Of a stretch of 37,164 nt of DNA, positions 1 through 37,164 are shown piece after piece. A program made the translations under genes and the position numbers. The DNA is taken from contig QBMH01000022.1 in NCBI GenBank assembly GCA_003249025.1, forward strand, positions 1 to 37,164, read 5' to 3'. Under the pieces are notes generated by a model. The model made no database searches. It saw nothing but the letters and a program-made list of their open reading frames with translations, and was not told the DNA's origin. The stretch is from Leptolyngbya sp. (GTDB lineage: Bacteria; Cyanobacteriota; Cyanobacteriia; Leptolyngbyales; Leptolyngbyaceae). Numbering within the stretch: the first letter of the stretch is position 1; every line of letters begins with the position of its first letter.

Positions 1-6
1 CATTTT

Positions 7-35
7 CTCAAAGCTTTGTCCCCTATAGCTTTGAG
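7..35. other. Stem-loop at the left edge
   Basis: Perfect 9-bp inverted repeat CTCAAAGCT (7-15) and AGCTTTGAG (27-35) with an 11-nt loop. It could end a gene lying to the left of the window. The bases after the right arm are only moderately T-rich, so a classic rho-independent terminator is not certain. Confidence 0.45.
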
Positions 36-171
36 TTGCCTTGTCACCCGTTAAGGGCAATGCTACGATTAAGGTATCTAGCAAATTCCTATCGGCTTAC
101 CGGGAATTTTCAGTCTGGTTTCACTCTGTCCGGTTGCGCGGCAATCCTGAACAGATAGTTTTCGTAGAAAA

Positions 172-198
172 TTGCTCAGGAATGTAACCCGTTATAAT
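172..198 (+). promoter_or_regulatory. Candidate promoter of sir
   Basis: A perfect TATAAT lies at 193-198, 31 bases before the sir ATG. A weak -35-like TTGCTC sits at 172-177 with a short 15-nt spacer. Upstream, AAATTCC (83-89) and GGAATTT (103-109) form an inverted repeat that could be a leader hairpin or operator. Only the -10 element is strong; the rest is inference. Confidence 0.4.
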
Positions 199-229
199 AA
201 CTATCCTTCAACACTTTGCAGCAGTCCCG

Positions 230-2170
230 ATGGTCAACACTTCCGCCCTTCCCATAGTTCGTAAACCTTCCAAAGTAGAAGGCTTGAAAGAGCGCAGCAA
301 TTTCCTACGCGAACCCGTCGCGTCTGAACTGCTGTTGGACACAACTCATTTTACTGAGGGTGCCACTCAGATCCTCAAATTTCATGGCTCCTACCAACAG
401 GACAACCGAGATAATCGGATTAAGGGGCAAGAGAAAGATTATCAGTTCATGCTGCGGACGCGGAATCCGGGTGGGTTTATTCCACCGGAGCTTTATCTGG
501 CATTGGATCAGCTTGCTGATGAGTATGGCAACCATACCCTGAGAGCGACAACTCGGCAAGGATTTCAGCTTCACGGCATTCTCAAGAAAAATCTGAAGGC
601 AGCGATCGCGGCGATCGTTCACAATCTGGGATCGACCCTGGGTGCCTGTGGTGACTTGAACCGGAATGTCATGGCTCCGGTTGCACCTTACAAAAATCGT
701 CCTGAGTATTGTTATGCCTGGGAGTATGCCAATGGGGTTGCCGATTTGCTCACGCCTCAAGCAGGCGCTTACTACGAAATTTGGCTGGATGGGGAAAAGG
801 CGATTTCTGCGGAAGAAGACCCGGCAGTGGTTGCGGCTCGTCAGCGGAATGGCAACGGCACGATTATTCATGATTCCGTGGAGCCAATCTACGGCACCCA
901 CTACATGCCGCGCAAATTTAAGTGCAGCGTTACGGTGCCTGGAGATAACTCCGTGGATTTGTTTTCCCAAGATTTAAGTTTGGTCGTCATCACAAATCCC
1001 CAAGGCGAACTGGAAGGCTTTAATGTCTACGCAGGCGGTGGTTTGGGACGCACCCATAACAAAGAAGAAACCTTTCCACGGGTGGCAGATCCGATCGGCT
1101 ATGTCGATAAGGCGGATGTGTTTGATCTGGTGAAGGCAATTGTGGCAACCCAGCGAGACTATGGCGATCGCAGCGATCGTCGTCATGCCCGAATGAAATA
1201 TCTGATTGCGGATTGGGGCGTAGCCAAATTCCAGGCTCAGGTGGAAAAATATTTAGGTAAACCAATTCAGCCGCTTAAACCGACTCCCGACTTTAAGTTT
1301 TTGAACTTTTTGGGTTGGCATGAACAGGGCGACGGCAAACTATTTCTAGGCTTATCGGTTGAAAATGGGCGCGTCAAAGATGAAGGCAATTTTCAGCTAA
1401 AGACTGCGCTGCGGGAAATTGTGGAAAAATTCCATCTGCCCATGCGGATCACGGCTAGTCAAAACGTGCTGCTGTATGAAATTGATCCTGCTAACAAAGC
1501 CGAGATTCAGCAAATTCTGAAGCGCTGCGGCATTAAGCGCGAGGATGAAATTGATTCCTTGGTGCGCGATTCGATGGCGTGTCCGGCTTTGCCGACTTGC
1601 GGCTTGGCAACTACAGAATCAGAACGCGTCATGCCGAGCGTGCTTGAACGAATTCGCCTGTTGTTGGATAGCGTAGATCTACCCAACGAACACTTTATCG
1701 TTCGGATGACTGGATGCCCTAATGGGTGTGCCCGTCCTTATCTGGCGGAAGTTGCGTTTGTGGGAAATGGACCCGGCACTTATCAACTGTGGATCGGTGC
1801 GTCACCTGACCAAACTCGATTGGCGCAGGTATATCTCGAAAAGATGTCAATTGACGAGTTGGAATCTACACTGGAGCCGCTGCTGGTTTACTTCAAACAG
1901 TCTCGTAACCTGGGCGAAAGTTTTGGTGATTTCTGCGATCGCGTGGGCATGGAAAGCTTGCATCAGTTTGCCTCCACCTACCAGCCCACTGTTGAAACTG
2001 AGAGCGACGGCAGTATTCATGCTAGCGTCACCAATGACAAAAAGCGCCATCGAGTCAGCGTTCCCCCAGAGGTTTACAGCCGTCTTCAAGAAGTGGCATT
2101 TCGGGAAGGCAAGCCCATTAGCCAATTGGCAACCACTGCGATCGAGGAATATCTCAAGAGTCTGGGCTAG
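230..2170 (+). CDS. sir: Ferredoxin-sulfite reductase
   Basis: This 646-residue enzyme reduces sulfite to sulfide with six electrons from ferredoxin in assimilatory sulfur metabolism, using siroheme and a [4Fe-4S] cluster. The cluster ligands are visible as C451-x5-C457 (ACPALPTCG) and C496-x3-C500 ([11 protein letters not shown]), the usual pattern of sulfite/nitrite reductases. Substrate-binding basic residues occur in the N-terminal half ([14 protein letters not shown]). The N-terminus continues straight into the reductase fold with no export signal, so it should be cytosolic. The last 45 residues or so (602-646) form a separate segment beginning [16 protein letters not shown] and ending in helices, which resembles a ribbon-helix-helix DNA-binding fold. 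The stop overlaps the rsmE start (TAGTG), suggesting co-transcription and translational coupling. Identification is firm; the role of the C-terminal segment is not known to me. Confidence 0.96.
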
Positions 2171-2961
2171 TGTTACAGCGGATTGTGATTGATCCCTGCC
2201 AAATTTGCCTGAACGCGATCGCCCTGACCCAAGACCAGCAGCACTATTTAGGACGAGTGTTGCGGTTGCAGGCAGGCGATCGCTTTATTGCCATGAATGG
2301 ACAGGGACAGTCCTGGCTAGCAAACTTGATCGCCCTAGACGATCAACTTCAAGCGGAAATTATCGAGTCTGTGCAGACCCATACCGAACTCCCTGTTCGC
2401 GTCACGTTGGTGATGGCTTTGCCCAAAGGAAACGGCTTTGATGACGTAGTGCGGCAGGCAACTGAACTTGGCATAGCCTGCATTGTGCCTGTATTGAGCG
2501 ATCGCACCTTGCTGAAACCCAGTCCCCAAAAATGCGATCGCTGGCGACGCATTGCCCAAGAAGCCGCCGAACAATCCGAACGACAACACGTCCCTATTCT
2601 CCAAGATCCGATCCCCTTCACTCAATCCCTCACCCATCTCACAACCTCAACCCCCAACTACCTTTGCGTCACTCGCCATACCGCTCCTCACCTGCTCAAT
2701 TGCCTACTTACTATCGCCCCTAGCCGCCAGCCTCTAGCCTCTCTTTCCCTCGCCATCGGCTGCGAAGGCGGCTGGACTGACGCTGAAGTTGAGCAAGCGA
2801 TCGCCGCTGGCTATCAACCCGTCTCCCTCGGTTCCCGCATTTTCCGTGCTGTCACTGCCCCCATCGTTGCCCTCTCCCTGATCGCGGCAGTGTATGAAAG
2901 GACTGGCGATTGCGAATCGTTTTCAGGTGAGGTGGCTCATCCTGATCCCAGTTGTGAATAA
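2170..2961 (+). CDS. rsmE: 16S rRNA (uracil-1498-N3)-methyltransferase RsmE
   Basis: SAM-dependent SPOUT methyltransferase of the RsmE family, which methylates N3 of U1498 in 16S rRNA. The N-terminal PUA-like part holds HYLGRVLRLQAGD. The SPOUT part holds GNGFDDVVRQATELG, the SERQHVP motif, and the knot region IGCEGG followed by LGSRIFRAVTAP. In most bacteria the last two read GPEGG and LRxET, so a Pro to Cys and a Glu to Val change are visible; the Val may be a lineage feature. The GTG start is inferred from its one-base overlap with the sir stop. Length (263 aa) is slightly above the usual 240-250, through a short non-conserved C-terminal tail and a low-complexity loop before IGCEGG that is encoded by heptamer-like repeats. 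Confidence 0.93.
   Translation: MLQRIVIDPCQICLNAIALTQDQQHYLGRVLRLQAGDRFIAMNGQGQSWLANLIALDDQLQAEIIESVQTHTELPVRVTLVMALPKGNGFDDVVRQATELGIACIVPVLSDRTLLKPSPQKCDRWRRIAQEAAEQSERQHVPILQDPIPFTQSLTHLTTSTPNYLCVTRHTAPHLLNCLLTIAPSRQPLASLSLAIGCEGGWTDAEVEQAIAAGYQPVSLGSRIFRAVTAPIVALSLIAAVYERTGDCESFSGEVAHPDPSCE
2721..2741 (+). repeat. Heptamer-like tandem repeat inside rsmE
   Basis: Three seven-base units in register (TAGCCGC, CAGCCTC, TAGCCTC) encode part of the variable loop just before the SAM-binding knot of RsmE. The array is short and degenerate and could be chance, but period-7 arrays recur elsewhere in this window. Confidence 0.4.
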
Positions 2962-3001
2962 TTCAAGGAGTGGACTAACTGCTGCCCCACTGAATACTCT
3001 A

Positions 3002-3418
3002 CTAGGCAGGATCACAGCGAATCTCAATCAAAAAGCCATCGGGGTCATAGAAGTAAACCCCGCGACCCGTTGGACGGCTAACTGGACCATGGGCGATCGC
3101 CACTTGATTGTGTTGCAGCACTTCAACCGCTTGGTCAAACAACGACGGCTCAATCTCAAATGCAAGATGGTTGGCGCGGGTAAACTGCTGCTCAGGATCG
3201 GGGTTTGGCGGCAGCAACTCTGGCTCCCAAAACAAATCCAGCACAGTACCATCGGACGTGATGAAGTTTGCCACCTTTCCCTGCTCCACTAACTCTTTTA
3301 AGGTTGCAGGCACTTCTTCACCGTGCAATTCATGCAGCCCCAACAACGTTCCATAAAATTGTCGAGATGCTTCCATATCGCGCACATTTAGTGCAATGTG
3401 ATGCACTCGACGCAGCAT
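3002..3418 (-). CDS. VOC-fold (glyoxalase/dioxygenase superfamily) protein
   Basis: A 138-residue single-domain vicinal-oxygen-chelate protein. It shows the paired beta-alpha-beta-beta-beta units of the family: RVHHIALNV with LLGLHEL, then ANHLAFEIE with GVYFYDPDGFLIEI. Candidate metal ligands are the His near the N-terminus, the His of NHLAF and the Glu of LIEI. The substrate cannot be told; members include glyoxalase I, fosfomycin-resistance thiol transferases and ring-cleavage dioxygenases. I place the start at the ATG preceding LRRVHHIAL, because the longer TTG-initiated frame (to 3535) adds 39 residues not expected in the fold. The gene lies 145 bases downstream of the adenylate cyclase on the same strand and may be co-transcribed with it. 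Confidence 0.8.
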   Translation of the reverse strand: MLRRVHHIALNVRDMEASRQFYGTLLGLHELHGEEVPATLKELVEQGKVANFITSDGTVLDLFWEPELLPPNPDPEQQFTRANHLAFEIEPSLFDQAVEVLQHNQVAIAHGPVSRPTGRGVYFYDPDGFLIEIRCDPA

Positions 3419-3563
3419 TCCCTGAGTTAAAACACAAGCGGATAGTGGAGTGGCTAGCATGACAGCGATCGCGGTAAAAGTATTTGATAGGGTTATAGCA
3501 AATCCTACTGGATTCATGCAGCCATAGAACAGCAAAAAGCCTAAATCAAAGTTCCCTACCCAA

Positions 3564-5375
3564 TTAGCCCTTCTTGCCCAGTAGCCAGTAGGTGGTCATG
3601 TCGCCCTTGCCTTTAATAGTAACTAATCCCCTTTGCTCAAAGTTGTATCCATTCTTTAAACGGTTATAAACGGCTTCGGTGACTTGAATCCGTTCCGGTT
3701 CACCTTGAGATTCCATGCGGCTAGCAACGTTGACGGTATCGCCCCACAGATCATAGGTGAACCGCCGAATCCCAATCACTCCAGCCACAACGGGTCCTGT
3801 ATGAATGCCAATCCGCAGGCTCAGGGAACGACCATCTGGCACATTAATCTTAGTAATTTCATGCTGCATATCGATCGCAATATCCGCGATCGCCCTCACA
3901 TGATCGGCTCTGGGAAGGGGCAATCCCGCCACCGCCATATAGGCATCGCCAATGGTTTTAATCTTTTCCAAACGGTGATGGTCTGCCAGTTGATCAAACT
4001 TAGAAAAAACGCTGTTGAGTAACTCCACCAGTTCAGTGGGTGAAATGGTAGTCGAAAGTTCAGTAAAGCCCACCAAATCGGCGAACAATACGGTTGCTTC
4101 TGTAAAACTATCCGCGATAACTTTTTGCCCTCTTTTGAGGCGTTCGGCAATGGCTTGAGGCAGCACGTTGAGCAGCAGGCGCTCAGAGTTTAATCGCTGT
4201 CGGCGCAGTTCATCTTCAGTGGACTTGCGATCAGTAATGTCGCGCACACTGCCTTCATAGTGAAGTAATGCGCCATCATCGTCTCGAACGGCGTGCATAT
4301 TTTCAGAAATCCAAATGATGCTGCCATCTTTACGGTAGATTTCAGACTCAAACACGGTCACAAATTCAAACTGTCGCACGAAGGCAATTAATTCTTCCCG
4401 GCGGCGCGGCTGCACATATAACTGCGCGCCAATATCGGTAATGCTGGCGATCAGTTCTTCTGGCGAATCATAGCCATACATTTCCGCTAAGGCAGGATTG
4501 GCATTAAGATATTGTCCAGTCAAAGTAGTTTGAAAGATGCCCTCGGCAACATGTTCAAAAATCTTGCGATATTTTTCTTCGGTAGCCGCTAGCTCAGCGG
4601 TGCGCTGTTCGACGCGCTGTTCCAATTCTTGTGCCTGCTGACGGAGTTGAGCTTGAGACTGATGCAGCGCTTCTTCGGCTTGTTTGCGATCGCTAATGTC
4701 ATACAGCGTAGTCAGCAAGGTTTGTTGTCCCGCCAACATCATGGGATGCACTGAAGCAGAGACCCAAATCGTTCCTTCTGCGATCGTCCGAATTTCCATT
4801 TCGTAATTGCGAACAGTGCCCTGCTGCTCAAATAACGCCCAAAGCACTTCGGAATCATTTGGATTAGCAAAAAACTCTTTTAACTGATGTCCCGTTAACG
4901 CCTGTGGATCAATGCCAAACCGTTGACTAGAGATCGAGTTGGCATAAACGATTGCGCCATCTAACGTTTGGGTTAGGATCATCAAAATCGGAGTGGATTC
5001 CGAAATCGCCCGAAACAGTTCTTCGCTTTGGCGCATGGTTTCCACCGCTTGGGTGTAAAGCTGATACTCAACCGTATCGCCATGTTCAGCCGTCGCCTTC
5101 AGCATTAGTTCTAGATCGGCTTTATCTCTAGAAACCGTCTCGAAAATGTTTTGCAGGGTGGATTGCGCCAGTCTGCGCTCAGCGATTTCTGTTTGCAACT
5201 GCTGGTTTGTCTGATGAAGCTCCGCTTCTACAGCATCCCCGTGTTCTGTAATCGTTTGCATAGCAATTTCCAGGTCGCAGTTCGTCCGCTGAAGCCGCGC
5301 CACCTCAAGCCGGAGAGCTTCGATCTCTGCAACCGATACCTTTTGCTGTCTCTCGACTGGGCTTGCTTCTGCCAT
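3564..5375 (-). CDS. PAS-containing class III adenylate cyclase
   Basis: A 603-residue soluble cyclase predicted to make cAMP from ATP. Order: coiled coil with two EHGD motifs (residues 44-47 and 97-100), PAS (about 115-230), coiled coil (231-265), second PAS/PAC (266-384), then the cyclase domain (about 395-600). The catalytic set is complete: metal-binding D433 (FADLVGF) and D477 (KTIGDAYM), adenine-selecting K473 and D542 (TYDLWGD), and transition-state N549 and R553 (NVASR). The Lys/Asp pair indicates ATP rather than GTP as substrate. No membrane segment is seen. It begins six bases after the STAS gene and has no clear Shine-Dalgarno sequence, so translation is probably coupled. Its second PAS domain closely resembles that of the phosphatase upstream. 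Family assignment is firm; the PAS ligands are unknown. Confidence 0.93.
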   Translation of the reverse strand: MAEASPVERQQKVSVAEIEALRLEVARLQRTNCDLEIAMQTITEHGDAVEAELHQTNQQLQTEIAERRLAQSTLQNIFETVSRDKADLELMLKATAEHGDTVEYQLYTQAVETMRQSEELFRAISESTPILMILTQTLDGAIVYANSISSQRFGIDPQALTGHQLKEFFANPNDSEVLWALFEQQGTVRNYEMEIRTIAEGTIWVSASVHPMMLAGQQTLLTTLYDISDRKQAEEALHQSQAQLRQQAQELEQRVEQRTAELAATEEKYRKIFEHVAEGIFQTTLTGQYLNANPALAEMYGYDSPEELIASITDIGAQLYVQPRRREELIAFVRQFEFVTVFESEIYRKDGSIIWISENMHAVRDDDGALLHYEGSVRDITDRKSTEDELRRQRLNSERLLLNVLPQAIAERLKRGQKVIADSFTEATVLFADLVGFTELSTTISPTELVELLNSVFSKFDQLADHHRLEKIKTIGDAYMAVAGLPLPRADHVRAIADIAIDMQHEITKINVPDGRSLSLRIGIHTGPVVAGVIGIRRFTYDLWGDTVNVASRMESQGEPERIQVTEAVYNRLKNGYNFEQRGLVTIKGKGDMTTYWLLGKKG

Positions 5376-5381
5376 GGCATT

Positions 5382-5723
5382 CTATTCAAATTCAAGTTTG
5401 AGGCTGGGCATCAGTCGCTGCAAGTTTTTAAGTGATTTAGTTTGCCAAAGAGTTTTTTCTGACCCCTGAAAGACTAAATCCACAGTGCCTTTATCGCGAG
5501 CTTTTACTACAAACATCGATAACATGCTAATCCCGGAACTATTTAAAAATTCCAGTTCGCGCAGGTTAATTGTAAAGCTAGAAGCTGATTCAATTGCGTT
5601 TAGCAAAATATCCATGACGGGTTGATATGCCTCCATCCCATCTAGCCGTAGCAAACCCTGGAAAAAAACGGTAGCAGAGTCTGGCTCATACCGAATAGTG
5701 TAATCGTCTGTCTTGATGTGCAC
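5382..5723 (-). CDS. Slr1659-like STAS-type anti-sigma antagonist
   Basis: A 113-residue protein that I recognise as a homologue of the Synechocystis Slr1659 family, a STAS-like fold related to SpoIIAA. The core LRELEFLNSSGISMLSMF corresponds to the helix start where SpoIIAA is phosphorylated, with S62/S63 as candidate acceptor serines; the usual preceding Asp is Asn. By family logic it would be phosphorylated or sequestered by the GHKL protein encoded just upstream and restored by a PP2C phosphatase. I chose the GTG at 5723 because GGGAG sits eight bases before it; a longer TTG start would be at 5753. It lies 51 bases after the Slr1658-like gene and six bases before the cyclase. Confidence 0.85.
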   Translation of the reverse strand: MHIKTDDYTIRYEPDSATVFFQGLLRLDGMEAYQPVMDILLNAIESASSFTINLRELEFLNSSGISMLSMFVVKARDKGTVDLVFQGSEKTLWQTKSLKNLQRLMPSLKLEFE

Positions 5724-5774
5724 AGCTACAACTCCCCATCTTGTCCAAAACAACTTACTAATTTTGACAACTGT

Positions 5775-6365
5775 TTACACATTCAAATAAGCCATCACGT
5801 CAACTTTAACCACATTTGGCATTGATTCAAGCGTTTGAAATTGCCAGCCAAACTGAGCAGAGTAATCATTCATCATAGTTAAGACTCCCATGCTAGAGCC
5901 GCCGCCACCCATGGCTGTCTTTTCTAACTGAGTCATATAAAACTCATCTAAATCGGAAGCCAACAAAACTTGAACAAAGGCTTGATACTTCTCTGCGATC
6001 GCTTGATTGGCGAAGTTGATGACATGAAAAATAATTTGATGATCATACAAATGTAGTGAAATGCTGACAGGTAGACCCGTTGAATCATCATTGTACTTTA
6101 CGGCATTCTCTAGAAGTTCATTCGCGACATAGCTGACAGCAGCTTTTACCGTATCTCGCTGATTGATTTTGCTATCTGGCAACTCGTCTCCGGGGAAGAA
6201 GGCGGCAAAATAATCTCCCAAAAAATCGGCGGATAGCCCATAGTTGCCCCAACGCCGTTTACGAGCGGCAGCAGTAGGGGAAAAGTTAAGGGTGAGATAT
6301 TCCTGAGAGGAAGGAATCTGCTGAGTAAAGTCTCCAAAGGTTTGAATAACACTAGTTTGAGTCAT
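5775..6365 (-). CDS. Slr1658-like GHKL-fold regulator
   Basis: A 196-residue protein that I recognise as a homologue of the Synechocystis Slr1658 family, distantly related to anti-sigma-factor kinases such as SpoIIAB/RsbW. The N box is clear (ANELLENAVKYND, residues 81-93), as is a late glycine-rich stretch (GGGGSSMGVLTMMNDY, 153-168). The DxGxG box expected between them is replaced by IIFHVINFAN, so ATP binding or kinase activity is doubtful. The ATG at 6365 has AGG about six bases upstream and is preferred to the TTG at 6380. It precedes the STAS gene, the normal arrangement of a switch protein and its partner. Which sigma factor or other target it controls cannot be read from the sequence. 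Confidence 0.85.
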   Translation of the reverse strand: MTQTSVIQTFGDFTQQIPSSQEYLTLNFSPTAAARKRRWGNYGLSADFLGDYFAAFFPGDELPDSKINQRDTVKAAVSYVANELLENAVKYNDDSTGLPVSISLHLYDHQIIFHVINFANQAIAEKYQAFVQVLLASDLDEFYMTQLEKTAMGGGGSSMGVLTMMNDYSAQFGWQFQTLESMPNVVKVDVMAYLNV

Positions 6366-6481
6366 AACTACCTGGATCAAGTTTGGCGGAGTAAAAGTGT
6401 CTCAGAAGGGCAAAGTCCAGGGATTTTAGCAGAAAATTGCTGACCTATATAAAGTGCCCCAATTGCTAAGAGACGACGAAG

Positions 6482-7354
6482 TTATTGTCTTAATGTTGTT
6501 GTGGAACTGAAAATGATGCGATCGCGCCCTTGCTGTTTTGCCAGATAAAGGTATTGGTCGGCTTCGTCTAGAAGCTTGCTAAAGGATTGCTGCGGAGTTG
6601 GAATGCTGCTGGCAATGCCAATACTAAGGGTAAGATAATCGCTAACGGAGGATTTTTCATGAAGAATTTTCAGATTCGCAATCTCAGTTTGCACTCGTTG
6701 GGCGACTTCCATTGCCCCTTCGAGACTGGTTTGCGGCAAGATCGCTGCAAATTCTTCGCCGCCATAGCGGGCAATCAGGTCACTAGGGCGATGAACGCAG
6801 CCATTTAGCACTTGGGCAACTTGTTTTAAGCAATCGTCTCCGGCTAAGTGTCCATAGGTGTCGTTGTACTGCTTGAAGAGATCTATATCAAACAGGATGA
6901 GGCAGATGGGCGATCGCTCCCGTGTCATTTGCTTCCATTGCTGCTCTATATGTTCATCAAAACGGCGACGATTCGGAATCTGAGTTAGCCCGTCAATACT
7001 AGCAATTTTGTTCATCTCCGATAGTTTCAGCGCCCACTGAGTATCCATAATGTCGCCATGTTCCATGATGGTTTGCACCACAATTTCTAGATCGGCTTTT
7101 CGCTTAGAAATAGCTTCCATCAAAGTTTTCAAGGTCATTTCTGTACGCCGTCGCACTTCAACTTCAACCTGAAGCTGCTGATTTGCTGCTTGCAGTTGGG
7201 CTTCAACACAATCTCCATGCTCTGCTGTGGTAGAGAGAGCAATATAAAGATCCTCGCGTTCGCGCTTTAATCGCTCAACCTCTTCACGGAGATGTTTAAT
7301 TTGCTCCATAAGATGCAGAACTTCACTTTCTGAAGATTGACAGGATTCAGACAT
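6482..7354 (-). CDS. Diguanylate cyclase (GGDEF) with EHGD coiled coil
   Basis: A 290-residue soluble enzyme predicted to make c-di-GMP from two GTP. Residues 1-110 are coiled coil with EHGD motifs at 45-48 and 98-101; residues about 120-285 are the GGDEF domain. The active site is intact: FDIDLFKQYNDTYGH and GGEEF. An RxxD inhibitory site (RPSD) lies five residues before GGEEF, so product feedback inhibition is expected. There is no sensor domain apart from the coiled coil, which probably controls dimerisation. The N-terminal module matches that of the adenylate cyclase two genes downstream, including the 53-residue motif spacing. It is separated from the Slr1658-like gene by 116 bases and could have its own promoter or share a transcript. 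Confidence 0.93.
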   Translation of the reverse strand: MSESCQSSESEVLHLMEQIKHLREEVERLKREREDLYIALSTTAEHGDCVEAQLQAANQQLQVEVEVRRRTEMTLKTLMEAISKRKADLEIVVQTIMEHGDIMDTQWALKLSEMNKIASIDGLTQIPNRRRFDEHIEQQWKQMTRERSPICLILFDIDLFKQYNDTYGHLAGDDCLKQVAQVLNGCVHRPSDLIARYGGEEFAAILPQTSLEGAMEVAQRVQTEIANLKILHEKSSVSDYLTLSIGIASSIPTPQQSFSKLLDEADQYLYLAKQQGRDRIIFSSTTTLRQ

Positions 7355-7515
7355 TCAGCCGAACTCAGTTGAAAAATCTAGGCTCAGGGTAACTACTATT
7401 AACGGATATGAAAAAAGAAAATACCTGGATTGGACAGAAGAAAGTCCCTAAGTTTTCTAGAAACTCCTACTTAGGAAGTTGGTATTAAATCTTAGGAAAA
7501 TTCACCCTTATGTCG

Positions 7516-7533
7516 AATATATCGAAATATATT
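7516..7533 (-). other. AT-rich hairpin with TTCG loop after the phosphatase gene
   Basis: AATATAT and ATATATT flank a four-base loop, read as TTCG on the minus strand, 36 bases after the phosphatase stop codon. UUCG loops stabilise RNA hairpins. No T-run follows on the minus strand, so it is more likely an RNA-processing or 3'-protecting hairpin than a classic terminator. Confidence 0.35.
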
Positions 7534-7568
7534 GAACTGCACCTGAGAGATTTATATCTTACGGCAAA

Positions 7569-9899
7569 TTACTTTTGCTTCATCACAAGTAAAGTGATAT
7601 CGTCGAATACTTTCTGTTTGCCGATGTGCTGCATCAAATCGGCGATCACAGCTTGCCGAATTTCTTGAACTGAGCGATCGCGGTGTTGCTTAAGAACCTC
7701 ATACATTTTTTCTAAGCCATATTGACTGTTTTGAGTATTCATGGCTTCAGAGATGCCATCGGTATAAAGCACTGCGATATCGCCGGAGTGGAGATGAACC
7801 TTGACTTCGGCAATAAAAGGGCTAATGTCTGCCTCTAAAGCCAAGGGGAAACCCAAATCGAGAGTATCAATATGTTCTAGCCGCCCGTCTTGACGAACCA
7901 CAATTAGCTCTTCATGTTGCCCGGTCAGGTATAAATCCCCGGCTTTGTATTCCAACAGGGCAAGGGACATATTTTTACACGATCGCATCCGCTGCGTGTT
8001 GTCATAGAGCGCTCGATTAACAGAATTGAGAAACTTTGCCGAATTCATTTCACCATTCACCAACAAAGTTCGCACCGCCATCTGCGCCATGATCATCACC
8101 ATGCCACTTTCTAGCCCATGCCCGGTGACATCGCCAATGCTGATGCTAACTTTGCCATCATGTTGAATCACATCGTAATAATCGCCGCCCACTTCTGCGG
8201 CAGGCTCCATGAATCCAGCAATATCCAAACCAACGACTGCGTTCAATTCTGCATCGGCGGGCATCAGCATTTTTTGCAGGCGACGAGTCACATCCAGTTC
8301 AGCGCCCATCCGCAAGTTTTCATCCTGAAGCTGTTGGGTCAACTGCATCACTTCTATCTCTGCCTGTTTGCGGCGAGTAATGTCTTCTACGGTGCCTTCG
8401 TAGCCTGTAATATTTTTTTGATCATCATAAATCGCCCGTGCCGATTCGGAAATCCAAATGATGCTGCCGTCTTTACGATAAATCTGCGATTCAAATCCCG
8501 ATACTTTGCCCTGCTGTTTAATCAGTTGGGCAAATTCGGCGCGGCGATCGCAATCAACATAAAGCTGTTCACTAATATTAGTCATCCTATCGATTAACTC
8601 CTCGACGGTGTTGTATCCATAGATTTTTGCCAACATTGGATTTGCAATTAAATAGGTGCCATCGGATGTGGTTTGAAAAATACCCTCGACTGAGTTTTCA
8701 AAGATGCCGCGATATTTTGCTTCGGCTTCTCGCAATACATCCGCCACCATATTGAACGATCGCACGACATCTGCTAGTTCATCTTGACTGGATAACGTAA
8801 CTGCATCTTTGAAATTTCCGTCTACCATTCGTTGAGATGCAGTTTTGAGGCTAGAAACAACCTGCATCATGCCATGATAAAAGCAGATAAATAAGTAAGC
8901 TGCGATCGCTAACACAATCAGAATAAATACCGTAGTCCATCGCTGCTTATCAACAAAGCCATCAATTCGTTTTTGTAAAAGAAAATCTAGTTCTTGAACT
9001 GTTTCATCCCATAAACTAAAGCTTTGCTGCAAGCTTTTCGCCGAAAGATCAGAGTAAGTTATGGCTTGCAGCGATCGCAGATCAAAGCTTAGAACATTCA
9101 TTTGCTTAGTCAGTTTCTCAACCGTCTGGTTAAGCTTTTGCAAGCGAGTCAACAATATAGGACGTAGGTTTCCTGATGGATTATTGTTAAGAGCGATCGT
9201 CATTTTTCCGCTCAAATGGGTATTGAGTTGTTTTAGTTTGCCTTTTAACGTAATCAGTTGTGCTTGAGCTAAAGGACTAATAACTTTTTTAGTAGATTCT
9301 CTTTCGCTAATCGTTTGAATTTCTGCTAAATTTCTCTGAATTTCTGGTAGATTTAAGAGTGCCGCATCCATTAAATAGTAAGTGTCTAAATCAGGATCAA
9401 GAATCAGGTTAGATTGATCGCCCACCTGAAGCCATAAATCTTCAAGTTGGTATAGCAATTGTTGATAATTTGTGCTGGCAGATTGTGAATTTAAATTGAC
9501 CTGATTATCAAGTTGTTCGCTAATATTTTGAATGCTTTTAAGTAGGCTAGTTGTCCCTAAATCATTTCCAAATTTTTGATCGAGTTGCTTCAGTTTATTA
9601 ATATCCAAAGCTATTTTTGATTTAAATTCGGTGATTTGATTGGATATTTCGGTTGCATCTTTAGTGCGATCGTTGTCAATGTTGGCTTTCAATGTATTTT
9701 CTAGCAAACGCCGTAACGGACGAAGATATTGAGTTCCATGCAATTCCTTTTGAGTGAAATTAACTTTGCTTTGAAACTCAGAAAATAATAAATAGGTTAA
9801 TAAAACAATGGGCAATGCGAAAAAGCTACTGATCAGCGCAAATTTCTGAGGGTACTTCAAATGATTCATCAGATTGCGACCAGGCTTAACAAGTTTCAT
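7569..9899 (-). CDS. Membrane PP2C (SpoIIE-type) phosphatase with HAMP and PAS
   Basis: A 776-residue transmembrane sensor-phosphatase. Order: TM1 (about 21-42), an extracytoplasmic helical sensor region (about 43-320) containing the LDPDLDTYYLMD motif seen in some chemoreceptor-like sensors, TM2 (about 322-345), HAMP (about 346-392), PAS/PAC (about 394-512), short coiled coil, and a SpoIIE domain (about 540-776). Metal-binding acidic residues are present: EVGGDYYDV, IGDVTGHG, LYTDGISEA and FDDITLLVM. The domain should dephosphorylate a phosphoserine STAS protein, and the Slr1659-like protein in the same block is the obvious candidate. I chose the ATG at 9899 over a GTG at 9914 because GGTGA lies upstream at suitable spacing. 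The gene is first in the minus-strand block, so an external signal could set the switch. Confidence 0.92.
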   Translation of the reverse strand: MKLVKPGRNLMNHLKYPQKFALISSFFALPIVLLTYLLFSEFQSKVNFTQKELHGTQYLRPLRRLLENTLKANIDNDRTKDATEISNQITEFKSKIALDINKLKQLDQKFGNDLGTTSLLKSIQNISEQLDNQVNLNSQSASTNYQQLLYQLEDLWLQVGDQSNLILDPDLDTYYLMDAALLNLPEIQRNLAEIQTISERESTKKVISPLAQAQLITLKGKLKQLNTHLSGKMTIALNNNPSGNLRPILLTRLQKLNQTVEKLTKQMNVLSFDLRSLQAITYSDLSAKSLQQSFSLWDETVQELDFLLQKRIDGFVDKQRWTTVFILIVLAIAAYLFICFYHGMMQVVSSLKTASQRMVDGNFKDAVTLSSQDELADVVRSFNMVADVLREAEAKYRGIFENSVEGIFQTTSDGTYLIANPMLAKIYGYNTVEELIDRMTNISEQLYVDCDRRAEFAQLIKQQGKVSGFESQIYRKDGSIIWISESARAIYDDQKNITGYEGTVEDITRRKQAEIEVMQLTQQLQDENLRMGAELDVTRRLQKMLMPADAELNAVVGLDIAGFMEPAAEVGGDYYDVIQHDGKVSISIGDVTGHGLESGMVMIMAQMAVRTLLVNGEMNSAKFLNSVNRALYDNTQRMRSCKNMSLALLEYKAGDLYLTGQHEELIVVRQDGRLEHIDTLDLGFPLALEADISPFIAEVKVHLHSGDIAVLYTDGISEAMNTQNSQYGLEKMYEVLKQHRDRSVQEIRQAVIADLMQHIGKQKVFDDITLLVMKQK

Positions 9900-10350
9900 A
9901 AAATAAATCACCACTACTTAGAAAAAATGCCCTGGTGCGTTAAGAAATACGTCACAAATCATTCTTTGATAGCCGTCAGTCTACGGTTTCGATAGTTTCC
10001 TTCAATTAATGATCAATGTGACCTATCTATGTTTTAAGATACGCCTGAAATAACAGCAATCTGGATAATACGGGAATATCTAGTGTCAAGCGAAATAATG
10101 GAAATATTGCAAATAGCATGGCTTGTAGAGTGCTAAGGACAAGCTCACAATGCAGTTGGTATGAGGTTTCTTGCAGAACTTGAGGCAGATGATTGAGACA
10201 ACCCTATGGCGATCGCTCACTTGCATAGTGCTGCAATTTAACCCGTCATTCTGCCGCAAAACGACCCATCTATGGCAATCTGAGAAGTAGAGACTTGTTT
10301 AACATTGATCCTAATCCCTGCTCTAGCCGTAGAGAGCGAATAACAGCCTT
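9900..10350. other. Divergent intergenic region, phosphatase / ispG
   Basis: This 451-base spacer must hold the promoters for the minus-strand phosphatase and for ispG on the plus strand. I see no strong -10/-35 pair, no convincing CRP-type palindrome (a lone TGTGA half-site near 10018 lacks its partner) and no open reading frame worth calling. One HIP1 octamer is present near 10210. Confidence 0.5.
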
Positions 10351-11574
10351 ATGCAAACGCGATCCAATCCTCTGACATCTACCGTTTCTTCTCGCTACCC
10401 TACCGATGGCACCATTCATCGCCGCAAAACGCGTCCTGTAGCGGTAGGGGATATTACCATCGGCGGTAGCAATCCGGTGGTGGTTCAATCCATGATTAAT
10501 GAAGATACCCTGGATATTGCCGGGTCGGTGGCTGGCATTCGCCGTTTACATGAAATTGGCTGTGAAATTGTCCGGGTGACGGTTCCCAGCATGGCTCACG
10601 CGATCGCCCTAGCCGAAATCAAGCAAAAGCTGATTGCCACCTACCAACCCGTGCCCTTGGTTGCCGATGTCCACCACAACGGCATGAAAATTGCGCTAGA
10701 AGTGGCGAAACATGTCGATAAAGTTCGGATTAACCCAGGACTATACGTCTTTGAAAAGCCAAAAAGCGATCGCACCGAATATACAGACTCCGAGTTTGGC
10801 GATATTGGCGACAAAATTCGTGAAACCCTAGAACCGTTGGTCGTCTCTCTAAGAGATCAAGGTAAAGCCATGCGGATTGGAGTGAACCACGGCTCTCTAG
10901 CAGAGCGAATGCTTTTTACCTACGGCGATACGCCCCAAGGCATGGTGGAGTCTGCCCTAGAATTTATTCACATTTGCGAGTCACTCAATTTTCATAATAT
11001 TGTCATTTCCATGAAAGCCTCCCGCGTGCCGGTCATGCTGGCAGCTTATCGCCTGATGGCTGAGCGCATGGATGCACTGGGAATGGAGTATCCCCTGCAT
11101 TTGGGAGTGACTGAAGCAGGCGACGGAGAATATGGACGGATTAAGTCAACTGCGGGCATCGCCACCCTGCTAGCCGAAGGGTTAGGCGACACCATTCGAG
11201 TGTCCTTAACCGAAGCGCCAGAGAAAGAGATCCCCGTGTGCTATAGCATTTTGCAGGCACTAGGGTTGCGAAAAACCATGGTGGAATATGTCGCCTGTCC
11301 TTCCTGCGGACGCACGCTGTTTAATCTTGAAGAAGTGCTGCACAAAGTGCGCGATGCAACCAACCATTTAACAGGGTTAGATATTGCCGTGATGGGCTGT
11401 ATCGTCAATGGTCCCGGAGAAATGGCAGACGCAGATTATGGTTATGTTGGCAAGCAAGCAGGCTTTATTTCGCTGTATCGAGGGCGAGAAGAAATTAAGC
11501 GCGTCCCAGAAGCAGACGGCGTTGAGGAGTTGATAAATCTTATTAAAACGGATGGGCGATGGGTTGATCCCTAG
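10351..11574 (+). CDS. ispG: 4-hydroxy-3-methylbut-2-enyl diphosphate synthase
   Basis: IspG (GcpE) catalyses the penultimate step of the MEP isoprenoid pathway, reducing MEcPP to HMBPP. In cyanobacteria ferredoxin is the likely electron donor. The 407-residue protein has the N-terminal TIM-barrel ([21 protein letters not shown]) and a C-terminal [4Fe-4S] domain. Cluster ligands are C316 and C319 (ACPSCGR), C350 ([10 protein letters not shown]) and probably E357. The ATG at 10351 has GAGAG upstream, and the first 25 residues are a variable extension. It supplies precursors for carotenoids, phytol and quinones. A ctp protease gene follows after 79 bases on the same strand. Confidence 0.97.
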
Positions 11575-11653
11575 CCTTTTGAGCGCTGATGAAGTCTGGT
11601 TGCCTGTGCTAGATTGGGCGTAATTTTCATAGTCAATTCCTAGGCTTATCAAC

Positions 11654-13039
11654 ATGGCAATTACAAAACGTGGGCTTGTCCTTGGTGCAGCAGCACTAAC
11701 CGTTTCCACTGCCGCGATCGCAGGCACCGGGTTGCACTTTTTCAAAGGACAGGCGTTGTTGCAGAGCGATGATTCTAAGCAACAAGTTGCCGATGCAGAT
11801 AAGGACGCTTCCCTTCAGCCGATGTCTATGCTCTCCCTGCAATCGTTCTTTAACCAAAGCCCCAAGGAACTGGTTGATGAAGTCTGGCAGATTATCGATC
11901 GCACCTATGTAGACGGCACATTTAACCAGGTAGATTGGAAAAAGGTGCGAACGGACTACCTGAAACGTTCTTACACCAGCAACGAAGACGCTTATAAAGC
12001 TATCCGTGAGATGGTGAAGAAAATAGGAGATCCTTATACTCGCTTCATGGACCCTGAAGAATTTAGAAACATGAAGATTGATACCTCCGGTGAATTGACC
12101 GGGGTTGGTATTCAACTCGCCGCAGACGAAAAAACGAAGAAATTAACGGTGATTTCTCCGATTGAAGACTCGCCTGCTTTTACGGCAGGCATTCTGGCAA
12201 AAGATATTATTCTCAAAATTGATGACAAGAACACTGAAGGCATGGACGTGAATAAAGCGGTGACGCTGATTCGAGGTCCAGTCGGCACCCCGGTGAAACT
12301 AACCATTCTGCGGGGTGCTGAGCAAAAGGACTATGCAATCAAACGCGCCAAGATTGAAATTCATCCCGTCCGATCGAGTGCCGTATCGTCGCCTCAAGGC
12401 AAAGTGGGCTATATCCGATTGGTGCAGTTTAGCGCGAATGCTCCGGCGGATATGGAAAAAGCGATCAAGAAGCTAGAAAAGGAGCAGGTTGCAGGATATG
12501 TTTTAGATCTGCGTGGCAATCCAGGAGGGCTACTGTATACCAGTGTGGATATTGCCAAAATGTGGCTGGCAAAGGGCGCGATCGTGTCTACCAAAAGCCG
12601 CACCGGAGAGCAGGATAAGGAGCTAGCCAATGGATCAGCGATAACCAACAAGCCTTTAGTGGTTTTGGTGAATGGCGGTTCTGCCAGTGCTAGTGAAATT
12701 CTGTCTGGAGCGCTACAAGATAACCGTCGTGCAGTATTGATTGGTACGAAAACCTTTGGCAAGGGGTTAGTGCAGTCTGTCCGGCAAGTGGGCAAAGATA
12801 GTGGATTAGCAGTAACGATCGCCAAGTACTATACCCCAGATGGGCGGGATATCAACAAGCACGGGATTGACCCAGATGTGGAAATAAAATTAACCGAAGC
12901 CCAAGGCAAAGAGCTAGTTGCAAACCGCGACAAGGTTGGAACGCTGGCAGATCCTCAGTTTGCCAAAGCGGTAGAAGTGTTGGGAGAAAAGATTCAGGCA
13001 TTTCGGAATCAGTCTCCACGGGCAGAAACGAAACCTTAG
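11654..13039 (+). CDS. C-terminal processing peptidase (S41 family)
   Basis: A 461-residue serine protease of the Ctp/Tsp family. Residues 1-30 form a signal peptide or anchor (basic ITKR, then a hydrophobic Ala-rich stretch), so it should act in the lumen or periplasm. A PDZ domain lies at about 145-230. The catalytic domain contains S345 in the SASASEIL motif and K370 in TFGKG, the Ser/Lys dyad of the family. Cyanobacteria have several paralogues (CtpA matures photosystem II protein D1; the roles of CtpB and CtpC are less clear). The length is near that of Synechocystis CtpB, but I cannot assign the paralogue with confidence. Confidence 0.93.
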   Translation: MAITKRGLVLGAAALTVSTAAIAGTGLHFFKGQALLQSDDSKQQVADADKDASLQPMSMLSLQSFFNQSPKELVDEVWQIIDRTYVDGTFNQVDWKKVRTDYLKRSYTSNEDAYKAIREMVKKIGDPYTRFMDPEEFRNMKIDTSGELTGVGIQLAADEKTKKLTVISPIEDSPAFTAGILAKDIILKIDDKNTEGMDVNKAVTLIRGPVGTPVKLTILRGAEQKDYAIKRAKIEIHPVRSSAVSSPQGKVGYIRLVQFSANAPADMEKAIKKLEKEQVAGYVLDLRGNPGGLLYTSVDIAKMWLAKGAIVSTKSRTGEQDKELANGSAITNKPLVVLVNGGSASASEILSGALQDNRRAVLIGTKTFGKGLVQSVRQVGKDSGLAVTIAKYYTPDGRDINKHGIDPDVEIKLTEAQGKELVANRDKVGTLADPQFAKAVEVLGEKIQAFRNQSPRAETKP

Positions 13040-13246
13040 CTAAACAGGGCGACACTTGCCTGCTCGGATCAACCCGACTCGCCGCGCGATCGCTTCTGCT
13101 TGAGAGGCAAACGGTCCCCATTGCTCTGCTGGCTCTACTTCTGATTCGGTTGAGCGACCTTCAGAGCCATCAGCAGTGCTAGCAGGCACGATCGCGCATT
13201 GTCCGTTGTCTTGCTTCACAATAAACCACTGGTCTGATTCACTCAT
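13040..13246 (-). CDS. Conserved small protein of unknown function
   Basis: A 68-residue protein, MSESDQWFIVKQ to the C-terminus. It opens with a predicted beta strand (QWFIVKQDNGQCAIV), passes through a Ser/Glu-rich linker, and ends with WGPFASQAEAIARRVGLIRAGKC. That last part has the look of a small alpha/beta domain with an arginine-rich helix. The ATG at 13246 has GAGGT about eight bases upstream, which argues for real translation; the frame could extend five codons further. Its stop codon abuts the ctp stop codon with no spacer (tail to tail). I believe similar short proteins occur in other cyanobacteria but cannot name a function. Confidence 0.7.
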   Translation of the reverse strand: MSESDQWFIVKQDNGQCAIVPASTADGSEGRSTESEVEPAEQWGPFASQAEAIARRVGLIRAGKCRPV

Positions 13247-13676
13247 TGTTTTGCACCTCAACTGAATTGATAAAAATATCCTTGTGTTCCCTATTGTCAG
13301 CTACCGTTGTAAGCTTTTGAGATGAGTTTTGGCTGCACGCATCACAGAATCAACTCCTCAAAAAACGTTTATTTGTTTTTTAATATTGGAGATTAGTGCT
13401 GGTAGCGATCGCTTATGGATGGGCAATCTAATAGTTGAAAATCATTTTTAGAGGTGAAATACAAAATTCACCTAAGTTGCTCTAAATTTTGATACAGATA
13501 AATCTAAATTTTCCAGCTTTTGTGTGTAAAACATCTAAATAGCCCTGAATAAAGTAATAAGGCTGTTACAGTTGCAAGCAATAATCACAAGCAGCGATGC
13601 AATAAAAATATTGCGCCGAGTGTATAACAAGCCATTTTAGGTTCTTACCATTAAAGTCGTTGAGAGAGGTAACTTC
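13247..13676. other. Regulatory-looking intergenic region upstream of pilT
   Basis: This 430-base AT-rich spacer lies between two divergent genes and holds no convincing ORF. It has an inverted repeat AGGTGAA (13452-13458) / TTCACCT (13467-13473). It also has three copies of TCTAAAT starting at 13481, 13503 and 13534; the first two are extended to TCTAAATTTT. Spacings of 22 and 31 bases are close to two and three helical turns, which suits cooperative regulator binding on one DNA face. A GAGAGG ribosome-binding site precedes the pilT ATG. Confidence 0.5.
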
Positions 13677-15047
13677 ATGACTGAACCCCAGCGTCAATCT
13701 AGCACTCCACCACCACCACGGGTTCCTCCTGCTCCACCCCCACCCAGAGCAATGAATAATGGAGCTACAGTTGCGGCGACTCAGCAAATCTCTCCGACCG
13801 TGGTTTCTCCGGCTGCGGGGGCTGCAACGATGGTTTCAACTCAAGCACCTCCTGCTCCTCTCAGCGGGACACCCACAACCATTTCGTCTTCTCCCCCTCA
13901 AGCACCCCCTGCCACAGGGCACCGTCCTACTAATGCCCCTGCGGTTCCTGCCTCTGCACCTTCTCGTCGGTCGCCGACTAATGGTTCACCAACCCTGTCT
14001 GAACTGGTGCGTACTGCTTTTGATAAGGGGTATTCCGACGTTCACCTAGGTGTGGGCGAAGTGCCCCGCTACCGAAACCGGGGAGAAATGGATCACACGG
14101 AATGGCCCGAAACCGATCGCGATACTTTCTATAGCTGGCTCCAAGAAATCCTCACCGACGCAGAAATTCGTCGATTTGAAGAAAAGCTAGAGTTTGACGG
14201 GGCGACCCAGTACGACTTTGCGCGGGTTCGGATTAACATTTTCGGCTCACTCCATGGCCCTGCCATGGTGATGCGGCTGATCCCCATGAAGATTTTGACG
14301 GTTGAGCAACTCAACTTGCCACCCGTTTTCAAGGATATTTGTCATTATCATAAAGGCTTGATCTTAATTACTGGACCTACAGGGTCGGGTAAATCTACCA
14401 CGATGGCGGCAATGGTAGATTATATGAACAAGGAGATGCCCAAACACATCATTACGATTGAAGATCCAATCGAGTTTGTCCATCGCAGCAAAAAAGCTTT
14501 GATTAAACATCGCGAAGTGGGCATTCATACGCACCAATTTGATAATGCCCTGAAAGCCGCATTGCGCGAAGATCCAGATGTGATTCTGGTTGGGGAAATG
14601 CGCGATCGCGAAACCGTTAACACTGCTCTCAAAGCCGCTCAAACCGGGCACTTAGTCATGGGCACGCTGCACACTAACAGTGCTGTTAAAACCATCGAGC
14701 GGATTCTTCAACTTTTTGAGCCTGATCAGCAAGAGCCAATTCGGGTGTCGATCGCAGAATCCATGGTGGCAGTGATTTCCCAAGGGCTATGCCGCACTAC
14801 GGATGGCAAGCGCGCCGCCTTCCACGACATTTTGATTAATACCGATGCGATCAGAGACTATATCCGTCGAGGTGACCTTGACGAGGTAGAGCAATTGATT
14901 CCGCGCTGTACCTTTGACGGCATGTGTAATATGAACCAATCCCTCTACAAATTGTATGAAGCGGGAAGGATTACCGAGGAGACTGCACTGGAAATGTCAC
15001 AGAAACCGAACGAAATGGCTCAAATGCTTCGGGGACGGGTGAATTGA
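13677..15047 (+). CDS. pilT: Type IV pilus retraction ATPase PilT (PilT2-like)
   Basis: A 456-residue hexameric secretion ATPase that powers pilus retraction, used for twitching and phototaxis. Walker A is GPTGSGKST (about 233-241), an Asp-box glutamate region is ITIEDPIEF, Walker B is DVILVGEMRD (301-310), and the His box is GHLVMGTLHT (324-333). An AIRNLIRE-type motif is seen in variant form as AIRDYIRRG. Residues 1 to about 103 are Pro/Ala/Ser/Thr-rich and low in complexity, absent from typical PilT (about 345-370 aa). This fits the longer cyanobacterial PilT2 type, but other PilT paralogues cannot be excluded. The next gene, encoding the KaiB-domain protein, starts four bases after the stop. 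Confidence 0.93.
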   Translation: MTEPQRQSSTPPPPRVPPAPPPPRAMNNGATVAATQQISPTVVSPAAGAATMVSTQAPPAPLSGTPTTISSSPPQAPPATGHRPTNAPAVPASAPSRRSPTNGSPTLSELVRTAFDKGYSDVHLGVGEVPRYRNRGEMDHTEWPETDRDTFYSWLQEILTDAEIRRFEEKLEFDGATQYDFARVRINIFGSLHGPAMVMRLIPMKILTVEQLNLPPVFKDICHYHKGLILITGPTGSGKSTTMAAMVDYMNKEMPKHIITIEDPIEFVHRSKKALIKHREVGIHTHQFDNALKAALREDPDVILVGEMRDRETVNTALKAAQTGHLVMGTLHTNSAVKTIERILQLFEPDQQEPIRVSIAESMVAVISQGLCRTTDGKRAAFHDILINTDAIRDYIRRGDLDEVEQLIPRCTFDGMCNMNQSLYKLYEAGRITEETALEMSQKPNEMAQMLRGRVN

Positions 15048-15051
15048 CGAT

Positions 15052-15831
15052 TTGAATAAGCCCTTGGCTATCACATCAGAGCGATCGCTGGAGGGATTCA
15101 AAGGCATCGCGTTGTTTACTCCCGGTGGGGATCTGATTTATTGTATCGATCCACAAAAGCAGGTGCGTTGGCATATGCATCTGTGTGGAATGCTGCAAAA
15201 TCTTTTAGGATTGTCTGAACCTCCCCACTTTTTAGTGCCTTGCTATGGGGCGACGGTCGATCAGTTCTTTAACCCACACACGCAAGAGTTACAGCAGATC
15301 ACAGAAGTTTCACCCTTGGTTTTCCGCCATCAATCGTTGCTCAACGCAGTGTTTGGCTTTCAGGATCTCACCTGGCAAGTTGCGCCCTTACGACCAGAAA
15401 TCTGTGACCCAATAGTGATGGCTACTTACCGAGATCGCTTCCCGCAACTCTGGGAATGTCACGATTTGATGGTGCAATACGAGCGTACAGCTCCTTATAC
15501 TCCGACGGTTCCTTTGTTTAAGCTAGGAGCCACCACCCGGCAGGAATCACCCAATCCCCAAGGCTATGTGCTGAGGCTATTTGTCTCGGGGCACAGTTTG
15601 GCAACAGAGCGGACATTACACAAAATCCATGCCTTACTAGAGCGATCGCTAAATCAGCCCTACACCCTGAAAATCATTGATGTGACTCAACATCCAGAGC
15701 AGGCAGAACTGGACCATGTAACGGCAACTCCAACCTTGGTTAGAGCGTGGCCCCACCCCATACGGCGCATCGTGGGCAATTTGGATCATGCCGATCAGCT
15801 TTTAGGGATGCTTTACCTCCCAGATGAGTAA
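15052..15831 (+). CDS. Unknown domain fused to a KaiB-like domain
   Basis: A 259-residue protein. Residues 171-255 match the thioredoxin-like KaiB fold as found in KaiB and at the N-terminus of SasA: YVLRLFVSG, YTLKIIDVTQHPEQAELD, ATPTLVRAWPHPIRRIVG. Residues 1-165 are a separate alpha/beta-looking domain (GIALFTPGGDLIYCID, FLVPCYGATVDQFF) that I do not recognise. KaiB-like domains can bind KaiC or other P-loop ATPases, and this gene sits four bases after a P-loop ATPase gene. The TTG start is chosen because it fits that spacing, but the ribosome-binding site is weak. I believe Synechocystis has an uncharacterised gene next to pilT2 in the same place, but I cannot verify that it is homologous. 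The KaiB match is good; function is open. Confidence 0.82.
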   Translation: MNKPLAITSERSLEGFKGIALFTPGGDLIYCIDPQKQVRWHMHLCGMLQNLLGLSEPPHFLVPCYGATVDQFFNPHTQELQQITEVSPLVFRHQSLLNAVFGFQDLTWQVAPLRPEICDPIVMATYRDRFPQLWECHDLMVQYERTAPYTPTVPLFKLGATTRQESPNPQGYVLRLFVSGHSLATERTLHKIHALLERSLNQPYTLKIIDVTQHPEQAELDHVTATPTLVRAWPHPIRRIVGNLDHADQLLGMLYLPDE

Positions 15832-15853
15832 GCTGCGTTAGGCTAGATCAATA

Positions 15854-17020
15854 TTGCTTGCTAAAACCTTTGTGATCACTGAAACGATTGAGTCTATTCT
15901 AGAGCGCGCCCTTTTAGGACAAGATTTGTCGGTTACAGACGGCATTGCCTTGCTGAAAGCGCGATCGCCTGCTGAACTTCTGCAAATTCGAGATGCTGCT
16001 GATCAACTCCGCCAAAGGTTAGTAGGGGAAACGGTCACCTATGTAGTGAACCGCAACCTCAACTTCACCAATATTTGTGAACAACACTGTAGCTTTTGCG
16101 CCTTTCGGCGAGACGAAGGGGAAGAGGACGCTTTCTGGCTAGATCTAGAGCAAATTCTCGCAAAAGCAGCGGATGGGGTTGAACGCGGAGCCACAGAGAT
16201 CTGTATGCAGGGCGGTTTGAACCTGAAAGCGAAGGTAGGCGGAACGTCTCTGGCTTATTACACCAACCTGATTTCTGCCATCAAAAACCACTTTCCAACG
16301 CTGCATCTTCATGCTTTTTCACCGCAAGAAGTTCAATTTATAGCGCGAGAAGACGGGCTGAGTTATGCCCAAGTCATTGGCGCGTTGCAAGAGGCGGGAG
16401 TCAGTTCCATGCCAGGGACAGCAGCGGAAGTACTGGATGATGACGTGCGGCGAGTTCTCTGCCCCGAAAAGACGGATAGCGCTACCTGGCTAGAGATTCT
16501 TGGCACCGCGCATCGCTTGGGAATGCCCACCACCAGCACAATGCTCTCTGGACACATTGAAACCTCAGCCCAGCAGATTCGCCATTTTGAGCAAGTGCGA
16601 TCGCTACAACAAACCGCCCAACAAAACAACTATCCTGCCCAGATCACAGAATTCATTTTGCTGCCCTTCGTCGGTCAATCAGCCCCTAAACCGCTCCGTC
16701 GTCGGGTTGGACGCGATCAACCAGTCCTGTCAGACACCCTCCATTTAACTGCTGTGGCTCGGCTGTTTTTTGGACAGTGGATTGTCAACCATCAGCCAAG
16801 CTGGGTCAAACTGGGTTTGGCTGGAGCCACGGAAGCCTTGCAGTGGGGCTGCAATGATTTGGGCGGAACTCTGATGGAAGAACACATCACGACGATGGCA
16901 GGCGCTCAAGGCGGCACTTGTTTAGAAGTAGAGGAGTTGCAAACCGCGATCGCTGCCATTCACAGACCCCATCAGCAGCGAGACACGCTTTATCAATCCA
17001 TTCATTCAGTAGTGCCCTAA
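15854..17020 (+). CDS. cofH: FO synthase subunit 2 (radical SAM)
   Basis: CofH joins a tyrosine-derived unit to 5-amino-6-ribitylaminouracil; CofG then completes the deazaflavin FO. In cyanobacteria FO serves as the antenna pigment of some DNA photolyases. The radical-SAM cluster motif is C75-x3-C79-x2-C82 (CEQHCSFC). The region [10 protein letters not shown] and a late [12 protein letters not shown] segment are typical of CofG/CofH. Length (388 aa) is normal. The TTG start lies 22 bases after the KaiB-domain gene. CofG is not in the window. MqnE/MqnC-type enzymes are related, but the match to CofH looks better. Confidence 0.9.
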
Positions 17021-17155
17021 GTTCCACAGGTCTTTTGTAAAGATAGAGTTATCCCTCGACAGAGACGATCGGATTATTTGGCGATTAGCTCCAACCCCTG
17101 TCACAAACCGATACAATTGAAGGCTGTTCTACTAGCGCGATCGCTTAGGTGAGTT

Positions 17156-18247
17156 ATGCTCCAAGCCGGGATTGTTGGATTGCCAAACGTTGGAAAATCC
17201 ACTCTATTTAATGCCCTGGTTGCCAATGCCAAGGCACAAGCTGCCAACTTTCCATTTTGCACGATCGAACCCAACGTGGGTATTGTCGCGGTTCCCGATG
17301 AACGCCTGCCTATTCTGGCAAAGATAGCCGCCTCTGCCGAAATTATTCCTACGCGGGTTGAGTTTGTCGATATTGCCGGACTGGTCAAGGGTGCTAGCAA
17401 AGGCGAAGGATTGGGCAATCAGTTTTTGGCAAATATTCGCGAAGTGGATGCGATCGCCCATGTGGTGCGCTGCTTTGAAGACGATGACATCATTCACGTT
17501 TCTGGTTCTATTGATCCAATCCGTGATATCGAAATTATTAACCTGGAATTGGCATTGGCAGATCTGGGGCAGATTGAAAAAAGACTCGATCGCGCCAAAA
17601 AGCAAGCCCGTGGCAACAAAGAACTTCAAATTGAAGTGGATGCCCTGGAAAAACTAATGCCTGCCCTAAACGAGGGCAAACCCGCCCGTCAAGTTAGCCT
17701 CACCGAAGAGGAACTCCTTGCCGTCAAAGCGCTAGGATTGCTGACCCAAAAGCCTGTAATCTATGCCGCTAATGTCTCGGAAGATGACCTAGCAACCGGC
17801 AACGCTTGGGTAGACCAAGTGAAAGCACTGGCAGCACAAGAAAACGCTCAAGTGGTGATCGTATCTGCCCAAGTGGAATCGGAACTGATAGAACTGCCGG
17901 AAGACGAACGTGCTGATTTTCTGGAAGCCTTGGGTGTGCAGGAAGGAGGGCTAAAATCTTTGATTCGTGCGACTTATGATTTGCTGGGACTCCGCACTTA
18001 CTTCACGGTGGGACCGAAGGAAGCCCGCGCCTGGACGATTACCGCTGGCATGGTTGCTCCCCAAGCCGCTGGAGTGATTCACACCGATTTTGAACGCTGT
18101 TTCATCCGCGCCGAAACGGTCGCTTACACTGATTTGGTGGCGGCAGGATCTAAACCTGCGGCAAAGGAAAAAGGACTGGTTCGCAGTGAAGGGAAAGAGT
18201 ATGTAGTCAAGGAAGGTGATGTCATCTTGTTTCACACCAGCGCTTAA
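17156..18247 (+). CDS. ychF: Ribosome-associated ATPase YchF (Obg family)
   Basis: A 363-residue P-loop protein of the Obg group that binds ATP rather than GTP and associates with ribosomes; it is linked to oxidative-stress responses in other bacteria. G1 is GLPNVGKST (residues 6-14), the switch/G3 region is DIAGLVKGASKGEGLGNQFL, and the G4-equivalent is YAANVSE, the altered motif typical of YchF in place of NKxD. The C-terminal TGS domain starts near LRTYFTVGPKEARAW and ends KEGDVILFHTSA. AGGTGA lies just before the ATG. A -10-like TACAAT is at 17112-17117, without a good -35. Confidence 0.96.
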   Translation: MLQAGIVGLPNVGKSTLFNALVANAKAQAANFPFCTIEPNVGIVAVPDERLPILAKIAASAEIIPTRVEFVDIAGLVKGASKGEGLGNQFLANIREVDAIAHVVRCFEDDDIIHVSGSIDPIRDIEIINLELALADLGQIEKRLDRAKKQARGNKELQIEVDALEKLMPALNEGKPARQVSLTEEELLAVKALGLLTQKPVIYAANVSEDDLATGNAWVDQVKALAAQENAQVVIVSAQVESELIELPEDERADFLEALGVQEGGLKSLIRATYDLLGLRTYFTVGPKEARAWTITAGMVAPQAAGVIHTDFERCFIRAETVAYTDLVAAGSKPAAKEKGLVRSEGKEYVVKEGDVILFHTSA

Positions 18248-18262
18248 GCAGGCGATCGCGGG

Positions 18263-18281
18263 TCAGCACTTTGCTGATTTT
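18263..18281 (+). terminator. Possible weak terminator after ychF
   Basis: TCAGCA-CTT-TGCTGA forms a six-bp stem with a three-base loop followed by TTTT, starting 16 bases after the ychF stop. The T-run is short, so the call is tentative. Confidence 0.35.
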
Positions 18282-18357
18282 CCAATGGCGCAGTGTAGGA
18301 TTGAAACGCGATTATTTAGGCGAGACTTATCCAATTGATAGGAACTTGTACGCTAAT

Positions 18358-19278
18358 TCAGTGGCTTAAACAAGGTTGAATGGTTGCAAGAACGGACTGA
18401 GCTAATGCATCTAAGTCGTAACCACCCTCTAAACCAAAGAGAATTTTGCGAGTGAGTTGTAAACAGTGCCGAGTAAAAATACTGTAGTCCCTAGGGTTGA
18501 GACACATTCCAGCCAGCGGGTCAGCTTCAGTGGCATCGTAACCCGCACTCACGATCAGCAGATCTGGCTGAAAGTGTTTTAGAAATGGCATAATCTGTTG
18601 CTCGAAGGCAGATTGATATTGAGCGATCACGCTGCTCGATCTCATCGGAATATTCAACACGTTGTTATATGATCCCTGTTCCTCAGCGGCTCCAGTGCCG
18701 GGATATTGGGGCGATTCATGCAGAGAGCAGTAGGCAATATTGGGATTGGTCTCGACGATCGCCTGCGTACCATTGCCGTGATGCACATCCCAATCCAAAA
18801 TCGCCACGCGAGCAATTTCGGGTTGCTGAAGGGCATAAAATGCCGCGATCGCCGCGTTGGAAAACAAGCAGAACCCCATACCGCGATCGCGGACTGCATG
18901 ATGACCCGGTGGACGGGCTAACACAAACGCCGGATTTTCAGTTTTGATTACCTGATCGATGCCATCTCGCCATGCGCTAACCGCTAACAGAGCCACCTCA
19001 TAGCTCCGGGATGACACAGGCGTATCAGACTCCAAATAGCCACCGCCGCGATCAGCAAGTTGCTGCACGGTGCTGATGTACTGCGGGGTATGCGCTCGTT
19101 CAAGCTCTGCCATAACTGGACGGAGCGCGATCGCGGTGGGAGTTTGCCAATCTAGCTGATTTGCCCAAGGTGCAGCCAAGAGCGCTTTTTTAATTGCAGT
19201 CAAACGCTCTGGCTTTTCAGGATGAAAATAGCCAGTTTCATGGAGCAAAAACTCATCGGAATAAATGACTGGCAGCAT
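18358..19278 (-). CDS. Histone deacetylase-family hydrolase
   Basis: A 306-residue arginase/deacetylase-fold zinc amidohydrolase related to class II HDACs and bacterial AcuC/acetylpolyamine hydrolases. Catalytic H126/H127 lie in RPPGHHA. Zinc ligands D164 and H166 lie in DWDVHHGNGT, and D248 in SAGYDA. The transition-state tyrosine Y287 is in EGGYD. Full length and apparently active; the substrate (acetyl-lysine or a small acetylated amine) cannot be told. The start is the ATG before LPVIYSDE. A longer TTG-initiated frame to 19299 would translate a heptamer repeat and is rejected. No Shine-Dalgarno sequence is seen, because the repeat array occupies that position. Confidence 0.92.
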   Translation of the reverse strand: MLPVIYSDEFLLHETGYFHPEKPERLTAIKKALLAAPWANQLDWQTPTAIALRPVMAELERAHTPQYISTVQQLADRGGGYLESDTPVSSRSYEVALLAVSAWRDGIDQVIKTENPAFVLARPPGHHAVRDRGMGFCLFSNAAIAAFYALQQPEIARVAILDWDVHHGNGTQAIVETNPNIAYCSLHESPQYPGTGAAEEQGSYNNVLNIPMRSSSVIAQYQSAFEQQIMPFLKHFQPDLLIVSAGYDATEADPLAGMCLNPRDYSIFTRHCLQLTRKILFGLEGGYDLDALAQSVLATIQPCLSH

Positions 19279-19280
19279 AG

Positions 19281-19315
19281 GGCGAATGGCGAGTGGCAAG
19301 TAACGAATGGCGAGT
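19281..19315. repeat. Heptamer tandem repeat array (5 units)
   Basis: Five units in register: GGCGAAT, GGCGAGT, GGCAAGT, AACGAAT, GGCGAGT. It lies two bases upstream of the ATG of the deacetylase-like gene, in the place of the ribosome-binding site. Its unit GGCGAAT is the reverse complement of the ATTCGCC unit at 24169-24210. Such short tandemly repeated heptamers are a known feature of filamentous cyanobacterial genomes. Confidence 0.75.
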
Positions 19316-19338
19316 GGGTGTATCTCTAGTCCTATCTG

Positions 19339-20250
19339 TTATGCAGCTTTTAGTGGAATCGTGCCTTGGTCGAAGACTTGATGGTCGGTGGCGATCGCTT
19401 GGATATTGATGCGATCGCGAAACACTTCAAAGGCGGTGAACCCATAGCGAGAAACAGAATACTCTGTCCAGGGCGATCGCCCCACCGGACGCAAATAGGC
19501 ACCGCCGTTTCCAGTAATCAAATAAGTCGTGCCATTAATCGGGCGAGTGCGTTCATAGCTGTGTTCATGCCCGTTGATATAAAGCTGAACACCATATTTT
19601 TTGAAGAGTGGACTCAGAGTTTCAATAAATCCTTGAGTATTGCCATACACGCCAGAGGAATAAATCGGGTGGTGCCCATAGACAATTTTCCAGGCTGCAT
19701 TACTGCGACTCAATTCTTTTTCAAGCCAGGGCTGCTGGACGCTCCAATCGGCATTGACGTTAGTATCTAGCACGAAAAACTGCACGGATTTATCTCGAAA
19801 CGTGTAGTAGCGTCCCGGCATATTAAAGCCGGGATATTGCACTTGGGGATCGCCATTGACGCTACGAATATCGTGGTTGCCAAGACAGGCACGAAAAATC
19901 ACACCATTTTTGAGCAAGGCTTGATAGGGTCGCTCGAAGGCACTGTTAATCTTACCGATTTCACCATTGTCATAAATGTTATCGCCTGCCAAAACCGCCA
20001 GTTTGTAAGGATTTTTTTGGTAATAACGGGTCATGGCAGCGGCGACTGCGGCTTGATCTTCGTTGCTGCTGCCGCTATCGGCGGTGGCGACGAACCGGAG
20101 CAATAGCAGGTTGCGATTGGCTGAGGCGATCGCCCCGCTGGAGTCATTCAGTTTGGGGGAGGGCGCAGTATTGATCGAACTCAAAGCAGCTTTCCCTAGC
20201 CCAACTGCCGCTGCTGCTCCGCCCAAAATTATAAGATTGCGTCGTTGCAT
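19339..20250 (-). CDS. Exported metallophosphoesterase (acid-phosphatase-like)
   Basis: A 303-residue calcineurin-fold phosphoesterase. The N-terminus MQRRNLIILGGAAAAVGLG has twin arginines followed by a hydrophobic stretch, which suggests Tat export. Metal-site motifs appear in order: D58 (TADSG), GDNIYDNG (89-96), GNHD (124-127), GHHPIYSSG (H193) and GHEHSYER (H228, H230). These match purple-acid-phosphatase-like bacterial enzymes. It would hydrolyse phosphate esters outside the cytoplasm; the substrate is unknown. It precedes the deacetylase-like gene on the minus strand with 60 bases between them. Confidence 0.9.
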   Translation of the reverse strand: MQRRNLIILGGAAAAVGLGKAALSSINTAPSPKLNDSSGAIASANRNLLLLRFVATADSGSSNEDQAAVAAAMTRYYQKNPYKLAVLAGDNIYDNGEIGKINSAFERPYQALLKNGVIFRACLGNHDIRSVNGDPQVQYPGFNMPGRYYTFRDKSVQFFVLDTNVNADWSVQQPWLEKELSRSNAAWKIVYGHHPIYSSGVYGNTQGFIETLSPLFKKYGVQLYINGHEHSYERTRPINGTTYLITGNGGAYLRPVGRSPWTEYSVSRYGFTAFEVFRDRINIQAIATDHQVFDQGTIPLKAA

Positions 20251-20361
20251 ATCAGCCTTTCAATTTCCCAATTAGAAATCAATGAAATTGCAGCGTAACA
20301 CTGACGAAAGCACCCTGCAAAGTGCGATCGCTACATCTGGATTTGCGAGATCGCCAACGCA

Positions 20362-21006
20362 TCACAACACACCAGAAATTCCACTCATAGTATCCAGTTC
20401 TGGTTGCAAGTAGCCTTTTGCAACGCAATCATCCAAAAGCTGCTGGACAAATTCCCACAATTTCGGCGCACCTGCCGAGATCGGAGCCATCCGCTGGAGG
20501 ACGCGATCGCGGGTAATGCCGTTAGCTTTCCAGGTGCCACCTTGGGTTTGCTGATTGTTGAGTAAGGGTTGCAGGCGATCGAGGGAGCAGGCAAACAACG
20601 CATCGGGAGTTTGTTGAGCTTCAAATTCTTCCCACAGCGATCGCAGGTCTGCTGCTTGATCCGTTGGCAATAACCCAAACAGGCGATCGGCGGCTTCAGT
20701 TTCGCGATCGTCCTTACTAGCGTTGTGTTCCACGTCATAACAAAAGGTATCGCCTGCATCAATCTCCACCAGATCATGCACCAGCAGCATTTTGATCACT
20801 CGCAACACATCCACAGGCACGGGGGAATATTCCGCCAAGACGATCGCCATCAGGGCAATGTGCCAGGAATGTTCCGCGCTGTTTTCGCGACGGGAGGCAT
20901 CGGTGAGCCAGGTTTGCCGCAGCACGGTTTTGAGTTTGTCTAGCTCGATCACAAACTGAATTTGTTGGGCGAGTCGCGCTGTATCAGTTCTAGGTAAAGC
21001 GTTCAT
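20362..21006 (-). CDS. HD-domain phosphohydrolase (YfbR/HDDC2-like)
   Basis: A 214-residue HD-fold protein, probably a 5'-deoxynucleotidase-type enzyme. Metal ligands are visible as the His residues in NSAEHSWHIA, the HD pair in LLVHDLVEID, and the later Asp in CSLDRLQPL. The signature EIDAGDTF is typical of the HDDC2/YfbR group, which removes phosphate from deoxynucleoside 5'-monophosphates. Its ATG overlaps the map stop codon (ATGA), so it is translated together with map. The last 20 or so residues are not conserved as far as I can tell. Confidence 0.88.
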   Translation of the reverse strand: MNALPRTDTARLAQQIQFVIELDKLKTVLRQTWLTDASRRENSAEHSWHIALMAIVLAEYSPVPVDVLRVIKMLLVHDLVEIDAGDTFCYDVEHNASKDDRETEAADRLFGLLPTDQAADLRSLWEEFEAQQTPDALFACSLDRLQPLLNNQQTQGGTWKANGITRDRVLQRMAPISAGAPKLWEFVQQLLDDCVAKGYLQPELDTMSGISGVL

Positions 21007-21800
21007 TCGTCGCCGCCGGGATAGGGCGTGAGAATTTCTACGCCGCCTTCCACCACGGCGATCGTGTGTTCCGCTTGGGCAGAAAGTTTGCGATCGAGGG
21101 TATAGGCAGTCCAGCCGTCTTCGTCGTCGAGATCAACTTCCCAAGTGCCTTCATTAATCATCGGTTCAATGGTGAACACCATGCCGGGACGCAGCCGCAA
21201 GCCTTTACCGCGATCGCCATAGTGAGGAATTTGCGGAGCGGTATGAAACACATTGCTAATTCCATGCCCAACAAAATCCTGCACCACCGAAAAGCCCTGT
21301 GCCTCGGCATATTCCTGAATCACCGCACCAATATCGCCTACTCTGGCATTGGGTTTCACCGCTGCAATCCCCAGCCGTCGGCATTCATTGGTCACCTCAA
21401 CCAGCTTTTTAGCAACGGGAGAAGGTTCGCCTACCAAAAACATTTTGGAGGTGTCGCCATGATACCCATCCACGATCAGCGTCACATCAATATTCATGAT
21501 GTCGCCTTCTTTAAGAATTTCCTTCGCGTTGGGAATCCCGTGACACACCACTTCGTTGACGCTTGTACAGATCGACTTCGGAAAAGCAGGACGATCTTTG
21601 TCGCCGCCATAGCCAAGGGGAGCGCTTTTGGCTCCATGTGCCTGAGTCCAGCGTTCGGCTTCGTCGTTCAACTCCAGGGTGCTAACGCCCGGTTTAACGA
21701 AGGCGCTGAGGTGATGCAAGAGTTGACCTGCTAAATGCCCAGCTTGGCGCATTTTGTCAATTTCTCGGCTAGATAAAAGAGTGATAAGTTCGCGTGCCAT
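21003..21800 (-). CDS. map: Methionine aminopeptidase, type I
   Basis: Removes the initiator methionine from new proteins with a small second residue. The 265-residue protein has the pita-bread fold with all metal ligands: D105, D116, H179, E212 and E244, plus H87 in CHGIP. Length and residue spacing are close to E. coli MAP, with a slightly longer loop before the last ligand (LDDEDGWTAYTLD). There is no N-terminal zinc-finger extension. It forms a two-gene unit with the HD phosphohydrolase through a four-base overlap. Confidence 0.96.
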   Translation of the reverse strand: MARELITLLSSREIDKMRQAGHLAGQLLHHLSAFVKPGVSTLELNDEAERWTQAHGAKSAPLGYGGDKDRPAFPKSICTSVNEVVCHGIPNAKEILKEGDIMNIDVTLIVDGYHGDTSKMFLVGEPSPVAKKLVEVTNECRRLGIAAVKPNARVGDIGAVIQEYAEAQGFSVVQDFVGHGISNVFHTAPQIPHYGDRGKGLRLRPGMVFTIEPMINEGTWEVDLDDEDGWTAYTLDRKLSAQAEHTIAVVEGGVEILTPYPGGDE

Positions 21801-21927
21801 AGAGTTTTATTTTATCGGGAAAGGTTCATTCTTGCGGAAGTTTGACGAAAACTATCAAAACAGACTGGGGTGGCATTGAGTAGAATATTGCAAGCAAGGT
21901 TGTTCCCGCCAAAGGTGAGGTATTGAA

Positions 21928-22764
21928 GTGGATGAACTGAGGACGGCGTTAGAGTTGGCAACAGATGAAGAATTGCAGGATTTGACGGAGATTCTATTTC
22001 GCCCCAAGTTTAATCCACTAGATTATCTCAGGAAGGCAGACCCGCTGGACATTCAAAGCCGCGATCGCGCTGGTTGGCTGGATGCTCTGGAGGATCGATT
22101 CCGCTATCTGGCGGCGGATGGGCTGACGGTAATCAGTCGTAAAACCAGTCAACTTAGCTATCGCCAAATCTTAATTCAGGTCTGTCATCATCTGCGCTTG
22201 CCCTACAAAATATCAATGTCCACAGTGGATTTGGAAGCAGAAGTGTTTTTAGGGTTATTAGAACGGGCATGGAAACAGTTACCAGCGGCAGAAAAAGGGG
22301 AGTTTACTATTCAGCTTAAACACTCACTGACAAAGTCGCAACTATTGCCCCAGTTACCGCTGGCAGTTCAGCAAGATCCCATGCGTTTAGTGGTTAAAGG
22401 CAGTACGGCGATCGCAGTCACCTCTGTTTTACGCCCTATGTTAATGCAGTTGATTGCCAAACAGTTTGCGGTCTATGTCGCTCGATATCAGGTAGCGCAA
22501 GCCGCCGCGTTAAGTGGAGCGATCGCCACTCAACTAAACAATGCGTTGGCAGTGCAAACGGCACGGCAAGGAATGGCGCTAAGTGCTGCTCGATATGCCA
22601 CCGTGCGTGGCGTTTTTGCCTGTTTAGGTCCCGCCCTATGGATGTACTTTTTTGCCGATCTGGGCTGGCGATCGGTTGCCACAAACTACGGACGGATTAT
22701 TCCGATGATTTACGCCCTTGCCCAAATTCGCTTAACCCGTGCAGAGTGCTTTGAATTTGCTTAG
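21928..22764 (+). CDS. YaaW-like protein
   Basis: A 278-residue protein resembling the poorly understood YaaW family. It begins with an acidic helical segment (MDELRTALELATDEELQDL) and a LDYLRKADPLD region. The C-terminal half has hydrophobic helices (about 160-200 and 230-260) that may associate with membranes. No catalytic motif is visible. The GTG start follows GAGGT at good spacing. It is followed after three bases by an O-antigen-ligase-like gene, so the two are probably co-translated. The family name is a moderate-confidence call; function is unknown. Confidence 0.65.
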   Translation: MDELRTALELATDEELQDLTEILFRPKFNPLDYLRKADPLDIQSRDRAGWLDALEDRFRYLAADGLTVISRKTSQLSYRQILIQVCHHLRLPYKISMSTVDLEAEVFLGLLERAWKQLPAAEKGEFTIQLKHSLTKSQLLPQLPLAVQQDPMRLVVKGSTAIAVTSVLRPMLMQLIAKQFAVYVARYQVAQAAALSGAIATQLNNALAVQTARQGMALSAARYATVRGVFACLGPALWMYFFADLGWRSVATNYGRIIPMIYALAQIRLTRAECFEFA

Positions 22765-22767
22765 GCG

Positions 22768-24123
22768 TTGGCTCAAAAAAAAACTCTTTTTCAGGTTCAT
22801 CCCGATCCATCCTTGAGATTTGCCTGGACACTGGTGCAAGCCGGGTTATTGGTACTGCCATTCAGCGCGTTGTTTGGCTGTGTGGGGATGATAGTAGCCG
22901 CGATCGCGGTTTGGCGGCAGCGATCCAGTCAAATCATGGCATCCCGCATCAACCAAGGGTTTGCCCTACTTGCGGGGTTGATGGTGTTCAGTGCAGCCGT
23001 TGCCGAGCATCGTGGCGCTGCATTTTTGGGTTTGTTTAATTTTTTGCCTTACTTTTTTTGCTTTGAAAGCTTGAGTCCGCTGATCCAAACGCCCGCTCAA
23101 CTCCGCCGCTTAGGTTGGGTGCTGGTGGTGCCATCCGTGCTGGTCTGCTTGATTGGCTATCTGCAAATGCTGTTGTGCTGGTTGGGCTATCAGCAGTTTC
23201 TGCATATTCAAGTGCTGTGGATTGTAATTGACTGGCAGTATGACTTGAAAGGCACTCCACCTGGTCGCATGTCGGCGGTGCTGACCTATGCCAATGTGCT
23301 GGCAAGCTACTTGGTAATCACGTTTAGTTTAGGGTTGGGCTTTTGGATTGAGGCGATCGGGCGCAGTCGGCTGGCTGGCTCCGGCGTGTGGAATCGGGAA
23401 ACGACGGCATGGGCAGGACTGCTGCTGCTGAACGGGGGGGCGCTGATTTTGACCAATTCCCGCAATGCCTGGGCGATCGCGGCGGGTGCTTGCTTTGTTT
23501 TTGCAGTATATGTGGGTTGGCGCTGGCTGATTGCAGTGGTGGGGTTTGTCGTCGGCGCAATCTTAGCCGCCGCTTTTGGACCCATTTCTATCCAACAGCC
23601 ACTAAGAACCCTCATTCCTGCTTTTTTCTGGGCACGAGTAACCGATGATCTCTATCCCAATCGCCCCGTTTCCACCCTCCGCACGACTCAGTGGGAATTT
23701 GCTTGGTCACTCATGTGGCAGCGTCCAGGATTAGGCTGGGGCTTACGCAACTTCACGCCACTCTATCAAGCGCAAACAGGATTCATTTTGGGTCATCCCC
23801 ATAACTTGCCGCTGATGCTGCTGGCGGAAGTGGGCATTCCGGCAACCCTGCTGTTTTTGGGCTTGGTCGGTTGGGTTTTCGCTGAAGGCATTCAATATTG
23901 GCAAAGTTTAGGCAAATTGCAGAAATCTGGGCAGCCTGAGACGGGCGATCGCCTAATTTATTTCAGCTTCCTCATCGCCTTTTGCAGCATCGCCATTTTT
24001 AGCCTATTCGATGTCACCCTGTTTGATGCCCGCGTCAACATCCCTGGCTGGATGTTACTCATCGGCATTTGGGGAAGAGCAGATCGGAGTGCCGAGTGTC
24101 GAGTGTCGAGTGAGAAAAGTTGA
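22768..24123 (+). CDS. O-antigen ligase/polymerase-like membrane protein
   Basis: A 451-residue polytopic membrane protein with about ten hydrophobic segments, of the Wzy/WaaL group that joins glycans or polymerises repeat units at the membrane. The signature HPHNLPLMLLAEVGIPATLL begins at H343, in the large loop plus following helix typical of this group; upstream GRMSAVLTYANVLASYL also fits. The TTG start is three bases after the YaaW-like stop. The final dozen residues (ADRSAECRVSSEKS) are encoded by a heptamer repeat array, and the stop codon is part of that array, so the native C-terminus may once have ended differently. The substrate is unknown. Confidence 0.85.
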   Translation: MAQKKTLFQVHPDPSLRFAWTLVQAGLLVLPFSALFGCVGMIVAAIAVWRQRSSQIMASRINQGFALLAGLMVFSAAVAEHRGAAFLGLFNFLPYFFCFESLSPLIQTPAQLRRLGWVLVVPSVLVCLIGYLQMLLCWLGYQQFLHIQVLWIVIDWQYDLKGTPPGRMSAVLTYANVLASYLVITFSLGLGFWIEAIGRSRLAGSGVWNRETTAWAGLLLLNGGALILTNSRNAWAIAAGACFVFAVYVGWRWLIAVVGFVVGAILAAAFGPISIQQPLRTLIPAFFWARVTDDLYPNRPVSTLRTTQWEFAWSLMWQRPGLGWGLRNFTPLYQAQTGFILGHPHNLPLMLLAEVGIPATLLFLGLVGWVFAEGIQYWQSLGKLQKSGQPETGDRLIYFSFLIAFCSIAIFSLFDVTLFDARVNIPGWMLLIGIWGRADRSAECRVSSEKS

Positions 24124-24134
24124 GTTTTGAGTTT
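24086..24134. repeat. Heptamer tandem repeat array (7 units) over a stop codon
   Basis: Seven units in register: GGAGTGC, CGAGTGT, CGAGTGT, CGAGTGA, GAAAAGT, TGAGTTT, TGAGTTT. The TGA at 24121-24123 inside the array ends the O-antigen-ligase-like gene, so the array supplies both tail codons and the stop. Confidence 0.75.
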
Positions 24135-24168
24135 GCCCTTTGTCCGATCTCCTAGGTCAACGCTACGC

Positions 24169-24210
24169 GAACGCCATTCATCCTTCGCCATTCGCCATTC
24201 GTCCCTCGCT
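24169..24210. repeat. Heptamer tandem repeat array (6 units)
   Basis: Units in register: GAACGCC, ATTCATC, CTTCGCC, ATTCGCC, ATTCGTC, CCTCGCT. It lies in the spacer before the J-domain gene. Just upstream, CGCTACGCGAACG resembles a sequence that is widely repeated in filamentous cyanobacteria. Confidence 0.72.
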
Positions 24211-24282
24211 TAGAGTCCTATTTGCCAGTTACAATAGTCAGAAGTTGTTTTTCACACCTAACCTTTAGCTAGTAGGGTATTT

Positions 24283-24867
24283 GTGGCGCAGGATCGAGTA
24301 AATCCAACAGAGGGCGGTAGCAGTTCCTACCAAAGGGGAGTGGCAACAACTCACTATGCCCTGCTAAAGATCCATCCCTCAGCATCTGTTAAGGAAATTC
24401 GGCAGGCTTATCGCGAGTTAAGTAAGCTCTATCATCCTGATACGACTATGCTGCCCACCGAGATCGCCACTGCCAAGTTTCAGCAATTGAATGAAGCTTA
24501 TGCCACACTGACGAGTGAAGAACGACGCACTGCTTACAATCTCAAAATTCGGTATTCTTCCATCCCAGTTGTGCGACCTTTGCCCAGTCTACACCAGTCA
24601 TCGGCTCAAAATCATGCCGCGCCGTCCTCTGCATATATCGATGCGACTGATCGCCCCCTTTCGTCCGGCGAACTTTTTGCACTATTCATTTTGGGGTTGA
24701 CGTTTGTGGGATGCCTTTGTCTGGCGATCGCGATTGGGCTAACCCATGGAGATACCCTAATTCAACCGATTACGGCGCAACCGATGCCTCCTACTCAACC
24801 AGTCATCACTCAACCGTCTATCCCGATTAAAAATGGGATGAATTCCGCCTTGCCCAAAAAGCTTTAA
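24283..24867 (+). CDS. Membrane-anchored J-domain protein
   Basis: A 194-residue DnaJ-family co-chaperone. The J domain covers about residues 22-88, with HPD at 51-53, the motif that stimulates Hsp70 ATPase activity. A single transmembrane helix spans about 130-153, and the end is a Pro/Thr/Gln-rich tail. There is no Gly/Phe region, zinc finger or C-terminal substrate domain, so it is a class III J-protein that probably directs DnaK to a membrane site. The GTG start at 24283 is the only suitable one; the ribosome-binding site is weak. A DUF3143 gene follows closely. Confidence 0.87.
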   Translation: MAQDRVNPTEGGSSSYQRGVATTHYALLKIHPSASVKEIRQAYRELSKLYHPDTTMLPTEIATAKFQQLNEAYATLTSEERRTAYNLKIRYSSIPVVRPLPSLHQSSAQNHAAPSSAYIDATDRPLSSGELFALFILGLTFVGCLCLAIAIGLTHGDTLIQPITAQPMPPTQPVITQPSIPIKNGMNSALPKKL

Positions 24868-24905
24868 CTTTATATAACAAAGATTCAGTGAGAACTAGTT
24901 CTTCC

Positions 24906-25178
24906 ATGCCACTTCCCTCCGCAGATACGCCGCTTTATAACCATCCTCTGCCTGATATTGAGCAGTGGTTAAAGACCCAAGATTGCCAGCAAGACCGTGA
25001 GGATTTACACTGTTGGCATATTCAGCGTACAGGCTGGAAAGCAGAACTGTGGCTGGATGTGGATCAGTTGAGTGTGCGCTACTTTGAGTTTGGAGATGGA
25101 GATCGCGCGGTGCAGCGATCGTTTAAATATTCCCTCAGCCGCCACGATATCGAAGCTGCAATATTTGCGGGACCCTAA
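24906..25178 (+). CDS. DUF3143 family protein
   Basis: A 90-residue protein that I recognise as the cyanobacterial DUF3143 family: PLYNHPLPDIEQWL, then CWHIQRTGWKAELWLDVDQLSVRY, and ending YSLSRHDIEAAIFAGP. It is a small alpha/beta protein with no known activity. The ATG at 24906 is preferred; a GTG at 24888 would add six residues. It lies 38 bases after the J-domain gene and the two are probably co-transcribed, so a chaperone-related role is possible but unproven. Confidence 0.8.
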   Translation: MPLPSADTPLYNHPLPDIEQWLKTQDCQQDREDLHCWHIQRTGWKAELWLDVDQLSVRYFEFGDGDRAVQRSFKYSLSRHDIEAAIFAGP

Positions 25179-25413
25179 CCCAATGGCGCATAAAAAATAG
25201 GGGATTGATGAGATCTGGAATAAGAAATTTGGGAGCCGAAATAAACCCCCATCAGCTCCCATGTGTGTCTGTACTCTACACAAGCAGACAATAGAACTTT
25301 TGGATAAAGTTGAATTCATCCAATCGGGTCGTTTGAATGAGTGACTTCGCGATCTGCAAATCAGGATTGGCAACGCGATAGCATGAAGGCAATTTCTTTG
25401 ATTACCTCCCCCA

Positions 25414-26466
25414 ATGACTGATTCTAAAGCCTCCCAATCAGCAGTATTGCCTTTGCTGGCAGTCACTTATCCAGACATTGAAGCGGCAGCCACTCGGCTT
25501 CAGGGGTATGCTCATCGGACTCCTGTTTTAACTTCAACGACGGTTGATCGCCGGGTGGGCAGTCAGGTGTTTTTTAAGTGCGAAAACTTTCAGCGAACGG
25601 GTTCCTTCAAATTTCGGGGAGCCTATAATGCATTGGCGCAATTGCCGCCAGACCAACGGCAGCGGGGAGTAATTGCTTATTCCTCTGGTAATCACGCTCA
25701 GGCGATCGCGTTAGCAGGTCACTTACTCAAGATTCCTGCCACAATTGTCATGCCTGCCGATGCTCCAGCAGTGAAACAGGCTGCTACCCGCGACTATGGC
25801 GCAGAAGTATTGCTCTACGATCGCGCCACGACGAATCGGGAAGAACTGGGAAAAACCCTGGCAGATGAGCGTGGATTGACCTTGATTCCGCCTTATGACC
25901 ATCCATCTGTGATTGCGGGACAAGGCACTACCGCAAAAGAACTGATTGACGAAGTGGGCGAATTGGATGTGCTGCTGGTGTGCTGTGGCGGCGGTGGACT
26001 GCTTTCTGGTTGCGCGATCGCGGCTCATGCCCTATCTCCTCAATGCCAAGTGGTGGGAGTGGAGCCAAAACGAGCAGATGATGCCACGCGATCGTTTTAT
26101 AGCAAAACGCTGCAAACGGTGCATAATCCTGACACGATAGCCGATGGCGCACGGACTCCCTGCTTAGGCACCTACACCTTTTCCCTAGTGCTGCACTATG
26201 TCGCCGATATGGTCACGGTCTCCGAAGCTGCCATTCTTCGCAGTATGTTCTTTTTGTGGGAACGCTTGAAAATTGTGGTGGAGCCAACCGGAGCACTTGC
26301 CGCCGCCGCCCTGCTAGAGGGAATGCTTCGCTTTCCCAATGCGCGTATTGGTGTGATTATCAGTGGCGGCAATGTGGATCTAAAACAGGCAGGAAAGTTG
26401 TTATCTAAGGCATCTCAGCCAAGAAAAACAGCGGCTCATCTGCCACTAGCTCAAGAGCTTAGTTAG
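25414..26466 (+). CDS. PLP-dependent threonine/serine ammonia-lyase family
   Basis: A 350-residue fold-type II PLP enzyme. K66 in GSFKFRGA binds PLP, SSGNHAQA binds the substrate carboxylate, and the glycine loop CCGGGGLLSG binds the PLP phosphate. It lacks the C-terminal ACT regulatory domain of biosynthetic threonine deaminase (IlvA, about 500 aa). It therefore fits catabolic-type threonine dehydratase, threo-3-hydroxyaspartate ammonia-lyase or serine racemase. These cannot be told apart by eye. An ATG start at 25414 is assumed; the upstream spacer (25179-25413) contains a 7-bp inverted repeat TGGGAGC/GCTCCCA (25230-25261) of unknown role. Confidence 0.88.
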   Translation: MTDSKASQSAVLPLLAVTYPDIEAAATRLQGYAHRTPVLTSTTVDRRVGSQVFFKCENFQRTGSFKFRGAYNALAQLPPDQRQRGVIAYSSGNHAQAIALAGHLLKIPATIVMPADAPAVKQAATRDYGAEVLLYDRATTNREELGKTLADERGLTLIPPYDHPSVIAGQGTTAKELIDEVGELDVLLVCCGGGGLLSGCAIAAHALSPQCQVVGVEPKRADDATRSFYSKTLQTVHNPDTIADGARTPCLGTYTFSLVLHYVADMVTVSEAAILRSMFFLWERLKIVVEPTGALAAAALLEGMLRFPNARIGVIISGGNVDLKQAGKLLSKASQPRKTAAHLPLAQELS

Positions 26467-26487
26467 TTCTGTGACCTGAAGACTGTT

Positions 26488-26515
26488 TTCTCTATTGGAA
26501 TTTCTCTATTGGAAA
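26488..26515. repeat. Period-7/14 tandem repeat upstream of the BON gene
   Basis: TTCTCTA-TTGGAAT followed by TTCTCTA-TTGGAAA: a 14-base unit repeated twice, made of two heptamers, in the spacer between the ammonia-lyase and BON-domain genes. Confidence 0.65.
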
Positions 26516-26643
26516 TTTTCCTTAAGATGCCCTGTCTTGTCATTCGCATAACGTTGTTTTCCTCTATCTTTTGGTAATGTGCAGGTTGGCTTGTTTAAGC
26601 TAATCTGCATTGTGAATCTAAATATTGGGAGATTGCTAAACCT

Positions 26644-26985
26644 ATGGGTTTTTTACAGAGAATTTTTGGTGGAAAAAAGGCTGAACCGGCTCCTGCTGAT
26701 GCCGCTGCTGCTGCAAATGTGCCTACGGGTAGTGCCATTCCTGCTGAGCGGGTGGGTTTAGATGGGGAATATGACCAGAGTGGGTTGGCAAAGCGGGTTG
26801 CTAAAGCCTTTGATGACGATGGGCAAATCGATGATGTTGAAACGCTTTGGGTCGCTCAAACAGGTGGCACTGTGGTCCTAAAGGGTAAAGTGCCCAGCCA
26901 AGACTTTTTAGATAAAGCAACGTCTGTCGCCTCTAGCGTGAGCGGTGCAACGTCGGTTGACGCAAGCGGTGTAGAAGTTGGGTAG
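26644..26985 (+). CDS. BON-domain protein
   Basis: A 113-residue protein. Residues 46-113 form one BON domain, typically a lipid- or ligand-binding alpha/beta module: LAKRVAKAFDDDGQIDDVETLWV, then GTVVLKGKVPS, and ATSVDASGVEV. The N-terminus MGFLQRIFGGKK is a short amphipathic basic helix that may touch membranes, followed by an Ala/Pro-rich linker. No signal peptide is seen, so a cytosolic place is likely, as for LysM-less relatives of KbpA/YgaU. A strong terminator follows directly. Confidence 0.85.
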   Translation: MGFLQRIFGGKKAEPAPADAAAAANVPTGSAIPAERVGLDGEYDQSGLAKRVAKAFDDDGQIDDVETLWVAQTGGTVVLKGKVPSQDFLDKATSVASSVSGATSVDASGVEVG

Positions 26986-27031
26986 CATCAGGTTTAGCTC
27001 GTTGATCTGTTTTCTCAAAGATTAAAGAACG

Positions 27032-27062
27032 AAGGCTCAGCGCAAAATAGCTGAGCCTTTTG
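27032..27062 (+). terminator. Rho-independent terminator after the BON gene
   Basis: A perfect 10-bp stem, AAGGCTCAGC (27032-27041) with GCTGAGCCTT (27050-27059), has an eight-base loop and ends in a TTTT run. It separates the BON gene from the DUF937 gene, so the latter should have its own promoter in the short remaining space. Confidence 0.85.
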
Positions 27063-27095
27063 CGTATGATGATGGCAGTTTAGTAGTGTGAAACG

Positions 27096-27605
27096 ATGGG
27101 ACTTTTTGACCAAATTATGGGCGCGATCGCCAACCCCAACCAACAGGCAAATCCTGACCAGATGAGCGATATTTTGGGCGCGGTGCAGCAGATTGCTGGA
27201 AACAATAGCCTGGATGCTGGAACTGGCGAGACGATGGTATCCATGGTGGGCGGATATGTGCGATCGGCGTTGCAGCAACAACAAACCGAAGGGGGAGACT
27301 CTCAAGTGGCAGCGATCGTCAATCAATTTGGTGGCATTGGCTCCAACCCTGCTGCTGTGTCTGCCCTGTTTTCCGCCGATCAACAAGCTCAGATTGCCAC
27401 AGAAATCTCCCAGCGCACGGGATTACCTGCTGGCACTATTCAAGGGTTACTAGCTTCCCTGATTCCAATCCTGCTCAATTTATTGGGTTCTGGCAAGACT
27501 CTCGAAGGCAATTCAAATCCCCTGCTCAACAACTTTTTAGACTCCAACAACGATGGCAATGTTGATTTAGGCGATGCCATGCGATTAGCGAGTCGCTTCA
27601 TGTAG
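27096..27605 (+). CDS. DUF937 family protein with an EF-hand-like loop
   Basis: A 169-residue protein of the DUF937 type: MGLFDQIMGA, then repeated helices rich in Gln/Ala/Asn, and LPAGTIQGLLASLIPILLNLL. Residues 149-160 (DSNNDGNVDLGD) fit a 12-residue calcium-binding loop, with acidic or Asn ligands at positions 1, 3, 5, 9 and 12 and Gly at 6. Dockerin repeats use the same loop. A single loop with a short following helix suggests Ca2+ binding but not a full EF-hand pair. There is no export signal. Its function is unknown to me. It converges with the egtB-like gene. Confidence 0.78.
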   Translation: MGLFDQIMGAIANPNQQANPDQMSDILGAVQQIAGNNSLDAGTGETMVSMVGGYVRSALQQQQTEGGDSQVAAIVNQFGGIGSNPAAVSALFSADQQAQIATEISQRTGLPAGTIQGLLASLIPILLNLLGSGKTLEGNSNPLLNNFLDSNNDGNVDLGDAMRLASRFM

Positions 27606-27627
27606 TAGGGAGAATGATTTTGGGGTT

Positions 27628-28941
27628 TTAGTGTGAATTTTGGGCACAGCGAAACCCCGCGAAGATCTCGCGTACATGGGGATAGTACCAGTTGCGAAAG
27701 GTGTTGCGTAAAGCCCACGATCGCGTTGCCCAACTGCCTCCTCGCAACACTCGATGCTGGTCATCAAAATAAGTCTGGGAGTAGCCGTGATAAGGGTAAC
27801 TAGCAAAGTCTGGATAGCCCCTAAACCATGAGCTAGTCCATTCCCACACGTTTCCTATCGTGTCGTAGCAGCCAAAGGGACTGGCTCCTTGGGGATAAGC
27901 ATTCACTGGAGTGGTCTGTCCAACCTTGTGACCGTAGTTGCACAGCAATGGAGATGGAGGCTCATTTCCCCAAGGGAAACTTAATGGTAGTTGAGCAGCA
28001 CTTTTCCAGGCGGCTGCTTTTTCCCATTCCGCTTCTGTGGGCAATCGCTTGCCGACAAAGTTGGCATACGCTTCTGCTTCATACCAACTGACTCCGCAAA
28101 CGGGATGCAAGTCGTAAGTCGAGTGATTTGACCAATAAAACGGCTGAGTCACGAGATGCTGTTGCAGCCATTGCCAGCCCTCAACTGACCAGTAGGCAGC
28201 CGTTTGATAGCCATCTGCCTGCATAAATAGACGGTATTGTTCACAGGTAACCGGATACCGATCAATCCAGAATGTTTCTAGATCTACCCGATGGATAGGG
28301 CGTTCATTATCTAGCGCCGCGATCGCATCATGTCCCATTTCAACAGTCCCCGCAGGAATTTGAATCATTGGATAAGGGCTGAGGCTTCGACGTGAGCGCT
28401 CAGCCGAACGGGGCAAGGGGCAAGGGCCAAGGGGTAAGAATTGGAGTGTCTCTTGTTGTGCTTTGATTGCCAAGACGATCGCGATCGTTTCACAATGCTG
28501 GCTTTCGTGTTGCAATAACCATCGCCATAACCGTTCTTGTTGCTCAATGGGCGCGATCGCTAGATAGGCAAACACCTGCTCTCGAATAGTGCCTAAATAA
28601 TCTTTGATTTCTGGCAAGGTGGGCAGTTTAACGCGATCGACCTTGGGTAAGACATCCGCTGCAAACAGTCGATGATACTCAGGAAATTGGGATGGATATC
28701 CGGCAGAACGTTCCAGCAGCCAAAGGGATTCGGTATAGGCAATGTGCCCTAAATGCCAGCCCACGGGACTAAAATCTGGATGAGCTTGGCAACACAGGGT
28801 TTCGTAATCCATGCCCTTAAACAACGCCAACGTAGATTCGCGGCATTCGGTCATGCTTTGGCGTAAGTGGGCAGTGGGGAGTCGGGAGCCAGTAGCTGGA
28901 AATGACTGGCTAGAGATCGTAGGTTTCGATAGTGAGGTCAT
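27628..28941 (-). CDS. EgtB-like nonheme iron sulfoxide synthase
   Basis: A 437-residue protein with the EgtB architecture: an N-terminal DinB-like four-helix domain (about 25-165) and a C-terminal formylglycine-generating-enzyme/sulfatase-modifying domain (about 190-437). Iron ligands are conserved as H66 (WHLGH) and H145/H149 (HESQH). The C-terminal domain has [40 protein letters not shown] and RVLRGGSW. EgtB oxidatively joins a thiol (gamma-Glu-Cys or Cys) to trimethylhistidine. The linker is encoded by heptamer repeats. I place the start at 28941, overlapping the EgtC-like gene by 32 bases; a shorter start is at 28854. The activity could instead be OvoA-like or unrelated. Confidence 0.85.
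28410..28437. repeat. Heptamer array inside the egtB-like gene
   Basis: Four units in perfect register: GGGGCAA, GGGGCAA, GGGCCAA, GGGGTAA. On the minus strand they are translated as part of the Pro/Leu-rich linker (LPLGPCPLP) between the DinB-like and sulfatase-modifying domains. Confidence 0.8.
28866..28899. repeat. Heptamer array at the egtB/egtC junction
   Basis: Units AGTGGGC, AGTGGGG, AGTCGGG, AGCCAGT and a partial AGCTGG lie just after the EgtC-like stop and within, or just before, the 5' end of the EgtB-like frame, depending on which start is used. Confidence 0.7.
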
Positions 28942-29698
28942 GGGCAACGGTGAGAATGCTGCGATCGCGAAAGGGAATCCAGTTGCCGTCAAAAAGCGGC
29001 TCAGAAGCAATCAGAACGGCATCGGGAAATAATACATCATCCCTTAGCCAATAGAGACTGGGCACCGGATCTCGGCTGGCATACCGAGCGGCAACCATCT
29101 GTTGTCCATCGCTAATGATCAGATTTGCAGAAAAATCAGTCTGATATTTTTTGCCAAGGTTAGACAGGGTATTGAGCGATCGCCCTAAAGCATCTGTCAA
29201 TGAAATTTCTGGATCTTGAAGACGTTCATTCACGATCAGCGCAAAAATATGTTCAGAATCAGTCGTGCCTTGAATCGACTGATAAACCTGATCGCTTAAC
29301 TGTGCTCGAATCGGACGATAAAGCGTTTGGCGAAAATTATTAATAAAGCCATTATGAATGCCTAAAATTTTCTCAGATTGAAAAGGTTGGCAGTTGCTTA
29401 AGTCAATTGGCAAACCCGCTGTGGCACTCCTAACACTAGCTAACACACAGCCCGATTCAACATAGCGGCTTAGGCTAGGCAAATTAATATCATTCCAAAT
29501 GGGCAGCGTGTTTTTGTAAATAAATGGTTCGACATCACGCTGCGGATGATGCCAACCTACTCCAAACCCATCGGCATTAAGTAGCCCCGCAGTCATCTCA
29601 CGGGGCTGATAGCTTTGCTTAATTAGAGAATGCTCAGGTTTATAAAGAAGCTGATCGAGGGGCACGGAAGCGCCAAGATAGCCGAGTAAGCGGCACAT
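28910..29698 (-). CDS. egtC: EgtC-like class II glutamine amidotransferase
   Basis: A 262-residue Ntn hydrolase. It begins MCRLLGYLG, so Cys2 becomes the catalytic N-terminal nucleophile after Met removal. Further motifs are [33 protein letters not shown] and GTTDSEHIF, typical of the GATase-II fold. In mycobacteria EgtC removes glutamate from the gamma-glutamyl ergothioneine intermediate. Here it lies directly upstream of an egtB-like gene with overlapping ends, which supports the assignment. EgtA and EgtD are not in the window. A GlxB- or YafJ-type amidotransferase remains possible. Confidence 0.83.
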
Positions 29699-30045
29699 GG
29701 ATTAAGAGTAAATAGTAGGTATTCAAATTTTGACACAATTTGTTGAGTAACGACATGAGGGCGATCGTGCAGCTTATTTCAGGAGCGTACGCCGCCTAAC
29801 TAAACACCAAAGATTACTTATGCACTAAGGATGAAGACAAAAGGGTCAAAAGTTTTTAATGATAGATCTCAGGCTCAAATTATGGGTTGGCTAAACCTAT
29901 ATATACGTACGCAGGACTTTTTACTGTAGATCTCTACTCGCAACTTTTACAAATATTTGTCTTAAGATTTCTGAGTATTTTGCTACAGAGTCAGCCAAAT
30001 TAAGACAAGATTTTCAATAGTTCCATCTTAATTAAGGAGACCATT
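29699..30045. other. Divergent intergenic region, egtC / lipoprotein operon
   Basis: This 347-base AT-rich spacer holds no ORF I would call. It must carry promoters in both directions. TTGTCTTAA (29957-29965) and TTAAGACAA (30000-30008) form a perfect 9-bp inverted repeat with 34 bases between arms, close to the lipoprotein start. GCGTACGC near 29786 is self-complementary. No clear sigma-70 pair is seen. AAGGAG lies about seven bases before the ATG at 30046. Confidence 0.5.
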
Positions 30046-30666
30046 ATGAACTTTGTTCGCTGGCGCAGAATTCTTGCCCCATTGTTGATTAGTTTGGTGC
30101 TGTTTATCTCAGCCTGCACTCCTACCCAACAATCTCGCTATTCTCAGGTTCAAAAAGATACGACTCAACGGGGCGCACCTTCGGCAGTTGCCAAAAAAGC
30201 TGAACAAGGCGCGAAATTCAACAAGATTTTTCCCGATGGCATCAAGGGCTATGAAGTCGTTGCTGCCCAAGAAAAGAAAGGATTTGCTGAATATAAAGTG
30301 AACAAAGACGGCAAAAACGTGGCAATGCTGTCGATTAGCGATACGACTAGCATTCCTTCTGCGGCTGCAAAATATCAAGCTGCAACCGAAAAAGTGGCGG
30401 GTTATCCGGCGGTGGATCAAGGCATGAACGCTACTGGAATTTTGGTCAACGATCGCTATCAGGTAAAAATCCTGTCCCGCGATCCATCGTTTACGAAAGC
30501 AGATCGGGTGCAGTGGCTCCAAAAGTTTGATCTGAAGGCATTGGCAAAAATGAAACCCGCGATCGCCCCAGTAGCGACTCAAAAGCCTGTCAATCAAGTG
30601 ACCAAACTACCGCCCCTTCCCCAGAGAGCGCCCAATCCAACATTGGTGCCTCAACCTGCTGGCTAA
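30046..30666 (+). CDS. Lipoprotein of unknown function, paralogue 1
   Basis: A 206-residue predicted lipoprotein. The signal peptide has basic residues (RWRR), a hydrophobic core and lipobox ISAC with C24 as the lipidated cysteine. The mature part starts with SRYSQVQKDT and has the core EKKGFAEYKVNKDGKN and VAMLSISDT, shared almost word for word with the next gene. The C-terminal 30 residues are Pro/Gln-rich. I know no named domain. A strong ribosome-binding site (AAGGAG) suggests good expression. It is the first gene of a three-gene unit; 37 bases separate it from its paralogue. Confidence 0.85.
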   Translation: MNFVRWRRILAPLLISLVLFISACTPTQQSRYSQVQKDTTQRGAPSAVAKKAEQGAKFNKIFPDGIKGYEVVAAQEKKGFAEYKVNKDGKNVAMLSISDTTSIPSAAAKYQAATEKVAGYPAVDQGMNATGILVNDRYQVKILSRDPSFTKADRVQWLQKFDLKALAKMKPAIAPVATQKPVNQVTKLPPLPQRAPNPTLVPQPAG

Positions 30667-30703
30667 TCATTCATGTTTCGCATAGGTTAGTTATTAAATT
30701 CTC

Positions 30704-31204
30704 ATGATTGCTACTCCCCGCACATTTCTCGTTCCTGCCTTATTGAGCCTGTCCTTGGCTGTGGTTGCCTGTGGTGAAAAGCCGCCTTCTCGCTATGATC
30801 AAGTTCAAAAAGACACCCAAGGTCAATCAGCGGTTTCCAAAGAAGCGATCAACGGCAGTCAACTCAATCGGTATTTTCCTAAATCCGCTAACGGCTTTTC
30901 GGTCGTTCCTGCTCAGGAAAAGAAAGGGTTTGCAGAACATAAGGTCAATAAGGGCGGCAAAAACGTAGCGATGTTGTCGATCAGCGACACCATTAGTACG
31001 CCAGCATCCGCCAGTAAATATCAACAAAGCACCACCAAAATTGCGGGTTTTCCTGCCGTTGACCAAGGGCAAAACGGAACGGGCGTTTTGGTGGGCGATC
31101 GCTTTCAAGTTAAAGCTCAATCTCGTGATCCATCCTTTACCAAGCAAGACCGCGTAAATTGGATCCAAAAATTTAATCTAAACGGTCTGTCTCAAAAGAA
31201 ATAA
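30704..31204 (+). CDS. Lipoprotein of unknown function, paralogue 2
   Basis: A 166-residue lipoprotein with a signal peptide ending in lipobox VVAC (C23). It shares most of its mature sequence with the upstream gene: SRYDQVQKDT, EKKGFAEHKVNKGGKN, VAMLSISDT, GFPAVDQGQNGTGVLV and SRDPSFTKQDRVNWIQKF. It lacks the Pro-rich tail of paralogue 1. It is a clear tandem duplication with diverged signal peptides. Function unknown. The next gene's Shine-Dalgarno sequence overlaps its stop codon (TAAGGAG). Confidence 0.86.
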   Translation: MIATPRTFLVPALLSLSLAVVACGEKPPSRYDQVQKDTQGQSAVSKEAINGSQLNRYFPKSANGFSVVPAQEKKGFAEHKVNKGGKNVAMLSISDTISTPASASKYQQSTTKIAGFPAVDQGQNGTGVLVGDRFQVKAQSRDPSFTKQDRVNWIQKFNLNGLSQKK

Positions 31205-31216
31205 GGAGTCCTACCT

Positions 31217-32101
31217 GTGAGTAAATCGATTTTTGAACTCGTTGACGAACTCCCCACGGGCGGCATTACCGTCATGGCGATGAAGTCTCTTGATACGCTG
31301 ATTCCGGGTCAATGGCAAAATTTGACCGGGTTCGATAACACCATTCGCGCCGTCACTGGCGAAACCGATGAAGCTCTGATTCAGCAAATTGGTGAGCGTG
31401 CAGTGGCATTGTACAACGACAAATCCCAAGGCTATCAGCGCGCCTACTGGCTTTATGACACCGTGCAAAGCGGTTCTGGCTTGCTAGGAGCGGCGGCTCT
31501 TGCTAATCGCATTGGGCAGGATACATTTCTGGGATTTCTCAAAAACGTCACTCCAAAACCAGAAAAAGCTCAGAGCATTGACCTCTCTGTCAAACTGGTG
31601 ACTGAGCTAGTTGCCTTTTGCCAAATTAACGGCATTCCCGGCGACAGCATTGGTGACTTTCTGGGAGCCTTAGGCGATTACAGCGGCGAATCGTTGATGC
31701 GGATGGCAGCATTGGTTTGCTTTGATGGGCTAATTCCTTTAGGTCCTGAGTTTGCTGAAAAAGCGCTGGGCAACGTTCAAAGCAGTAATACTTCGGACTT
31801 GGAAGGCAATCAAACTTACAAAAGCGTCAAAGATCTGATTCCTGGCAATAGCTCTGATGACAAGCTGGGCTTTATTGCCAAAAGTTTTGATTCCACAAAA
31901 GGCTGGATGCAAAACTTTGTCTCTTCCACCGGGGCGACCCAAAGTGGACTGATGCATAATCTCAAGGGTTTCATCGAGTTCACCGACGATAAAGCGGATT
32001 ACGTCGGCGCGTTGCTCGATATGAATGTGAAGTACTACCGTCATACAGGAATACAAACTCTAGTACGACGCTTGATTGAGCGCGCCGTTGCTGAAATTTA
32101 G
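31217..32101 (+). CDS. Conserved-looking protein of unknown function
   Basis: A 294-residue protein without signal peptide or strong membrane helix. It is largely helical, beginning SKSIFELVDELPTGG with later segments LYDKSQGYQRAYWLYDTVQS-like amphipathic helices and FLGALGDYSGESLMRMAALV. I recognise no domain or catalytic motif. The GTG start is well supported by AAGGAG eight bases upstream, just after the stop of lipoprotein 2 (12-base gap), so it belongs to the same operon. The gene ends before a strong terminator. It might serve the two lipoproteins, but this is inference from position only. Confidence 0.75.
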   Translation: MSKSIFELVDELPTGGITVMAMKSLDTLIPGQWQNLTGFDNTIRAVTGETDEALIQQIGERAVALYNDKSQGYQRAYWLYDTVQSGSGLLGAAALANRIGQDTFLGFLKNVTPKPEKAQSIDLSVKLVTELVAFCQINGIPGDSIGDFLGALGDYSGESLMRMAALVCFDGLIPLGPEFAEKALGNVQSSNTSDLEGNQTYKSVKDLIPGNSSDDKLGFIAKSFDSTKGWMQNFVSSTGATQSGLMHNLKGFIEFTDDKADYVGALLDMNVKYYRHTGIQTLVRRLIERAVAEI

Positions 32102-32137
32102 GCGCTGAAATTTAACGTAGATAATCATCAGTAATTG

Positions 32138-32175
32138 GGCTGACTTAGGTGAACAAATCTAAGTCAGCCAATTTT
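32138..32175 (+). terminator. Rho-independent terminator of the lipoprotein operon
   Basis: An 11-bp perfect stem, GGCTGACTTAG (32138-32148) with CTAAGTCAGCC (32159-32169), has a ten-base loop and is followed by AATTTT. It marks the end of the three-gene unit. Confidence 0.82.
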
Positions 32176-32385
32176 ATGTGGATTTCCTTTTTGATGACAA
32201 ACCGAGTACTATTGTTGTCATTTGCGTTTGTTGACATGTGCCACTGTCCTAAGTCCGCAAAGTTTTATAGTCACGTTCTGAGATTGCGGCGATCGCATCT
32301 TTTTATCCCTATCTTTTGACATTACTGCAACCAACGCCGTTTCAAGCATTTATTGTCATGAATACTGCATTACTTGGGAACTCGG

Positions 32386-33504
32386 ATGGAGCGTACCAGA
32401 ATTTTGATTGTGGAAGACGAGCAAATTGTTGCCGACGATCTGAGGGAAACTCTAGAAATATTAGGGTATGAAGTCGCTGGATTGGCAGTTTCTGGCGAAG
32501 AAGCGATCGCGAAAGTAGTCACCACTCAGCCTCATCTCGTTCTGATGGATATTCGGCTAGAAGGCGCGATGGACGGCATTGAAGCTTCTCACATTATCCA
32601 AACAAATTTCCAACTACCTGTGGTTTACCTGACTGCCAACGCCGATCGCGCCACTTTGGAGCGAGTGAAGCAATCTCAACCGTTTGGCTATGTAATGAAG
32701 CCATTTAGTGAACGATCGCTTGCTACGACGATAGAAATTGCGATTGTTCGCCATCAGGCAGAACTAGAAGTGCATCGCACCTTACAAACCGTTCAAGCTG
32801 GGAAAAATGCCGCCGAAGAACTAGCGCATGAAAAATCTGAGTACCTCTGTCTGCTTGCCCATGAACTTCGGAATCCATTAACCGCCATCAAATTTGCCAC
32901 AGAAGTATTGCAAAGCCACAGTGAGCAATTGCCCGATGAGAAAAAAATGCGCTACATTCAGCGAATTCAAACCGCAACAAATAGCCTAAATAAACTTTTA
33001 GAAGATGTGCTTACCCTAGAGCATTCAAACGCAAATCCTTTGGAATGGTCTCCTTTAGAAGTAGATGTAGTCGGCTTTTGCGAAGAGCTAATAGAAGTGC
33101 TACAGGTGAACTGCGACGACCATCACACCCTGACTTTTTCGACCAACGTTGAGCGATATCATGCGTTTTTAGATGAAAAGCTTTTGTGGCATCTGTTAAA
33201 CAATTTACTGAGCAATGCCATCAAATACTCCCCTGAAGGTGGGACTATAGCCTTACAGTTGCTCGGCGAACCCGATCGCTTTAGCCTATGTATATCTGAT
33301 CAAGGCATTGGCATTCCTCCCCAAACCCTACTGCATCTGTTTACACCCTTCTATCGCGCGGAGAATGTGGGGCAAATTCCTGGAACTGGGTTAGGGTTGG
33401 CGATCGCCAAGCAGTGTGTAAACCTTCAAGGGGGCAGCATCAGCGTTAATAGTACGCTTGGGCAAGGTACTACATTCACCGTAATTTTGCCCAGAGAGAA
33501 GTAG
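32386..33504 (+). CDS. Response regulator-histidine kinase hybrid
   Basis: A 372-residue soluble protein with an N-terminal receiver and a C-terminal kinase. Receiver: acidic pocket D11/E12, phospho-acceptor D55 (LMDIRL), T83 and K105. Kinase: H159 in the H box LLAHELRNPL, N box NNLLSNAIKYS, and glycine boxes DQGIGIP and GTGLGLAI. All key residues are present. The receiver-first order suggests it is itself controlled by an upstream kinase. The ATG at 32386 is chosen over a TTG at 32374. It stands alone between a terminator and a convergent cyclase gene, so partners cannot be named. Confidence 0.93.
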   Translation: MERTRILIVEDEQIVADDLRETLEILGYEVAGLAVSGEEAIAKVVTTQPHLVLMDIRLEGAMDGIEASHIIQTNFQLPVVYLTANADRATLERVKQSQPFGYVMKPFSERSLATTIEIAIVRHQAELEVHRTLQTVQAGKNAAEELAHEKSEYLCLLAHELRNPLTAIKFATEVLQSHSEQLPDEKKMRYIQRIQTATNSLNKLLEDVLTLEHSNANPLEWSPLEVDVVGFCEELIEVLQVNCDDHHTLTFSTNVERYHAFLDEKLLWHLLNNLLSNAIKYSPEGGTIALQLLGEPDRFSLCISDQGIGIPPQTLLHLFTPFYRAENVGQIPGTGLGLAIAKQCVNLQGGSISVNSTLGQGTTFTVILPREK

Positions 33505-33509
33505 TGGAG

Positions 33510-33574
33510 TTTCAGGTTTCGGGCTTCAGGTTTCGGGTTTTCGCTGCCCCCTAATCCCTACCCCCTAATCAGCC
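33510..33574. repeat. Two heptamer arrays between convergent genes
   Basis: First array 33510-33537: TTTCAGG, TTTCGGG, CTTCAGG, TTTCGGG. Second array 33547-33574: CCCCCTA, ATCCCTA, CCCCCTA, ATCAGCC. The second runs into the 3' end of the ferredoxin-cyclase gene and encodes its last residues (LIRG) and stop codon. Confidence 0.78.
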
Positions 33575-34622
33575 GCTTCATCCAATATCCGAAAGCTCTG
33601 ATAAATCGTTTAATTGGGCTAAACCAGTGACATTTTGCTTTGGTCGTAGTCACCATGCCAAACTCTTCACCGCTCGTGGAAGGAGTAATATCGTTGACTT
33701 CGTAAAGGCTATATTCTCCACTCTTACCCGGAATTTTTACTTGGAACGATTGCCCTACTAGAACATGGTCTTTCGCTTCGGCGTAAGCTTCTTTGGAAAT
33801 CAGAAAGGTTGTTCCTAAAGGTTTGTTAGCCGCTTCGATCCGGCTTGCCAAATTTACAGCATCCCCGATCGCGGTCATTTTCGGGTTTTTGGGATCGCCA
33901 ATCGTGCCAATTACCGTCCAGCCATAATGAACCCCAATGCCAATTCGCAACCGCTGTTGATATAAGCCTTCTAAGGACGGGTTTAACTCTTCCAACGCTG
34001 CCAGCATTCCCATCCCTGCTCGAATGGCTCGTTCCGCAGCGCGATCGGGGTTATCCACGCCAAATAGCGCCATAAAACCATCGCCCATGTAGACGTTGAT
34101 CGTGCCACCATACCGATTAATTACCTCTGCCATCCGCTGAAAGTAACGGTTCAAAACATAAATCACATCGTAGGGCAGCAGCGCTTCTGAAAAGGCAGTA
34201 AATCCTCGAATATCTGCAAACAAAATAGCGACGTGCTTTTCTTGCCCCAATAAGGAAGGAGCCGCTTTCTTGGATACCTGATCGAAAAACATTGCCATGT
34301 CGTCTGCATCCAAAGACAGCCGCCGCAGAGTGATTTTGCCTTCACGAGCAATCATCGTTTGGCACGCCAAACGCACACAGGATTCAAAACCCAACTGATC
34401 CGCTAAAACCTGTTCTTCTGGGGTACGCGGCGCACAAAATTCTTGCCCATCTAAAATCAATACGCGACAAGTAGAGCAACGAGCATTGCCGCCACAGACA
34501 TGAGTATGGGGAATTCCCGCTTCCAAAGCCGCTGTCAGCAGTGTGTTAGCGTCTTCTGTTTCGATTAGCTGTTGGTCGGGTAAATAAAAAATCTGTGTCA
34601 TTGTGGGGGCTGGCATCACCAT
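33558..34622 (-). CDS. [2Fe-2S] ferredoxin-class III nucleotidyl cyclase fusion
   Basis: A 354-residue soluble protein. Residues 8-100 are a ferredoxin domain with C43-x5-C49-x2-C52 and C87, the adrenodoxin-type [2Fe-2S] spacing. Residues 125-310 are a cyclase domain with metal-binding D137 (FADIRGF) and D181 (YMGDGF), T250 at the second base-contact position, and catalytic N257 and R261 (NLASR). The usual base-selecting Lys is V177, so nucleotide choice is uncertain. The C-terminus (about 333-354) is a basic amphipathic stretch that may bind membranes; its last four residues lie in a heptamer array. A likely redox-sensing cyclase. The start could instead be the ATG at 34601. Confidence 0.9.
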   Translation of the reverse strand: MVMPAPTMTQIFYLPDQQLIETEDANTLLTAALEAGIPHTHVCGGNARCSTCRVLILDGQEFCAPRTPEEQVLADQLGFESCVRLACQTMIAREGKITLRRLSLDADDMAMFFDQVSKKAAPSLLGQEKHVAILFADIRGFTAFSEALLPYDVIYVLNRYFQRMAEVINRYGGTINVYMGDGFMALFGVDNPDRAAERAIRAGMGMLAALEELNPSLEGLYQQRLRIGIGVHYGWTVIGTIGDPKNPKMTAIGDAVNLASRIEAANKPLGTTFLISKEAYAEAKDHVLVGQSFQVKIPGKSGEYSLYEVNDITPSTSGEEFGMVTTTKAKCHWFSPIKRFIRAFGYWMKRLIRG

Positions 34623-34813
34623 ATGGTTGACTCTACACTGAACCCACTCAAAAGCCCGGATTAAAGCAAGCCAAGTATTAAAATAGTTGGTTTCCTGGCA
34701 ATTTGCAGCTTTGCAAAACAGACCTTAAATAAATCAGTAGCACCCTATTGATCGCCATTGTAGCGGCTGATGGCGATCGCGTCCCTGTCCCTTTCCGCTT
34801 AATCAGCGTGTCT

Positions 34814-36367
34814 TTATCTTTCCCTAATTCCCGGCTTTTGATTTCCCTGCTTGCCACGCTTCCGATCTGCGCTTCTCGATGCCCCTTTGCCACCTATCCC
34901 AGCTTTTTGCATTGCGGCGTTGTAAATTGCCTCATTTGCCGCCGCCGATTGAAACAAATCCACCACTGGATTGGGATAGTCCACGCCCAGCTTCACATTA
35001 AAGCGCTGTTGCTCCACCGGGAGAAGTTGCCACGGTTCATGCACTTTGCCTGCGGGAACCTGTGCCAGTTCGGGCAACCAGTATTTTACATAGCTGCCAT
35101 CGGGGTCGTAGTCTTTAGATTGCTTGAGAATGTTGAAAAAGCGGAAGCCACGGGCATCGTTGCCTACGCCCGCCGTATAGTTCCAGTTGCCCCAATTGCT
35201 GCATACATCGTAATCGACCAGCAGCGACTCAAACCACTCTGCACCCATTTGCCAATTAATGCCCAAATTTTTGGTGAGGAAACTGGCGACATTTTGCCGC
35301 CCCCGGTTGGACATAAACCCAGTAGTGGCGATTTCGCGCATATTAGCATCCACCAGCGGGAAACCTGTTTTGCCTTCCCGCCACAGGTCAAATCTCTGCC
35401 AGTCTTCTTTCCAGGGAATAGACAACCCTTGCAGTCCAGACACGCGAAAAATGCGATCGCCCTGTTTGGCACAGATAAACCGAAAATAATCTCGCCACAA
35501 CAATTCAAAAATCAGCCAGTACGTTGAATCGTTTTGCACTCGCTGAGTTTCGTATTTCTGCACCTGCTCCAAAATATAGCGGGGCGAAAGACAGCCCAAC
35601 GCCAACCAAGCAGAGAATTTTGAGGAATAATCGGCACCGATCATGCCGTTTCGAGTTTCTTTATAAGTCTTGAGGCAATCTTGTTGCCAAAAGTAGTGAT
35701 CAAGCCGAGCTTTGCCTGCGGTTTCGCCACCCGCAAATTTCAGCACGGCGAGATCGTCAAAGGCAGGCAAGTCTAGCCCAAAGCTAGATAACGAGGGCAA
35801 CTCGCCAGGTTCCACAGTGGGCAACGGCGGCAAGTTTTGGGGTGTGGGAAAAGTGGGATTGATCGTGCTTTCTTTTTCGACCTGCTTGCGAAAGTTGGTG
35901 AACAATTCTGGTAGTTGGCTGACCTCAAACGGCAAATCATCGGGATGATACAGGGTGTGTCCCCAAAAGCGGCGACACTTGACCCCGATCGCCTCTAATG
36001 CCTGAGTCATCGAGTCTTCTACCGCAATTTCTTCTGAGGTGACCTCTTGGTGGTAATAAACCGCCGTGATGCCTAACTGTTCCGTCAAGTCAGGAATCAC
36101 GATTTCTGGAGTGCCCTGACGGATGATCAAATTACTGCCGAGAGACTGGAGCGATCGCCGCAGATCTGCCACACTTTCTAGCAAAAACTGCGCCCGAAAT
36201 GCACCTGTCTTAGGAAAACCAAAGGAGGTTTGCCCGAACTGGCGCGGCTCGAAGCAATAGAGCGGCAGTAGAAATTCAGGGTTTGCTTGAATGGCGCGGT
36301 ACAGAGGTTCGTGATCGTGCGATCGCAAATCATTGCGAAACCAAATTAGAATCCGCTGATCGAACAT
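34814..36367 (-). CDS. Cryptochrome DASH
   Basis: A 517-residue flavoprotein of the photolyase/cryptochrome family. The N-terminal alpha/beta antenna domain has ILIWFRNDLRSHDH, FPKTGAFRAQFLLESVADLR and IIRQGTPE, a pattern typical of cry-DASH. The C-terminal FAD domain contains KETRNGMIGADYSSKFSAW, WLIFELLWRDYFRF, GFPLVDANMREI, TGFMSNRGRQNVASFL and DYDVCSNWGNWNYTAGVG, including the conserved tryptophans for electron transfer. Cry-DASH proteins repair UV photoproducts in single-stranded DNA and may signal light; MTHF is the common antenna. The final 30 residues are Lys/Arg/Gly-rich, as in many DASH tails, possibly for nucleic-acid contact. Confidence 0.93.
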   Translation of the reverse strand: MFDQRILIWFRNDLRSHDHEPLYRAIQANPEFLLPLYCFEPRQFGQTSFGFPKTGAFRAQFLLESVADLRRSLQSLGSNLIIRQGTPEIVIPDLTEQLGITAVYYHQEVTSEEIAVEDSMTQALEAIGVKCRRFWGHTLYHPDDLPFEVSQLPELFTNFRKQVEKESTINPTFPTPQNLPPLPTVEPGELPSLSSFGLDLPAFDDLAVLKFAGGETAGKARLDHYFWQQDCLKTYKETRNGMIGADYSSKFSAWLALGCLSPRYILEQVQKYETQRVQNDSTYWLIFELLWRDYFRFICAKQGDRIFRVSGLQGLSIPWKEDWQRFDLWREGKTGFPLVDANMREIATTGFMSNRGRQNVASFLTKNLGINWQMGAEWFESLLVDYDVCSNWGNWNYTAGVGNDARGFRFFNILKQSKDYDPDGSYVKYWLPELAQVPAGKVHEPWQLLPVEQQRFNVKLGVDYPNPVVDLFQSAAANEAIYNAAMQKAGIGGKGASRSADRKRGKQGNQKPGIRER

Positions 36368-36394
36368 AGTGAACGGATTAAGTTAAATATCTTG

Positions 36395-36940
36395 TTAATC
36401 TACCCATGTCCAGTCAATTTTAGACGAGTTCCACATTGGATAGTCTCGACAAATATCAGAATTTTGCTTTTGCAACTTCAGCGCTTGACTGTAGCTAAAC
36501 AGGGCTTCTTGAAATTGCTCTAACTCTTTCAGCACCGATCCTCGAAATAGCCAAGCTTCACGGTTCGTGTTGGACAAATCTATGGCTCGGTTAAAACTGG
36601 CTAAAGCAGCTTTATAGCACTGAAGATGCACTAGCACCACTCCATGAAACACCCAGGTTTTAGAACGATTCGGTTGCAGGCGGAGGGCTGCTTCAAAACT
36701 GGCAAGGGCAGCCTCGTAATAGCCTTGTTTGGTCAAAACAGCACCCCGGCTGCACCATAAGCGATGCAGCGTTTTAGTCGTCCATAGGCTATTCGTTTTA
36801 AGAGACGCTCGTTGAGGAAAGCGCTTGGATAAAGGCTCAGGATTTAAGGAGGAGATAGTAGATTGACCCATAGTAGTTCTGGATAAAATTGAAGACTTAA
36901 GGTTAGCCAATGTCGCTATTCGCACTCTAAATACGCTCAT
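36395..36940 (-). CDS. TPR-repeat protein
   Basis: A 181-residue protein with three consecutive 34-residue tetratricopeptide repeats (62-95, 96-129, 130-163). Each has the W/A-x-x-x-G-x-x-L ... A-L-x-x-[FY]-x-x-A-L/I pattern: YYEAALASFEAAL, CYKAALASFNRAI and FQEALFSYSQAL. Such arrays bind peptides or other proteins. The first 60 residues are Ser/Thr-rich and without a clear fold. The start is uncertain: ATG at 36940 or the ATG at 36871 (MGQSTIS). It lies 27 bases upstream of cry-DASH on the same strand, so co-transcription is likely. Confidence 0.82.
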   Translation of the reverse strand: MSVFRVRIATLANLKSSILSRTTMGQSTISSLNPEPLSKRFPQRASLKTNSLWTTKTLHRLWCSRGAVLTKQGYYEAALASFEAALRLQPNRSKTWVFHGVVLVHLQCYKAALASFNRAIDLSNTNREAWLFRGSVLKELEQFQEALFSYSQALKLQKQNSDICRDYPMWNSSKIDWTWVD

Positions 36941-37085
36941 CCTGATAAATATATTCTGACTTTGATAACCCGCATTCTTTATCCGCCATTAAGCTCAACT
37001 TTTGGCATATGCAAGCGTTATCTTTGTGTATGCAGATTTATAGCGATCGCGTTCAAATATAGCCGTAATTTGTTGGATCAGAATG

Positions 37086-37116
37086 AGGGGCTTCAGCCCT
37101 TGGGTGATGCAGGGCT
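37086..37116. other. Three-arm hairpin sequence at the right edge
   Basis: AGGGGCT (37086-37092), AGCCCT (37095-37100) and AGGGCT (37111-37116) can form either of two exclusive stems sharing the middle arm. TGGGTGATGC at 37101-37110 recurs at 37144-37153. This could be a leader or a dispersed repeat; the window ends before context is available. No gene is seen in 36941-37164. Confidence 0.35.
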
Positions 37117-37164
37117 AGTTCATCGGTGGTAGAAAAATGATAATGGGTGATGCCGTTTCACACC

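Follow-up and report, generated by a model that had tools for sequence, protein, structure and literature searches.

A putative SiaABC-like partner switch and a candidate docking motif common to a diguanylate cyclase and an adenylate cyclase in Leptolyngbya

Results

A five-gene signaling block on one strand

The window, meaning the whole 37,164-nucleotide stretch of Leptolyngbya sp. DNA that was analyzed, carries five genes encoding a membrane PP2C phosphatase, a GGDEF enzyme, an Slr1658-like GHKL protein, an Slr1659-like STAS protein and an adenylate cyclase. A first-pass annotation had placed these genes on one strand and in this order; both claims held, all five genes being found on the minus strand, and the catalytic residues of the block are intact.

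7569..9899, minus strand: membrane PP2C (SpoIIE-type) phosphatase, from Pfam and motif checks; external sensor about 8940-9767, HAMP 8727-8852, PAS 8376-8717, PP2C domain 7578-8159
6482..7354, minus strand: diguanylate cyclase with N-terminal stalk; GGDEF domain 6518-7003, with GGEEF active site and RxxD site
5775..6365, minus strand: Slr1658-family GHKL protein, candidate SiaB-like switch kinase (NF052618, 249 bits)
5382..5723, minus strand: Slr1659-family STAS protein, candidate SiaC-like switch substrate (NF047705, 147 bits)
3564..5375, minus strand: stalk-PAS-PAS-class III adenylate cyclase; catalytic domain 3579-4115

The phosphatase gene starts at an ATG at 9899, with an additional in-frame GTG at 9914. 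Two membrane helices are predicted (residues 26-44 and 327-345, numbered from the GTG-started form), the PAS domain is a clear match, the SpoIIE/PP2C domain is recognized by Pfam with E=6e-36, and the metal-binding Asp motifs GGDYY, GDVTGHG, YTDG and DDITL are all found. The HAMP domain scores 24.4 bits, slightly below the Pfam cut-off of 25. We regard the phosphatase as a looser member of the block, since the sensor varies among loci and a gap of 214 bases separates its gene from the GGDEF gene in the window.

The GGDEF enzyme has a GGEEF active site, a DIDLFK motif and an inhibitory RPSD site 5 residues upstream, thus satisfying the criterion for an active diguanylate cyclase (GG(D/E)EF plus RxxD). 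The class III domain of the adenylate cyclase (E=1e-66) retains both metal Asp residues, KTIGD and YDLWGDTVNVASR, and so meets the criteria for this class, namely the metal Asp pair, the adenine-selecting Lys/Asp and the Asn/Arg transition-state residues. The two proteins encoded between the cyclases score above the curated NCBIfam cut-offs (in brackets) for the Slr1658/Slr1659 families: NF052618, 249 (200); NF047703, 212 (100); NF047705, 147 bits (100). The coordinates of the STAS gene count from a GTG, evidently the start taken in the first-pass annotation, and the gaps of 51 and 6 bases reported there among the last three genes hold for the starts it chose. Promoter and terminator scans of the block gave no excess over shuffled sequence, and its transcript structure is thus undecided.

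Slr1658 and Slr1659 resemble SiaB and SiaC in model fold

In Pseudomonas aeruginosa, SiaC binds two motifs on the coiled-coil stalk of the diguanylate cyclase SiaD and activates SiaD when unphosphorylated (PMC8457831); the corresponding kinase and phosphatase are described in PMC7647112. The AlphaFold model of Slr1658 has SiaB (6kko_A) as its best Foldseek match in the PDB, with SiaB tied with UsfX by VIA-align Z, while the top seven Foldseek PDB matches of the Slr1659 model are all SiaC, which is tied with RsfB by VIA-align Z. At the family level, 38 of 39 Slr1658 members match Pfam DUF6272 (best 1e-12), the window protein itself reaching 19.7 bits, below the cut-off of 26.6; Pfam SiaC (PF09345) is matched by 28 of 38 Slr1659 members (best 1e-5), among which the window protein is not listed. 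Searches of the PDB with the single Slr1658 and Slr1659 sequences, and with an Slr1658 profile, gave no match, and the link to SiaB and SiaC rests only on structure models and Pfam family tallies.

The candidate phosphorylation site of Slr1659 is an invariant N-S-S-G:

5532..5543, minus strand: NSSG of Slr1659 (Ser72/Ser73, counted from a TTG at 5753)

NSSG is present in 62/62 Slr1659 sequences, its serines invariant; it aligns with DSSG of SpoIIAA and matches by position N67-T68-S69 of SiaC (PMC8457831). In Slr1658 the N-box NELLEN is likewise invariant, and the usual Asp of the GHKL DxGxG box is replaced by an invariant Asn, so that a catalytically active kinase should not be assumed. This substitution leaves room for an alternative in which Slr1658 is a non-catalytic binder and switching occurs by competition alone, or in which the sign is opposite, phosphorylated Slr1659 being active or the unphosphorylated form inhibitory; the sign, moreover, cannot be read from sequence. 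We consider this alternative unlikely, given the SiaB/SiaC precedent (PMC8457831, PMC7647112), the invariance of the N-box and of the NSSG serines, and the presence of a PP2C gene within 6 kb at 31/54 cyanobacterial loci from whole genomes and 37/51 named loci.

Both cyclases begin with the same stalk

The homology between the N-termini of the two cyclases, overlooked in the first-pass annotation, is a key feature of the block. Both enzymes start with the same coiled-coil stalk, and each stalk has two copies of the motif DLEIxLxTTxEHGDxVE at a spacing of 53 residues; a docking role for these copies is inferred.

7181..7315, minus strand: diguanylate cyclase stalk, putative docking motif copy 1 (DLYIALSTTAEHGDCVE); profile A1, E=4e-21
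7031..7150, minus strand: diguanylate cyclase stalk, putative docking motif copy 2 (DLEIVVQTIMEHGDIMD), 53 residues past copy 1
5205..5333, minus strand: adenylate cyclase stalk, putative docking motif copy 1 (DLEIAMQTITEHGDAVE); profile A1, E=2e-19
5049..5180, minus strand: adenylate cyclase stalk, putative docking motif copy 2 (DLELMLKATAEHGDTVE), 53 residues past copy 1

Across all loci, 83 of 84 motif spacings (25, 46, 53, 60, 67) equal 4 modulo 7, which fits the expectation for one continuous coiled coil. The two SiaC sites on SiaD, 32 apart, are likewise 4 modulo 7 (from PMC8457831). A motif profile searched against the PDB matched generic coiled coils only and not SiaD; we therefore make no claim that the stalk and SiaD are homologous in sequence.

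Carriers of the motif are cyclases of both types (adenylate and diguanylate), histidine kinases and small PAS-only proteins, and tagged genes near slr1659 always lie on the same strand as slr1659. At one Aphanothece locus, one protein has both a GGDEF domain and a cyclase domain behind a single stalk; the cyclase domain of this fusion looks degenerate (GNA in place of GDA). A putative stalk-PP2C protein (L155) turned out to have only an ordinary coil, lacking the EH motif, and was dropped. Covariation of Slr1659 columns with motif type (G versus S after the His) was high at positions 47, 80 and 102, but was set aside because the G and S types track lineage.

The gene neighborhood is conserved in relatives

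The first-pass annotation had named the lack of a conserved neighborhood in related genomes among the grounds for rejecting its proposed wiring of the gene products; the neighborhood proved to be conserved, and the proposal withstood this test. The Slr1658/Slr1659 pair has stalk-bearing cyclases or kinases beside it at 31/54 cyanobacterial loci from whole genomes and at 41/51 named loci, and the identical five-gene order occurs in Pantanalinema, Scytolyngbya and another Leptolyngbyaceae genome. This repetition of gene order and strand shows that the arrangement is not due to chance.

These loci also bear on whether Slr1659 controls one cyclase only, for example the adenylate cyclase, the other stalk being a duplication relic or serving another partner. 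Such a single-target switch is supported by the many relatives with only one stalk-bearing cyclase, adenylate cyclase alone or GGDEF alone (17 loci in the phylum sample, 28 named loci), and by the 6-base gap between the STAS and adenylate cyclase genes, the shortest in the window. Against it, both window stalks retain both motif copies, blocks with both cyclase types recur (5/54 whole-genome and 9/51 named loci, with a core identity of 57-72%), and the Aphanothece protein joins a GGDEF and an apparently degenerate cyclase domain to one stalk. We therefore judge control of a single cyclase unlikely.

The motif is confined to genomes with Slr1659

In a profile search of 292 cyanobacterial genomes, the motif was detected in 37 of the 47 with Slr1659 and in none of the 245 without it, where no match exceeded 26 bits; at the genus level the numbers are 25/32 and 0/84, respectively. 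Most motif copies (76/90) lie within 6 kb of slr1659, where 0.3% would be expected. The profile was built from slr1659 neighbors, which biases this proximity figure but neither the absence of the motif elsewhere nor the result from gammaproteobacteria, and the genomes share kinship, so that the counts are not independent events. Among 185 gammaproteobacteria searched with the cyanobacteria-built profile, the motif occurred in four genomes, all within the five having Slr1659, and was absent from three genomes with only a Pseudomonas-type SiaC. The link between motif and Slr1659 is thus seen in two phyla. Ten cyanobacterial genomes with Slr1659 lack the motif, and Slr1659 must therefore have other targets.

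It could be objected that the stalk is a generic dimerization coil which only chance in gene order links to Slr1659. Coiled coils are indeed widespread, and the first half of the motif reads as ordinary heptad sequence whose only PDB matches are generic coils. The second half (T-T-x-E-H-[GS]-D), however, is far from generic, its H being invariant in 74 units, and together with the absence from genomes lacking Slr1659 and the replication in gammaproteobacteria this makes the objection very improbable.

A classical sigma-factor switch, in which Slr1658 sequesters a sigma factor that Slr1659 frees, the cyclases being mere operon neighbors, would agree with the fold class common to SpoIIAB/SpoIIAA, RsbW/RsbV and UsfX/RsfB and with the altered transcription upon slr1658 loss in Synechocystis (PMC7555055, citing Zer et al. 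2018). These systems do share the kinase and antagonist folds, the N-box and an SSG site, putatively phosphorylatable in Slr1659, with the window pair, but their output is a sigma factor, whereas the genes conserved next to the window family encode cyclases and kinases that share a stalk. Furthermore, ten stalk genes with loose or no linkage are also confined to Slr1659 genomes, the tag is swapped among different output enzymes, which operon sharing alone does not predict, and among relatives studied by experiment the closest ones (SiaC; HsbA, BgrV) have diguanylate cyclases as their targets (PMC8457831, PMC7647112). A sigma-factor switch is thus improbable.

Discussion

Relation to known partner switches

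On balance, we favor the interpretation of the five-gene block as a partner switch akin to SiaABC of Pseudomonas, with binding and phosphorylation inferred. Like SiaABCD of P. aeruginosa (PMC8457831, PMC7647112, PMC7278518), the block combines a HAMP-PP2C membrane phosphatase and a diguanylate cyclase whose coiled-coil stalk has two repeats, the genes being clustered on one strand; the GHKL protein, from a family that largely matches DUF6272, and the STAS protein, with a SiaC-like model fold, are candidates for the kinase and its substrate, and the stalk repeats for the binding sites. The window phosphatase satisfies the SiaABCD criterion of a membrane protein with HAMP and PP2C domains (two helices, a clear PP2C, HAMP at 24.4 against 25), but does not reach the SiaA equivalog cut-off (58.5 vs 700); nor does the cyclase reach that for SiaD (NF038266, 155 vs 290 bits), its match being limited to the GGDEF domain. 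In contrast to SiaABCD, Slr1659 is STAS-like with NSSG where SiaC has an NTS site, the stalk repeats are unlike the published SiaD contact residues in sequence, the phosphatase has a PAS domain, and the same stalk occurs on an adenylate cyclase in the window and on histidine kinases in relatives.

In BgrSTUWV-BgrR of Sinorhizobium meliloti and HsbR-HsbA-HsbD of P. aeruginosa, a kinase/phosphatase-controlled STAS protein likewise modulates a diguanylate cyclase (summarized in PMC8457831 and PMC7647112). Rhizobial plasmids encode PP2C-Slr1658-Slr1659 relatives beside a GGDEF-EAL gene, whose identity with Bgr is not established; unlike the window, the rhizobial loci examined lack an EHGD stalk and an adenylate cyclase as putative target, and the plasmid search gave no stalk or EHGD match.

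A model coupling two second messengers

The genes, domains, catalytic residues, common stalk, recurring gene order, motif-Slr1659 link in two phyla and SiaB/SiaC-like model folds are shown. From these we propose, as the reading that we lean towards, a SiaABC-type partner switch with a docking tag common to both cyclases. Slr1658 would bind Slr1659 and phosphorylate the invariant NSSG serine; upon an external signal sensed by the membrane PP2C, Slr1659 would be dephosphorylated. Released from Slr1658, unphosphorylated Slr1659 would bind the repeated EHGD motifs on both cyclase stalks, clamping each stalk in the form of an extended parallel dimer. This would activate the diguanylate cyclase and the adenylate cyclase and so couple c-di-GMP and cAMP to one signal. 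The phosphorylation and binding steps, the stoichiometry, the activating role of unphosphorylated Slr1659 and the control of the two cyclases at the same time are inferred. In the first-pass annotation, the STAS protein was suggested to be set by a phosphatase that senses a signal and in turn to act on one cyclase or on both; this is supported, with binding, phosphorylation and second-messenger output inferred, and the common docking motif and the SiaB/SiaC resemblance make both cyclases a better reading than one.

More boldly, the EHGD/EHSD stalk motif may serve the Slr1659 phosphoswitch as a docking tag that can be moved from protein to protein, a view that the evidence tilts towards in the absence of binding data. 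Proteins with one to three copies would answer to a single partner switch, which would receive its input from exchangeable sensor phosphatases. Its targets would be adenylate and diguanylate cyclases, histidine kinases and PAS adaptors, as well as a phosphatase in some gammaproteobacteria; within the window, cAMP and c-di-GMP would together be set by one external signal. These messengers are usually treated as separate pathways, and one phosphoswitch may set both via the same tag. A short motif predicting partner-switch targets across phyla would also allow candidate targets to be listed from any genome. A search of the open-access literature found nothing joining Slr1659, SiaC or STAS to cyanobacterial cyclases, which is weak evidence of novelty as most subscription journals were not covered.

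The model further suggests a testable cause for the phenotype of the Synechocystis PCC 6803 slr1658 mutant, which shows poor recovery from iron limitation and constitutive over-expression of pgr5 (Zer et al. 2018, cited in PMC7555055 and PMC7968678). Slr1658 belongs to the same kinase family as the window GHKL protein, but is called a putative two-component gene with an unidentified mechanism, and Slr1659-bound cyclases were not proposed (PMC7555055, PMC7968678); according to the authors of PMC7555055, the mechanism remains to be identified. In the mutant, uncontrolled Slr1659 may act on stalk-bearing enzymes. In Synechocystis salina (L167), slr1658 has a stalk-GGDEF gene immediately upstream.

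Two cyclases of a proposed switch block share a repeated stalk motif

The five genes proposed in the first-pass annotation, in a cyanobacterial host genome of 5.46 Mb, held as described:

3564-5375, minus strand: adenylate cyclase with N-terminal stalk
5382-5723, minus strand: Slr1659, STAS protein
5775-6365, minus strand: Slr1658, GHKL-fold protein
6482-7354, minus strand: GGDEF enzyme with N-terminal stalk
7569-9899, minus strand: PP2C phosphatase

Slr1658 and Slr1659 are firmly assigned to their families, as are the GGDEF, cyclase and PP2C domains to theirs, and a residue check showed intact catalytic residues in both cyclases and in PP2C. The closest named relatives of the Slr1658 gene are from an uncultured cyanobacterium (92%) and Leptolyngbyaceae, including Pantanalinema (72%). 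The window also encodes another class III cyclase (33558-34622, minus strand); it joins a 2Fe-2S ferredoxin domain to an adenylate/guanylate cyclase domain and has no stalk.

Homology between the two cyclase N-termini had been overlooked: their first ~110 residues can be aligned throughout, and each protein carries two copies of the motif DLEIxLxTTxEH(G/S)DxVE, exactly 53 residues apart in both. Across 74 units from 45 proteins the His is invariant, while the leading Asp-Leu and the Asp after G/S are conserved in 97% and 85%. Over all loci, 83 of 84 motif spacings leave a remainder of 4 on division by 7, as expected if the coiled coil is continuous and insertions come as whole heptads. SiaC binds Pseudomonas SiaD at two sites (Ser50/Gln54 and Ser82/Gln86; PMC8457831) whose spacing of 32 residues gives the same remainder; this agreement rests on one number and might be coincidental.

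In the genomes surveyed, the motif is confined to those encoding Slr1659

Slr1659 scored above cut-off in 47 of 292 cyanobacterial genomes. Strong matches to a 46-residue motif profile were found in 37 genomes, all with Slr1659 (37/47 with Slr1659 versus 0/245 without; by genus, 25/32 versus 0/84), and were separated by score from all others (lowest strong match 34 bits, best match elsewhere 25.6 bits). Since the genomes share kinship, fewer independent events lie behind these counts than the P values (5e-38 and 2e-19) suggest. Of the 90 strong matches, 76 fell no more than 6 kb from slr1659 (expected 0.3%), and the 14 distant ones, stalk-GGDEF genes among them, were still in Slr1659 genomes. 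The motif was absent from ten cyanobacterial Slr1659 genomes, and the tag is therefore not the sole output of Slr1659.

Two gammaproteobacterial sulphur-bacterium assemblies that surfaced in the Slr1658 search both contain the motif. Among 185 gammaproteobacterial genomes, the cyanobacterial profile matched four (G293, G315, G366, G475), and Slr1659 was above cut-off in these and one other (G415). Four motif genes coding histidine kinases directly follow slr1659 in G293 and G475, whereas in G315 and G366 the motif is located on PP2C. SiaC proper occurred in five gammaproteobacterial genomes, three of which lacked both Slr1659 and the motif, and thus the tag tracks Slr1659, not SiaC.

Relation to SiaABCD and proposed mechanism

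Slr1658 matched DUF6272, the SiaB family, in 38 of 39 members, and Slr1659 matched Pfam SiaC in 28 of 38. With the Slr1659 model (pLDDT 95), the first seven Foldseek matches were all SiaC, although by Z score SiaC (12.5 over 112 residues) tied with RsfB (12.1 over 100). For the Slr1658 model (pLDDT 88) SiaB ranked first in Foldseek and tied by Z with UsfX, but with more residues covered (155 versus 129). All 62 Slr1659 sequences contain FLNSSG or close variants; by analogy, the putative phosphoacceptor would be Ser73 with SpoIIAA as guide, or Ser72 with SiaC Thr68 as guide. The chief worry over the inferred kinase activity of Slr1658 is an invariant Asn replacing the Asp of the GHKL DxGxG motif in the window protein and 54 Slr1658 sequences.

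In the SiaC-SiaD crystal structure, unphosphorylated SiaC binds two motifs per SiaD-dimer stalk; SiaD, a pentamer without activity beforehand, thereby becomes an active dimer, and phosphorylation of SiaC prevents the binding (PMC8457831). Slr1659 is proposed to act likewise, its unphosphorylated form binding the stalk motifs and phosphorylation preventing this, and the common tag would put both window cyclases under its control. The genes, domains, residues, tag, co-occurrence and, from models, folds are established; kinase and phosphatase action, binding, its sign and joint control are inferred. The proposal that the phosphatase sets the STAS protein, which acts on one or both cyclases, is supported and sharpened, and the underlying observation confirmed. 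SiaABC switching is already known; its extension to cAMP and further outputs through a recognizable docking tag is the new element, and one we favor, if only modestly. No report of the motif, or of a partner switch acting on adenylate cyclase, was found in the literature searched, which left out most subscription journals. Mutation of slr1658 in Synechocystis is reported to impair recovery from iron limitation and to cause pgr5 over-expression, by a mechanism described as unidentified (PMC7555055, PMC7968678, citing Zer et al. 2018).

Inputs and outputs of the proposed switch loci

Neighborhoods were counted at 54 cyanobacterial loci with at least 4 kb on both sides. A stalk-bearing gene lay within 6 kb in 31 (10 GGDEF, 7 adenylate cyclase, 5 both, 9 other) and was present at 41 of 51 named loci; all 90 of these nearby stalk-bearing genes shared the strand of slr1659. 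Remaining outputs were PAS-GAF-histidine kinases, hybrid kinases, PAS-only proteins and GGDEF-EAL-stalk-GGDEF. The complete order PP2C, stalk-GGDEF, Slr1658, Slr1659, stalk-cyclase recurs at L142, at L145 (Scytolyngbya) and at L206 (Pantanalinema), where Slr1658 and Slr1659 share 62-75% identity with the window proteins and PP2C alignment is mostly limited to the catalytic end. In domain make-up the inputs are interchangeable, PP2C being joined to a receiver, Cache-HAMP, protein kinase-AAA-GAF or ammonium transporter-PAS.

Unusual proteins at surveyed loci
L078:10155-12728, Amt-PAS-PP2C (full ammonium transporter fused to phosphatase), beside slr1658; from domains
L038:11441-16945, very large input protein (~1,800 residues), Ser/Thr protein kinase-AAA-GAF-PP2C; from domains
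L083:9352-9837 and L092:9360-9851 (also L084, L198, L204, L062), short proteins, stalk with PAS or without known domain
L128:913-3132, GGDEF-EAL-stalk-GGDEF, motif mid-protein
L212:9117-10808, stalk, GGDEF and cyclase domain in a single protein
L254:6898-7830 and L255:5432-6373, motif (IEHGEAVEDQL) on divergent PP2C phosphatase, two gammaproteobacterial genomes

The Amt-PAS-PP2C fusion hints at a possible ammonium-sensing input. The short stalk proteins share a C-terminal tail resembling VAEIxQTDYFxxL and possibly serve as adaptors. In L212 the second metal Asp of the cyclase domain is missing (GNA replaces GDA), and the domain is possibly inactive.

The same Amt-PAS-PP2C is presumed at L080 and L081 from equal length and position only, and PP2C genes similar in size to that of L038 occur at L042, L075, L188, L198 and L202, domains having been read in L038 alone. 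On rhizobial plasmids (L134, L135, L136), PP2C-Slr1658-Slr1659 relatives adjoin a GGDEF-EAL gene and a methyltransferase bearing a STAS-like domain at its N-terminus.
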